From a bacterium (GTDB taxonomy: Bacteria; Bacillota; Clostridia; Lachnospirales; Lachnospiraceae): a stretch of 44,544 nt of DNA. Of the stretch, positions 1 to 44,544 are shown in pieces (the stretch's first letter is position 1; each line of letters begins with the position of its first letter). The notes under the pieces were generated by a model. That model did no database searches and was not told where the DNA came from. It saw only the letters and a program-made list of their open reading frames with translations. The position numbers were made by a program, and so were the translations under genes. The stretch covers positions 470,165 to 514,708 of the forward strand of contig JAMPAG010000001.1 of the NCBI GenBank assembly GCA_023667365.1, in the 5' to 3' direction.

Positions 1-62
1 GTGTGAAATTTTCAAGGTACTATCAGGGATAATTCTTATTTGACCCCAACATCATAGGATTC

Positions 63-287
63 GGGTGTCAAAAGCCCTGCTTGTAAATTTTACTTGGCAG
101 ATTGCACAAAAGAAATCAGGGCAAACGACTTTTGCACAATGGAAATGAGACTCTAACATCGTGGAAGCCTCTGCTGAACACGATGTTTGCTTTGAGGCTC
201 ATTGGAATGTTCTGTGCAATGGAGCGCGCACAGATTTCTTTTGTGCAATCTGCTGACACCGATTTCATTGCAGGGCTTTTGACACCC
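63..287. repeat. Long nested palindrome (about 225 bp)
   Basis: Two perfect inverted-repeat pairs are nested: an 18-bp outer pair (63-80 with 270-287) and a 21-bp inner pair (97-117 with 233-253). The two pairs are separated by 16 nt on each side. Shorter pairs continue inward: TTGCACA 132-138 with TGTGCAA 213-219, AATGAG 144-149 with CTCATT 198-203, and CATCGTG 157-163 with CACGATG 179-185. The outer arms extend imperfectly to about 50 and 300. No convincing gene lies in 1-366; short open frames here follow the palindrome and have no ribosome site. It could be a MITE-like element, a structured RNA or a cruciform. No transposase is nearby. Confidence 0.85.
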
Positions 288-315
288 AAGTCCCTATAGG
301 AACTTTCACAGTCCA

Positions 316-343
316 AAAGAGTTTCGCGCAAGCGGAACTCTTT
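316..343 (-). terminator. Hairpin downstream of spoVG
   Basis: On the minus strand AAAGAGTT pairs with AACTCTTT around a GC-rich loop that contains a small CGC/GCG stem, followed by TTTT. It lies about 25 nt past the spoVG stop codon. The U-run is short, so termination may be partial. Confidence 0.5.
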
Positions 344-370
344 GAAAGCGCGCTTCGCGCGATTTTTTAT
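344..370 (-). repeat. 27-nt stop-codon module, copy at spoVG
   Basis: This 27-nt stretch is identical to 18231-18257 at the end of atpE. In both places the TAA stop codon is part of the repeat, followed by an A-run and a small CGCGC/GCGCG hairpin. In both places a second, gene-specific hairpin follows directly. It may be a 3'-end RNA processing or stability element. Confidence 0.8.
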
Positions 371-639
371 TCCTCATCCGGAATCAACAGCGCCTGCTCA
401 TAGCGTTCCAAAATGATCCTTTGGATCTGATCCCGCGTATCCGAATTGATCGGATGGGCAATATCGCGGTATTCGCCGTCCGCCGCCTTCTTGCTCGGCA
501 TGGCGATAAACATTCCTTTCTCCCCCTCGATCACCTTAATGTCATGAATGACAAATTCGTTGTCGATCGTAATGGACACGATCGCTTTCATTTTGCCCTC
601 TTTGGTAATCTTCCTGACTCGGACATCTGTAATGTTCAT
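367..639 (-). CDS. spoVG: Septation/sporulation regulator SpoVG
   Basis: The 90-residue protein matches SpoVG in full length. It begins [11 protein letters not shown], has the central segment [15 protein letters not shown], and has the conserved MPSKK followed by a YRDIAHP-like segment. SpoVG is a small site-specific nucleic-acid-binding regulator that affects asymmetric septation, sporulation and virulence traits in Firmicutes. The start is set by AGGGGG about 8 nt upstream. It lies 71 nt downstream of glgD on the same strand, with only a weak hairpin between, so read-through from glgCD is possible. Its TAA stop lies inside the 27-nt module shared with atpE. Confidence 0.95.
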
Positions 640-710
640 TTCGCAATCCCCCTTTGTTCCTTACCAAAAACCTTAAAACCTCAGCAGACTCCCCCCCGTA
701 TCTGCTTTTC

Positions 711-1829
711 TTACAATACATATCTCTCACTGTTCTCAATAACAACCCTGATACCGTCGTCACCTTTGTAATAGGAATTGGCTCTGATGGTGTCATGACC
801 TTCCACAATACAATTCTCGATATGTGTATTATCCCCGATATACACATCATTGAGTATGATGGAATTCTTAATATAACAGTTGTTACCGATATATACTTCC
901 TTAAAGACGACTGAATCTTCCACCGTGCCGTTGATAATGCTGCCGCTGGAGATCAGACTGTTCTTCACGCTCATGCCGACATTATATTTTGCCGGCGGGA
1001 GATCATCCACCTTGGAGTAAATATTCGGATATTCCCCGAAGAAATATTGACGGATCTCCGGCTTTAAGAAATCCATGTTGGTTCTGAAATAATCATCGAC
1101 ACTCGCAATGTTGCTCCAGTAATCCTTCGTCTTGTATCCGTAGATGCGCTTGATATTCTTATACCGGATCAGAATATCCCTGACGAAATCCACCCGCTCC
1201 TCCATGGCGGAACGCTCGATCAGCTCGATGAGCTGACGTCTTCTGATAATATAGATACCGCAGGAGATCGTGCTGGACTTCGCCATCAGCGGCTTTTCCT
1301 CAAACTCCTCGATCCGGCAGTCCTCGTTCATCTTGACCGTTCCGTAGCGCTCCACATTTGCGCCTTCCGGCATGTCCTTTACCACGACCGTGATGTCCGC
1401 TTTTTTCTCAATATGGTACTCCAGCATCTTATTATAATCCATCTTGTAAACGCAGTCGCCCGACGTGATGACAACATACGGCTCGTGCGCATTTTTGAGA
1501 TAAGAAAGATTCTGCCAGATCGCATCCGCCGTGCCGCGGTACCAGCTGCTGTTCTCGGAGGTCACCGTCGGGGCGAGTACGGACAAACCGCCCTGCTTGC
1601 GTCCGAAATCCCACCACTTGGACGAACTCAAATGTTCGTTTAAGCTTCTCGCGTTATATTGGGTGAACACCGCGACTCTCTGGATACCGGAATTCGTCAT
1701 GTTGCTCAGCGCAAAGTCAATTCCGCGGTAGCTTCCCGCAATCGGCATTGCCGAGATTGCGCGCTTCTGTGTCAGTTCCTTCATTCTGTGATTATTACCG
1801 CCCGCTAAAATGATTCCTATCGCTTTCAT
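711..1829 (-). CDS. glgD: GlgD-type regulatory ADP-glucose pyrophosphorylase subunit
   Basis: This 372-residue protein is a paralogue of the adjacent GlgC, with an N-terminal nucleotidyltransferase fold and a C-terminal left-handed beta-helix with hexapeptide-like repeats. The nucleotide loop is altered: GGNNHRM replaces GGQGSRL, and the [11 protein letters not shown] region of GlgC reads ISAMPIAGSYR. Several substrate-contacting residues are therefore lost. This is typical of GlgD, which has little activity alone and stimulates GlgC in a heterotetramer for glycogen synthesis. It starts 2 nt after the glgC stop; its ribosome site AGGTGA lies in the last glgC codons, so translation is probably coupled. 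Confidence 0.93.
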   Translation of the reverse strand: MKAIGIILAGGNNHRMKELTQKRAISAMPIAGSYRGIDFALSNMTNSGIQRVAVFTQYNARSLNEHLSSSKWWDFGRKQGGLSVLAPTVTSENSSWYRGTADAIWQNLSYLKNAHEPYVVITSGDCVYKMDYNKMLEYHIEKKADITVVVKDMPEGANVERYGTVKMNEDCRIEEFEEKPLMAKSSTISCGIYIIRRRQLIELIERSAMEERVDFVRDILIRYKNIKRIYGYKTKDYWSNIASVDDYFRTNMDFLKPEIRQYFFGEYPNIYSKVDDLPPAKYNVGMSVKNSLISSGSIINGTVEDSVVFKEVYIGNNCYIKNSIILNDVYIGDNTHIENCIVEGHDTIRANSYYKGDDGIRVVIENSERYVL

Positions 1830-1831
1830 AT

Positions 1832-3100
1832 TCAGTCACCTGCCTTAATCAGAGATTTACCGCTTGCAAGAACGCCGTCCGGATAATCTTCCTTCGCTGT
1901 CACACCTGCAATTACCGTATTCTTTCCTACGCTGACGTTATCCGGCACGACCGACCGCTCGCCGATCGTCGTGATCCCGTGGTTGTAGATATGGGGCATC
2001 GTATCGTTTTCCGCTTCCTCGCCGACGCCGAGTTTTACCCCGTTGCCGACCGTCACATTCTCGGCAATGATACCTTTATTCACTTCACAGCCGTCGCCGA
2101 TCACCGTATCATTCATGATAATGGAATCCCGCACAATGGTATCCCTGCCAATCTTCACGCCGCAGCCGATCACGGAATTGTACACTTTGCCATAAATCTC
2201 AGAGCCCTCACCGATCAGGCTTCGCTCCACAACGCTTTCCCCTGAGATATACTGCGGAGAGAGCTGGTTGTTCTTCGTATAGATCTTCCAATACTCCTCA
2301 TAGAGATTGAACTCCGGAACAATGTCGATCAGTTCCATGTTCGCCTCCCAATAGGAGTTGAGGGTTCCGACATCCTTCCAATAGCCGTTAAACTCATACG
2401 CATACATGGGCGCGCCATTCTCATGACAGTACGGAATGACATGCTTGCCGAAGTCAAGCGCCGGCTGCTCCGCCTTCGCGATGAGCGCTTCCCGCAGCGT
2501 CTTCCAATTAAAGATATAGATACCCATGGACGCAAGATTGCTGCGCGGATTTTCCGGCTTCTCCTCAAAGTCAACGATCTTGCGGTTTTCATCCGTGATA
2601 ACAATACCGAAGCGCTTTGCCTCCTCCATCGGAACCGGCATTGCGGCGATCGTGACCTCCGCGCCGTTCTTCTTATGGAAATCGAGCATCACCTCGTAAT
2701 CCATCTTATAAATGTGGTCGCCCGAAAGGATGAGCACATACTCCGGATTGTAATTCTCCATGTAGTCAATATTCTGGTAAATCGCGTTCGCCGTTCCGGT
2801 ATACCACTCCGTATTCGTGCTCTTTTCATACGGCGGAAGCACCGTCACGCCGCCGACATTCCTGTCTAAGTCCCACGGAATACCGATACCGATATGCGTG
2901 TTCAGCCTCAACGGCTGGTACTGCGTCAATACGCCCACCGTATCAACGCCCGAATTGATACAGTTGCTCAGCGGAAAATCAATAATCCTGTACTTCCCGC
3001 CAAAAGAAACGGCCGGTTTCGCCACTTTTGCGGTCAATACTCCCAATCTGCTGCCCTGACCACCTGCAAGCAGCATGGCAATCATTTCCTTCTTAATCAT
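1832..3100 (-). CDS. glgC: Glucose-1-phosphate adenylyltransferase
   Basis: This 422-residue enzyme makes ADP-glucose from glucose-1-phosphate and ATP, the committed step of glycogen synthesis. Visible motifs are [12 protein letters not shown] near residue 10, [14 protein letters not shown] near 35, [10 protein letters not shown] near 125 and DFEEKP near 195, followed by C-terminal beta-helix repeats. Length and motifs are those of catalytic GlgC. It is first in glgC-glgD, possibly with spoVG. No glgA, glgB or glgP lies in the window. The ATG follows GAGGTGATGTC, and a sigma-A promoter is at 3153-3181. Confidence 0.96.
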
Positions 3101-3152
3101 GACATCACCTCGTTTTTATATAATCTAGTAAAATAGTACCGTTATTGTTTCC

Positions 3153-3181
3153 ATTATAGCACACCCTTATCGGAAAGTGAA
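3153..3181 (-). promoter_or_regulatory. Sigma-A promoter of glgC
   Basis: TTCACT, 17-nt spacer, TATAAT on the minus strand, with a TG-type extension in front of the -10. The transcript start would be about 50 nt before the glgC ATG. Confidence 0.75.
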
Positions 3182-3291
3182 TATAATTTACAAAAAACTG
3201 CTCTTTTTTTCAAAAAAATTGTGAACATTTTCGACAGGTTCTCATTTTTTTCGCTTTTTCATTATGCATTTTTTCATTTTGGAATATCTAT

Positions 3292-3320
3292 TTGAGTTTT
3301 TTCCTTAATAGATATATAAT
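3292..3320 (+). promoter_or_regulatory. Sigma-A promoter of murC
   Basis: TTGAGT, 17-nt spacer, TATAAT. The -10 ends 45 nt before the murC ATG. It is divergent from the glgC promoter in an AT-rich region. Confidence 0.85.
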
Positions 3321-3365
3321 AGCCACAGAATCTATTCATTATTATTTGCGATAGGAAGTGCTTTC

Positions 3366-4745
3366 ATGTATCAAATTGATTTTCAGACTCCCATTCACGT
3401 TCATTTTATCGGTATCGGCGGCATCAGCATGAGCGGACTTGCCGAGCTTTTGCTCGCGAAAGGTTTTTCCGTGTCCGGGTCGGATGCCAAAGCCTCCGCT
3501 CTCACCGATGAACTGGCACAAAAAGGCGCCGTCATTCATATCGGACAATGCGCGGCAAACCTGTCCCCCGCTCCGGCGCTCGTCGTATATACCGCCGCGA
3601 TCCATGCGGACAATCCGGAATTTGCCGCCGCAAAGGAAGCAGGAATTGCGATGCTCACGCGCGCGCAGCTGCTCGGTCAGATCATGAAATGTTACTCCAC
3701 TCCCATCGCTGTCAGCGGCACGCACGGCAAGACGACGACCACCTCCATGATCTCGTCCATCCTGCTGCATGCGGATACCGATCCGACCATCTCGATCGGC
3801 GGTATCTTAAAAGAAAATCACTCGAATTTCCGCATCGGTCATTCCGACATTTTTTTGACCGAGGCCTGCGAATATACCAACAGCTTTTTAAGCTTTTTCC
3901 CGCGCATCGGTATCATCCTCAACGTGGAGGAGGATCATATGGATTTCTTTCATAATATAGAAGAGATCCGTGATTCTTTTCATCGGTTCGCCTCCCTTCT
4001 GCCCGACGACGGAGTATTGATTATTCATGCGTCCATTCCCGGCTATGAGGAATTGGTACGGGATCTTTCCTGCAAAGTCGTCACGTTCGGCAGCACGGAA
4101 ATGTGCGATTATTCCTACCGCGCGCTTTCCTATGACGAATACGGCTGCGCTTCCTATACGCTCGTCCGCAAAGATCAGGACGCGCTTCCCATCGTCCTTA
4201 AAGTCCCCGGCGAGCACAACGTTCTAAACTCTCTCGCCGCGCTCGCACTTGCCGGTGTGCTCGGCATTTCTGATGAGACCGCTGCCCAGGCCCTTTTCGA
4301 TTTTACCGGAACAAGCCGGCGCTTTGAATATAAAGGGAACCGAAACGGCGTTACCATAATAGATGATTATGCGCATCATCCGACAGAAATTACTGCAACT
4401 CTGCGCGCCGCGAAGCATTACCCGCACAAACGGATCTGGTGCATTTTCCAGCCTCATACCTACACGCGCACCAAAACCTTCTTAAAAGAATTCGCGCAGG
4501 CGCTCTCCCTGGCGGACCATGTTGTCCTTGCGGATATTTACGCCGCCCGCGAGACCGACACGCTCGGGATCAGCTCTGAAACGCTTCAGACAGAATTGCA
4601 GGCGCTCCATGTCCCCTGCGACTGTCCGGGAGATTTTTCCCGGATCGTCTCGTTTATCCGGGAAAATTGCATAAACGGCGATTTGTTGATAACTATGGGC
4701 GCCGGAGACGTCGTAAATATTGGCGAAATGCTCTTAAAAAATTGA
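3366..4745 (+). CDS. murC: UDP-N-acetylmuramate--L-alanine ligase
   Basis: This 459-residue cytoplasmic ligase adds L-alanine to UDP-MurNAc, the first amino acid of the peptidoglycan stem peptide. It has the full three-domain Mur ligase form: nucleotide-binding GIGGISMSG at 16-24, ATP-binding loop GTHGKTT at 118-124, the CEYTNSFLSF region near 165, and DDYAHHPTEI near 335. The start follows AGGAAGTG. It has its own consensus promoter and a strong terminator at 4754-4809, so it is probably monocistronic. Other mur genes are absent here. Confidence 0.97.
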   Translation: MYQIDFQTPIHVHFIGIGGISMSGLAELLLAKGFSVSGSDAKASALTDELAQKGAVIHIGQCAANLSPAPALVVYTAAIHADNPEFAAAKEAGIAMLTRAQLLGQIMKCYSTPIAVSGTHGKTTTTSMISSILLHADTDPTISIGGILKENHSNFRIGHSDIFLTEACEYTNSFLSFFPRIGIILNVEEDHMDFFHNIEEIRDSFHRFASLLPDDGVLIIHASIPGYEELVRDLSCKVVTFGSTEMCDYSYRALSYDEYGCASYTLVRKDQDALPIVLKVPGEHNVLNSLAALALAGVLGISDETAAQALFDFTGTSRRFEYKGNRNGVTIIDDYAHHPTEITATLRAAKHYPHKRIWCIFQPHTYTRTKTFLKEFAQALSLADHVVLADIYAARETDTLGISSETLQTELQALHVPCDCPGDFSRIVSFIRENCINGDLLITMGAGDVVNIGEMLLKN

Positions 4746-4860
4746 TCGTCCACAATATCCACATTTTTTCCGCCAAAAAACGCCGTGAAAAACTGTGGAT
4801 ATTTTTTTCATCCGCCTCCCGTTCCGCGGGACAAGCAGGCTCCCATCCACAATATCCACA
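4746..4860. promoter_or_regulatory. Cluster of DnaA-box-like sites upstream of dnaD-like gene
   Basis: AATATCCACA occurs three times exactly: 4754-4763, 4794-4803 (inverted) and 4851-4860. Each contains ATATCCACA, one base from the DnaA box TTATCCACA. Partial sites TCCACA lie just before the first (4749-4754) and third (4846-4851), so a 15-mer is directly repeated at 4749-4763 and 4846-4860. The first and second copies also form the murC terminator stem. The third copy is not explained by that terminator. Confidence 0.45.
4754..4809 (+). terminator. Intrinsic terminator of murC
   Basis: AATATCCACA (4754-4763) pairs with TGTGGATATT (4794-4803). The stem is extended by a TTTTTC/GAAAAA pairing inside and followed by a run of seven T. 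The stem sequence is also the DnaA-box-like repeat described at 4746-4860. Confidence 0.8.
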
Positions 4861-4936
4861 ATTTTCACATCGGATTACTGACACGGGCGTCGTTTTTATT
4901 TCGGCAATTTGCCCTGTTCCTATTTTTGCCAGGTTG

Positions 4937-4945
4937 TGTTATACT
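4937..4945 (+). promoter_or_regulatory. Extended -10 promoter of the dnaD-dnaI-prs operon
   Basis: TGTTATACT is an extended -10. The -35 position at 17-nt spacing (TTCCTA) is weak. It lies about 75 nt before the dnaD-like ATG. Confidence 0.5.
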
Positions 4946-5018
4946 AGCTTCGTTTCCACTTCAAAATTTTATAAAATTTCCTTATTTCACTACAATAGAA
5001 GCAAAAGCAGGTGACAAC

Positions 5019-6098
5019 ATGAACACTTTCACGGTTTCCCAGAGCAATTACACCAGTCATACACTAGTTCCGAACCGTTTTATCGACGAATATCTGGCAG
5101 AGGCAAACGACGCGCAGATCAAGATCTATCTTTATCTTTTACGCACGATGAGTGCGCATAAAGCGACGGGTATTTCCGATATTGCGGACGTTTTTAATTA
5201 TACGGAACAGGATGTCAGGCGCGCGCTACGTTACTGGGAAAAAAAGCACCTGCTTTTTTTGCAGCAGGACGAGAACAAAAATATCTGCGGCATCCGCATC
5301 GAGCATCTTTCCGAGCTTTCCGGGGACAGCGCGCAGGCAGTCCCGGACGACCGGCAGAACACCGGCGCGGAGATCATTGCCCTCCGTAAAGGCACGGCGC
5401 CGGCCGCTCCTGCGTCAGAGCCTGCCTTTGAAAAGCCTGTCTATTCTCTCGACAGACTGAGCGCGTTCCAAAAGCGCGAGGATACAAAGCAGCTCATGTT
5501 TGCCATTCAGACTTATATCGGCAGACCGCTCTCGCAGTCCAATGTTGCGTCCATTCTTTTTTTGTCGGACACGCTGCACTTTTCCAATGATCTGATCGAT
5601 TACCTGATCCAGTACTGTGTGGAGCGCGACAAGAAAGACTTCCGTTACATTGAGCGCGTCGGTATCACATGGGCGGAAAATCAGATCACGTCCCCGAAGG
5701 AAGCCGCGCGGTACTGCGCGCGCTATGACCGGACCGTGTATGGCGTTATGCGCGCGCTCGGCAAAAGCAGCAATCCGACGGAGCGGGAACTCGCATACAT
5801 ACGCAAATGGACAAAGGACTACGCCTTTTCACTCGATCTGATCACCGAGGCATGTAACCGCACGGTGCTGGCGACCGACAAGCACCGCTTTGAATATACC
5901 GACGGAATCCTCACAAGCTGGCACAGGCAGAACGTGCAGAGCAAAGCCGATGTTTCCGCGCTGGATCAGTCGCACCGCGCTTGTTCGACCGCCGCAAACG
6001 GTGCTCCCGCCCGCAGCAGCAGTTCCAATAACTTCAATCAGTTCCGGCAGAACACCTATGATTTTGACGAGCTGGAAAAAGAGATCGTAAGCAACTAA
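5019..6098 (+). CDS. DnaD-domain replication initiation protein
   Basis: This protein has about 359 residues. The N-terminal third is a winged-helix-like region similar to DnaD_N (LVPNRFIDEYL, IADVFNYTEQDVRRALRYW). A low-complexity linker follows, then a C-terminal DnaB_2/DnaD-type domain with YGVMRALG and a GILTSW element, the site of the YxxxIxxW-type motif. DnaD/DnaB proteins help load the replicative helicase at oriC and at stalled forks in Firmicutes. The start at ATG 5019 follows AGGTGA; reading upstream would include the promoter. The TAA stop lies within the ribosome site of the dnaI-like gene, so the two are coupled and likely partners. Confidence 0.85.
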   Translation: MNTFTVSQSNYTSHTLVPNRFIDEYLAEANDAQIKIYLYLLRTMSAHKATGISDIADVFNYTEQDVRRALRYWEKKHLLFLQQDENKNICGIRIEHLSELSGDSAQAVPDDRQNTGAEIIALRKGTAPAAPASEPAFEKPVYSLDRLSAFQKREDTKQLMFAIQTYIGRPLSQSNVASILFLSDTLHFSNDLIDYLIQYCVERDKKDFRYIERVGITWAENQITSPKEAARYCARYDRTVYGVMRALGKSSNPTERELAYIRKWTKDYAFSLDLITEACNRTVLATDKHRFEYTDGILTSWHRQNVQSKADVSALDQSHRACSTAANGAPARSSSSNNFNQFRQNTYDFDELEKEIVSN

Positions 6099-6109
6099 GG
6101 AGGCTTTTC

Positions 6110-7081
6110 GTGGCGCTATCCAATTCCCAATACGATTCCATCATCCGAATCTACGACGAGCGGCAGCTTGCGCACCGGCGCGAGCGCGACGCCCGTCTTG
6201 CCGAAGTCCGCGAGGAGCTTCCCGCATACGAAGCGCTCGAACGCGAGGAGTCGGCTCTTTTTTTGAAAAAAGCAGACTGCCTGCTCGATGAACAAAGCGA
6301 GGAGGCGCGGCGCATTTCCGAAGATATTGCGCTCATCCGGGCAAAAAAAGCAAATCTGTTATCCCGAAAAGGGTATCCGGCAGACTATCTCTCCATTCAA
6401 TACACCTGTCCGCACTGTAAGGACACGGGCTATATCGACGGCGTAAAATGTGCCTGCTTCCGGCAGGCGTCCGTCTCCCTTTTATATGAACAATCCGGCA
6501 TCCGCGAACTCTTAAAGCAGGATAATTTTGACGCGCTCTCCTATGAGTTTTACGAGGGCGAGGATTTGACACGCTTCCGGAACGCGGTGACAACATGCAG
6601 GAATTTTATTAAGAACTTCAATTCTGACTACCATAATCTCTTTTTTTATGGTACAGTAGGGACGGGGAAATCCTTTCTTTCGGGCTGCGTTGCAAAAGAG
6701 CTGATCGAAAAAGGCAATCTTGTCATCTACTTCAGCGCGACCAGATTATTCAACGAATTGTCACGATATGCCTTTCAGCGCGAGAACCGCGGAGAGCTTT
6801 CCGGATTTTTGGACGACCTGTTCCAATGTGATCTGCTCATTATCGACGATCTCGGAACGGAGCTCACCAATTCCTTTGTCGCCACGCAGTTATTTTCGTG
6901 CTTAAACGAGCGGCATATCCGCAAAAAAGCAACGGTGATCTCGACCAATCTCTCCTTACAGGAGTTGACGGACCGCTATTCCGAGCGCATATTCTCCCGG
7001 ATTATGAGCAGCTATGAGGTATGTAAGCTAAGCGGTCCCGACATCAGAATGTACAAAAAAAGACAACTATCCAGAAAGTGA
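6110..7081 (+). CDS. DnaI/DnaC-like helicase loader ATPase
   Basis: This is a 323-residue AAA+ protein. A charged coiled-coil-like N-terminus is followed by a zinc-finger-like cluster (C100, C103, C114, C116), as in DnaI. Then come Walker A GTVGTGKS at 181-188 and Walker B DLLIIDDLG with D246 and D247. DnaI-type loaders place the DnaB/DnaC-family helicase on single-stranded DNA. The start is GTG at 6110 with AAGGAGG 6 nt upstream; no better ATG is available. It lies 11 nt after the dnaD-like gene and 9 nt before prs. Phage DnaC-like proteins share the ATPase, but the zinc region and DnaD neighbour favour the chromosomal loader. Confidence 0.88.
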   Translation: MALSNSQYDSIIRIYDERQLAHRRERDARLAEVREELPAYEALEREESALFLKKADCLLDEQSEEARRISEDIALIRAKKANLLSRKGYPADYLSIQYTCPHCKDTGYIDGVKCACFRQASVSLLYEQSGIRELLKQDNFDALSYEFYEGEDLTRFRNAVTTCRNFIKNFNSDYHNLFFYGTVGTGKSFLSGCVAKELIEKGNLVIYFSATRLFNELSRYAFQRENRGELSGFLDDLFQCDLLIIDDLGTELTNSFVATQLFSCLNERHIRKKATVISTNLSLQELTDRYSERIFSRIMSSYEVCKLSGPDIRMYKKRQLSRK

Positions 7082-7090
7082 GGCTCTTTC

Positions 7091-8278
7091 ATGACAACAA
7101 AGCGAGAGGAAAAAAGAAACCTCGAAACCATCCCCGTCGGCTCTCTTGGCATCATTCCGCTTGAGGGCTGCAAATCTCTCGGTGAGAAGGTGGATTACTA
7201 CCTGGTGAAATGGCGGACGGAGCGCGAGAGCGAGCACAAGGACTCCCTTGCTTTCGCAGGCTATCAGCGCGATTCCTATATTTTGGGAGCGCGGGTGCCC
7301 CGTTTTGGCTCCGGCGAGGCAAAGGGCGTGATCTTAGAATCCGTGCGCGGGACCGATCTCTATCTTCTCGTGGACGTCGCCAATTACAGCCTCACCTATC
7401 CGTTGAGCGGCTATGAAAATCACATGTCGCCCGACGATCATTTTCAGGATCTCAAACGGATCATCGCCGCTGTCGGCGGAAAGGCAAGACGGATCACCGT
7501 CATCATGCCGTTCCTCTATGAGAGCCGCCAGCATAAGCGGACGTCCCGCGAATCCTTGGACTGTGCGATCGCGCTTCAGGAACTCGTCGGCATGGGCGTG
7601 GACAATATCATCACGTTTGATGCACACGATCCGCGTGTACAGAACGCGATCCCGCTTCACGGCTTTGAAACCGTACAGCCGGCTTACCAGTTTATCAAGG
7701 GGCTTCTCCGCAATGTGGACGACTTAAAGATCGATTCCGATCATATGATGGTCATCAGCCCTGACGAAGGTGGCATGAGCCGCGCTATCTATATCGCCAA
7801 CGTCCTCGGACTGGATATGGGTATGTTCTACAAACGACGTGATTATACGCAGATCGTCAACGGCAAGAATCCGATCGTTGCGCATGAATTTCTCGGTTCG
7901 GACGTGGAAGGCAAGGACATGGTCATCATCGACGACATGATCTCCTCCGGCGACAGTATGCTTGATGTCGCGACGGAACTCAAAAAGCGCAAGGCGGGAC
8001 GCATTTTTGTTTTCTCCACCTTCGGGCTTTTCACAAACGGTCTTGCGAAATTTGACGCAGCTTATGAGAACGGCATCATTGACCGGGTATTGACGACGAA
8101 CCTGATCTACCAGACGCCTGAGCTGCTCTCCAAGCCCTATTACATCAACTGTGACATGAGCAAATATATCGCCTACCTGATCGACACCCTAAATCATGAT
8201 TCTTCCATCAGCGATCTCTTAAATCCGAACGATCGTATTCAGGCGCTTGTCACAAAATATAAAGCCGATTCCCGCTAA
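7091..8278 (+). CDS. prs: Ribose-phosphate pyrophosphokinase (long clostridial form)
   Basis: This 395-residue protein makes PRPP from ribose-5-phosphate and ATP for nucleotide, histidine and tryptophan synthesis. Visible features are the N-terminal half with FDAHDPR near 177, the YKRRDYT flexible-loop segment near 250 and the PRPP loop DMVIIDDMISSGDS near 276. It is longer than the usual 310-320 residues, and its PRPP loop departs from the common VDDMIDTGGT, which suggests the divergent clostridial subgroup. GAGG lies 8 nt before the ATG. It is the last gene of the dnaD-dnaI-prs run; upp at 22497 uses its product. Confidence 0.9.
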   Translation: MTTKREEKRNLETIPVGSLGIIPLEGCKSLGEKVDYYLVKWRTERESEHKDSLAFAGYQRDSYILGARVPRFGSGEAKGVILESVRGTDLYLLVDVANYSLTYPLSGYENHMSPDDHFQDLKRIIAAVGGKARRITVIMPFLYESRQHKRTSRESLDCAIALQELVGMGVDNIITFDAHDPRVQNAIPLHGFETVQPAYQFIKGLLRNVDDLKIDSDHMMVISPDEGGMSRAIYIANVLGLDMGMFYKRRDYTQIVNGKNPIVAHEFLGSDVEGKDMVIIDDMISSGDSMLDVATELKKRKAGRIFVFSTFGLFTNGLAKFDAAYENGIIDRVLTTNLIYQTPELLSKPYYINCDMSKYIAYLIDTLNHDSSISDLLNPNDRIQALVTKYKADSR

Positions 8279-8426
8279 GGCGAAACTTTTTTATAACTGC
8301 GCTAAACAATCCGGCGGCGCGGGACGAAATATAATGTGAGAAGAAAATTTTATATCGGCGTCATACACTGTTGAAATACGCATCCAAGGAGGGATCATCG
8401 CAGTAAACGGAATTTCAGGTATTTTC

Positions 8427-8657
8427 ATGGTGAACGCGGTAATGGCAGTTTCCGAAATCGGTAGAGCCAAGCGGGACAGGCAGCCTTCTTCTCATCCGTA
8501 TCCGAAGCGCAGAAAATCCGGGCAGTCATTTTCGACAACCTTAGAATCTGCAGCGCAGGATTGCGAGCCGGTTCCCCTGCATTATCTGACGACCGTTTAC
8601 GGGCGGGACAGTAAGATGCAGAATTTCTTCTACCAGCCAAGAGAGTACCATTATTAA
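8427..8657 (+). CDS. Small uncharacterised protein; start uncertain
   Basis: From ATG 8427 the protein has 76 residues, is basic and polar, and ends in an aromatic segment (FFYQPREYHY). I do not recognise its family. The frame stays open upstream, and a strong AAGGAGG (8386-8392) sits just before an in-frame ATC at 8397; read from there the product would begin (M)AVNGISGIF. The ATG at 8427 has only a weak AGGT in front. The true start may be the rare codon ATC, or the ATG with a weak site. It lies between prs and a large hairpin. No membrane segment is visible. Confidence 0.5.
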   Translation: MVNAVMAVSEIGRAKRDRQPSSHPYPKRRKSGQSFSTTLESAAQDCEPVPLHYLTTVYGRDSKMQNFFYQPREYHY

Positions 8658-8666
8658 GCGCAGCAG

Positions 8667-8767
8667 AAAGAGGCTGTCGCATTCGGCAAACATCATATTT
8701 TATACACATCCGGTTCCCGCCGGAATTTGTATCCCGTATGATCTCTGCTTCGTGCGACAGCCTCTTT
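8667..8767. terminator. Large hairpin terminator, possibly MITE-derived
   Basis: A perfect 15-bp inverted repeat (8667-8681 with 8753-8767) encloses further symmetrical pairs: ATCATA 8692-8697 with TATGAT 8737-8742, ATAC 8702-8705 with GTAT 8729-8732, and TCCGG 8709-8713 with CCGGA 8720-8724. TTTTT follows on the plus strand. It can act as a terminator between the small gene and queT. The arm motif AGAGGCTGTC resembles terminal repeats of some insertion sequences, so it may be a miniature transposon remnant; I see no target duplication. Confidence 0.7.
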
Positions 8768-8801
8768 TTGAGTGCAGCAGCGCCGATATGTTCTCTCAAA
8801 A

Positions 8802-8842
8802 CGTCAGTTCGAGACCTTCCTGACGAAAAACAAAACTAAAGG
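8802..8842 (+). promoter_or_regulatory. PreQ1-I riboswitch upstream of queT
   Basis: P1 is CGTCAG (8802-8807) with CTGACG (8820-8825). The loop is 12 nt (TTCGAGACCTTC), the same length as in the Bacillus queC class, keeping UUC at its start, AG at loop positions 5-6, and C just before P1', the ligand-contacting position. An A-rich tail with ACTAA follows and runs into the ribosome site AAAGGAG, 10 nt before the queT ATG. Tail pairing with the loop would hide the ribosome site, which fits translational repression when preQ1 is present. Confidence 0.85.
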
Positions 8843-8852
8843 AGAATTTCAT

Positions 8853-9341
8853 ATGAAAAACAAACGTATTCTGTTTCTGACACAGGCAGCAATGATTGCT
8901 GCGCTCTATGTCGTCTTCACGCTCATTTCCGCAGCGCTTGGACTTTCCACCATGCAGGTTCAGGTCCGTTTCTCGGAAGCGCTGACCATCCTTCCGTATT
9001 TTACTCCCGCCGCCATACCCGGCGTCTTTATCGGATGTCTGCTCAGCAACGTCCTTGCGGGCGGCGCGCTGATCGACATTATTTTCGGTTCTCTCGCAAC
9101 CCTCGCCGCTGCAGTCGGAACCTATCTGCTGCGCCGCCAAAAATGGCTTGCGCCGATTCCGCCGATCGCGGTAAACACATTGGTCATTCCTTTTGTCATC
9201 AAGGCCGCTTACGGCGTCGGTCCGGTCTGGCTTTCTTTTATCACGGTCTGCGCAGGAGAAATCGTGTCTGCAGGCGTTCTCGGTATGCTCCTGCTTTTTG
9301 CCCTTGAAAAATACAGGCGGCAGATTTTTGCAGAAGTCTGA
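8853..9341 (+). CDS. queT: QueT-family transporter (ECF S component)
   Basis: This is a 162-residue integral membrane protein with about five or six hydrophobic segments. It belongs to the QueT family, substrate-binding components of energy-coupling-factor transporters for queuosine precursors. Motifs include FSEALTILPYFTPAAIPG and the GGALIDIIFGSLATL segment. The ATG at 8853 follows AAAGGAG. The upstream preQ1-I riboswitch supports the substrate assignment. The shared ECF A and T components are not in this window. It converges with the gene at 9380. Confidence 0.9.
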   Translation: MKNKRILFLTQAAMIAALYVVFTLISAALGLSTMQVQVRFSEALTILPYFTPAAIPGVFIGCLLSNVLAGGALIDIIFGSLATLAAAVGTYLLRRQKWLAPIPPIAVNTLVIPFVIKAAYGVGPVWLSFITVCAGEIVSAGVLGMLLLFALEKYRRQIFAEV

Positions 9342-9379
9342 TCCGGTTTGGTTTTTCCGCAAACGGCGCGCAAGGTCTC

Positions 9380-11908
9380 TTACGATGATTCTTCCAGATA
9401 GGATAGGAACACCGCGCCGTTTGCCCGAAACCACTCATCCGCTTCCGAAATGCCTTTTTTATAGAGACTGTCCGATTTCGGATCCATCAGAACGATCTGA
9501 GAATCGTTATATCCGACGATGAGCACGGTACTGTCCCCCATAAGCGCCAGTACCGGGATGTCCCGGTTCACATAGTAGAGAATGGCATCCAGACTGCAGC
9601 CCGACAGGTCCAAAATATGATAGCCCTCCAGCGCTTCCTGCAAGATCTGAAGCACCGTATCCCCCTCATCAAGCAGATATTGACTGTTGCGCGCCACACC
9701 CTCGTAGGCAAGCAGCGTATCTAAGCATACGGCCGTCGATCTGCGCGTCTCACTGACGCTTTGCGCCGATATTGCCATGATCTGATTTCGTGTACTGCGA
9801 TTTCCGCGCATCCATATATAGTGTCCGCTGTCATCAACAACCACTCCCACCTTCGTATATGCGAGATTGATTGCATCCGCAGCATGATCAAACATACCGA
9901 TCACGCCGTCCTTTGCATACACGAAAAAGCGCTCCATCACGGCATCCTCCGCAACGGCAAGCGTCCTGTTTCCCTCAAAAAGCACCTCTTTCGGCGTCAG
10001 GATCTGTAATACTTTATTGTCTATCGTGTTTTTTACGACAATCTGTACGATCGTCTCATACTTTTCGGTGACAGGTCTCTCCAATGTATTGATTCCCGTC
10101 TCCTGTTCGATATGATTGATGATCTGGTCATCGCTCGTCTCCGCATAGGAGCCATCCTCGTTCCGGACAACACGCGACATGTTGAGCTGATTATCCGTAA
10201 TCTGTCCGCCCGTCACATAAACGCCCTCATTACCGTACTCTTTTAACACGGTCCCATTCTCGTCTACGATAATGACCTCATACATCGGAAAAGTAATGAT
10301 GCCGTAGCTGTCCGTATAAATATCCGTACTGCGTGCAACGCCGTAGATCAGGTCACTGCCCATGAAGCCGATCGGCTTGATATAGTTGCCGACGCCGTCG
10401 CTGATCTCCCTGCGCATCTGCGTATTCAGATTCATCTGCACGAGCGAAATACTTGCATTTGCGTCGCGTCCCTCCTGCCATACGAGAAAACTCTGATCGG
10501 GGGAGACCTGAAATCTTCCGATCTCCAGATCCTGCGCGATAATCTCATAGCTGCGGTTGTCAAGGCTGACTGCGTAAATGTCCCCGTTTAAGATAAAATA
10601 GAATACATTTGTCCTGCTGACATAGGAGAGCATACTCATTTCTGCCTCCAGGATCGCATAGCTCTTGTCATACGGAATGTAAATCTGCTCCTCAACCGTA
10701 TTGAGCAGGCTGTTATAATAGCAGACCATGATCCCGATCTGTCCCTCATGCCGTCCTCTGTTCATGTAACCGTATACGACAAAGCGGACGTTTCCCGTCT
10801 CATCCACGCTCAATATCTTTATATTATGCGCGTCGTACATGCAGCGCGCGTCAAAAGAGTCATCCTGAAATGTGTACAATACCGCCATTTTCTGCTCGGA
10901 CACATTATACGAATATAACCCCTTGTCATTTACGAACGCGAACACATTTCCGCCGTCCGACTCGACTAATACCGGCGCCTCCTTCTGGATGCCGAGCACG
11001 ATCTTATTTCCTACATAGGCGTCTGCATAATCCTCATCAAAAATCTGCGTCATCGTGCGTTCGAAATCAAGCAGATAAATACGGTCCACCGTATAGCGCA
11101 GCCGGTAGAATTCCTCCACCCGGTAGTAGTGCCTGCCCTTTCCCTCCTGCACGGATACAATGTAGCTCCCTGTTACGGAAGCTGTCTGGGATGCCAATTC
11201 CCGCAATGTGAATATCGGTTCCGTTTCTTTTTCCACGCCAAGAGAACCCCATGTGATCTGATTAAAACTGCTGTGGATATTGACAACGCCAAACGTCGAG
11301 TTATCCCCCTGCGAATTGGACTCCAGATATTTGATGATCTCCTGCGCCTCTTCGCGGTCAAACGTGCGCGCCGAAAATTCACGCGCAAACGCGATCTTCT
11401 CCTCCGCATGATAATCGGTCGCAAGGATGATGCGCGTCGCATAGGCGATCTCCTGCTCCGTGTCCATCTGCAGCTTTATGACCAGACTATACTCCGTCTG
11501 CGCTTCGATCAGATCCTTGATCGCAAACTCCGCATGAATCTCATCCCCAATATCCGTATACTCCGACAGCCGGCCGTCCTCGATCAGGCGCGCGCCATCC
11601 ACGCTGCGCACCTCAAAAAAGATCTGGCTGATATTACGCCCGTATTTTTGCACATCAAAAGAAAGCGTCCTGCCATCGCCAAGCGGCGTGATACTCTCCC
11701 GCAGATAAGAAAGCTGCGGAAGTTCCTGATACCCATGCAGGCAGTTTACGCGCTCGCCGTCCACATTCATATAGATTAACGGCAGGCTCGCCGGACGCAT
11801 TTCTTCCGTCATATCCGTATTTCCCTGATTCAAAAAATTACTGATGATCACCAGCGCCGCAAAAAACGTCACAATGCTGACAATCCCGTGAAAGATCATT
11901 TTTTTCAT
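9380..11908 (-). CDS. Large exported protein: propeller-like body, degenerate C39-like C-terminus
   Basis: This 842-residue protein has one N-terminal hydrophobic segment (about 5-25) serving as signal anchor, so most of it should be outside the membrane. Residues about 300-700 contain repeated beta-rich blades such as VFAFVNDKGLYSYNV, GDIYAVSLDNRSYEI and FQVSPDQSFLVWQEG, reminiscent of a beta-propeller. The last 120 residues resemble a C39-like cysteine peptidase domain: C728 in TAVCLDTLLAYEGV, then STVLIVGYND and VLMDP. The usual His of HxVLxxGY is replaced by S793, so the domain is probably not a working peptidase. I do not recognise a named family. Its start has no clear ribosome site, and the promoter lies unusually close. 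Confidence 0.75.
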   Translation of the reverse strand: MKKMIFHGIVSIVTFFAALVIISNFLNQGNTDMTEEMRPASLPLIYMNVDGERVNCLHGYQELPQLSYLRESITPLGDGRTLSFDVQKYGRNISQIFFEVRSVDGARLIEDGRLSEYTDIGDEIHAEFAIKDLIEAQTEYSLVIKLQMDTEQEIAYATRIILATDYHAEEKIAFAREFSARTFDREEAQEIIKYLESNSQGDNSTFGVVNIHSSFNQITWGSLGVEKETEPIFTLRELASQTASVTGSYIVSVQEGKGRHYYRVEEFYRLRYTVDRIYLLDFERTMTQIFDEDYADAYVGNKIVLGIQKEAPVLVESDGGNVFAFVNDKGLYSYNVSEQKMAVLYTFQDDSFDARCMYDAHNIKILSVDETGNVRFVVYGYMNRGRHEGQIGIMVCYYNSLLNTVEEQIYIPYDKSYAILEAEMSMLSYVSRTNVFYFILNGDIYAVSLDNRSYEIIAQDLEIGRFQVSPDQSFLVWQEGRDANASISLVQMNLNTQMRREISDGVGNYIKPIGFMGSDLIYGVARSTDIYTDSYGIITFPMYEVIIVDENGTVLKEYGNEGVYVTGGQITDNQLNMSRVVRNEDGSYAETSDDQIINHIEQETGINTLERPVTEKYETIVQIVVKNTIDNKVLQILTPKEVLFEGNRTLAVAEDAVMERFFVYAKDGVIGMFDHAADAINLAYTKVGVVVDDSGHYIWMRGNRSTRNQIMAISAQSVSETRRSTAVCLDTLLAYEGVARNSQYLLDEGDTVLQILQEALEGYHILDLSGCSLDAILYYVNRDIPVLALMGDSTVLIVGYNDSQIVLMDPKSDSLYKKGISEADEWFRANGAVFLSYLEESS

Positions 11909-11914
11909 GCTCTT

Positions 11915-11943
11915 ATTTTATGCCATATTTGGTAATTTCACAA
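11915..11943 (-). promoter_or_regulatory. Sigma-A promoter very close to the propeller-protein start
   Basis: TTGTGA, 17-nt spacer, TAAAAT on the minus strand. Only 6 nt separate the -10 from the ATG at 11908, so the transcript may be leaderless. Confidence 0.5.
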
Positions 11944-12016
11944 TACAAAAATCATCCTTCGTATAGGAAACACCGCGACGCATTCCATCACGCCTGCGTC
12001 TTCTCCCGCAACCGCG

Positions 12017-12481
12017 TCAGATGCCGCTCACTCCGTAGAACTTCGATAAGTCCATGCCCGCGCCGTGCCGCCTTTTTGCAATCTCATAAATCAAAAGCAC
12101 ATACACGAGCTCCTCCCTGTATCGGGAATCCGCCGGCATCGTCTGATTCTCATTGCCCGCCGCCTCCTCCTTTTCGATCATCTGTGTAAGGTCATGCGCC
12201 AGACGCTGCAGGCGCAGTCTGTCAGGATATTCGTCATAGATCATGCTTCCCTTATAATCCAGACGGTCCACGGCGGATGCGATCTTTGCCGCATAGCGTC
12301 TTGCCAGTTCCGGGAACATCTCCTGTAAATACTGCAAATCCTCCTTCACATCCGTCCCCTGCGCCATATAGAGCGGCAGACCGCCGTTCATGGCATAGGG
12401 CTGCAGATAGGGCGCCTGATACGCCGGCATATGGTATGTCTGATAAAACGGTACGATTCGATGCTGTTCCATCTGATCCAT
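12017..12481 (-). CDS. Conserved-looking small cytoplasmic protein, unknown function
   Basis: This is a 154-residue protein without signal peptide or membrane segment. A Tyr/Pro/Gln-rich N-terminus (YQTYHMPAYQAPYLQPY) is followed by a mostly helical region (DLQYLQEMFPELARRYAAKI, then KGSMIYDEYPDRLRL). I do not recognise a named family and assign no function. The ATG at 12481 has AGGGG about 4 nt upstream. It lies 108 nt upstream of the propeller-protein gene on the same strand, and that gene appears to have its own promoter. Confidence 0.75.
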   Translation of the reverse strand: MDQMEQHRIVPFYQTYHMPAYQAPYLQPYAMNGGLPLYMAQGTDVKEDLQYLQEMFPELARRYAAKIASAVDRLDYKGSMIYDEYPDRLRLQRLAHDLTQMIEKEEAAGNENQTMPADSRYREELVYVLLIYEIAKRRHGAGMDLSKFYGVSGI

Positions 12482-12533
12482 CCCCTGTTATTCAATGAAA
12501 GAGTCCATAAGACTCGTTTTCTACTATAATATG

Positions 12534-12576
12534 AAAAAATCCTCTTTCGCGTACCGTACGCCAAAGAGGATTTTTC
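12534..12576 (-). terminator. Intrinsic terminator of the atp operon
   Basis: AAATCCTCTTT and AAAGAGGATTT pair around a GCGTAC/GTACGC-type inner stem, with T-runs on both strands. It lies 74 nt after the atpC stop and works in the minus direction; it may be bidirectional. Confidence 0.85.
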
Positions 12577-12649
12577 TTAATTTCACGGGAACCGTCCCCA
12601 TGAAGAATCGTATTTACTTCATATCTGCCATAATCCGCCAAAAGAACAC

Positions 12650-13054
12650 CTACCGGACTGTCGAAATACGCGCGATCGAACGTAAAAGCGCTGTCTCGGC
12701 ACGCGCAATATCCGTCTTGGGATCTTTTTCGGAAAGGCGCTTTTCGGCGCGTTCCTTTGCTGCCTCCGCTCTCTCTAAGTCGATCTCGTCAGGCCACTCA
12801 ACAATCTCCGCAAGAATTGTAATCCGATCCTTTAAGATCTCCACAAATCCTGCATGAAGCGCCGCCGTCTTCTGTTCATCCCCGTCCGTAATGTAGAGAA
12901 TGCCCGGCTTAAGGATCATCGTCATCGGGATGTGGTTCTTATAGATCCCGACCTCGCCTTCCGTCGTATTAAACTCGACCATCGTTGCCAGTCCATCGTA
13001 GAAAACGCGATCCGGCGTGATAATTTTGATAACAAAACGATTATCTTCTGCCAT
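12650..13054 (-). CDS. atpC: F1Fo ATP synthase subunit epsilon
   Basis: This 134-residue protein is the epsilon subunit of the F1 central stalk, which couples rotation to catalysis and inhibits ATP hydrolysis. The N-terminal beta-sandwich shows ITPDRVFYDG, GEVGIYKNH and LHAGFVEI. A C-terminal helical hairpin is rich in Ala, Glu and Arg. It is last in the operon, 27 nt after atpD. Confidence 0.96.
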   Translation of the reverse strand: MAEDNRFVIKIITPDRVFYDGLATMVEFNTTEGEVGIYKNHIPMTMILKPGILYITDGDEQKTAALHAGFVEILKDRITILAEIVEWPDEIDLERAEAAKERAEKRLSEKDPKTDIARAETALLRSIARISTVR

Positions 13055-13081
13055 ACAGCCACCTCAATCCTGATTCCGTGA

Positions 13082-15416
<2,335 letters not shown>

Positions 15417-15442
15417 TGCATTTCACCGCCTTCCCAAGCGCC

Positions 15443-16951
<1,509 letters not shown>

Positions 16952-16999
16952 TCATCTGCACCTTTCTTTTTTTCTTATATTCCTTTATCACGCTTTTGT

Positions 17000-17548
17000 T
17001 TAAGCAAGCTGGATCTTCATCAGACTTCGCTCCATATCGCTTAACTTGGAGCGGATACTGCTGTCAACCACACGGTCTCCGATGCGGATGACCATACCGC
17101 CGATCAGGTCGGTGCGCACCTCGTAGTGCATTTCCACCTGACGGTAGCCGGTTGTCTCTAAAAGTTTCCCTTCCACCTGCTTTTTCTGTTCGTCCGTCAA
17201 AGCAACCGCCGACTTTACATAAGCGACACCGATCCCTTTATACTCCTTCATCTTATCAACGAAGCCTTCCAGGATCTGCTCTATATTTCCGTAGCGGTTT
17301 TTCTCGACGATCACGGTAAGAAAGCCCAGCATATCCGCGCTGATACGACCCTCAAAGATCGCTTTCAGCGTAGAAAGCTTTTCTTCCCTTCCGATCTTGG
17401 GATGATTCATCATCTGATTCAGCTCAGGATTCTCCTGCAATACCAAAAGAAGCCCCTGTGCCTCCTCTAAGAACTGCTCCTCCCGATGCTCATCAAGCGC
17501 AAGCTCAAACAGCGCTTCCGCATATGTCCCTGAAATCAGCTTAGCCAT
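17000..17548 (-). CDS. atpH: F1Fo ATP synthase subunit delta
   Basis: This 182-residue peripheral-stalk protein links F1 alpha to subunit b (OSCP/delta family). The N-terminal helical domain begins TYAEALFELALDE, and the C-terminal part has RTDLIGGMVIRIGDRVVDSSIRSKL, the family signature. It overlaps the 3' end of atpF by 13 nt, which implies coupled translation. Confidence 0.95.
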   Translation of the reverse strand: MAKLISGTYAEALFELALDEHREEQFLEEAQGLLLVLQENPELNQMMNHPKIGREEKLSTLKAIFEGRISADMLGFLTVIVEKNRYGNIEQILEGFVDKMKEYKGIGVAYVKSAVALTDEQKKQVEGKLLETTGYRQVEMHYEVRTDLIGGMVIRIGDRVVDSSIRSKLSDMERSLMKIQLA

Positions 17549-18105
17549 GTGCCTTCACCCATTTCCTTTAATGTCTCATCGATCAGGCTGTTCTGGATCG
17601 TCGTGTCGATATTGGCGGCAACAACCTTAGACGCCATCGCCGACGCGATCGTGATCATTTCTCTCTTGATCTCGTCCGCCGCTTTCTGCTTCTCAAGCTC
17701 CGCCTCCGTTCTCGCCCGTTCCAAAATCGCCGCAGCTTCCTCTTTCGCCTGCGCAATGATCCGGTTTTCATTTTCCAAACCGCGCTTCCTTGCGTCCGCT
17801 AAAATCGCTTCCGCTTCCTTGTCCACGCTTTTCAGTTTTTCTTCGTATTCCGCTTTCATTGCCGCGGCATCGGTCTTATCCTTCTGCGCACTTTCAATGT
17901 CGTCCGCGATCTTTGCACTGCGGCTCGATAACATCTTTCTGACCGGATTAAAAAGAAAACGCGACAAAAATAAAAATAAGACAAATACGGCAATGATCGT
18001 GAGAACAGAATCCGTTATCAACTGCAGATCAAGATTGAACAGACGGCGCATCGTACCGCTTCCCGCATCTGCTAACATGATTCCTGCATTTATCACTGTC
18101 TGCAA
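17536..18105 (-). CDS. atpF: F1Fo ATP synthase subunit b (TTG start)
   Basis: This 189-residue peripheral-stalk subunit has one membrane helix (about 28-50, SVLTIIAVFVLFLFLSRFL) followed by a long charged coiled coil rich in Ala, Glu and Lys. The start is TTG at 18105 with GGAGG 7 nt upstream; the next in-frame ATG (MLADAG) lacks a comparable site. It is separated from atpE by about 148 nt of hairpin-rich sequence, long for an atp operon, which could set the ratio of one c ring to two b subunits. Confidence 0.93.
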   Translation of the reverse strand: MQTVINAGIMLADAGSGTMRRLFNLDLQLITDSVLTIIAVFVLFLFLSRFLFNPVRKMLSSRSAKIADDIESAQKDKTDAAAMKAEYEEKLKSVDKEAEAILADARKRGLENENRIIAQAKEEAAAILERARTEAELEKQKAADEIKREMITIASAMASKVVAANIDTTIQNSLIDETLKEMGEGTWLS

Positions 18106-18205
18106 CTGACTGCCTCCTCTCTCCTACCATAACTTGAGGGGCTTTTTCCGCCCCGGAAGACTTCGCTCCGGCAAAAGTCTTTTTCCGCCGGAAATCTCCG
18201 TCCCA

Positions 18206-19283
<1,078 letters not shown>

Positions 19284-19299
19284 ATTTTCACCTCCTTGT

Positions 19300-19731
19300 T
19301 CAAATATCATATTGCTCCGAGTCCGGGATCGGAGGCGCCGGTTCCGGATCGGGGTATTTCTTAACCGTAATGCGGTGGATCGCGGGCTGGAGATAAGCTC
19401 CGATCTTCAAGCCCATGATTCCCAAAAAAGCTGTGAGCGGATTCGCGATCCGCGTAAACAGGATCGTAAATAATACCGCTGCGACCGCAAAATACCGGAG
19501 AAGCGCCTGCAGTGTCACTTTTCGCACGGCTGCTTTCTGCGGCAGTCCCAAATATCTGTCAAATGTCCACGACATATGATACGCCATGCCAAGCGCTGTC
19601 AGCATACCGAGCAGCAGCCCGAACGCGCACGAGCTCTTCTGCGGAACAAACCAGATCCCGATCGCAAGACAGATCAGATCGAACAGCACAATACCGCACA
19701 TCATTTCCAAAAGCGTGCGGTTACATCCCAT
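19300..19731 (-). CDS. ATP synthase subunit I-like membrane protein
   Basis: This protein has about 143 residues from ATG 19731, which follows GAGGAG and overlaps the end of the upstream atpZ-like gene by 11 nt (ATGGGATGTAA). An alternative ATG is at 19761. Four hydrophobic segments are visible (GIVLFDLICLAIGIWF, GLLLGMLTALGMAYHM, YFAVAAVLFTILF, AFLGIMGLKIGAYL). Position and topology fit AtpI, a small membrane protein that aids c-ring assembly and ion supply. A Pro/Asp/Glu-rich C-terminal tail is present. Confidence 0.8.
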   Translation of the reverse strand: MGCNRTLLEMMCGIVLFDLICLAIGIWFVPQKSSCAFGLLLGMLTALGMAYHMSWTFDRYLGLPQKAAVRKVTLQALLRYFAVAAVLFTILFTRIANPLTAFLGIMGLKIGAYLQPAIHRITVKKYPDPEPAPPIPDSEQYDI

Positions 19732-20059
19732 TCTGCTCCTCGTCCTGCTTTCCTTTTCCATCCCGGTCCGCTCCTTTTCCCCGTCTGCCGCTGTCCCTGC
19801 CGTAAATCTTTCTCGCAAGCTTATAGATATTCGTAAAGCCCGCCAGCGCTCCCATGAAAAAAAGAATGATTACCCAATAGGAAGTTCCCGCCTTCCGGTC
19901 GATCCACAGCCCCAGAAACAGACACATAAAAATAGGGACGATCATATGAATGCCGAACTGCATGACGAGCGCAAGCGCTTCCAACACCCTGCCGTCATTG
20001 CGCTTATGTCCGGCCGATCCTTTGCTGTTTTTCTGCCCGCTTCCGTCAGTGCCGCCCAA
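19721..20059 (-). CDS. AtpZ-like / AtpI-type small membrane protein (TTG start)
   Basis: This 112-residue protein has two membrane helices (ALVMQFGIHMIVPIFMCLFLGLW and YWVIILFFMGALAGFTNIYKLA), the pattern of AtpZ/putative F0F1-ATPase subunit I. A basic, Gly-rich C-terminal tail is present. Within the open frame the only usable start is TTG at 20059, with AGAGGA about 10 nt upstream, because an in-frame stop lies just before. It is first in the atp operon, 55 nt after the promoter -10. Confidence 0.78.
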   Translation of the reverse strand: MGGTDGSGQKNSKGSAGHKRNDGRVLEALALVMQFGIHMIVPIFMCLFLGLWIDRKAGTSYWVIILFFMGALAGFTNIYKLARKIYGRDSGRRGKGADRDGKGKQDEEQNGM

Positions 20060-20113
20060 ATCCGGTACTTCCTCTCTGAACGCATACCCCGCAAGGGCAT
20101 GTCATAATTTATA

Positions 20114-20142
20114 ATTATACCTATTTTTGCCAACTATATCAA
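20114..20142 (-). promoter_or_regulatory. Sigma-A promoter of the atp operon
   Basis: TTGATA, 17-nt spacer, TATAAT on the minus strand, about 55 nt before the first gene. It is divergent from the DUF402 promoter 20 nt away. Confidence 0.85.
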
Positions 20143-20161
20143 GCCAAAACCATTATTTTCA

Positions 20162-20190
20162 TTGACTTTTTTGTTTGTTTCCTGTACCAT
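20162..20190 (+). promoter_or_regulatory. Sigma-A promoter of the DUF402 gene
   Basis: TTGACT, 17-nt spacer, TACCAT on the plus strand, 50 nt before the ATG at 20240. Confidence 0.65.
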
Positions 20191-20239
20191 TCTTTCCATG
20201 TAACCATTTCCGACTTTTGTAACAGGAACAGGAGTATTT

Positions 20240-20782
20240 ATGGAAAAACCGATTTTATACCGCAGGCGTCTGATACCGGATGAGTGCATTTCTTTGGAGG
20301 ACGATGTGATCCTTCGATGCGACAGCGACATGGTCGTCACGTCATGGAACACGTTCCGCCCCAAAAAAGACTTTGATCACGGCGCATCCGTCTATTACCT
20401 TAAAAAAGGAATCAAAGTCAGCAAATTTTTAAGAAACGACGGCTCTTTGGCATTTTGGTACTGCGACATCGTCGATTACGAATACGGCAATGCAGAAAGC
20501 GTCATGTCCGCCGGCAGCGCGGATCGTGAAGCCGCCGCAAAAGAGCCGGACAAGCCGCAGAAATACGACCGTCTCACCTGTATCGATCTGCTGGCGGACG
20601 TCATCGTCTTCCCCGACGGTTTTGTAAAGGTCGTCGATCTCGATGAACTTGCAGAAGCCGCAGAACACGGTCTGATCAGCGAGCAGACGCTCCACAGTAT
20701 TCTTCTGCGCGTCAATGAACTGCTCCAAACGATCTACAACGGCGATTTTGAAACCCTGACCGCACCGCTAGAACAAACCTAA
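20240..20782 (+). CDS. DUF402-family protein
   Basis: This 180-residue cytoplasmic protein contains the DUF402 core: FWYCDIVDYEY, then LTCIDLLADVIVFPDGFVKV and the VDLDELAEAAEHGLIS segment. Some DUF402 proteins hydrolyse nucleoside tri- or diphosphates or bind RNA; the exact role of this one is not clear. The start follows CAGGAG. Its stop TAA (20780-20782) overlaps the stop TAG of the converging sleB-like gene (20779-20781), and no terminator is visible between them. Confidence 0.85.
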   Translation: MEKPILYRRRLIPDECISLEDDVILRCDSDMVVTSWNTFRPKKDFDHGASVYYLKKGIKVSKFLRNDGSLAFWYCDIVDYEYGNAESVMSAGSADREAAAKEPDKPQKYDRLTCIDLLADVIVFPDGFVKVVDLDELAEAAEHGLISEQTLHSILLRVNELLQTIYNGDFETLTAPLEQT

Positions 20783-21942
20783 TAAAAGATATGTCCGCTG
20801 ATCCGGTAACGCGGCGTGATGCTGTCGATCGGTGTGCGGAAAAACAGGCAGTCCTCCACATTGGTTCTGCCGTTCATCGCCTCATCCGCCGCGCGGTAAC
20901 AACTTTCCGTCGCGCGGTTCTGGGAAAGCGCAAGCGCAAGTCTGCCGCTCGCAACCGGTGAAAACTGTCTGGGCGCATAGATCACACCGACCATCGTATC
21001 GGGAAACACCTTGCTGAGCATCCGATTGATCACGACTGCGCCAACCGCAACTTTTCCCTCATAGGGTTCTCCGCCCGCCTCGCAATAGATCAGATTCGCC
21101 AGTAAATAGCGGTCCCCCTCCTCAAACTGCACTTCCGAAATATCCCGCCATGCCGATTGCGCGGCAAGCGCCGCAAGGCGCCGCTCCTCGGCAAGCTGCG
21201 CCTGTAATGCCTCTATATTATCATTCTGCCTCGCCAGTTCCGCCTCATAGGCGCGCATCTGCGCTTCCGTATCGGAAATCTGATCGCTGTAGCCCGCGAT
21301 CCGTTCAGAGGTTTCCGTCACAAGCCCGTCAACGCGCTCCTGCTCCAGCCTTGCTTCCTCGCGCAATTCCTGCAGCTCCGTAAGCTCCTGTCCAAGCAGC
21401 TCCTCCTGCTGTGCAATAAGCAGACAGGTCTCCTGATATTCTTCCAGCTTGCGCCGGTCATACTGCTCGATCTGTCCGATATACTCGCTCTTGTTCAGGA
21501 AATCGGCAAACCCGTTCGCGGAAAAAAGCATTTCCAGATATGTCGTCTCCCCGTTTTCGTACATAAAACGGATTCGTTCTTTCATGCTTTCATACTGCAA
21601 AAGCTCCGTCTCGCGTGCCTCGGCAAGCGCCGCCTGCGTCCGCTCGATCTCTCCCTCTTTCGCATCTAAGTTTTCCTCGATCTGCTCTAAGTTTGCCCGC
21701 ACCTCATTTAATTGATCGTTTAATATGCTCAGCTCTTCCTGCAGCCCGTTGCGCTGTCCCTCCAGACTTGACAGATTGTCTTTGGTGTCCTCAAGCTGCT
21801 CCTGCGTCTCCCGCTGCTCCTCCTGCGCCTCGTTCAGTCTCTCCTCCGTCGTCTTTGCATAGGTCCTCGCCGTCGGAATGGAAGCGGTAAACAAAATGAG
21901 CGCCGCACAGAAAAAACGTCTGCAAAGCGTTTTCTTTTTCAT
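20779..21942 (-). CDS. Exported SleB/CwlJ-type cell wall hydrolase with coiled coil
   Basis: This 387-residue protein has a signal peptide (MKKKTLCRRFFCAALILF, then an Ala-rich cleavage region). A long Glu/Gln/Leu-rich coiled coil follows at about 35-270, resembling the PcsB/CwlO type. The C-terminal hydrolase_2 domain (about 285-387) has LIYCEAGGEPYEGKVAVGAV, including the family's conserved Glu, and PRQFSPVASG. The catalytic domain family includes spore cortex lytic enzymes, but this architecture also occurs in vegetative envelope remodelling. ATG 21942 is chosen over upstream frames because the signal peptide begins there. Confidence 0.88.
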   Translation of the reverse strand: MKKKTLCRRFFCAALILFTASIPTARTYAKTTEERLNEAQEEQRETQEQLEDTKDNLSSLEGQRNGLQEELSILNDQLNEVRANLEQIEENLDAKEGEIERTQAALAEARETELLQYESMKERIRFMYENGETTYLEMLFSANGFADFLNKSEYIGQIEQYDRRKLEEYQETCLLIAQQEELLGQELTELQELREEARLEQERVDGLVTETSERIAGYSDQISDTEAQMRAYEAELARQNDNIEALQAQLAEERRLAALAAQSAWRDISEVQFEEGDRYLLANLIYCEAGGEPYEGKVAVGAVVINRMLSKVFPDTMVGVIYAPRQFSPVASGRLALALSQNRATESCYRAADEAMNGRTNVEDCLFFRTPIDSITPRYRISGHIFY

Positions 21943-21965
21943 AAGCCTGCATCCCTTTCCCGCAT

Positions 21966-22460
21966 TTACACCTCCAGCGTGATGCTCCTTCCGGTATGCG
22001 CATACTTCCTGCACACGACCTTCGCCGCCGAAAAAAGCATACGGCTCGCCTTTGTCGAATCCGTCCCCTCATATTTATCATCCGCATAAATGACGGTGCG
22101 GATTCCGGACTGAATAATCGCCTTTGCACACTCATTGCACGGAAAAAGGGAAACGTAAAGCGTCGCCCCCGCAAGACTGCCGCCGCGGAAATTTAGGATT
22201 GCATTCAACTCTCCGTGCGTTACGAACGGATATTTGGTCTGAAGCGTCTCTCCCTCGCGCGCCCACGGAAATTCATCATCTGCGCAGCCCGTCGGAAGTC
22301 CGTTATAGCCGATGGACAGGATCTTATGATCCCCGCTGACAATACAGGCGCCCACCTGCGTTCCGGGATCCTTCGAGCGCATACCCGCAAGCAGCGCCAC
22401 GCCCATAAAATACTCGTCCCACGAAATATAATCTTCCCGTTTTCCGATCTTCTTTTCCAT
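21966..22460 (-). CDS. dCMP deaminase family protein (ComEB-like)
   Basis: This 164-residue zinc-dependent deaminase converts dCMP to dUMP for thymidylate synthesis. Zinc-site elements are HGELNAI (His and catalytic Glu) and FPCNECAKAI (two Cys). The more usual HAE is HGE here. The segment GACIVSGDHKILSIGYNGLP is typical of the dCMP branch. It lies 36 nt after upp and 23 nt before the hydrolase in a likely operon with tsaC, rpiB and upp. Confidence 0.9.
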   Translation of the reverse strand: MEKKIGKREDYISWDEYFMGVALLAGMRSKDPGTQVGACIVSGDHKILSIGYNGLPTGCADDEFPWAREGETLQTKYPFVTHGELNAILNFRGGSLAGATLYVSLFPCNECAKAIIQSGIRTVIYADDKYEGTDSTKASRMLFSAAKVVCRKYAHTGRSITLEV

Positions 22461-22496
22461 TGCCCTGTTCCTTTTCTATTTGATTTTTCCACGCTG

Positions 22497-23126
22497 CTAT
22501 TTCGTGCCAAAAATGCGGTCGCCCGCATCCCCTAAGCCGGGCACGATATACGCATGTTCATTCAGTTTCTCATCAAGCGCTCCGATATACATGTCAACGT
22601 CGGGATGATCTTTTTTCATCCGCGCTACACCCTCCGGCGCGGCAATGATACACATAAAATGAATCTTGTTGCAGCCCTTATCTTTCAACATCTGAATCGC
22701 CGCGGAAGAGGAGCCGCCCGTCGCCAGCATCGGATCCACGACAAACACCTCGCGCTCCGCGCAGTCTGCCGGCAGCTTGCAGTAATATTCCACCGGTTCA
22801 TGCGTATCGGGATCGCGATACAGACCGATATGGCCGATCTTTGCCGCGGGTATCAAATCCAGCACGCCGTCCACCATGCCGAGTCCCGCGCGCAGGATCG
22901 GTACGATCGCCATTTTTTTGCCGCGCAGTTCTTTTGCCTTTGTCTTGCAGATCGGCGTCTCGATCTCTACCTCCGACAACTGCAGATCCCGCGTCGCTTC
23001 ATAGCAGATCAGCATTGCGATCTCGCTGATTGTGTCGCGGAAATCCTTTGTTCCTGTTTCCTTTCTTCGAATATACCCGATCTTGTGCTGAATCAGCGGA
23101 TGATCCATAATCACACATTTTGCCAT
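22497..23126 (-). CDS. upp: Uracil phosphoribosyltransferase
   Basis: This 209-residue salvage enzyme makes UMP from uracil and PRPP. Motifs are [13 protein letters not shown] near residue 78, the PRPP loop [12 protein letters not shown] near 130, and the C-terminal [14 protein letters not shown] 23126 follows GGGAGG at 7 nt and gives the standard family length. It shares an operon with the comEB-like pyrimidine gene. Confidence 0.97.
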
Positions 23127-23191
23127 ACCCGTACCTCCCACTCATGTTATGTTTTTTGCTTATCCTCTGCAAAGCAGTTTATATTCCGGCT

Positions 23192-23620
23192 CTATCCCTC
23201 GATCTGACCGACGCGCCGGCAATGCTTTTCCTCCCCGGAAAATGCCGTATCCAAAAATGTGTCCACGATCTCGACCGCCATATTCGGTCCGATCATGGCG
23301 CCGCCGAGCGCCAGCACGTTCGCGTCATTGTGAAGCCTTGTCATGCGCGCACTGAGCGGCTCGGAGCAAAGCGCCGCCCGGACGCCCTTCACCTTATTCG
23401 CCGCGATCGAAATCCCGATACCGGTCGTGCAGATCACGATTCCTTTTTCACATTCTCCCGCCGCGACCGCCTCCGCCGCAGTGCGTCCGAACTGCGGATA
23501 ATCGCAAGACGACTTGTCATAGCATCCGAAATCCTGATAGGCAATGCCTCTCTCCTCCAGATGACGGATAATGTGCTGTTTTAAGTCAAATCCGCCGTGA
23601 TCGCATCCCAATGCTATCAT
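23192..23620 (-). CDS. rpiB: Ribose-5-phosphate isomerase B
   Basis: This 142-residue enzyme interconverts ribose-5-phosphate and ribulose-5-phosphate in the pentose phosphate pathway. The N-terminal MIALGCDHGG and the ICTTGIGISIAANK segment, with the active-site Cys, identify the RpiB family. The common CGTG motif reads CTTG. ATG 23620 follows GGGAGGG and matches the family start. It sits between tsaC and upp, 59 nt and 65 nt apart. LacAB-type isomerases are related but are usually encoded as adjacent pairs. Confidence 0.93.
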   Translation of the reverse strand: MIALGCDHGGFDLKQHIIRHLEERGIAYQDFGCYDKSSCDYPQFGRTAAEAVAAGECEKGIVICTTGIGISIAANKVKGVRAALCSEPLSARMTRLHNDANVLALGGAMIGPNMAVEIVDTFLDTAFSGEEKHCRRVGQIEG

Positions 23621-23679
23621 AGCCTGTCCCTCCCTCTGCTTTTCTTTTCCCTGTTTTATTTTTCGGTTTCTTTCTACAC

Positions 23680-24729
23680 TCACACGCGGATGACGCGGTG
23701 CCCCGCCGCTTTTAAGAGCCGGTTCATGATCGCCTGTCCCATTCCCGCCGTATCAAACGCCTCCGAAAACAGTACCGTCATTTTCTCATCGTCAAATTCG
23801 CGCAGAATCGCATACAGATTGTGCGCGATCGCCGCTTCGTCCGAGCGGGAACCAATATTTTTTACGCAGTCCGCACGATATGCATGCACCGTTTCCTCCG
23901 TCGCGATCACGCCGACTTTTTCTCCTGCCGCCAACGCTTCTCTTGTCAATGCGTTGATCCTTTCCGTTACGGCATCCCGTTCTCCCTCCACAATCGTAAG
24001 CACGCCCGTCGGCGCATAGTGGCGGTATTTCATGCCGGGCGCTTTCGGTCTTGCACCGTCCTTCGCTTCAAGGATGGTCTGATCCGCCGCAACCGTTCCA
24101 AGCACATTCTCTACCATTTCCTGCGTAATGTGTCCGGGGCGTAAAATCATCGGCACATCCCCCGTCAGATCAACGATCGTGGACTCTATACCGATTCCAA
24201 CTTCGCCGCCGTCAATGATCATGTCAATCCTGCCATCCATATCCTCAGTGACGTATTTTGCCGTCGTCGGACTCGGTCTCCCCGAACGGTTTGCGCTCGG
24301 CGCCGCCACATAACCGCCCGCCGCTTCAATGAGCGCTCTTGCCGCCGGGTGGGACGGAAACCGCACCGCCACGGTGTTAAGTCCGCCCGTCGTCTCATAC
24401 GGAACCGCATCCGATTTCGGCAGGATCATCGTCAGCGGTCCCGGCCAGAATGCCCCCGCCAAATCACGCGCCGCCTGCGGTATCCGCGCCGCAATCCTCT
24501 CTATATCCTGCCATTTACAGATATGCACAATGAGCGGATTGTCCGACGGTCTTCCCTTCGCCGCATAAATTTTTCGCGAGGACTCTTTGTTTAGCGCATC
24601 CCCGCCAAGTCCGTATACCGTTTCCGTCGGGAACGCCACCAGTCCGCCCGCACGGATGATTTCGCCCGCGCGGCGGATGCCCTCTTCATTCGGCGTATCC
24701 GCGTCTGCACGGATATATATGGTTTTCAT
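23680..24729 (-). CDS. tsaC: L-threonylcarbamoyladenylate synthase (Sua5/YwlC type)
   Basis: This 349-residue protein makes threonylcarbamoyl-AMP for the t6A37 modification of ANN-decoding tRNAs. The N-terminal YrdC domain has FPTETVYGLGGDA, KGRPSDNPLIVHI and SANRSGRPSPT. The C-terminal Sua5 domain (about 215-349) is present, so this is the long form. It is the first gene after the promoter at 24788-24816 and heads tsaC-rpiB-upp-comEB-sleB-like. Confidence 0.95.
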   Translation of the reverse strand: MKTIYIRADADTPNEEGIRRAGEIIRAGGLVAFPTETVYGLGGDALNKESSRKIYAAKGRPSDNPLIVHICKWQDIERIAARIPQAARDLAGAFWPGPLTMILPKSDAVPYETTGGLNTVAVRFPSHPAARALIEAAGGYVAAPSANRSGRPSPTTAKYVTEDMDGRIDMIIDGGEVGIGIESTIVDLTGDVPMILRPGHITQEMVENVLGTVAADQTILEAKDGARPKAPGMKYRHYAPTGVLTIVEGERDAVTERINALTREALAAGEKVGVIATEETVHAYRADCVKNIGSRSDEAAIAHNLYAILREFDDEKMTVLFSEAFDTAGMGQAIMNRLLKAAGHRVIRV

Positions 24730-24787
24730 CGCCCGTCTTCTGAACCTTTCCCTATTGTGTTTCTATTGGGTTTTCCTTTTGGCTTCT

Positions 24788-24816
24788 ATTATATCATGTT
24801 ACACCCATCCGCTCAA
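24788..24816 (-). promoter_or_regulatory. Sigma-A promoter of the tsaC operon
   Basis: TTGAGC, 17-nt spacer, TATAAT on the minus strand. The -35 overlaps the last codon and stop of trmL, so the operon may also receive read-through from trmL. Confidence 0.75.
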
Positions 24817-25307
24817 GCTTTCCACTGTAAGCGGTGAAGTTCGCCTTCCGTCTGCATACTTGCAAAGCCCTGCTGCCGCAGCGCCTCGTAAAGTACGATA
24901 CTCACAGAATTGGACAGGTTGAGGGAACGGATCGCGGGCAGCATCGGAATCCGAATGCATTGTTCCTCATGTTCGACCAGAATTTCTTCCGGAATCCCTG
25001 CGGATTCTTTTCCGAACATGATAAAATCATCTTTGCCAAAATCCGCCTCCGCATACGTTTTCTTTGCCTTCGTCGTCGCATACCAGATCCGGGCATTCGG
25101 ATTTTTTTCACAAAAATCACGATAATCGTCATAGCGGCGCACGTCTAAATGCTCCCAATAATCCATGCCCGCCCGTTTGATCTCTTTTTCATTCAGGCGG
25201 AATCCCAGCGGTTCGATCAAGTGCAGCACGCTCCCCGCCGCCACGCAGGTTCTTCCGATATTTCCCGTGTTGGACGGGATTTCCGGCTCATGCAGTACAA
25301 TATTCAT
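24813..25307 (-). CDS. trmL: tRNA (cytidine(34)-2'-O)-methyltransferase
   Basis: This 164-residue SPOUT-class enzyme methylates the ribose at the wobble position of certain leucine tRNAs. It has the N-terminal LHEPEIPSNTGNIGRTCVA, MFGKESAGIPEEI near residue 100, and IPMLPAIRSLNLSNSVSIV near 130, the trefoil-knot SAM site. Length is standard for the family. It is followed directly by tsaC, another tRNA-modification gene. Confidence 0.95.
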   Translation of the reverse strand: MNIVLHEPEIPSNTGNIGRTCVAAGSVLHLIEPLGFRLNEKEIKRAGMDYWEHLDVRRYDDYRDFCEKNPNARIWYATTKAKKTYAEADFGKDDFIMFGKESAGIPEEILVEHEEQCIRIPMLPAIRSLNLSNSVSIVLYEALRQQGFASMQTEGELHRLQWKA

Positions 25308-25335
25308 TCCCGGTATCCTCTTTCCTTGTTATCCC

Positions 25336-25461
25336 TCCGCACAGCATGTCGGTCGCAGACTCTTACAGGGCTTCCGCACAGCGCTGTCGGTCGCAAACCT
25401 TTCCATGCCTTCCGCACAGCACTGTCGTTCGCAGGCTTTTCCATGTCTTCCGCTTAGCAAG
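25336..25461. repeat. Degenerate 37-38 bp tandem repeat, 3.3 copies
   Basis: Units start at TCCGC at 25336, 25373, 25411 and 25449 (partial). Each carries a GCACAGC-xCTGTCG-like core that can form a short stem on either strand. The partial unit overlaps the end of the aminotransferase gene. Lengths that are not multiples of three make a coding role unlikely. There are no unique spacers, so it is not CRISPR. Confidence 0.8.
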
Positions 25462-26629
25462 TCCCCCCGCGCCGAAGTCCGGTGATAAAATGTTCCAGCT
25501 TTCCCATCGCGACCTTCAGTTTTTCTATCGAATACGCATAGGAAATGCGTAAGAAGCCTTCGCCGCTGTCACCGAACGCCGTTCCCGGAACGACCGCGAC
25601 TTTCTCTTCCTGCAAAAAGCGGTTGGCAAACTCGTCGCTCGTCATGCCAAATTCCTTAATGCAGGGGAACACATAAAACGCGCCAAACGGCTCAAAACAC
25701 TCCAGACTCATTTCGCGGAACGCGTTCAACAGAAAGCGGCGGCGCTGGTCGTACGCCTCGCGCATCATAGCGACGTCCCCATCGCCGTTTTTCAGGGCGT
25801 CCACCGCCGCACACTGGCTTGTCGTCGGCGCGCACATAATCGCAAACTGATGAATCTTCGTCATCTGCTCGATGATCGCCGCGGGTCCGCATACATAACC
25901 GAGCCGCCACCCCGTCATCGCATGGGATTTGGAAAAACCGTTGATGAGCAGCGTGCGCTCTTTCATCTGCGGAAGGGACGCGATCGAAACATGCTCCTCC
26001 TTATAGGTCAGTTCCGCGTAAATCTCGTCGGACATGACAAAAATGTCTTTTTCCATGCAGACTTTTGCGACCGCCTCTAAGTCCGCGCGTTCCATGATCG
26101 CGCCTGTCGGATTGTTCGGAAACGGCAGGATCAGCAGTTTTGTTTTTTCGGTGATCGCATCAAGCAGCTCCTGCGCCGTCAGACGAAATTCATTCTCCGC
26201 TTTGAGATTGATGATGACAGGCTTGCCGCCCGCAAGGATCGCGCACGGTTCGTAAGAAACATAGCTCGGCTGCGGAATGAGCACCTCGTCGCCCGGATTG
26301 AGCATCGCGCGCATACCGATGTCGATCGCCTCCGAGCCGCCGACCGTAATGAGCGTTTCTTTTTTCGGGTCGTAATCGACCTGAAAACGCCGGTGCAGAT
26401 AACGGCAGATTTCTTCACGCAGTTCGATCAGACCTGCGTTAGACGTATAGTGGGTTCTTCCTTTTTCCAAAGAATAAATTCCCTCGTCGCGGATATGCCA
26501 CGGCGTATCAAAATCCGGCTCGCCCACGCCGAGCGAGATCGCGTCTTTCATCTCGCTGACAATATCAAAAAATTTTCGGATGCCGGACGGCTTTATTTTT
26601 ACAACTTCATCAGCTAACGGATTTCTCAT
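25454..26629 (-). CDS. PLP-dependent class I/II aminotransferase
   Basis: This 391-residue cytosolic enzyme is of the AspC/PatA type (fold type I). Motifs are LGVGEPDFDTP, LITVGGSEAID, PNNPTGA near residue 173, and the cofactor-binding lysine in NGFSKSHAMTGWRLGY. The substrate cannot be read from sequence; aspartate, aromatic or branched amino acids are possible. ATG 26629 overlaps the TGA of the Lrp gene (ATGA), so the regulator and enzyme are translationally coupled, and Lrp may control the same amino-acid pathway. Confidence 0.93.
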   Translation of the reverse strand: MRNPLADEVVKIKPSGIRKFFDIVSEMKDAISLGVGEPDFDTPWHIRDEGIYSLEKGRTHYTSNAGLIELREEICRYLHRRFQVDYDPKKETLITVGGSEAIDIGMRAMLNPGDEVLIPQPSYVSYEPCAILAGGKPVIINLKAENEFRLTAQELLDAITEKTKLLILPFPNNPTGAIMERADLEAVAKVCMEKDIFVMSDEIYAELTYKEEHVSIASLPQMKERTLLINGFSKSHAMTGWRLGYVCGPAAIIEQMTKIHQFAIMCAPTTSQCAAVDALKNGDGDVAMMREAYDQRRRFLLNAFREMSLECFEPFGAFYVFPCIKEFGMTSDEFANRFLQEEKVAVVPGTAFGDSGEGFLRISYAYSIEKLKVAMGKLEHFITGLRRGGTC

Positions 26630-27114
26630 GGTGTAATCAGCTCTCTTTCGTCTTCGTATTTTTTGCACAGGATCGTGCCATGGTCTTTATATTTTTTCAG
26701 AATAAAATGCGTCGCCGTACTCAGCACGGTATCGAGCGCGGATAATTTCTGCGACACGAAGCTGGAAACCTCTTTTAAGGATTTCCCTTCCAGCGAAACA
26801 AGCAGATCGTAGCCGCCCGAAATCAGATAAACCGAATTGACCTCCGGGTAGTTATAAATACGCTCCGCAATATTGTCAAAGCCCTGACCGCGCTGCGGCG
26901 TCACGCGCACCTCTATGAGTGCGGACACTTTCTCGATCGACGTTTTTTCCCAGTCGATGAGCGTATGATAACCGCAGATCACGCCTTCCTCCTCCATCGC
27001 TTTCAGCTCGTTGGCGACCGTAAGCTCGTCTTCGCCGAGCATGACGCTGATCTCCTTCACGCCGATCCGGCTGTTTTTTTCGATCATCGTCAAAATCTTT
27101 TCTCTCCTATTCAT
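26626..27114 (-). CDS. Lrp/AsnC-family transcriptional regulator
   Basis: This 162-residue protein has an N-terminal helix-turn-helix (about 1-60, IGVKEISVMLGEDELTVANELKAM) and a C-terminal ligand-binding RAM-type domain (about 70-150, ALIEVRVTP, VYLISGGYDLLVSLEG). Lrp/AsnC regulators form dimers and octamers and respond to amino acids. GAGGAG precedes the ATG by 8 nt. It overlaps the aminotransferase start by 4 nt. Confidence 0.92.
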   Translation of the reverse strand: MNRREKILTMIEKNSRIGVKEISVMLGEDELTVANELKAMEEEGVICGYHTLIDWEKTSIEKVSALIEVRVTPQRGQGFDNIAERIYNYPEVNSVYLISGGYDLLVSLEGKSLKEVSSFVSQKLSALDTVLSTATHFILKKYKDHGTILCKKYEDERELITP

Positions 27115-27214
27115 AATGCAAACTCCTCTCTCCTGTTTTTGCTGTGGTGTTTAATCGTTATTATTTCCACCGTTTATCCGCCAACGGCACAAGTCCCTCC
27201 GTGCCGCCTTGCGG

Positions 27215-28222
27215 CTATGCGTCTTCTTCCTTTCTGGTGCGTTCCTGCGCAAAGACGCGGTAGACGCCGTCGCTTTTCGGCGGTTCCAGAAAACGCTGCT
27301 CCTCTCCATTTGTGACAACTCTGTCATTTGACGTGTCCGTCTTTCCGATGACAGCCGCCGGAATCTGCGCTTCGGCAAGCGTCCGCACCAGATCGTAACC
27401 GTTATCGGCGATCATCAGCAGACTGCCGCCCGCCACAAGCTCGTATGGGTTGACGTCAAAAAAATTACAGATCTCCACAGTCTCCTGCCGGATCGGAATC
27501 GCTTTTAAGTCCACATGCAGTCCGACGCCCGCGTGTTCCGCAAGCTCCCACAACGCGGCAAAAATACCGCCCCGTGAAGCGTCATGCATCGCGAGAACGC
27601 CGGACTTTCCGACGGTGGCGGCCTCCGGCACGACCGAGAGCCGCCGCTCTAACGCGATTGCGTCATCTATAAAATATGCCGGATACCTTTGTAAGAGCTC
27701 CGTTCTTTTTTCCCTCGCAATGAGTGCGGTTCCCGCAAGTCCCGCCCACTTCGTCATGACAATATCTTTGCCGGACAGCGCATCCTCCCTGCGCGCTGTC
27801 ACGTATTTTCCGATTCCTGTGACGCTTATGATCGGAGCGCGCACAAAACCGGAAATTTCCGTATGCCCGCCCGCCACCGTAACATCAAGCTCTTTTGCCG
27901 TATCGCCGATCTGTTTCATCACACGGCGCAGCCATTCTTCCCCCGTGTCTGCCGGAAACGTCGCGGCTATGAGCACGGCTGTCGGTCTCGCGCCCCCCGC
28001 CGCAATATTATTGACTGCGGCATGTACCGCATAAATACCGATACTGTCCGGATCTCCCGTCACGGTATTGACGCAGAGCGCCGTTTGCATCCCCTCTTCA
28101 TGCGCAAAAACGGCGCAGTCTGCCCCTACGCCTGCGCCGCCTGTTATTTCTCCATTTCGAATTGGTAGTTGTTTGAATACGGAACGTTTGAGCACGCGCT
28201 CCGGTATTTTCCCTATGTTCAT
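27215..28222 (-). CDS. AIR synthase-related (HypE-like) protein
   Basis: This 335-residue protein of the PurM/HypE superfamily binds ATP or a phosphorylated substrate. The N-terminal part has GAGVGADCAVF and NNIAAGGARPTAVL; the C-terminal part has HDASRGGIFAALWELAEHAG and ELVAGGSLLMIA. No hyp genes lie nearby, so a role in hydrogenase maturation is not supported. It lies between the Lrp/aminotransferase pair and the VanW gene. The start follows TTGGAG. Confidence 0.82.
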   Translation of the reverse strand: MNIGKIPERVLKRSVFKQLPIRNGEITGGAGVGADCAVFAHEEGMQTALCVNTVTGDPDSIGIYAVHAAVNNIAAGGARPTAVLIAATFPADTGEEWLRRVMKQIGDTAKELDVTVAGGHTEISGFVRAPIISVTGIGKYVTARREDALSGKDIVMTKWAGLAGTALIAREKRTELLQRYPAYFIDDAIALERRLSVVPEAATVGKSGVLAMHDASRGGIFAALWELAEHAGVGLHVDLKAIPIRQETVEICNFFDVNPYELVAGGSLLMIADNGYDLVRTLAEAQIPAAVIGKTDTSNDRVVTNGEEQRFLEPPKSDGVYRVFAQERTRKEEDA

Positions 28223-28321
28223 GCGTCACTCCAACATGTAGCTGTCCTTACCGCCCTTACGCCCGCGGCGGATTTCGCGCGGCATCCGGTCTTGCTCCTG
28301 TTCGGGGCTGCGTCCCCGCAT

Positions 28322-28565
28322 CCGGCAGTCCCGGCTGTGTGCCAATCTATCGTTCTTCCCGGCTATGCACCAATCTATGGCGTTCCCGGCTGCGTGCCGG
28401 CATCCGATGCTCCGGGCTGGACGCCGCCGTCCGGTATGCCGGGTATGACTCCGCCATCCGGTACTCCGGGTATGACCCCTGTATCCGGTACACCGGGTAT
28501 GGCTCCGCTATCCGGCGCGCCGGACTGCATGCCGCCATCCGGTATACCGGGCACGCCGCCGATCT
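28322..28565. repeat. 27-bp tandem repeat encoding the VanW tail and continuing past its stop
   Basis: Six clear units begin at 28404, 28431, 28458, 28485, 28512 and 28539, each 27 bp. They encode a 9-residue repeat of pattern G-x-P-D-x-G-x-x-P. Related CCCGGC-type units of 27-28 bp continue at 28327-28404, through and beyond the stop codon at 28375, where a 28-nt unit would shift frame. Confidence 0.85.
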
Positions 28566-30075
28566 CAACCCCTCCCGGCTGCGCGGACGTCTCCGCCGAC
28601 TGTCCGTAATTTCCCGATGCGATCTGCGCCGCAACCGCCTTCGCGTGATCGACGCTGCCCGTTGCGATCGCCGCCTGTATCATATCATAAGCGACGGGAT
28701 CGCTCGTTGACGTGCCTACCGTCGCGGAGCGGCATGTCATTTTATAAGTATTGTGGCTGATCTGCTCCCGGCTGACCTCCACACCGTTTTCCGTGACAAT
28801 GCGGTATACGTCTGCGACATAACCTGTATGTGCCGGCTGTATATCCACGGCACCGATCGGCTGTGAAGCGTCCGCATAAACCGCTTCCGCCCCCGGCGGC
28901 GTTGTTTCAAGCACCACGCTCTCGTAGGCGACGCTGTGCGTCTCCGGTCTCGTCTCCACACCATAGATCGTCATTGTGATTCTTTTATTTGTCGTCGTAT
29001 ACCCCTCAATATAGATCGGATATTCCGTATTATTCACGAACGTAAAATCAATCCCCGAATCCTCGGACACCGTCGCATCCAGACCAATCTTGACATACCC
29101 GACCGCCATCGCATGATTGGAGCGGTTTGTCACCTCAAGTTCCGAATATAGAACAGCGTTATACAGTGTCGAGGATACCTGACAGATGCCGCCTCCGACA
29201 CTATCCACAACTTTCCCGCCCGAATAGGAACCCGCGGAATAATAACCGTTCCTCTCCGTAAACGGCGCGATGACCGCTAACGTAGAGAACTCTTCTCCCG
29301 GAAAAAGCACGGTGCCGTTCACCTTATTACATGCGTTGCGCACATTGGCACTTCTTGCCGAATCCGACGTTGCAAAACTCGTCGTGCAGGTCGCAAGCAC
29401 ATCGCTGATCTGTTTCAATTCCTCCACATCATGCGCCGGCTTGGCTGATTGAAGCTGAAGATCAAAGCTCTGCGCTTCGCCCTCCCATTGTCCGGTCAGT
29501 CCCGTATAGATCAGATCCACGGACGATGCGACATCCAGCTCTATGCCGTCCACACCCTCCGTATAGACAAATGCACCGTCCTCGATCGTCATAGAAGCAT
29601 TCTGGGCCGGCACATTGACCGCCTCACTCTGCGCCTGCACGATCGTCTCAATCGCCGCCCTGTCAAATGCAAGCTCGATCTCGTACACCTGATTATTGGC
29701 TGCCAGATCGGCAATCTCCTTGTAGCGTTTGAGAATATTTCCCTTGCGCCCGAAGCTGACCGCTTCCGCCAGAATCTCCGGATTTCCGAAACGGAGACCT
29801 AATTCTCCCGCCGTTGTCTGTATCGCCTGTTCTGCGGAAAGATTGAATGTGATCGGCGTCTGCGCAAGCGCCCCGATATAAGCGCCGATCGCCTGCTCCG
29901 CCTCCACGGGCGTCATGCCGGAAAGAGAAATATCTCCCGCATAAACGCCTTCACAGATCGTCGTCTGTGAATCCGCCCTGTCCCTCTCATTTTGCGCCGC
30001 ACTTACATTCATGCTCCCTGCGCTCAAAAATATCACTGACACAAGTGTCATGATTGTTCCGAATCTTCTTTTCAT
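28375..30075 (-). CDS. Exported VanW-family protein with repeat tail
   Basis: This 566-residue protein has an N-terminal signal peptide (TIMTLVSVIFLSAGSMNVSA). A region at about 40-230 resembles putative peptidoglycan-binding modules, followed by the VanW domain at about 245-370 with FPGEEFSTLAVIAPFTERNG and GGGICQVSSTLYNAVLYSEL. A G5-like beta region (about 375-450) follows, then a Pro/Gly/Asp-rich tail of 9-residue repeats (about 500-566). VanW proteins occur in envelope contexts; their function is not settled. ATG 30075 is preferred over in-frame TTG and GTG just upstream because CAGGTG is correctly spaced. The stop lies inside a repeat unit. Confidence 0.88.
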   Translation of the reverse strand: MKRRFGTIMTLVSVIFLSAGSMNVSAAQNERDRADSQTTICEGVYAGDISLSGMTPVEAEQAIGAYIGALAQTPITFNLSAEQAIQTTAGELGLRFGNPEILAEAVSFGRKGNILKRYKEIADLAANNQVYEIELAFDRAAIETIVQAQSEAVNVPAQNASMTIEDGAFVYTEGVDGIELDVASSVDLIYTGLTGQWEGEAQSFDLQLQSAKPAHDVEELKQISDVLATCTTSFATSDSARSANVRNACNKVNGTVLFPGEEFSTLAVIAPFTERNGYYSAGSYSGGKVVDSVGGGICQVSSTLYNAVLYSELEVTNRSNHAMAVGYVKIGLDATVSEDSGIDFTFVNNTEYPIYIEGYTTTNKRITMTIYGVETRPETHSVAYESVVLETTPPGAEAVYADASQPIGAVDIQPAHTGYVADVYRIVTENGVEVSREQISHNTYKMTCRSATVGTSTSDPVAYDMIQAAIATGSVDHAKAVAAQIASGNYGQSAETSAQPGGVEIGGVPGIPDGGMQSGAPDSGAIPGVPDTGVIPGVPDGGVIPGIPDGGVQPGASDAGTQPGTP

Positions 30076-30241
30076 CACCAATCACCTGTTTCCGATCAAC
30101 CTGCCGATAAATATCAAACACAAACTTGAAAAGAATCCATTCCTGACATACAATAGGAATGTACCGTTTTCGCCCGTTCAGCGTCACTATCAATATATGA
30201 CGTGTCCGCCGCGTTTATGACTTAAGACCGCCGCAACTGCC

Positions 30242-30293
30242 CCATACCCGTTATGGCGGCAGCCGCACCATGCCCGTTATAGCGACAGCAGCG
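30242..30293. repeat. 26-bp direct duplication at the end of the small membrane gene
   Basis: Two 26-bp units (about 30242-30267 and 30268-30293) share the sequence CCATxCCCGTTATxGCGxCAGC. One contains the last codons and stop of the 37-residue gene; the other lies just beyond. Confidence 0.65.
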
Positions 30294-30390
30294 CGGCAAG
30301 CACGGTCGTTCCCACCATCGCGGCAACCAGCACGATGATAATGATGGCGGAAACCTTTTTTCTCGTTTTTCTGTTATAAATATTAAACAT
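30277..30390 (-). CDS. 37-residue single-span membrane protein (DUF4044-like)
   Basis: A basic N-terminus (MFNIYNRKTRKKVS) is followed by one hydrophobic helix (AIIIIVLVAAMVGTTVLAAL) and a short end. The pattern resembles DUF4044-type small proteins; the role is unknown. AAGGAG lies 12 nt before this ATG but only 5-6 nt before another ATG (30397) that opens a four-codon frame ending at TAA and overlapping this start. Translation of the short frame may feed or limit this gene. It is divergent from the gene at 30447. Confidence 0.7.
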   Translation of the reverse strand: MFNIYNRKTRKKVSAIIIIVLVAAMVGTTVLAALLSL

Positions 30391-30446
30391 AAACCATTCA
30401 CACTCCTTAGGCATCAAACGCTTGGTCTACTGAAAGGATATTATAA

Positions 30447-31073
30447 ATGAAAATACCTGTGTTTGCAAGTTTAATCCTGTTTTGTATCTGGTTGTCTTTT
30501 TCCATCGTCCGCTCCCGCAGAAAAGGGGAACGGGCGGAACGTGATTTTTGGGAAAAAGAGGCGCTTGCCGACCGCACGCGCAAACAGCCGCTCGATCAGC
30601 TTGCCTATATCGAAATTCCTTATGACACGCTTCCGTTTGCGCTTATTCCCGACGATCCGGTTCTTTCCGCCGCTGTTACGGACTGCCACCGCATCTTAAA
30701 CGGGTTCCGCACCAAAAAAGCAGTCAACTTAACCGGCATCAGCAACACAGACCTAAAACTGACCTACGGTGCGCCCAACATTACGATTCTCATGGAATAT
30801 GATGAAAACTATACGCTGCTCGTGCGCACCATGCAGAAATGGGCGGATCTGCTCCTAAAAGCAGGATTCGAACAGGAAGCGGTTTCTATTATGGAATTCT
30901 GTATTGAGACACACACGGACATCAGCGCAACCTACCGCACGCTCGCGCGTATTTACCGGGAGCGTGGAGAAGAAGCGCAGCTTCAACATCTGCGCGAGAC
31001 CGCGGACGGACTGCTTTCGATCATGCGCCAGCCGATCTTACGCCTGCTGGACGAGGCGGAGCAGGGGGAGTGA
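30447..31073 (+). CDS. Membrane-anchored protein of unknown function, TPR-like C-terminus
   Basis: This 208-residue protein has one N-terminal hydrophobic segment (about 4-20) followed by Arg/Glu-rich sequence, so most of the protein should be cytoplasmic. Residues about 135-200 look like helical TPR-type pairs (WADLLLKAGFEQEAVSIMEF, TYRTLARIYRERGEEAQL). I do not recognise a named family. The start follows AAAGGAT. It is upstream of the Abi module on the same strand, but a separate consensus promoter for that module argues against a common transcript. Confidence 0.75.
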   Translation: MKIPVFASLILFCIWLSFSIVRSRRKGERAERDFWEKEALADRTRKQPLDQLAYIEIPYDTLPFALIPDDPVLSAAVTDCHRILNGFRTKKAVNLTGISNTDLKLTYGAPNITILMEYDENYTLLVRTMQKWADLLLKAGFEQEAVSIMEFCIETHTDISATYRTLARIYRERGEEAQLQHLRETADGLLSIMRQPILRLLDEAEQGE

Positions 31074-31228
31074 AAAAGAAAAAGCAAAAGTCAAACTGCA
31101 TTCACATAGAGCGCTTTATCTCACACCGGTTTTTCGACTGTGCATAACGACTGCCAATCTGCATATGATAAAAATGCCGGAGGCATGCCGGCATAATGAC
31201 AGGCATACGCATCGGCATGAACTTGCCG

Positions 31229-31257
31229 TTGACATCCGTGTCGTCTTATGCTATACT
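31229..31257 (+). promoter_or_regulatory. Consensus sigma-A promoter of the AbiF-associated RNA
   Basis: TTGACA, 17-nt spacer, TATACT; the -35 is perfect. Predicted transcript start is about A31264. It is one of the strongest promoters in the window, yet it is followed about 40 nt later by a terminator. Confidence 0.9.
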
Positions 31258-31263
31258 GCCTCT

Positions 31264-31333
31264 AGTGATCGTGTCGCAGAAGCTTGCGCGGCCTGCGACC
31301 GGAAAAAGCTCCCACGGGAGCTTTTTCCTTTTT
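31264..31333 (+). ncRNA. Short structured RNA upstream of abiF-like gene (putative antitoxin RNA/attenuator)
   Basis: The predicted transcript is about 70 nt. Stem 1 is GTCGCAG (31273-31279) with CTGCGAC (31293-31299), enclosing a 13-nt loop. Then follows a 10-bp terminator hairpin (31303-31312 with 31317-31326) and CCTTTTT. The gene's ribosome site ACGGAGG starts directly after the T-run at 31334. Most transcripts should end here and yield a free small RNA, with a minority reading into the gene. The layout matches what has been described for AbiF-type systems, where a structured RNA restrains the HEPN protein. The RNA itself has no family match that I can name. Confidence 0.7.
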
Positions 31334-31345
31334 ACGGAGGACAAT

Positions 31346-32302
31346 ATGGCACAAAACAAATCAAATAATAAACCGTTCCTATCTTATCAGGAACAGATCA
31401 ATAAACTGAAAAATGAGAAAAAGCTGCAGATCCCCGACGAATCACGGGCGGTCGCTTTGCTAAAACGACATAGCTATTTTGCCTTGGTTTCCGGTTACAA
31501 AAAACCGTTTAAGCGGAAAGACGGCACCTATCAGCCCCATACAACTTTAGATGACATTTATGCTCTGTATTCTTTTGATAACGCATTGAGAAACGTCATT
31601 TTTAGTAAAATTCTGATTGTGGAAAAACATGTCAAATCCGTTCTGTCTTATTCTTTTTGTGAAGAGTACGGCAGTTCACAGCAGGCATACTTGAATCCAA
31701 ACAATTACCATTTTGTCCCCGAAAACCAGTGTGGAATCCGCAAACTGGTCGCTAAACTGACCTGCATCGCAGACGATCCGAAAGATTATCGCTATATTCA
31801 GTACCAAAAGGATGTCTATCATAACATTCCTCTTTGGGTGATGGTAAAGGCGCTTCCTATGGGGAGCATCTCTAAAATGTATAGTTACCTGCCGCCACAG
31901 ATCCAATCCCGAATCAGCATGGAGTTTGCCGCCGTCAATGAAGAAGAACTGAGCCGAATGCTCGACCTGCTCTCCCGCGTGCGAAACGTATGCGCCCATA
32001 ACGAGCGCTTGTATGATTACCGCTATCAAAGAGGTGCGATCAAGGATTCTTCCGTTCACAGAATGCTCGACCTGCCAAAAAAAGTAAATGCATATCAGCT
32101 CGGTAAATCCGATCTGTTTGCTGTCATGATTTGTCTGAAATATTTACTGGATGCAGAAGAAATATCGGAATTAACCGCGGAAATTCGAACATTACTGAAT
32201 ACGCTTTATGCATCCACAAAACAGATCAACGCGGCGCAAATGAGAAAATATATGGGATTCCCCGAAAATTGGGAAGAAATTGCAACATGCCCCATTTTGT
32301 AG
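31346..32302 (+). CDS. Abi_2-family (AbiD/AbiF-like) HEPN protein
   Basis: This 318-residue cytoplasmic protein has a typical Abi_2 N-terminus: FLSYQEQINKLK, DESRAVALLKRHSYFALVSGY at 31-51, then DIYALYSFDNALRNVIF. The HEPN ribonuclease motif Rx4H is RNVCAH at R213-H218 followed by NERLY, as in AbiF. Abi_2 proteins cause abortive infection, probably by RNA cleavage when a phage enters. ATG 31346 is fixed by GGAGG at 5 nt; upstream frame would cross promoter and RNA. The gene is visibly more AT-rich than its neighbours, which suggests horizontal arrival. Its stop is 10 nt from the converging exonuclease gene. Confidence 0.88.
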   Translation: MAQNKSNNKPFLSYQEQINKLKNEKKLQIPDESRAVALLKRHSYFALVSGYKKPFKRKDGTYQPHTTLDDIYALYSFDNALRNVIFSKILIVEKHVKSVLSYSFCEEYGSSQQAYLNPNNYHFVPENQCGIRKLVAKLTCIADDPKDYRYIQYQKDVYHNIPLWVMVKALPMGSISKMYSYLPPQIQSRISMEFAAVNEEELSRMLDLLSRVRNVCAHNERLYDYRYQRGAIKDSSVHRMLDLPKKVNAYQLGKSDLFAVMICLKYLLDAEEISELTAEIRTLLNTLYASTKQINAAQMRKYMGFPENWEEIATCPIL

Positions 32303-32312
32303 CGTTTCGCGC

Positions 32313-33029
32313 TCACCCCTCCGCGTCCCGCTTCCTTTTTCCATAGGCGAGCGTCAGCTTGTCCATCATGCGCGACGCCTCATTTTTCGTCATGCGGTCG
32401 ATCTCACAATCCGGGGCGACATGATAATATTCCAGCATTTTTAAGAGCCGTTCCCGCTGTGCAGGCGTGATCGGCCCTTCTTTTTTTACTCTATATGTCA
32501 GTTGGTACGGCTCCGCCTGATCGGCGGTCTCAAACTGCGCGCACAATTTTTGATACAACGCGTGCGTGGCGAGCGCGTCTCCCAGCGCACGGTGCGCCGT
32601 ATGCCCGATCCCGTAATGTTCGCAGAGCGCGCCGAGCGAACGGCTTGGCAATTCCGGCAGGCAGAGCCGCGCCAGCTTTAGCGTATCAATCGCTTTTTTC
32701 TCAAACGCATATTTCTGATTAACCGCCGCACGCTTTAGAAACGAGTAGTCAAACCGCACGCTGTGACCGAGCAGCAGATCCTCTCCCGCAAAATCAAGAA
32801 ACGCCGGCAGCACCTCCTCGATATAAGGCGCGCCGCACAGCATGTCGTCCGTGATCCCCGTCAGCTTCACAATGCGCTCCGTCAGTTTTCGCGCCGGATT
32901 CACAAGCGTCTGATACGTCTCTGCCACCTGTCCGTCCCGCACGCGCGCCGCGCCGATCTCTATGATTTTTTCTGTTTTCGGATCTAAACCGGTCGTCTCT
33001 ATATCCAGCACAACATACGATGACTGCAT
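32313..33029 (-). CDS. DnaQ-like 3'-5' exonuclease (DEDDh)
   Basis: This 238-residue protein has the RNase T/DNA polymerase III epsilon fold. Metal-binding motifs are VLDIETTG (Exo I, D9 and E11), GHSVRFDYSFL (Exo II) and HRALGDALAT (Exo III with His and Asp). A C-terminal extension (about 175-238) is helical and basic. It is not fused to PolC, so it is a stand-alone proofreading or RNA/DNA trimming enzyme. It converges with the abiF-like gene without a visible terminator. Confidence 0.88.
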   Translation of the reverse strand: MQSSYVVLDIETTGLDPKTEKIIEIGAARVRDGQVAETYQTLVNPARKLTERIVKLTGITDDMLCGAPYIEEVLPAFLDFAGEDLLLGHSVRFDYSFLKRAAVNQKYAFEKKAIDTLKLARLCLPELPSRSLGALCEHYGIGHTAHRALGDALATHALYQKLCAQFETADQAEPYQLTYRVKKEGPITPAQRERLLKMLEYYHVAPDCEIDRMTKNEASRMMDKLTLAYGKRKRDAEG

Positions 33030-33144
33030 GACGTTTTCCTCTCTCGCGCTTGTTCTGCCATTTGCGTTTCGGATTCCCTATTGGGGGCAATTCCCGATTG
33101 CGCACGCGCCATGCGCTCATCGGCGCAGTACCCTGTCCGCTGAA

Positions 33145-33153
33145 ATTATAGCA
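33145..33153 (-). promoter_or_regulatory. Extended -10 promoter of the exonuclease gene
   Basis: TGCTATAAT on the minus strand is an extended -10 with perfect TATAAT. No good -35 is seen at 17 nt. It lies about 115 nt before the ATG. Confidence 0.55.
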
Positions 33154-33277
33154 CACTTTTTCTTTTCTGGCTATCGCGCAGCACCGCGAATCACACCGTT
33201 CCGCGATTTCACGGCGCTGCGGGTCATGCACTGTCGCGCATGCGGAAACACGAAAGAGGAATACCGCGCGTCTCCGT

Positions 33278-34366
33278 CTAGGAGATCTCTTCCGCGCCGA
33301 CGGAGTAGTTTCTCCATGAGCCGCTCTCCGACCAGACTGCTTTGCAGTCCACAAAAAAGTAAGCGCCAAGCGGCGAACGCCACTTCTCCGCATCAAACTG
33401 CAGAACCGATAGAGAATATACTTCCACGTCATCGCTCTCCACCGGTGTGATCGTAAAGAGCACACCATCCTGCCACTCGTAAAACTTTGGTCCGTCGTCC
33501 TCTGATTCCCCGTATTCTGACAGATAGCATTCTGACAGATAGCCCTGCTGTATCAGTTCCTCATAGGTAAGCGTGAGCATCTCCGCATCATGCGCGCACG
33601 CAAAAATCCATGCGACCGCCGCCTTTTCACCCTCCGTCAGTTCTCCGGGCGCCCCGGAAAGATCGACGCTCACATACGCCGCACCCTCATTTAAGCCGCT
33701 GTCCACATTCCAGAGATCCTCCAGCACCTGTAAATATAATCCGCACAGATCATAATATCCCCCTAACGGATTCCGGCTTGTCCCTCTTCCGGAAGCAGTG
33801 ATCGACTCAATGCTCCCGCTCCCGATCTGTGCCGGAAAGACCTCGTCAATACCGCCGGTATAACGGATTTCCACCATCATACCGTCCTCCAACATCGATG
33901 GAGCCGATAACATGCCGTCCACATAAATCTCCACGTCGTCGTCCCCAACGGACAGCGTATAGACCTCTCCCGCGCCGTCGCCTGCCAGCACAAGATTTCC
34001 CGTCTCCGCACCGTCCACGATACGCAGCTTCATCACTGCCGCGGAATCTCCGTCTGTATCCGACGCGGAACCGTCCGCATCCACGCCGCCAGCTCCTGCG
34101 CCGTTTCCGTCCGGCTCATCCGCATCTGTGTTTCCTACCACTTCCGCGCCCTGCGCAGGATCATCCACGTCGGACATTCCCGTATCAGCGCTTCCATCCG
34201 GCGCATCGGCGTCTGTGTCCGTGTTGTCTGACGCTTCCACACCCTGCGTAGAATCTTCCGGCGCGCTGCCGTTCCCCGCTGCTCCCGCATCTGCTTTTTT
34301 GCCGCATCCTGACGCCATGACCATGCACAGCGCTAATATGATCACGGTTAATTTCCTTCTCATCAT
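33278..34366 (-). CDS. Lipoprotein with acidic low-complexity linker
   Basis: This 362-residue protein has a lipoprotein signal (MMRRKLTVIILALCMVMASGC) with lipobox ASGC at residue 21. An Asp/Ala/Gly-rich linker (about 25-115) follows, with repeated short motifs such as DADEPDG and NTDADA. The C-terminal part (about 120-362) is beta-rich, with LSVGDDDVEIYVDGML and WQDGVLFTITPVESDDVEVY. I do not recognise a named family. It should be anchored to the outer face of the membrane. AAGGGG precedes the ATG. Confidence 0.75.
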   Translation of the reverse strand: MMRRKLTVIILALCMVMASGCGKKADAGAAGNGSAPEDSTQGVEASDNTDTDADAPDGSADTGMSDVDDPAQGAEVVGNTDADEPDGNGAGAGGVDADGSASDTDGDSAAVMKLRIVDGAETGNLVLAGDGAGEVYTLSVGDDDVEIYVDGMLSAPSMLEDGMMVEIRYTGGIDEVFPAQIGSGSIESITASGRGTSRNPLGGYYDLCGLYLQVLEDLWNVDSGLNEGAAYVSVDLSGAPGELTEGEKAAVAWIFACAHDAEMLTLTYEELIQQGYLSECYLSEYGESEDDGPKFYEWQDGVLFTITPVESDDVEVYSLSVLQFDAEKWRSPLGAYFFVDCKAVWSESGSWRNYSVGAEEIS

Positions 34367-34430
34367 GATTCATTTCCCCTTCCTGATTATTTCTTAATAC
34401 GATTATCCGCCTGCTGCCTCGTCTCTTTCG

Positions 34431-34540
34431 CTTCCTTTATACACGCCCGCCGGGGCATCCGCGCCCTCTACTTCCTTCGTGCACGCCAGCCGGGGCATCC
34501 GCTCCCCTCCGCTTCCTTCGTGCACGCCAGCCAAGGTATG
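34431..34540. repeat. Degenerate 40-41 bp tandem repeat, about 2.7 copies
   Basis: Units begin CTTCCTT at 34431, 34471 and 34512 and share GCACGCCAGCCGGGGCATCC-like cores. The repeat fills much of the 324-nt space between the lipoprotein gene and galT, together with the galT terminator. A minus-strand open frame across it has no ribosome site and changes frame between units, so I do not treat it as a gene. Confidence 0.75.
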
Positions 34541-34546
34541 GCAAAA

Positions 34547-34586
34547 TCCCCTGCACCTACCTAAGATACGCGCAGGGGACTCCTTT
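34547..34586 (-). terminator. Intrinsic terminator after galT
   Basis: TCCCCTGC (34547-34554) pairs with GCAGGGGA (34572-34579). On the minus strand the stem is followed by TTTTG; on the plus strand by CTCCTTTTTT, so it can work in both directions. Confidence 0.7.
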
Positions 34587-34690
34587 TTTATGGGCTTTCC
34601 TTTCTTTTTCAAAAAAATATTTGCACAGCCGGACCAAATGGTATCTCCTTTTCGCATCTTCCGTGTTCCCATGCGGACTGCCGTTGTCCT

Positions 34691-36193
34691 TTACAGCGCC
34701 GCGATAAACCGGTCGAACGCCGCCTGTCCTTCCGCGTCCCGCTTATACACGCCCGCGTGTTCCAGCACCTTGGAAAATACAAGTCCGATCTCATCCTGAA
34801 GGATCTTCATGACATTTGTGTCGTTTATCTCGTCATATTTGGGTAAAAACTCCTCCACCCAGTCCGCATGCTTCTCGATCGCTTCATTCGCGCGAAGATC
34901 TTTTTTATTGACAATCGCGTCAGAAAGCTGCTCCAACTCGGATACCAGACGGGACGGCAGGATCGCAAGTCCCATGACTTCGATCAGACCGATATTTTCT
35001 TTTTTGATGTGATGCAGCTCCGCGTGCGGGTGATAAACGCCAAGCGGATGTTCCTCGGTCGTGATATTGTTGCGCAGAACCAGATCAAGCTCGTAGATCC
35101 CGTCGCGGCACCGTGCGATCGGCGTGATCGTATTATGCGGCTCCCCGTCGGTCTCAGCATAAATAAACACGGATTCATCCGTATAGCCGCGCCAAACCTC
35201 CAGCACGTGGTCGGCAAGCGCGATCAGCCGGTCGCTGTCGGCGCTCTTGATCCGGATCACGGACATCGGCCATTTGACGATCCCCGCCTCGACATCCTCA
35301 AAACCCTTGACGGTAAAGCTGCGCTCGATCGGCGCTTTCGCCATGGCAAAATCATAATTGCCGCCCTGAAAATGATCATGGCTTAAAATAGAACCGCCGA
35401 CGATCGGCAGATCGGCATTGGAGCCGACGATATAATGCGGGAACTGCTTTACAAAATCAAACATCTTGCAGAATGTCGCGTGCTCGATCTTCATCGGCAC
35501 ATGCCGGGAATTAAATACGATACAATGCTCGTTATAATACACATAGGGCGAATACTGAAAGCCCCATCTGCTGCCGTTGATCGTCACGGGAATGATGCGG
35601 TGATTCTGGCGTGCCGGATGATTGACGCGTCCTGCATATCCCTCGTTTTCCACGCAGAGCAGACATTTCGGATACCCGCCCTGCTTCGCGAGCTTCGCCG
35701 CCGCGATCGCTTTCGGGTCTTTCTCCGGTTTGGAGAGATTGATCGTAATATCCAAGTCGCCATATTCGGTCGGCGCAATCCATTTTCTGTCCTTTTGGAT
35801 GCGGTAACGCCGGATATAATCGGAATCCTGACTCAATTTGTAAAAATAATCCGTCGCCGCCTTCGCGCCTTCTTTTTTTAGCGCCTCAAAACGCCGGATG
35901 ACCTCGGACGGTCTCGGCACTAACGCGCCCATCAGTTTGGTGTCAAACAGATCGCGGTAGACAATACTGTTTTCTTTCAGGACGCCGCGCTCATGCGCAT
36001 CATCCAGCAGTTCGTTTAACACCGTCTCCAGCTCGTCCACGGACACCGTGATCTCCCCGTCACAATCATCCAATCCGTCCAGTTCCAATATTTCTAAAAG
36101 ACGATTCGTCGTATAGACCGCGTCCTCCTCCTCAATCAGTCCCGTCTGCAATCCGTATGCGACCAATTTTCTGATGTTTGTTTCCACCGACAT
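34691..36193 (-). CDS. galT: UDP-glucose--hexose-1-phosphate uridylyltransferase, class II
   Basis: This 500-residue Leloir enzyme exchanges UDP between UDP-glucose and galactose-1-phosphate. It is the Firmicutes class II form (GalT2), with KCLLCVENEGYAGRVNHPARQN near residue 185, NEHCIVFNSRHVPM near 230 and the active-site ILSHDHFQGGNY near 280. ATG 36193 follows AAGGGGG; an ATG eight codons earlier lacks a site. It lies 120 nt downstream of galK. No galE or galM is present here. A shortened copy of the leader element lies at 36216-36253. Confidence 0.95.
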   Translation of the reverse strand: MSVETNIRKLVAYGLQTGLIEEEDAVYTTNRLLEILELDGLDDCDGEITVSVDELETVLNELLDDAHERGVLKENSIVYRDLFDTKLMGALVPRPSEVIRRFEALKKEGAKAATDYFYKLSQDSDYIRRYRIQKDRKWIAPTEYGDLDITINLSKPEKDPKAIAAAKLAKQGGYPKCLLCVENEGYAGRVNHPARQNHRIIPVTINGSRWGFQYSPYVYYNEHCIVFNSRHVPMKIEHATFCKMFDFVKQFPHYIVGSNADLPIVGGSILSHDHFQGGNYDFAMAKAPIERSFTVKGFEDVEAGIVKWPMSVIRIKSADSDRLIALADHVLEVWRGYTDESVFIYAETDGEPHNTITPIARCRDGIYELDLVLRNNITTEEHPLGVYHPHAELHHIKKENIGLIEVMGLAILPSRLVSELEQLSDAIVNKKDLRANEAIEKHADWVEEFLPKYDEINDTNVMKILQDEIGLVFSKVLEHAGVYKRDAEGQAAFDRFIAAL

Positions 36194-36215
36194 GATGATG
36201 TTCCCCCTTTTCTTC

Positions 36216-36253
36216 AACTAATCATCCAATCCGAGCGCCAGCACAAATCCCAT
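36216..36253 (-). repeat. Shortened third copy of the GGATTT-TGCTG leader element, before galT
   Basis: On the minus strand the 19-nt start ATGGGATTTGTGCTGGCGC matches the copy before degV at 18 of 19 positions, and TGATTAGTT matches its other end. The middle, including the second arm of the hairpin, is missing. It lies about 20-60 nt before the galT start. Confidence 0.6.
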
Positions 36254-36313
36254 GCTGTTTGCCAAGTGCCATAGCAAAAGCTGGCCGGAAAGCCGTTTGG
36301 ATGTCAACACATT

Positions 36314-37492
36314 TTACAGCGTTCTCGGTCCGTCGCCTGCCTCCACGACATAAAAATCCGCCTGAATCCCGAAACGCTTTTCGTACGCCGCGCCGACCTT
36401 CTCCTGAAACGCCGGAATCGCCTCATCTTTTACAAGGCTGACCGTACAGCCGCCGAAGCCGCCGCCCGTGATGCGCGAACCGATCACGCCGTCCACTTTC
36501 CACGCTTCCTCCACAAGCATGTCGATCTCCTCACAGGACACTTCATAATCATCCCTGAGCGACACATGGGATTCGTTCATCAGCTTACCGAACAAGGTCA
36601 GGTCGTTCTTTTTTAACGCTTCCACGGCGCGGAGCGTTCTCTGATTTTCATATACGGCGTGCTTCGCGCGTTTTCTGCGCACCGCATCCGCAATGACATT
36701 CTGATTTGCTTCAAACTGCTCCTCGCTCAAGTCGCCGAGTCCGTTTATCTTCACGACTCTCTGAAGCTCTTCCAGCGCCTTCTCGCATTCGCTGCGGCGC
36801 TCGTTATATTTCGAATCCACAAGGCTGTGCTTCACCTTAGAATTTGTCACGACAATTTTGACGCCGTCGAGCGCCAGCGGCGCATATTCATAGGATAAAT
36901 CCGCCGTATCCAGAAAGATCGCATGATCTTTTTTGCCCATTGCCGAAGCAAACTGATCCATAATGCCGCAGTTGCAGCCGTTGAAATTGTTCTCGGAATA
37001 CTGTCCGATCTGCGCAAGTTCCACGTTCGTCACGGAGAACCCGTACAGATCACGCAGAATATAGCCCGTCAGCACCTCTAAGGATGCGGAGGAGGATAAG
37101 CCGGATCCGTTCGGGATATTGCCGTAAAGAACCATGTCCATCCCGCTCTCCATCTGCATGCCGCGCAGGGAAAACGCCCACATCACGCCCTTGGGATAGT
37201 TTGTCCAACCTGCTTCTTTCGCCGCCGTGAGTCCCTCAACCTCGGATTCCATCACGCCGATCTGTTCAAAATTCATCGAGTAAAGCCGCAGCTTCTTATC
37301 CGCCCGTTTTCTTGCGGCCGCATACGTTCCGATCGTCAGCGCGCAGGGGAACACATGACCGCCGTTATAATCGGTATGCTCACCGATCAGATTTACACGC
37401 CCCGGCGCAAAATATACGGTTACGCCGTCGGTATCCCCGAACAATTCCGCAAATTTGTCAAGCAGCATTTTTTTGATTTCTGTTTCACCCAT
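36314..37492 (-). CDS. galK: Galactokinase
   Basis: This 392-residue GHMP kinase phosphorylates galactose to galactose-1-phosphate. It has the galactokinase signature GRVNLIGEHTDYNGG near residue 30, the ATP-binding GNIPNGSGLSSSASLEV near 125, and the C-terminal RITGGGFGGCTVSLV near 345. AGGGAAAGGG precedes the ATG. It is first in a galK-galT operon downstream of an AraC-type regulator. Confidence 0.97.
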   Translation of the reverse strand: MGETEIKKMLLDKFAELFGDTDGVTVYFAPGRVNLIGEHTDYNGGHVFPCALTIGTYAAARKRADKKLRLYSMNFEQIGVMESEVEGLTAAKEAGWTNYPKGVMWAFSLRGMQMESGMDMVLYGNIPNGSGLSSSASLEVLTGYILRDLYGFSVTNVELAQIGQYSENNFNGCNCGIMDQFASAMGKKDHAIFLDTADLSYEYAPLALDGVKIVVTNSKVKHSLVDSKYNERRSECEKALEELQRVVKINGLGDLSEEQFEANQNVIADAVRRKRAKHAVYENQRTLRAVEALKKNDLTLFGKLMNESHVSLRDDYEVSCEEIDMLVEEAWKVDGVIGSRITGGGFGGCTVSLVKDEAIPAFQEKVGAAYEKRFGIQADFYVVEAGDGPRTL

Positions 37493-37722
37493 ACCCTTTC
37501 CCTCTCCTTGTTTCGGTTATTTTGGTTCTCTGATTCTTTTTTTATGCTCATTCCTGTTTCTTTATTATGATATTATGCACCGGTTCTTCTGAATCGACGC
37601 GCACGGTAAACATCCTTCCGTCCCGTCTCCGGCATCTTCCTTCCGGCGTCGGGTTCTTTTCGCCAACGCGCATGAGGCGCATCCGCCGTTCATCCCATGC
37701 GCAATGTGTACTGTGTAAGCTT

Positions 37723-37728
37723 ATTATA
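37723..37728 (-). promoter_or_regulatory. Candidate -10 of galKT
   Basis: A perfect TATAAT on the minus strand lies about 230 nt before galK and just past the AraC gene. No good -35 is present at 16-18 nt (ATGTGG at 17), as expected for an activator-dependent promoter. The 280-nt space 37493-37775 holds this and no convincing gene. Confidence 0.45.
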
Positions 37729-37775
37729 GCCGTTTTTTTCGGTTGCCACATAGTCTTTCTTGTTATAAAAACCTG

Positions 37776-38714
37776 TCAAAATGTTGGATTTATCTTGCGC
37801 GTTCCATTCGCCTCCGCGCTGCCGACGCCGCGTTCATTTAAGAATGCCTCGATCTGCTCCAAATCACTTTGGCGGTGACGCATACCGCTCTGCAAATACT
37901 CTTTTCGATAGCGGGACGGCGACATGCTCTTCGTCTGCCGAAATGCCTTTGTAAAAACGAGCGGATCCGTATAACCGACCGAAATCGCGATGCTTTCGAT
38001 CGGCAGCTCCGTCATCTGTAACAGCTCGACCGCCTTGGCAATGCGGAACGACGTCAGGAACCGCTGCGGCGGCATCCCGATGTGATTTTCAAACAAGGTA
38101 TAAAGGTAACTCCGATGCACACAGACATAATCCGCCACGTCCGTCACCCGGATCGGATTACAGTAGTTGCTCCTGATAAAATCAACGGCTCTGCTGACAT
38201 AATCGTTGGCGCGCCCGCTCTCCCCCGTCTCCTGCAAGGATGCCGTCCGCGCGATAATGGAAAGAAAAATGCCAAGCAGACCGTCGCGGCGCAGCGCGTT
38301 GGAAAATCCGCAGGTATTATGCTCCATCATGTCTTTTACCGTCTGATACAATTCTCCGGACGCATCGGACGCAAACACCGGATGCTCTTTGGACAGCCCC
38401 ATACTGCGCATATAATCGTTCACACGCGTCCCTGAAAAACCAATCCACACATAGGTCCACGGCTCCGTCTCATCCGCCTGATAAAAAGCAAGCTCTCCCG
38501 GCTCTATATAAAAGCCAGCCCCCGCTTCCAGCGGATATTCTTTTCCGTCCATCACAAATCTGCCCCGCCCGCGCAGGACATAATGGATCAGATGATGCGG
38601 CTTCAGCGCGGGACCGAAGCTGTGCAGCGGTTCCGTCTTCGAACAGCCGCAGCAGATCAGGTTTAGCGTTCCCGTCATCTCATTTTGAAATTCCAGCTTG
38701 TATGCTTTTTCCAT
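37776..38714 (-). CDS. AraC-family transcriptional regulator
   Basis: This 312-residue protein has an N-terminal cupin-like ligand domain (about 25-110, HYVLRGRGRFVMDGKEYPLEAGAG) and a C-terminal double helix-turn-helix (about 190-285, VTDVADYVCVHRSYLYTLF and PIESIAISVGYTDPLVFTKAF). Such proteins usually respond to sugars and activate nearby promoters. It lies directly upstream of galKT on the same strand, so galactose or a galactoside is the likely signal; this is inference from position. A charged C-terminal extension of about 30 residues follows the DNA-binding domain. Confidence 0.9.
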   Translation of the reverse strand: MEKAYKLEFQNEMTGTLNLICCGCSKTEPLHSFGPALKPHHLIHYVLRGRGRFVMDGKEYPLEAGAGFYIEPGELAFYQADETEPWTYVWIGFSGTRVNDYMRSMGLSKEHPVFASDASGELYQTVKDMMEHNTCGFSNALRRDGLLGIFLSIIARTASLQETGESGRANDYVSRAVDFIRSNYCNPIRVTDVADYVCVHRSYLYTLFENHIGMPPQRFLTSFRIAKAVELLQMTELPIESIAISVGYTDPLVFTKAFRQTKSMSPSRYRKEYLQSGMRHRQSDLEQIEAFLNERGVGSAEANGTRKINPTF

Positions 38715-38810
38715 TGCTATGTACTCCGGTTGCGGTTTCTTATTTCCGGCTGCGGTCTGCCTCGGACTTCCTGCTTCCGGCTGCGGCTTCTTCCTGCGAT
38801 TCTGCCTCGC

Positions 38811-39947
38811 TTACGGTTTCCACTGCGGATTGTCCAGATCTGCCTGCGCCCGCGCAAGATCGTCGCGGATCGAGAGTTTCTGCGGACACGCCTGTTCGCA
38901 CTTCCCACATTTTTTACATGCTTCCGGCTTTTCCTCCGCTTTCATGTCCTCCCAGTTCCAATTGACGGTCCAATAATTCTGGTACATGTGATACGTATTC
39001 CACAGCCTAAAGGTCTTAGGAATGTCCACGCCGAACGGGCACGGCATACAGTAGCGGCATCCCGTACAGCCGTTCTGCACACGCGCATGCAGCGTTTTCA
39101 CCGCCTCACGGATGCACTCCTGCTCTTTTTCAGATAACGGTTCAAAATCGGTAAAGGTATGTAAATTATCCTGCACCTGCTCCTCAGAAGACATGCCGCT
39201 CAAAACGACCTTGACGTTCGGATGGGAACCGACCCAGCGCAGCGCAAACGACGCCGTTGACGCGTCCGGCTTTAACGCCCGATACGTTTGCTCCACCTCC
39301 TCAGGCAGTTTTGCAAGCGAGCCGCCCTTTACCGGCTCCATCACAACAAGCGGCACGCCCAGCTCTTCCGTCAGCGCATAACCGCGGTCGCCCGCCTGTT
39401 CCTCCGTATCCATGTAATTGTATTGGATCTGGCAGAAATCCCATTTCCGATAACGCAGAATTTCTTCAAAACACGCATAGTCGTCATGAAAGGAAAAACC
39501 AAGCTGTCTGATACGCCCCTGCCGTTGAAATTCCTCAAGCACGTCGAGCATTCCGATCCGCTTCACATCCTCCCAGCGATCCTTTCCGAGCGCGTGCAAT
39601 AAATAAAAATCTACATAATCCGTCTGGAGCTTCGCGAGCTGTTCCTCAAAATAGCGCGTCACATCCTCTTTGGTCTTGACGAGCCAGACCGGAAGCTTCG
39701 TCGCCAAATAAAAGGAACTGCGGTCATACTTCTTCATGAGACGCCCGACGACACGCTCGCTCTCGCCGCCATGATAGGGGTACGCCGTATCGTAATAATT
39801 TACGCCCGCCGCCATCGCCGCATCCAGCATGCGCTCCGTTCTCTTTTCGTCGATCTGCCCGTTTTCCAGCGTCGGAAAACGCATACAGCCAAATCCGAGC
39901 AGCGACGTCTCCACCTCCCGATTGTTCCATGTTCTTTTTTCCATCAT
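38811..39947 (-). CDS. Aldo/keto reductase with two C-terminal 4Fe-4S clusters
   Basis: This 378-residue protein has an N-terminal TIM-barrel aldo-keto reductase (about 1-270) with LGFGCMRFPT, YDTAYPYHGGESE (catalytic Asp and Tyr), YLATKLP (Lys) and DFYLLHALG (His). The C-terminal ferredoxin-like part has CTGCRYCMPCPFGVDIP and CKKCGKCEQACP, giving two cluster sites. The substrate is unknown. ATG 39947 follows GAGG at 6-7 nt; an upstream GTG is less likely. It is preceded by a 200-nt leader containing the two-hairpin element. The 96-nt space 38715-38810 carries irregular TTCCGGCTGCGG repeats. Confidence 0.92.
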   Translation of the reverse strand: MMEKRTWNNREVETSLLGFGCMRFPTLENGQIDEKRTERMLDAAMAAGVNYYDTAYPYHGGESERVVGRLMKKYDRSSFYLATKLPVWLVKTKEDVTRYFEEQLAKLQTDYVDFYLLHALGKDRWEDVKRIGMLDVLEEFQRQGRIRQLGFSFHDDYACFEEILRYRKWDFCQIQYNYMDTEEQAGDRGYALTEELGVPLVVMEPVKGGSLAKLPEEVEQTYRALKPDASTASFALRWVGSHPNVKVVLSGMSSEEQVQDNLHTFTDFEPLSEKEQECIREAVKTLHARVQNGCTGCRYCMPCPFGVDIPKTFRLWNTYHMYQNYWTVNWNWEDMKAEEKPEACKKCGKCEQACPQKLSIRDDLARAQADLDNPQWKP

Positions 39948-40035
39948 CAATAACCTCACCTTTCCCGTGACTTGCGAACTTTATGCCGCAGGCGCAAACT
40001 CATGCTTGAAAAATTGGTTTTTCCTACGAATCCTC

Positions 40036-40109
40036 CATGCTGACGCAAGCCTGCGCGTTTAGGCGTCAGCAAAAATCCCGCGATTGAAAAATCTTTGGTT
40101 TTTCAATCT
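40036..40109 (-). repeat. Two-hairpin leader element, copy before the aldo-keto reductase
   Basis: In minus-strand RNA, hairpin A is GATTGAAAAA with TTTTTCAATC (40082-40091 with 40099-40108), then the linker GCGGGATTT, then hairpin B, TGCTGACGC with GCGTCAGCA (40038-40046 with 40063-40071), then CATGGAGGATT. The same order is found at 41683-41755 before degV. Confidence 0.8.
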
Positions 40110-40145
40110 AGTTTCTGTTCTTTTCTTCGTTTTTCTACTGTCTCC

Positions 40146-40174
40146 AGTATAACACAAAGGGATGACCGAGTCAT
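40146..40174 (-). promoter_or_regulatory. Promoter of the aldo-keto reductase, overlapping a terminator
   Basis: ATGACT, 17-nt spacer, TATACT with an extended TG on the minus strand. The -35 lies inside the terminator hairpin and 3' end of the DUF3783 gene. The transcript would carry the whole leader element. Confidence 0.6.
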
Positions 40175-40179
40175 CCCTT
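40157..40179 (-). terminator. Terminator containing the DUF3783 stop codon
   Basis: AAGGGATGAC (40157-40166) pairs with GTCATCCCTT (40170-40179), a 10-bp stem with a 3-nt loop, followed on the minus strand by TGTGTT. The TGA stop of the gene lies in the stem. The U-run is poor, so efficiency is uncertain. Confidence 0.6.
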
Positions 40180-40593
40180 CATTTGTTCATATTCTGCTTT
40201 TTCCCGCGCCAGCTCCGCATAAAGGCGCAGGACGTTCCAGCCTTGATTGATCGGCGTCAGCACCGCTTTGTAATCAACTTTGACCGCCCGGCTGCGCATA
40301 AACGAAAGCGCACGGTTAAAATGTTTTTCGCTCACATCGCAGAACAGCATCAGACTCTGCCCCTGCGCGGGATGTCCGGCAGCCGCATCTGACCGGACCG
40401 GCTTGGCTTGTGCTGTCTTTTCGACAAGTGCACCCGACTTGACCAACGCTGTCTTTCCGGCCGCCAGCGCTCCAATCGTTTGATGAAATGCACTTTCCGG
40501 AATTCTCTCACATCTGACCTTCATTGCGGCAAGCATATCGGCAATCACCACAGTCTCCTTGTCCCCAGTCCGAAAAAGAAGAACCTTTTCCAT
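40171..40593 (-). CDS. DUF3783-family protein
   Basis: This 140-residue protein begins MEKVLLFRTGDKETVVIAD and has the DUF3783-like end VDYKAVLTPINQGWNVLRLYAELAREKAEY. The middle (about 60-85) is variable and low-complexity. Function is unknown. ATG 40593 follows AAAGGAGC. The frame is open back to 40731 and includes a 24-bp repeat in phase, but the ribosome site favours the short form. It lies 134 nt downstream of degV. Confidence 0.8.
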   Translation of the reverse strand: MEKVLLFRTGDKETVVIADMLAAMKVRCERIPESAFHQTIGALAAGKTALVKSGALVEKTAQAKPVRSDAAAGHPAQGQSLMLFCDVSEKHFNRALSFMRSRAVKVDYKAVLTPINQGWNVLRLYAELAREKAEYEQMKG

Positions 40594-40662
40594 CCGTGCT
40601 CCTTTCCTCATACAGCAGGTGCCGACGGTTCTGACATGTCTCTCGCACACCGCACCGACTTC

Positions 40663-40710
40663 CTGCACTTGCACCGCTTCAATTTTCTGCACTTGTACCG
40701 CTTCGATTTC
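40663..40710. repeat. 24-bp tandem repeat, two copies plus remnant
   Basis: 40663-40686 and 40687-40710 share CTGCACTTGxACCGCTTC. The unit is eight codons and stays in frame with the DUF3783 gene (IEAVQVQ twice, read on the minus strand), but lies upstream of its likely start. Confidence 0.75.
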
Positions 40711-40727
40711 CCACCTTTGCAAAACGG

Positions 40728-41651
40728 TCACGAAACGCCCGCCGATCCCTTATGCCTGCGCAGCACGCCAAATCCAAGCGGGTACGGTCCCGTATGCACC
40801 CCGATCGTCGCACCGATCTGATAAAGCGGCAGATCTTCTTTTGACACCGCATATCCATTCTCATTCAAAAAAGCAACCGACTCGCTCTGAAATGCCTCCG
40901 CCTCCGCGCGGTCGTAACCGTAACCGATACAAATACTCAGTTCCCTGCTGTCGCGGCAGACTTCTTTCATATATTGCAACAGAAGTTTTCTACAGATTGC
41001 CTTGGATTTCTCCCTGCCGCGGCAGATGCCCGACGGAAAAATCTCGCCCTCTTTCAGAGTGATCAACGGCTTAATGTCAAGCAGCGCACCTGCCATGCCG
41101 GTCAGCTTGCCGATGCGCCCGCCATGCTGTAAATAGCGCAGATTCCCGACCGTGAAAAAAATACGCCCGCTGCCCTGAATCCCCGCAAGCTGTTTCACGG
41201 TCTGCTCCGCCGTATAGCCCGCTTCGCGCATGCTGACCGCTTCCAGCACATAGATTCCCTGCAATACCGTATCGACCGCGGAGTCGATCACATGAATCTC
41301 CGCCTGCGGATACGTTTCCGCTACCATCGCCCGCGCGACCGTCGCCGACTGGTACGACGCGCTGAATTTGGAAGTGATGCAAATGCAGACAACCGGCATT
41401 CCCGCCTTCGCATAACGCTCAAACACATCCGCATAATCCTGTACGGACGGCATGGAGGACTTCGGAAACTTCTTCGGATTTTGCACCATCAGCTCATAAA
41501 AATCCCGTATCGAAATGTCAACGCCCTCTTTCATGGATTCCGTATCATTCATAGAAACATAAAACGGTACTACCTCTATCTGCTTCTCCGCCGTCAATTC
41601 TGCCGGCAGATCGCAGGAACTGTCACTCACGATCTGAAACTTCTGCTCCAT
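40728..41651 (-). CDS. DegV-family fatty acid-binding protein
   Basis: This 307-residue protein shows the DegV family signatures: SDSSCDLPAEL at the start, VCICITSKFSASYQSA near residue 90, IDSAVDTVLQG near 122, GNLRYLQHGGRIGKL near 170 and GATIGVHTGPYPLG near the C-terminus. Family members (FakB type) bind fatty acids and present them to the kinase FakA for use in phospholipids; no fakA is present here. ATG 41651 follows AAAGGA at 10 nt. The two-hairpin leader element ends about 32 nt upstream. Confidence 0.92.
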   Translation of the reverse strand: MEQKFQIVSDSSCDLPAELTAEKQIEVVPFYVSMNDTESMKEGVDISIRDFYELMVQNPKKFPKSSMPSVQDYADVFERYAKAGMPVVCICITSKFSASYQSATVARAMVAETYPQAEIHVIDSAVDTVLQGIYVLEAVSMREAGYTAEQTVKQLAGIQGSGRIFFTVGNLRYLQHGGRIGKLTGMAGALLDIKPLITLKEGEIFPSGICRGREKSKAICRKLLLQYMKEVCRDSRELSICIGYGYDRAEAEAFQSESVAFLNENGYAVSKEDLPLYQIGATIGVHTGPYPLGFGVLRRHKGSAGVS

Positions 41652-41682
41652 ATGCTCATTTTCCTTTGCTAAACTAATCACC

Positions 41683-41755
41683 CATGCTGACGCAAGCCTT
41701 TGAGTCTGGCGCCAGCACAAATCCTATGATTGAAAATTTTTCGCTTTTTCAATCT
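41683..41755 (-). repeat. Two-hairpin leader element, copy before degV
   Basis: In minus-strand RNA, hairpin A is GATTGAAAA with TTTTCAATC (41728-41736 with 41746-41754), then AGGATTTG, then hairpin B, TGCTGGCGC with GCGTCAGCA (41685-41693 with 41709-41717). The one stem difference from the other copy keeps a G-U pair on this strand but would be an A-C mismatch on the plus strand. Confidence 0.8.
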
Positions 41756-42105
41756 GCCCACTCATAAGCGCTTGTCCCATGAAGAACACCCGCCGCCCGT
41801 CATAGGGAGCCGGCTTCTTTTTTCGTTATTGCTCATGTGACAAGTAGTTTTTGTTACTATATTATGTGTTTTTCAATATCGCCATATCTTATATGATAGC
41901 GCATTGAAAGAAAAAAGCAATCGTTTTTTGAGGAATTTTTCTGTTTTTTTGTGTTTTATTTTTGAAAATGAGCGGGTTGTGTGGACCGCGTTTCCCGGAC
42001 GAGCTATGAATGGGATGGTTCGCAGACGGAATTTATGAATGAGATTTCACAGGCAGGATCGCAGATGCGGCGCTAGGGATGGGGTTCATGGATAAGTTCA
42101 CTCCG
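41756..42105. other. Intergenic region without a recognised gene
   Basis: The space between degV and the phosphatase is AT-rich in its middle (41860-41975), where several TATA-like boxes occur but no convincing -35/-10 pair for degV. 42000-42080 holds loose ATGAATGxGAT-like repeats. Open frames here run antisense through the phosphatase gene and are not believable. Confidence 0.5.
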
Positions 42106-42585
42106 CTACCCTCGCAGAATCCCTTCCCGCCGCAGGTACTCCAAAAACGCGTCGCAGCCCTCGTCCACATCACGATAAGCCGCGTCGAATTTCCGCGAAT
42201 ACCACGGGTCGATCACCGAATCATTTCTGCCGCAGTAAGAAAGCAGCATACGGATCTTCCCGCCCTTATGTCCTGTGATGCGCTCCATGTTACGAATGTT
42301 CTGCTCGTCCATACCGATCAGATAGTCGTACGCATCATAATCCGATCTTTGAAGCTGTACGGCTCTTTTTCCCTCACAGGAAATTCCATGTTTCGCCAAT
42401 TCCGTCTTTGCCGGCGGATAGACCGGATTCCCGACTCCGTTCCAGATTTCTTCCGTACTCGTGGCGGCAGAGGCAATATAGAACTGATCGGCAACACCAA
42501 GGTCGGCGACTTTCTTTTTGAGAATGAATTCTGCCATGGGGGAACGGCAGATGTTGCCGTGGCAAATAAAAAGTATTTTAATCAT
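42106..42585 (-). CDS. Low-molecular-weight protein-tyrosine phosphatase
   Basis: This 159-residue cytoplasmic enzyme begins with the signature MIKILFICHGNICRSP: nucleophile C8 and R14 of the CX5R(S) loop. The general-acid region is SVIDPWYSRKFD near residue 125. Family members dephosphorylate protein tyrosines, often regulating polysaccharide export or stress responses; no partner kinase is visible. ATG 42585 is the family start, with AGGAG about 10 nt upstream. It lies next to the end of an integrative element. Confidence 0.94.
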   Translation of the reverse strand: MIKILFICHGNICRSPMAEFILKKKVADLGVADQFYIASAATSTEEIWNGVGNPVYPPAKTELAKHGISCEGKRAVQLQRSDYDAYDYLIGMDEQNIRNMERITGHKGGKIRMLLSYCGRNDSVIDPWYSRKFDAAYRDVDEGCDAFLEYLRREGILRG

Positions 42586-42770
42586 TTTCCTATAACTCCT
42601 TATATGTCCTGTATTTCTTCTCAAATGCTTGATTTTGCGGGGTTTTCGGACAATTCTGAAATTCTGTGTTTCCAGAGTATTTTTTCAAATTGTCTCATAT
42701 TTTCTCATATTTATCCCTGCAAAATTGGTAAATACGTTGGTAAAGTAAGCGGCTTTACCAACAGGCTTTT
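42586..42770. other. Probable junction of the integrative element with the chromosome
   Basis: It lies between the phosphatase gene and the integrase stop. Features are a T-rich/A-containing tract (TATTTTTTCAAATTG, 42679-42692), two tandem 10-bp repeats TCTCATATTT (42693-42702, 42703-42712), TTGGTAAA repeated at 42725 and 42737, and a 9-bp stem TTGGTAAAG with CTTTACCAA (42737-42745 with 42753-42761). Tn916-type ends have integrase arm-binding repeats close to an A/T-rich target, which this resembles. The exact end cannot be fixed without the empty site or the other end. Confidence 0.4.
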
Positions 42771-43970
42771 TCAGCCGTTTGCTACTCGGTGCAGTTCCTC
42801 TTTCGCATCATCAAAATTCATATGCGTATAAGTGTTTAATGTTACACTGATATCTGAATGCCCCATAATGTACTGTAAAGTTTTTGGGTTCATTCCTGAC
42901 TTCGCCATATTAGAGCAAAAGGTATGCCTGCATACATGAGGGGTTACTTTTGGCATCTGGATGCGGTAAATCTTGTTGTACTTTTCAATGATATGCTCCA
43001 GATATTTTTCCCAGTGAAGAGCAACCTTTGGCATATCATTCTTGTCCAGGCACAAAAACCGGATATAACCATCCACCATAGGCTCAATTTTTGGCGTTTC
43101 CCGATTGGCAATGATTCTGCGAAAACAAACTGCTACTTCTTCTGTCATGGGAACATAGCGGACACCGCTTTCCGTTTTCGGCTCCTGGATCACATATTTC
43201 ATCTGTGATGTACGCTGTAACTGATGGTCTACCTTGATACGCATTTCCTCAAACTCAATATCAGGTATTGTCAGTCCGCAAAATTCCGAAATACGAAGTC
43301 CCGTATGAAAAAGAATATAGATCGCGTCATAGTATCTGCTGAAATGAGCATCCTCCCTGATAAACTTGAGCAAATCCCGCTCCTGCTTCCGGGTAATCGC
43401 TTCTCTGGTAACGGAATCATTGACAATTACGGATGCCAGTTCAAATCCAAATGGATTTTTGCGGATCAGGTCATCATCTACTGCCATCTGAAATGCCGGT
43501 CGGAGAACGCCACGGATAGAGTGAATGGAACTGTATCCTCTGCCATCCATTTGCTGAAGTTTTATGAGCCATGCCTTTGCATCTGACAGGCGTACCTTAT
43601 CAATGCGCTGCTTTCCAAATGTTTCTTTTTTCAGAACATTGATGACGGTCTTATACCCGGCAGCCGTATTATGACGGACTCCCGTTTTCAGAGACACATA
43701 CTTCTCCACCAGTTCCAGCACCGTATAGTTGCCGCCATTGCTTACGATGTGGTCAAATAAATCCGCCTCAATCTGTTTTTCTTTTTCTCTCAGCGAAAGT
43801 TCCCGCTTCTTGCCTTTCGGCACCCCGTCATTCTTATCCAAACGCCAACTGTAAACATTTTTCTCTTTTCCATCCTCGTCAATATAGCGGAATCGATACC
43901 TCCCATCTGTGCGCTGATATTCGCCCTCACGCAAAATACGATTACGGTTATCCCTTCTTTTCTCACTCAT
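42771..43970 (-). CDS. int: Tn916-family tyrosine integrase
   Basis: This 399-residue recombinase cuts and joins the element's ends. The start MSEKRRDNRNRILREGEYQR closely matches Tn916 Int. An arm-binding domain (about 15-70) is followed by a core-binding domain (about 80-180) and a catalytic domain with R226 (HTGLRISEF), H345 and R348 (HVCRHTF), H371 (MGHSDIS) and nucleophile Y381. All catalytic residues are present, so it should be active. GGAGAG precedes the ATG. A terminator separates it from xis. Confidence 0.95.
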   Translation of the reverse strand: MSEKRRDNRNRILREGEYQRTDGRYRFRYIDEDGKEKNVYSWRLDKNDGVPKGKKRELSLREKEKQIEADLFDHIVSNGGNYTVLELVEKYVSLKTGVRHNTAAGYKTVINVLKKETFGKQRIDKVRLSDAKAWLIKLQQMDGRGYSSIHSIRGVLRPAFQMAVDDDLIRKNPFGFELASVIVNDSVTREAITRKQERDLLKFIREDAHFSRYYDAIYILFHTGLRISEFCGLTIPDIEFEEMRIKVDHQLQRTSQMKYVIQEPKTESGVRYVPMTEEVAVCFRRIIANRETPKIEPMVDGYIRFLCLDKNDMPKVALHWEKYLEHIIEKYNKIYRIQMPKVTPHVCRHTFCSNMAKSGMNPKTLQYIMGHSDISVTLNTYTHMNFDDAKEELHRVANG

Positions 43971-43989
43971 CGAATCTCTCCTTTCAAAT

Positions 43990-44042
43990 CAAAAAAGGAG
44001 AGCCAGACTTGCAATATCATAATACCACAAATTTGGCTCTCC
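43990..44042 (-). terminator. Terminator between xis and int
   Basis: GGAGAGCCA (43997-44005) pairs with TGGCTCTCC (44034-44042); on the minus strand a run of six T follows. It could attenuate int expression from upstream transcription. Confidence 0.8.
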
Positions 44043-44096
44043 GTATAGCTTTATCATCGGATACAGGCAATCTGACGTTCTCTTTTTCAGAAATTT

Positions 44097-44330
44097 TTAT
44101 ACGGCAGTTGCGTGATCCAGATACCGTTCAAATCTCTCACGCTTGATCAAGGCTCTGTTCCCATTCATCACATAGAAATCTTCATTGGGATGTGTGTCAA
44201 TGAGCATTCGCAACTTTCCTTCGCCAATATGGTAATATCCGGCTGCTTCTTCAATGGTCAACGTATATCTGCGCCAGACCGGAATATCGGAATAATTTTT
44301 TCCATCAGAATTCATCTTCTTATTCGCCAT
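44097..44330 (-). CDS. xis: Tn916-type excisionase
   Basis: This 77-residue basic DNA-binding protein steers the integrase toward excision. The segment IPVWRRYTLTIEEAAGYYHIGEGKLRML (residues about 15-42) and MNGNRALIKRERFERYL match Tn916 Xis, a winged-helix excisionase. ATG 44330 has GGAGG about 10 nt upstream. The frame extends further upstream through an inverted-repeat region without similarity. Confidence 0.88.
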   Translation of the reverse strand: MANKKMNSDGKNYSDIPVWRRYTLTIEEAAGYYHIGEGKLRMLIDTHPNEDFYVMNGNRALIKRERFERYLDHATAV

Positions 44331-44544
44331 AGGCAGTTGTCCTCCATAACTATCGTTGTCGCGGCAGTCGCCAAATGGATATGTAAGCATATCCTCTTGG
44401 CTCGTTGCTCGCGCACATGAAATATGCCAGACAGGGGGTGCGGCAACGAAGTCCGGCAACGGGCTTCAAAAGACCTCGCAAGTAATCCTTGTCTGGCAGT
44501 TGGGTTATTTTATACTTTTTCTTTTATTTTTCTGTTGCTTTGGT
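44331..44544. promoter_or_regulatory. Region upstream of xis with inverted repeats
   Basis: GGATATG-TAAG-CATATCC is a 7-bp operator-like palindrome at about 44377-44394. TGCCAGACA (44425-44433) pairs with TGTCTGGCA (44490-44498) across 56 nt. No gene is supported here. It probably holds control signals for xis/int or a structured RNA. Confidence 0.5.

Follow-up and report, generated by a model that had tools for sequence, protein, structure and literature searches.

What does a short structured RNA encoded between a promoter and the gene of an Abi_2 protein do: does it only set the expression of the gene, or does it also act on the protein? The question is raised by a locus in the window, by which we mean the whole analysed stretch of 44,544 nucleotides from a bacterium of the Lachnospiraceae (GCA_023667365.1, contig JAMPAG010000001.1, positions 470,165 to 514,708). 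The initial annotation had described a promoter, an RNA of about 70 nt with a 7-bp stem and a 13-nt loop, and a terminator, followed without a gap by a ribosome binding site and an Abi_2 gene. This order was confirmed, and the features are as follows.

31229-31257, plus strand: sigma-70 promoter TTGACA-17-TATACT (TTGACA at 31229-31234, TATACT at 31252-31257), predicted to drive the RNA and, by read-through, the gene
31264-31333, plus strand: small structured RNA of about 70 nt (covariance model R1, no Rfam family), proposed RNA antitoxin and transcription attenuator
31273-31299, plus strand: hairpin 1, a 7-bp stem (31273-31279 with 31293-31299) and a conserved 13-nt loop (31280-31292), from covariation
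31301-31333, plus strand: hairpin 2 and U-tract, intrinsic terminator and conserved RNA element (stem-loop at 31301-31328 with 12 bp and a 4-nt loop, then T5)
31336-31340, plus strand: ribosome binding site GGAGG, from the sequence
31346-32302, plus strand: gene of an Abi_2 / AbiD-F HEPN protein of 318 amino acids with its ATG at 31346, proposed RNase toxin
31982-31999, plus strand: codons of the HEPN active-site motif R213-N-V-C-A-H218, from conservation and alignment to R210/H215 of PbAbiF

The promoter had been called perfect, which does not hold for the −10 box TATACT; with 11 of the 12 consensus bases and a spacer of 17 nt it is strong all the same. The 70-nt stretch begins six bases past the −10 box with AGUGAUCG. 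Homologous loci were collected by scanning a genome collection with the protein alignment, so that the RNA was not a criterion, and 80 loci were obtained. In 95% of them a sigma-70-like promoter stood equally far from the RNA, whereas 8% of shuffled sequences reached the score. The spacer was 17 nt in 75 of 76 loci, and 6-7 nt separated the −10 box from the first conserved base of the RNA. The spacing of promoter, RNA start and terminator was thus conserved among the 80 loci, and the fixed distance from promoter to RNA indicates where transcription likely starts.

The protein was assigned to Pfam Abi_2 (E=4e-43; 148 bits, cut-off 25.6) and by PADLOC to AbiD (E=7e-64), and its gene is the one Abi_2 gene of the genome. 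The Rx4H motif given for it (R213, H218) was found as RNVCAH at residues 213-218. In an alignment with 63 relatives, from which loci with in-frame stops were left out, R213, N214, C216, A217 and H218 were invariant. An AlphaFold2 model from a single sequence was poor; the model built from the 63-relative alignment reached a pLDDT of 94.6. The sole solved structure matched, both by sequence (phmmer, E=5e-15) and by fold (Foldseek, E=1e-10, TM 0.74/0.79), was PDB 8VZ6, which is reported to be a PbAbiF dimer with one ncRNA bound per monomer (PMC12737573, PMC12373285). R213 and H218 align with R210 and H215 of PbAbiF, residues reported to be needed for its activity, which is abolished when they are mutated (PMC12373285). 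The two proteins share this fold and the aligned catalytic residues but only about 21% identity. Cas13 or a type VI CRISPR system was not indicated for the window: the protein is 318 residues long with a single Rx4H motif, no CRISPR array was found among the tandem repeats, and the PADLOC Cas13d model matched at E=0.13 only. Separately, we observed a degenerate tandem repeat of about 27 bp at 28396-28561, which is the end of a VanW-domain protein gene (28375-30081, minus strand), and two short tandem arrays at 34429-34532 and 25336-25453 with units of 40 and 38 bp in 2.6 and 3.1 copies.

The predicted RNA (31264-31333) folds more stably than its shuffles (z-score −4.2). Hairpin 1 alone is not unusual in stability compared with shuffles (z −0.6), and the case for the RNA therefore rests on conservation and covariation. 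Among 299 genomes of the same family, a homologous RNA was evident before the gene in nearly all close relatives of the protein. In a MAFFT alignment of 29 sequences, all 203 pair-cells of hairpin 1 were paired, 5 of the 7 pairs had changed on both sides, the covariation score was 0.726 against 0.324 in shuffles and the columns C20, G23, G25 and G28 were invariant. Since the members of this alignment had been chosen with a stem requirement, the covariation test was repeated on the loci selected by protein only. The covariance model R1, which was built from the first set, contains the window RNA in its seed alignment and scores it with 68 bits (E=2e-17), placed the RNA directly upstream of the gene in 80 of 80 loci. 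The conserved stem upstream of homologues, which had been named as a check on the reading, was accordingly present, and both helices covaried. Standard pairs made up 98.1% of the pair-cells, double changes occurred in 15 of 16 pairs and no shuffle reached the score, in an alignment that was fitted to R1 and hence leans towards its structure. The covariation of both hairpins also exceeded that of slid controls. Over the 75 distinct sequences hairpin 1 was paired in 99.4% of cells, and in hairpin 2 every pair covaried with 96-100% of cells paired. When 142 distinct RNAs were aligned with MAFFT, blind to structure, the strongest covarying columns were those of the two hairpins. Two candidate pairings were rejected. 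Covariation of column 5 with columns 49 and 54 in the 142-RNA alignment was taken as a lineage signal, and sequestration of the ribosome binding site by a 5' CCUCU, seen in a longer fold, was dismissed as the CCUCU precedes the predicted start at 31264. Taken together, the locus carries an RNA of conserved structure with its own promoter, linked to an Abi_2 gene with the terminator between them, which is the architecture of type III modules of the AbiF kind.

We then compared the RNA with known families. No Rfam family matched the window at its gathering score; at a permissive threshold only terminator-like families appeared, which were put down to chance. The abiF RNA family RF03085 did not match the window even at E<=10, and at its gathering score it was found in none of 20 homologous loci; it was also not found in the genome of the window. 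RF03085 occurs in the same bacterial family before other Abi_2 genes, with proteins about 20-30% identical to that of the window, and there R1 gave nothing convincing. On a tree of Abi_2 proteins all 32 toxins with the RNA class of the window lie on one side of a single branch (support 93), and the RNA class changed once on the tree compared with a mean of 23 changes in shuffles. The RF03085-bearing toxins sit in another clade than the window toxin. The other clades have RF03085-like RNAs, other leaders judged by eye (for example AACAGAGUUGCCC... or ..CCUCCGGUGUCCUUCGG..), or no obvious RNA.

Several leaders outside R1 were observed along the way. A second leader RNA that is not in Rfam, starting with AACAGAGUUGCC, precedes one Abi_2 clade (L163, L164, L166, L167, L169 and L171), and its first 12 bases are invariant over these six members. 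Leaders with promoter and hairpin/terminator but of further sequence types, among them ..CCUCCGGUGUCCUUCGG.., stand before other Abi_2 clades (L140, L141, L147, L148, L149, L150, L156 and L170). On a plasmid of Leptotrichia hofstadii (L189, about 1380-1490), a leader AAGTGAACGTGAGCAACTTAGAGG..GAGCTCAC was missed by the R1 model and resembles a distant form of the R1 RNA, in the Fusobacteriota.

The initial annotation knew of no description of the RNA. With respect to Rfam this stands for the RNA itself, which matches none of its families, but not for the kind of system, for which RF03085, RCd22, AbiFr and the 50-nt RNA of abiD1 have been described. Measured against Rfam, what is new is the RNA, which forms a distinct family with strong covariation and is linked to a single AbiD/F clade, in a system of known type. 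We tentatively suggest, at somewhat less than even confidence, that Abi_2 toxins carry clade-specific RNA antitoxins that look unrelated, of which R1 is an undescribed family. If so, the HEPN fold would have stayed while its RNA partner was repeatedly replaced or changed until it was no longer recognisable, and the widespread solitary R1 RNAs may protect cells from incoming toxin modules.

The family survey of 299 genomes yielded 72 copies of the R1 RNA at E<1e-6. An intact toxin gene follows 31 of these copies and comes shortly before 2 others, and a broken toxin gene follows 15. For 23 copies no toxin could be recognised within about 1.5 kb, and 1 copy is at a contig edge. The toxin remnant is in one case about the last 26 codons (L180), and in another the toxin was apparently cut by a transposase gene (L113). 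No intact toxin of the R1 clade without a nearby RNA was found in these genomes. As a proof of antitoxin action this lopsided loss was rejected, because the gene is a target 13 times the size of the RNA, and from target size by itself zero RNA losses would be expected with a chance probability of about 0.06. That RNAs without toxin outnumber toxins without RNA thus points to action in trans only weakly. The solitary RNAs had lower scores (median 66.6 against 76.8 bits, p=0.002), as expected of decaying relics. In L183 (2036-2873 in RNA orientation) one of them lies, possibly by chance, shortly before a two-gene operon for a 59-amino-acid protein and a zeta-toxin-like P-loop protein.

Most named carriers belong to the Lachnospiraceae, among them Blautia sp. 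An81 (L222) and Blautia schinkii DSM 10518 (L275), and the others to the Oscillospiraceae and further Clostridia. The RNA is thinly spread across the class, where among 245 genomes it was found in 6 from other families, and a wider sample of the phylum gave one further, weaker match. RNA and gene also occur together in two records of faecal phages and on nine viral contigs. Viral contigs queried with the single protein gave nothing; with the protein alignment as query relatives were found, and the RNA was directly upstream in all 9 viral-contig relatives with at least 34% identity. On these comparisons R1 is a new putative cognate RNA family with respect to Rfam, mainly of Lachnospiraceae and scattered in other Clostridia and phages.

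The position of the RNA bears on whether it is a cis leader only, in which the terminator and the upstream hairpin, as a sensor or protein-binding site, would set the read-through without any action on the protein in trans. The terminator stands immediately before the ribosome binding site in nearly all relatives, as this reading predicts. The lactococcal abiD1 promoter moreover yields only a 50-nt terminated transcript, with the regulation placed at the translation-initiation region in the published account (PMC2661086). However, hairpin 1 and its loop are dispensable for termination and yet belong to the most conserved parts of the RNA. The toxin of L173 has its RNA, with its own promoter, only downstream, so that cis attenuation is impossible there. 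RNAs flank the toxin on both sides in L188, L224/L184 and L236, and more weakly in L026; tandem copies occur in L016 and L213, the RNA being usually single elsewhere. In L016 and L184 the extra copy keeps hairpin 2 without the U-tract. These downstream and extra copies suggest an action beyond simple attenuation. RNAs also persist where the toxin has been deleted, and the C. difficile RNA works in trans (PMC12373285). We therefore regard a purely cis-acting leader as improbable.

The closest parallel is AbiFCd-RCd22 of Clostridioides difficile, where AbiFCd is a toxin and most transcripts terminate in the leader RNA without reaching the gene (PMC12373285). RCd22 neutralises AbiFCd in cis and in trans by direct binding, and the neutralisation is abolished by stem-breaking mutations but not by compensatory ones (PMC12373285). 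Both loci have an Abi_2 HEPN protein with the RN..AH motif and an upstream RNA of short hairpins with its own promoter and terminator, the gene being read through. The RNAs differ in sequence and in build: the window has a single hairpin (7 bp, 13-nt loop) together with a conserved terminator hairpin, whereas RCd22 has two abiF motifs of 33-35 nt. PbAbiF and AbiFr are likewise reported as a toxin-RNA antitoxin pair (PMC12737573, PMC12373285). For abiD1 of Lactococcus, an abortive infection gene, the account describes a terminated leader RNA of about 50 nt from the promoter, a terminator directly before the ribosome binding site and expression by read-through, as proposed for the window, whose protein PADLOC calls AbiD; the text available from this source does not treat the RNA as a binding partner and places activation by a phage protein at translation (PMC2661086).

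ToxIN and other type III systems have an RNA antitoxin upstream of an RNase toxin. The window differs from ToxIN in the toxin, which has the HEPN/Abi_2 fold and not that of ToxN, and in the RNA, which is usually a single copy (tandem pairs in L016 and L213) instead of a long repeat array.

We conclude that the locus is probably a module of the AbiD/F kind with two parts, a toxin and an RNA antitoxin in the manner of type III systems, in which the RNA would restrain the HEPN toxin. The dual role that had been proposed, restraint of the protein by the RNA and limitation of read-through by the terminator, is supported by the upstream position of the RNA in every protein-selected locus, the covariation and the kept spacing; the same roles were demonstrated by experiment in the distant AbiFCd/RCd22 (PMC12373285). 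By this analogy the RNA most likely has two actions: in trans it would bind the toxin and silence it, and in cis it would limit read-through into the gene. The analogy spans a wide evolutionary distance, with protein identities of about 21-30% and an RNA that shares no detectable family with RF03085. The single promoter would give an RNA of about 70 nt, with transcription usually ending at the terminator of the RNA; the RNA would thus be abundant and the gene read by leakage only. Hairpin 1 with its conserved loop, and probably the terminator hairpin too, would bind the HEPN dimer and block the site at which it cuts RNA. A disturbance of this balance, for which phage infection is the most plausible cause, would leave toxin free to cut RNA and stop growth, and the arrest would protect the population. 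The protein is probably a growth-arresting, anti-phage RNA-cutting enzyme.

A different use of the RNA, to guide the HEPN protein to targets without inhibiting it, would make the pair an RNA-guided nuclease ancestral to Cas13. The HEPN domains of AbiD/F have been proposed as relatives of the Cas13 ancestor, and a possible RNA-guided capability has been suggested (PMC12165695). The R1 RNA, however, is conserved in sequence or in covarying structure from its 5' end to the terminator and has no variable guide-like segment, and in C. difficile the RNA neutralises AbiF, which is a toxin (PMC12373285). Guiding is therefore very improbable, and we keep to the toxin restrained by its RNA.

The locus had been described as richer in AT than its neighbours, and the GC content is indeed 0.42-0.46 compared with mostly 0.51-0.60 around it. 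In 3 of 5 congeners (G299, G301 and G302) the corresponding site lacks the cassette of RNA and gene (31064-32335 of the window): the two genes that flank it in the window are only about 110-190 bp apart, with neither RNA nor toxin between them. In a fourth congener RNA and toxin occupy this site, with a protein 85% identical. Since the cassette is present or absent as a whole between the same neighbours, RNA and gene were gained or lost as one unit. The transfer that had been suggested fits this pattern as far as mobility is concerned; gain and loss look the same in it.

Toxin-antitoxin pairs in mobile elements often stabilise those elements. The module could thus serve mainly the stability of the host or of a mobile element, by addiction or as a stress response, and not phage defence. 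Its members in phages and viral contigs, and its presence or absence at one site within the genus, are consistent with this. Against it, lactococcal AbiD1 and AbiF, from the same superfamily, are reported to protect against phage (PMC2661086; references in PMC12373285), and we consider a role mainly in stability unlikely, though clearly less so than a pure leader. Phage defence by an RNA-restrained toxin remains our preferred reading.

The initial annotation was thus correct in its main observation, and sequence evolution gives good support to its interpretation. Cas13 is proposed to have arisen from AbiF toxins paired with RNA antitoxins, and R1 would add a second deeply conserved cognate RNA that is tied to its own toxin clade, across gut Clostridia. 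With R1 three questions become directly testable: how the specificity for the RNA changes in this lineage, which parts of the RNA occupy the HEPN active site, and whether a solitary RNA makes its carrier immune to the toxin. The R1 covariance model can also flag modules that RF03085 misses.

Follow-up and report, generated by a model that had tools for sequence, protein, structure and literature searches.

Small Mobile Repeats and Structured Leaders in Bacteria

Several families of small bacterial repeats resemble in part the element described here. The pneumococcal BOX, RUP, and SPRITE repeats are small, modular, multi-copy, transcribed, and structured, and according to the part of the published survey cited here (PMC3049150) they prefer convergent intergenic regions, where they are over-represented, whereas the present family lies in sense orientation just before start codons and carries what reads as a Shine–Dalgarno (SD) sequence. 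ERIC/IRU, Correia/NEMIS, and CIR are MITEs of 100–200 bp that are mainly intergenic and form structured RNA, CIR having two separate arms and a linker. They are close in these respects to the present element, which is about 80–110 nt long, non-coding, multi-copy, and mostly intergenic, as classical MITEs are. However, most of them carry terminal inverted repeats and target duplications (in the part of PMC2229807 cited here), while the ends of this element (AGATTG/AGTGTG against GGAGGAT, by eye in the consensus of alignment A2) are not inverted copies of each other. REP/REPIN sequences with RAYT and the ends of IS200/IS605 share with it the hairpins near the ends and the single-strand polarity, but no GTAG/GTGG guide of the REP/REPIN kind was noticed by eye at the foot of its hairpins (comparison with the part of PMC6006769 cited here). 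Insertion beside an SD or in place of it is not mentioned in the cited parts of two reviews of bacterial MITEs (PMC2229807, PMC10969869), and no published description of SD-replacing mobile repeats was found in the literature searched.

Among described RNA families, a partial likeness was found to Rfam TD-2 (RF03162, clan CL00124), whose source organism is presumably Treponema denticola. Both have a pair of successive hairpins that are alike in size and order, the alignment covers the whole model, and TD-2 shares a TTAC-like loop with part of the copies. Sub-threshold TD-2 matches (E ≤ 1) occurred in 18 of 20 genomes, and among 14 control genomes in 1. Three genomes are classed as element-poor; G008 had a single match, and G019 and G032 lacked any. 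However, the best match in the 20 genomes reached 41.8 bits against a gathering score of 48.7, and the 41 of 55 matches that fell on known copies all lay opposite to gene sense, with none on the same strand and 14 elsewhere. TD-2 is treated here as a lead to a distant relative and not as membership. The literature search yielded no TD-2 paper, and the main text of PMC2864571 makes no mention of it. At the gathering score, nothing in Rfam matched anywhere in the window, and a search by E-value over 39900–41900 gave only a chance NiCo-AnGGAG match elsewhere.

Element Copies in the Window

The window, the whole stretch of 44,544 nucleotides that was analysed and whose numbering is used throughout, is the end of a 514708-base contig in a 3.29 Mb draft genome. 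An earlier note on this DNA had pointed out two look-alike copies on the minus strand, before an aldo-keto reductase (AKR) gene and degV. Both were recovered where it had placed them by BLAST, model match, and sequence, although each runs about 10 nt further 3' than it had described (40109–40026 and 41755–41673). A BLAST search of the own genome aligned the two copies over 74 nt with 81% identity (E 2.7e-13). The element consists of an A/T-rich 5' hairpin (P1), a second hairpin of about nine pairs (P2), and a pseudoknot pairing (P3) between the P2 loop and the bases just before the SD. Compared with shuffled sequences, the two window copies fold with z scores of −2.8 and −3.5 (−2.4 and −4.1 in a repeat run).

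In the copy of the AKR leader, designated type A, counting from the sequence places P1 at 40108–40082, the P3 strands TGCTGACGC and GCGTCAGCA at 40071–40063 and 40046–40038, and GGAGG at 40036–40032, all on the minus strand. A diverged second copy that the earlier note did not report (40026–39948, minus; type B 3' end GGGAAAGGTGAGGTTATTG; type B relation assigned by eye from L183, L244, L257, and L390) separates this copy from the AKR start codon at 39947. From the sequence, it supplies the predicted RBS of the AKR gene, and its loop CGCCT can pair with AGGTG. The gene itself (38811..39947, minus; gene call and Pfam) encodes an aldo-keto reductase with a 4Fe-4S domain. The full type-A copy of the degV leader has P1 at 41754–41728 and P3 strands at 41717–41709 and 41693–41685 (minus, counted from the sequence), and its 3' end, GGGTGATTAG, lies about 20 nt upstream of the ATG at 41651. 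The gene for the DegV family protein (40728..41651, minus; gene call and Pfam) has an RBS of its own, AAAGGAAAA, downstream of the copy. Both window copies are thus of a "far" kind, with the 3' end not directly before the start codon: in the degV leader the copy precedes the RBS that belongs to the gene, and in the AKR leader it precedes the diverged copy that carries the predicted RBS.

A further segment absent from the earlier note, 36250–36218 (minus; model match of 19.3 bits, E 0.011 for the window), is probably a decayed third copy before galT, whose ATG lies downstream at 36193; it retains the P2 core GGATTTGTGCTGGCGC and the 3' end GGATGATTAG and lacks P1 and P3. Two other observations concern the surroundings of degV. 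A terminator-like hairpin on the plus strand adjoins the degV copy (41760–41830), in a region that is also missing from four congeners, and close to the contig end, integrase-like and excisionase-like ORFs (42771–43970 and 44097–44459, named by eye from their translations) suggest an integrated element next to degV.

Size and Distribution of the Repeat Family

The window copies are members of a repeat family. A sequence-only model (R1), built from 14 own-genome copies after a BLAST search with one copy, gave 42 matches in the own genome and 40, 47, 35, and 20 in four congeners (E ≤ 0.01); outside the genus it gave 26 matches in G028, a genome of another genus, and one weak match each in 3 of the other 55 genomes. 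A second model (R2), built from 49 copies and incorporating P1 and P2, matched at E ≤ 1e-4 in 30 of 397 sampled genomes of the family and 28 of 334 genera, with at least five matches in 15 of the 30 positive genomes (11 candidates scored per genome). A class-wide scan found matches in 3 of 391 genomes, one of them outside the family (a single copy in G551, possibly contamination). Among 80 named degV-bearing loci (921 kb), R2 matched once (L112), and these loci linked no named species to the repeat family beyond the congener MAGs. The earlier note had proposed a search for further copies; these were found in the own genome, the congeners, and other Lachnospiraceae, and they covary. Copies 98–99% identical occur at unrelated sites, indicating recent spread in some genomes, and the 20 proteins encoded downstream of copies in the own genome have unrelated Pfams.

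Alignment A2 holds 49 of 56 listed copies, a list that excludes copies with an extra hairpin, and alignment A4 holds 61 matches (59 distinct), nine of which are P1-only matches on the opposite strand. In several tallies orthologous copies are counted more than once, L231 and L232 are one locus on two contigs and are both counted, and about a dozen copies entered the counts without reading by eye. Copies with only a left end were considered as possible ends of an autonomous element; the nine loci proved to be copies of type B or minimal, truncated, or hairpin-only ones, and none showed a long insert between element ends.

Other sequences accompany the family. A distinct palindrome of 20 nt (AAAACGAACTTGTTCGTTTT or AAAGCGAACAAGTTCGCTTT) forms a nested module within copies at L010, L013, L016, L181, L184, L209, L218, and L239, placed in the P1–P2 interval or in that from P2 to the 3' strand of P3, and partly doubled once (L218). 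In larger variants (L461, L464, L444–L446) the stretch from P2 to the SD includes at least one additional hairpin. Genes of the same genus are also preceded by a different recurring leader-like sequence, GTGAGAAGAATTTCTAA..GCTCACAGCAGAGGCTGTTTCGC, found before the L184 gene in both G000 and G002 (L329, L316) and at L328 (G004) and L030. Positions 2441–2715 of L208 (minus) match a T-box leader with 67.2 bits against a gathering score of 93 (E about 1e-12).

Empty Sites and Mode of Insertion

Four close MAGs (L035–L038) conserve the degV and AKR genes and the promoter and terminator regions that flank them, but lack both window elements. Since the orthologous sites are empty in 4/4 congeners, the window copies are lineage-specific insertions and not a conserved riboswitch. 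At the degV site about 150 bases are extra relative to the congeners, and the element is the 3' part of them. Together with the near-identical copies at unrelated sites, this supports the suggestion of a mobile short repeat, one of the options that the earlier note had offered. Comparison of the 5' ends of 17 genes, each with a copy in one congener, across five genomes (the own genome and four congeners) gave an empty site readable by eye in 13 genes (L169, L170, L175, L179, L180, L184, L189, L190, L191, L202, L205, L208, and L217) and not readable in four (L176, L186, L211, and L219). In 10 of the 13 the copy lies between the SD and the start codon, as illustrated by the empty gtaggaggat|tttATG in G002 and the filled cggggaggat[AGTGTG...AATGGAGGAT]tttATG in G001; in the other three (L170, L184, L205) it lies further upstream. 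At the rpoB leader (L273, L191, L242), G001 and G003 each carry a copy, G004 carries a variant that consists of P2 only, with an extended stem, and G000 and G002 carry none.

The preferred reading, to which a probability of about 70% is assigned, is that of a non-autonomous mobile repeat that enters leaders in gene sense, mostly 3' of the SD, replaces this SD, and gives the transcript a structured pseudoknot leader. Its route of transposition may resemble a single-strand one, as the hairpins at the ends, the flank motif like the 3' end, and the target sites suggest: no consistent sign of a target-site duplication was seen at the empty sites, although the copies in G418 look self-matched. In a within-genome swap test for such a duplication, 323 of 1000 swaps did as well, with a noisy right-end pattern that took the start codon as the right end in several rows. 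The same traits could point to a derivative of IS200/IS605-type elements, mobilised in single-stranded form by a Y1 (HUH) transposase, with a fold that serves transposition and only incidental effects on mRNA. The hairpin near each end (P1, P2), the SD-like 5' flank motif that resembles the last bases of the element (GGAGGAT), and the lack of a consistent duplication all agree with the published mechanism, which shows the same pattern in the part of PMC6006769 cited here. However, a search for Y1 transposases (PF01797 only) detected none in three of the four congeners (G001–G003). Of 13 element-rich genomes from other genera, 10 likewise gave no match, including one assembled as a single contig. 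A resident Y1 transposase was consequently rejected as the general mobiliser, being undetected in most element-rich genomes and with no element copies found in 29 Y1 loci, which sets the family apart from REP/REPIN and IS200/IS605 and leaves such a derivative rather unlikely. We know of no counterpart of P3 in IS200/IS605-type elements.

Orientation and Replacement of the Shine–Dalgarno Sequence

Placement was assessed in 130 copies (30 from the own genome, 91 from congeners, 8 from G028, and 1 from G012). A start codon on the same strand, opening an ORF of at least 60 codons, lies within 120 nt of 114 of them, and in 80 of the 130 a sense start codon lies at most 15 nt from the 3' end, compared with 8 of 130 in a mirror control. 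For the copies of other genera (15 genomes, 14 genera), the corresponding figures are 36/40 and 0/40. Pairing between the anti-SD and the 14 nt that precede the element averages −7.3 kcal/mol, against −2.8 kcal/mol further upstream (117 copies, p about 1e-15); values of −6 kcal/mol or lower were reached by 68% of these 117 copies compared with 10% further upstream, and by 90% of 40 other-genus copies. In the own genome the flank is SD-like in 25% of 12 copies (p 0.06, not significant), where the old SDs may have decayed. From its sequence, the 5' flank of the element is predicted to be the old SD of the gene.

The element would in turn provide a new one. The right end fitted the expected pattern in 104 of the 130 copies (77 of the 130 had a clear left end), of which 58 lie at most 12 nt from the start and 46 further from a recognised start codon. 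GGAGG followed by six nucleotides and the start codon was found in 31 of the 58 near copies, and GGATG or GGACG at the key place occurred in 0/58 near copies and 19/46 far copies. This difference indicates that the 3' end serves as an SD in copies directly before a start codon and drifts in the far copies. GGAGGAT, suitably spaced from the start codon, becomes the predicted new SD of the gene.

In the preferred reading, the element enters 5' leaders and the spaces between operon genes in gene sense, most frequently immediately 3' of the SD; GGAGGAT then takes over as SD and keeps the gene translatable, as comparison of the sequences shows. Insertion blind to strand and SD, with selection leaving only the sense copies that re-create an SD, has in its favour the less SD-like flanks in the own genome (G000), the 3/13 readable sites that are not at an SD, and some copies that lie far from starts. 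However, under such insertion, sites 50–300 nt upstream or between convergent genes should be strand-neutral, in contrast with the mirror control above, and pneumococcal repeats, by contrast, do accumulate between convergent genes (in the cited part of PMC3049150); it is regarded as improbable.

Covariation and the Proposed Pseudoknot Leader

The fold covaries across the family, P1 and P2 strongly and P3 moderately, as judged from the alignments. In the 49 copies, 46 cells are changed on both sides compared with 19 ± 3 after shuffling, and 83.6% of positions are paired compared with at most 51% when the structure is slid; P2, in its better register, pairs in 387/441 compared with 369 ± 3, and P3 in 304/441 compared with 290 ± 4. 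In A4, with 59 distinct rows from many genera, both-sided cells number 166 against 68 ± 6 in shuffles. This alignment was fitted to P1 and P2, with P3 outside the model, and P3 alone has 31 cells against 17.6 ± 2.9 and a score above all shuffles. P3 alone fails two of five measures, pairs with change (145/500) and pair types (319/500), and its swap test across genera is not significant, since 12% of swaps did equally well. The sequences of the loop and of P3 differ widely between copies. Individual cases of P3 are persuasive, with the pairs CTGACGC/GCGTCAG in the own genome, CTGCCGC/GCGGCAG in G028, CTGTCGC/GCGACAG in G155, and CTTGC/GCAAG in G224, and P3 is kept with compensating changes (GTCAGAG/CTCTGAC, TCGGAGC/GCTCCGG) across an inserted hairpin of about 60 or more bases.

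The earlier note had given the order of parts as a GATTGAAAA stem, a GGATTT linker, a TGCTGRCGC stem, and CATGG. This order is correct, but GGATTT is not a free linker: across the family it belongs to the 5' arm of the P2 hairpin, which overlaps the second stem of that note, and this second stem is P3. The note had also taken a G-U pair, which is present in the second copy, as a sign of RNA function on the transcribed strand. This argument fails in the 49 copies, where a sense-strand excess of G-U was sought and not found (G-U and A-C cells number 12 and 8 in P1, 16 and 19 in P3, and 13 and 31 in P2). Wobble counts thus do not favour the sense strand, and P2 and P3 appear to fit a structure of RNA or of single-stranded DNA alike. 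A role at the RNA level, as the note had proposed, is favoured in part, by the tie of orientation to the gene and by the covarying fold; neither of the outcomes it had named as contrary to its view, copies that ignore gene orientation and a fold that does not covary, was found.

For the mobile repeat, the transcript would carry P1 as a 5' hairpin, followed by a pseudoknot of P2 with the loop pairing P3 directly before the new SD, and we infer that opening and closing of P3 beside the SD would probably alter mRNA stability and translation initiation. A true class of cis-regulatory RNA, riboswitch-like or protein-bound, that controls a regulon and was spread by selection for its signal would account for a covarying pseudoknot beside the SD, a strict sense orientation, and the retention of copies at one and the same gene, such as rpoB or the L186 gene, in several species, but it is very improbable, since the downstream genes are unrelated and share no pathway, orthologues in sister species mostly lack the element, copies 98–99% identical lie at unrelated sites, no Rfam family matches the window at the gathering score, and loop and P3 sequences vary widely. 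The common signal considered in the earlier note, read as a metabolite signal, is not supported, on the first two of these grounds.

Implications for Lachnospiraceae

The genes seem to tolerate the insertion and may gain a folded RNA leader. It is proposed tentatively, at somewhat less than even odds, that a widespread mobile family of Lachnospiraceae targets the SD and rebuilds it at its own 3' end, so that an RBS would be swapped for a portable, pseudoknot-gated one with the gene left unbroken, core genes such as rpoB and infB included, and that TD-2 may be a distant relative on the other strand. The strand and nature of this Rfam family are worth re-checking, and structured, covarying, gene-oriented leaders that emerge from comparative RNA searches can be mobile repeats, which calls for caution. 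If the proposal is true, the family would be a mobile element with a safe-harbour rule absent from the literature found, in that it goes to the RBS and replaces it. It would also account for 5' leaders of core genes that are specific to particular lineages of a major gut family and would offer a natural route to the rewiring of translation gene by gene.
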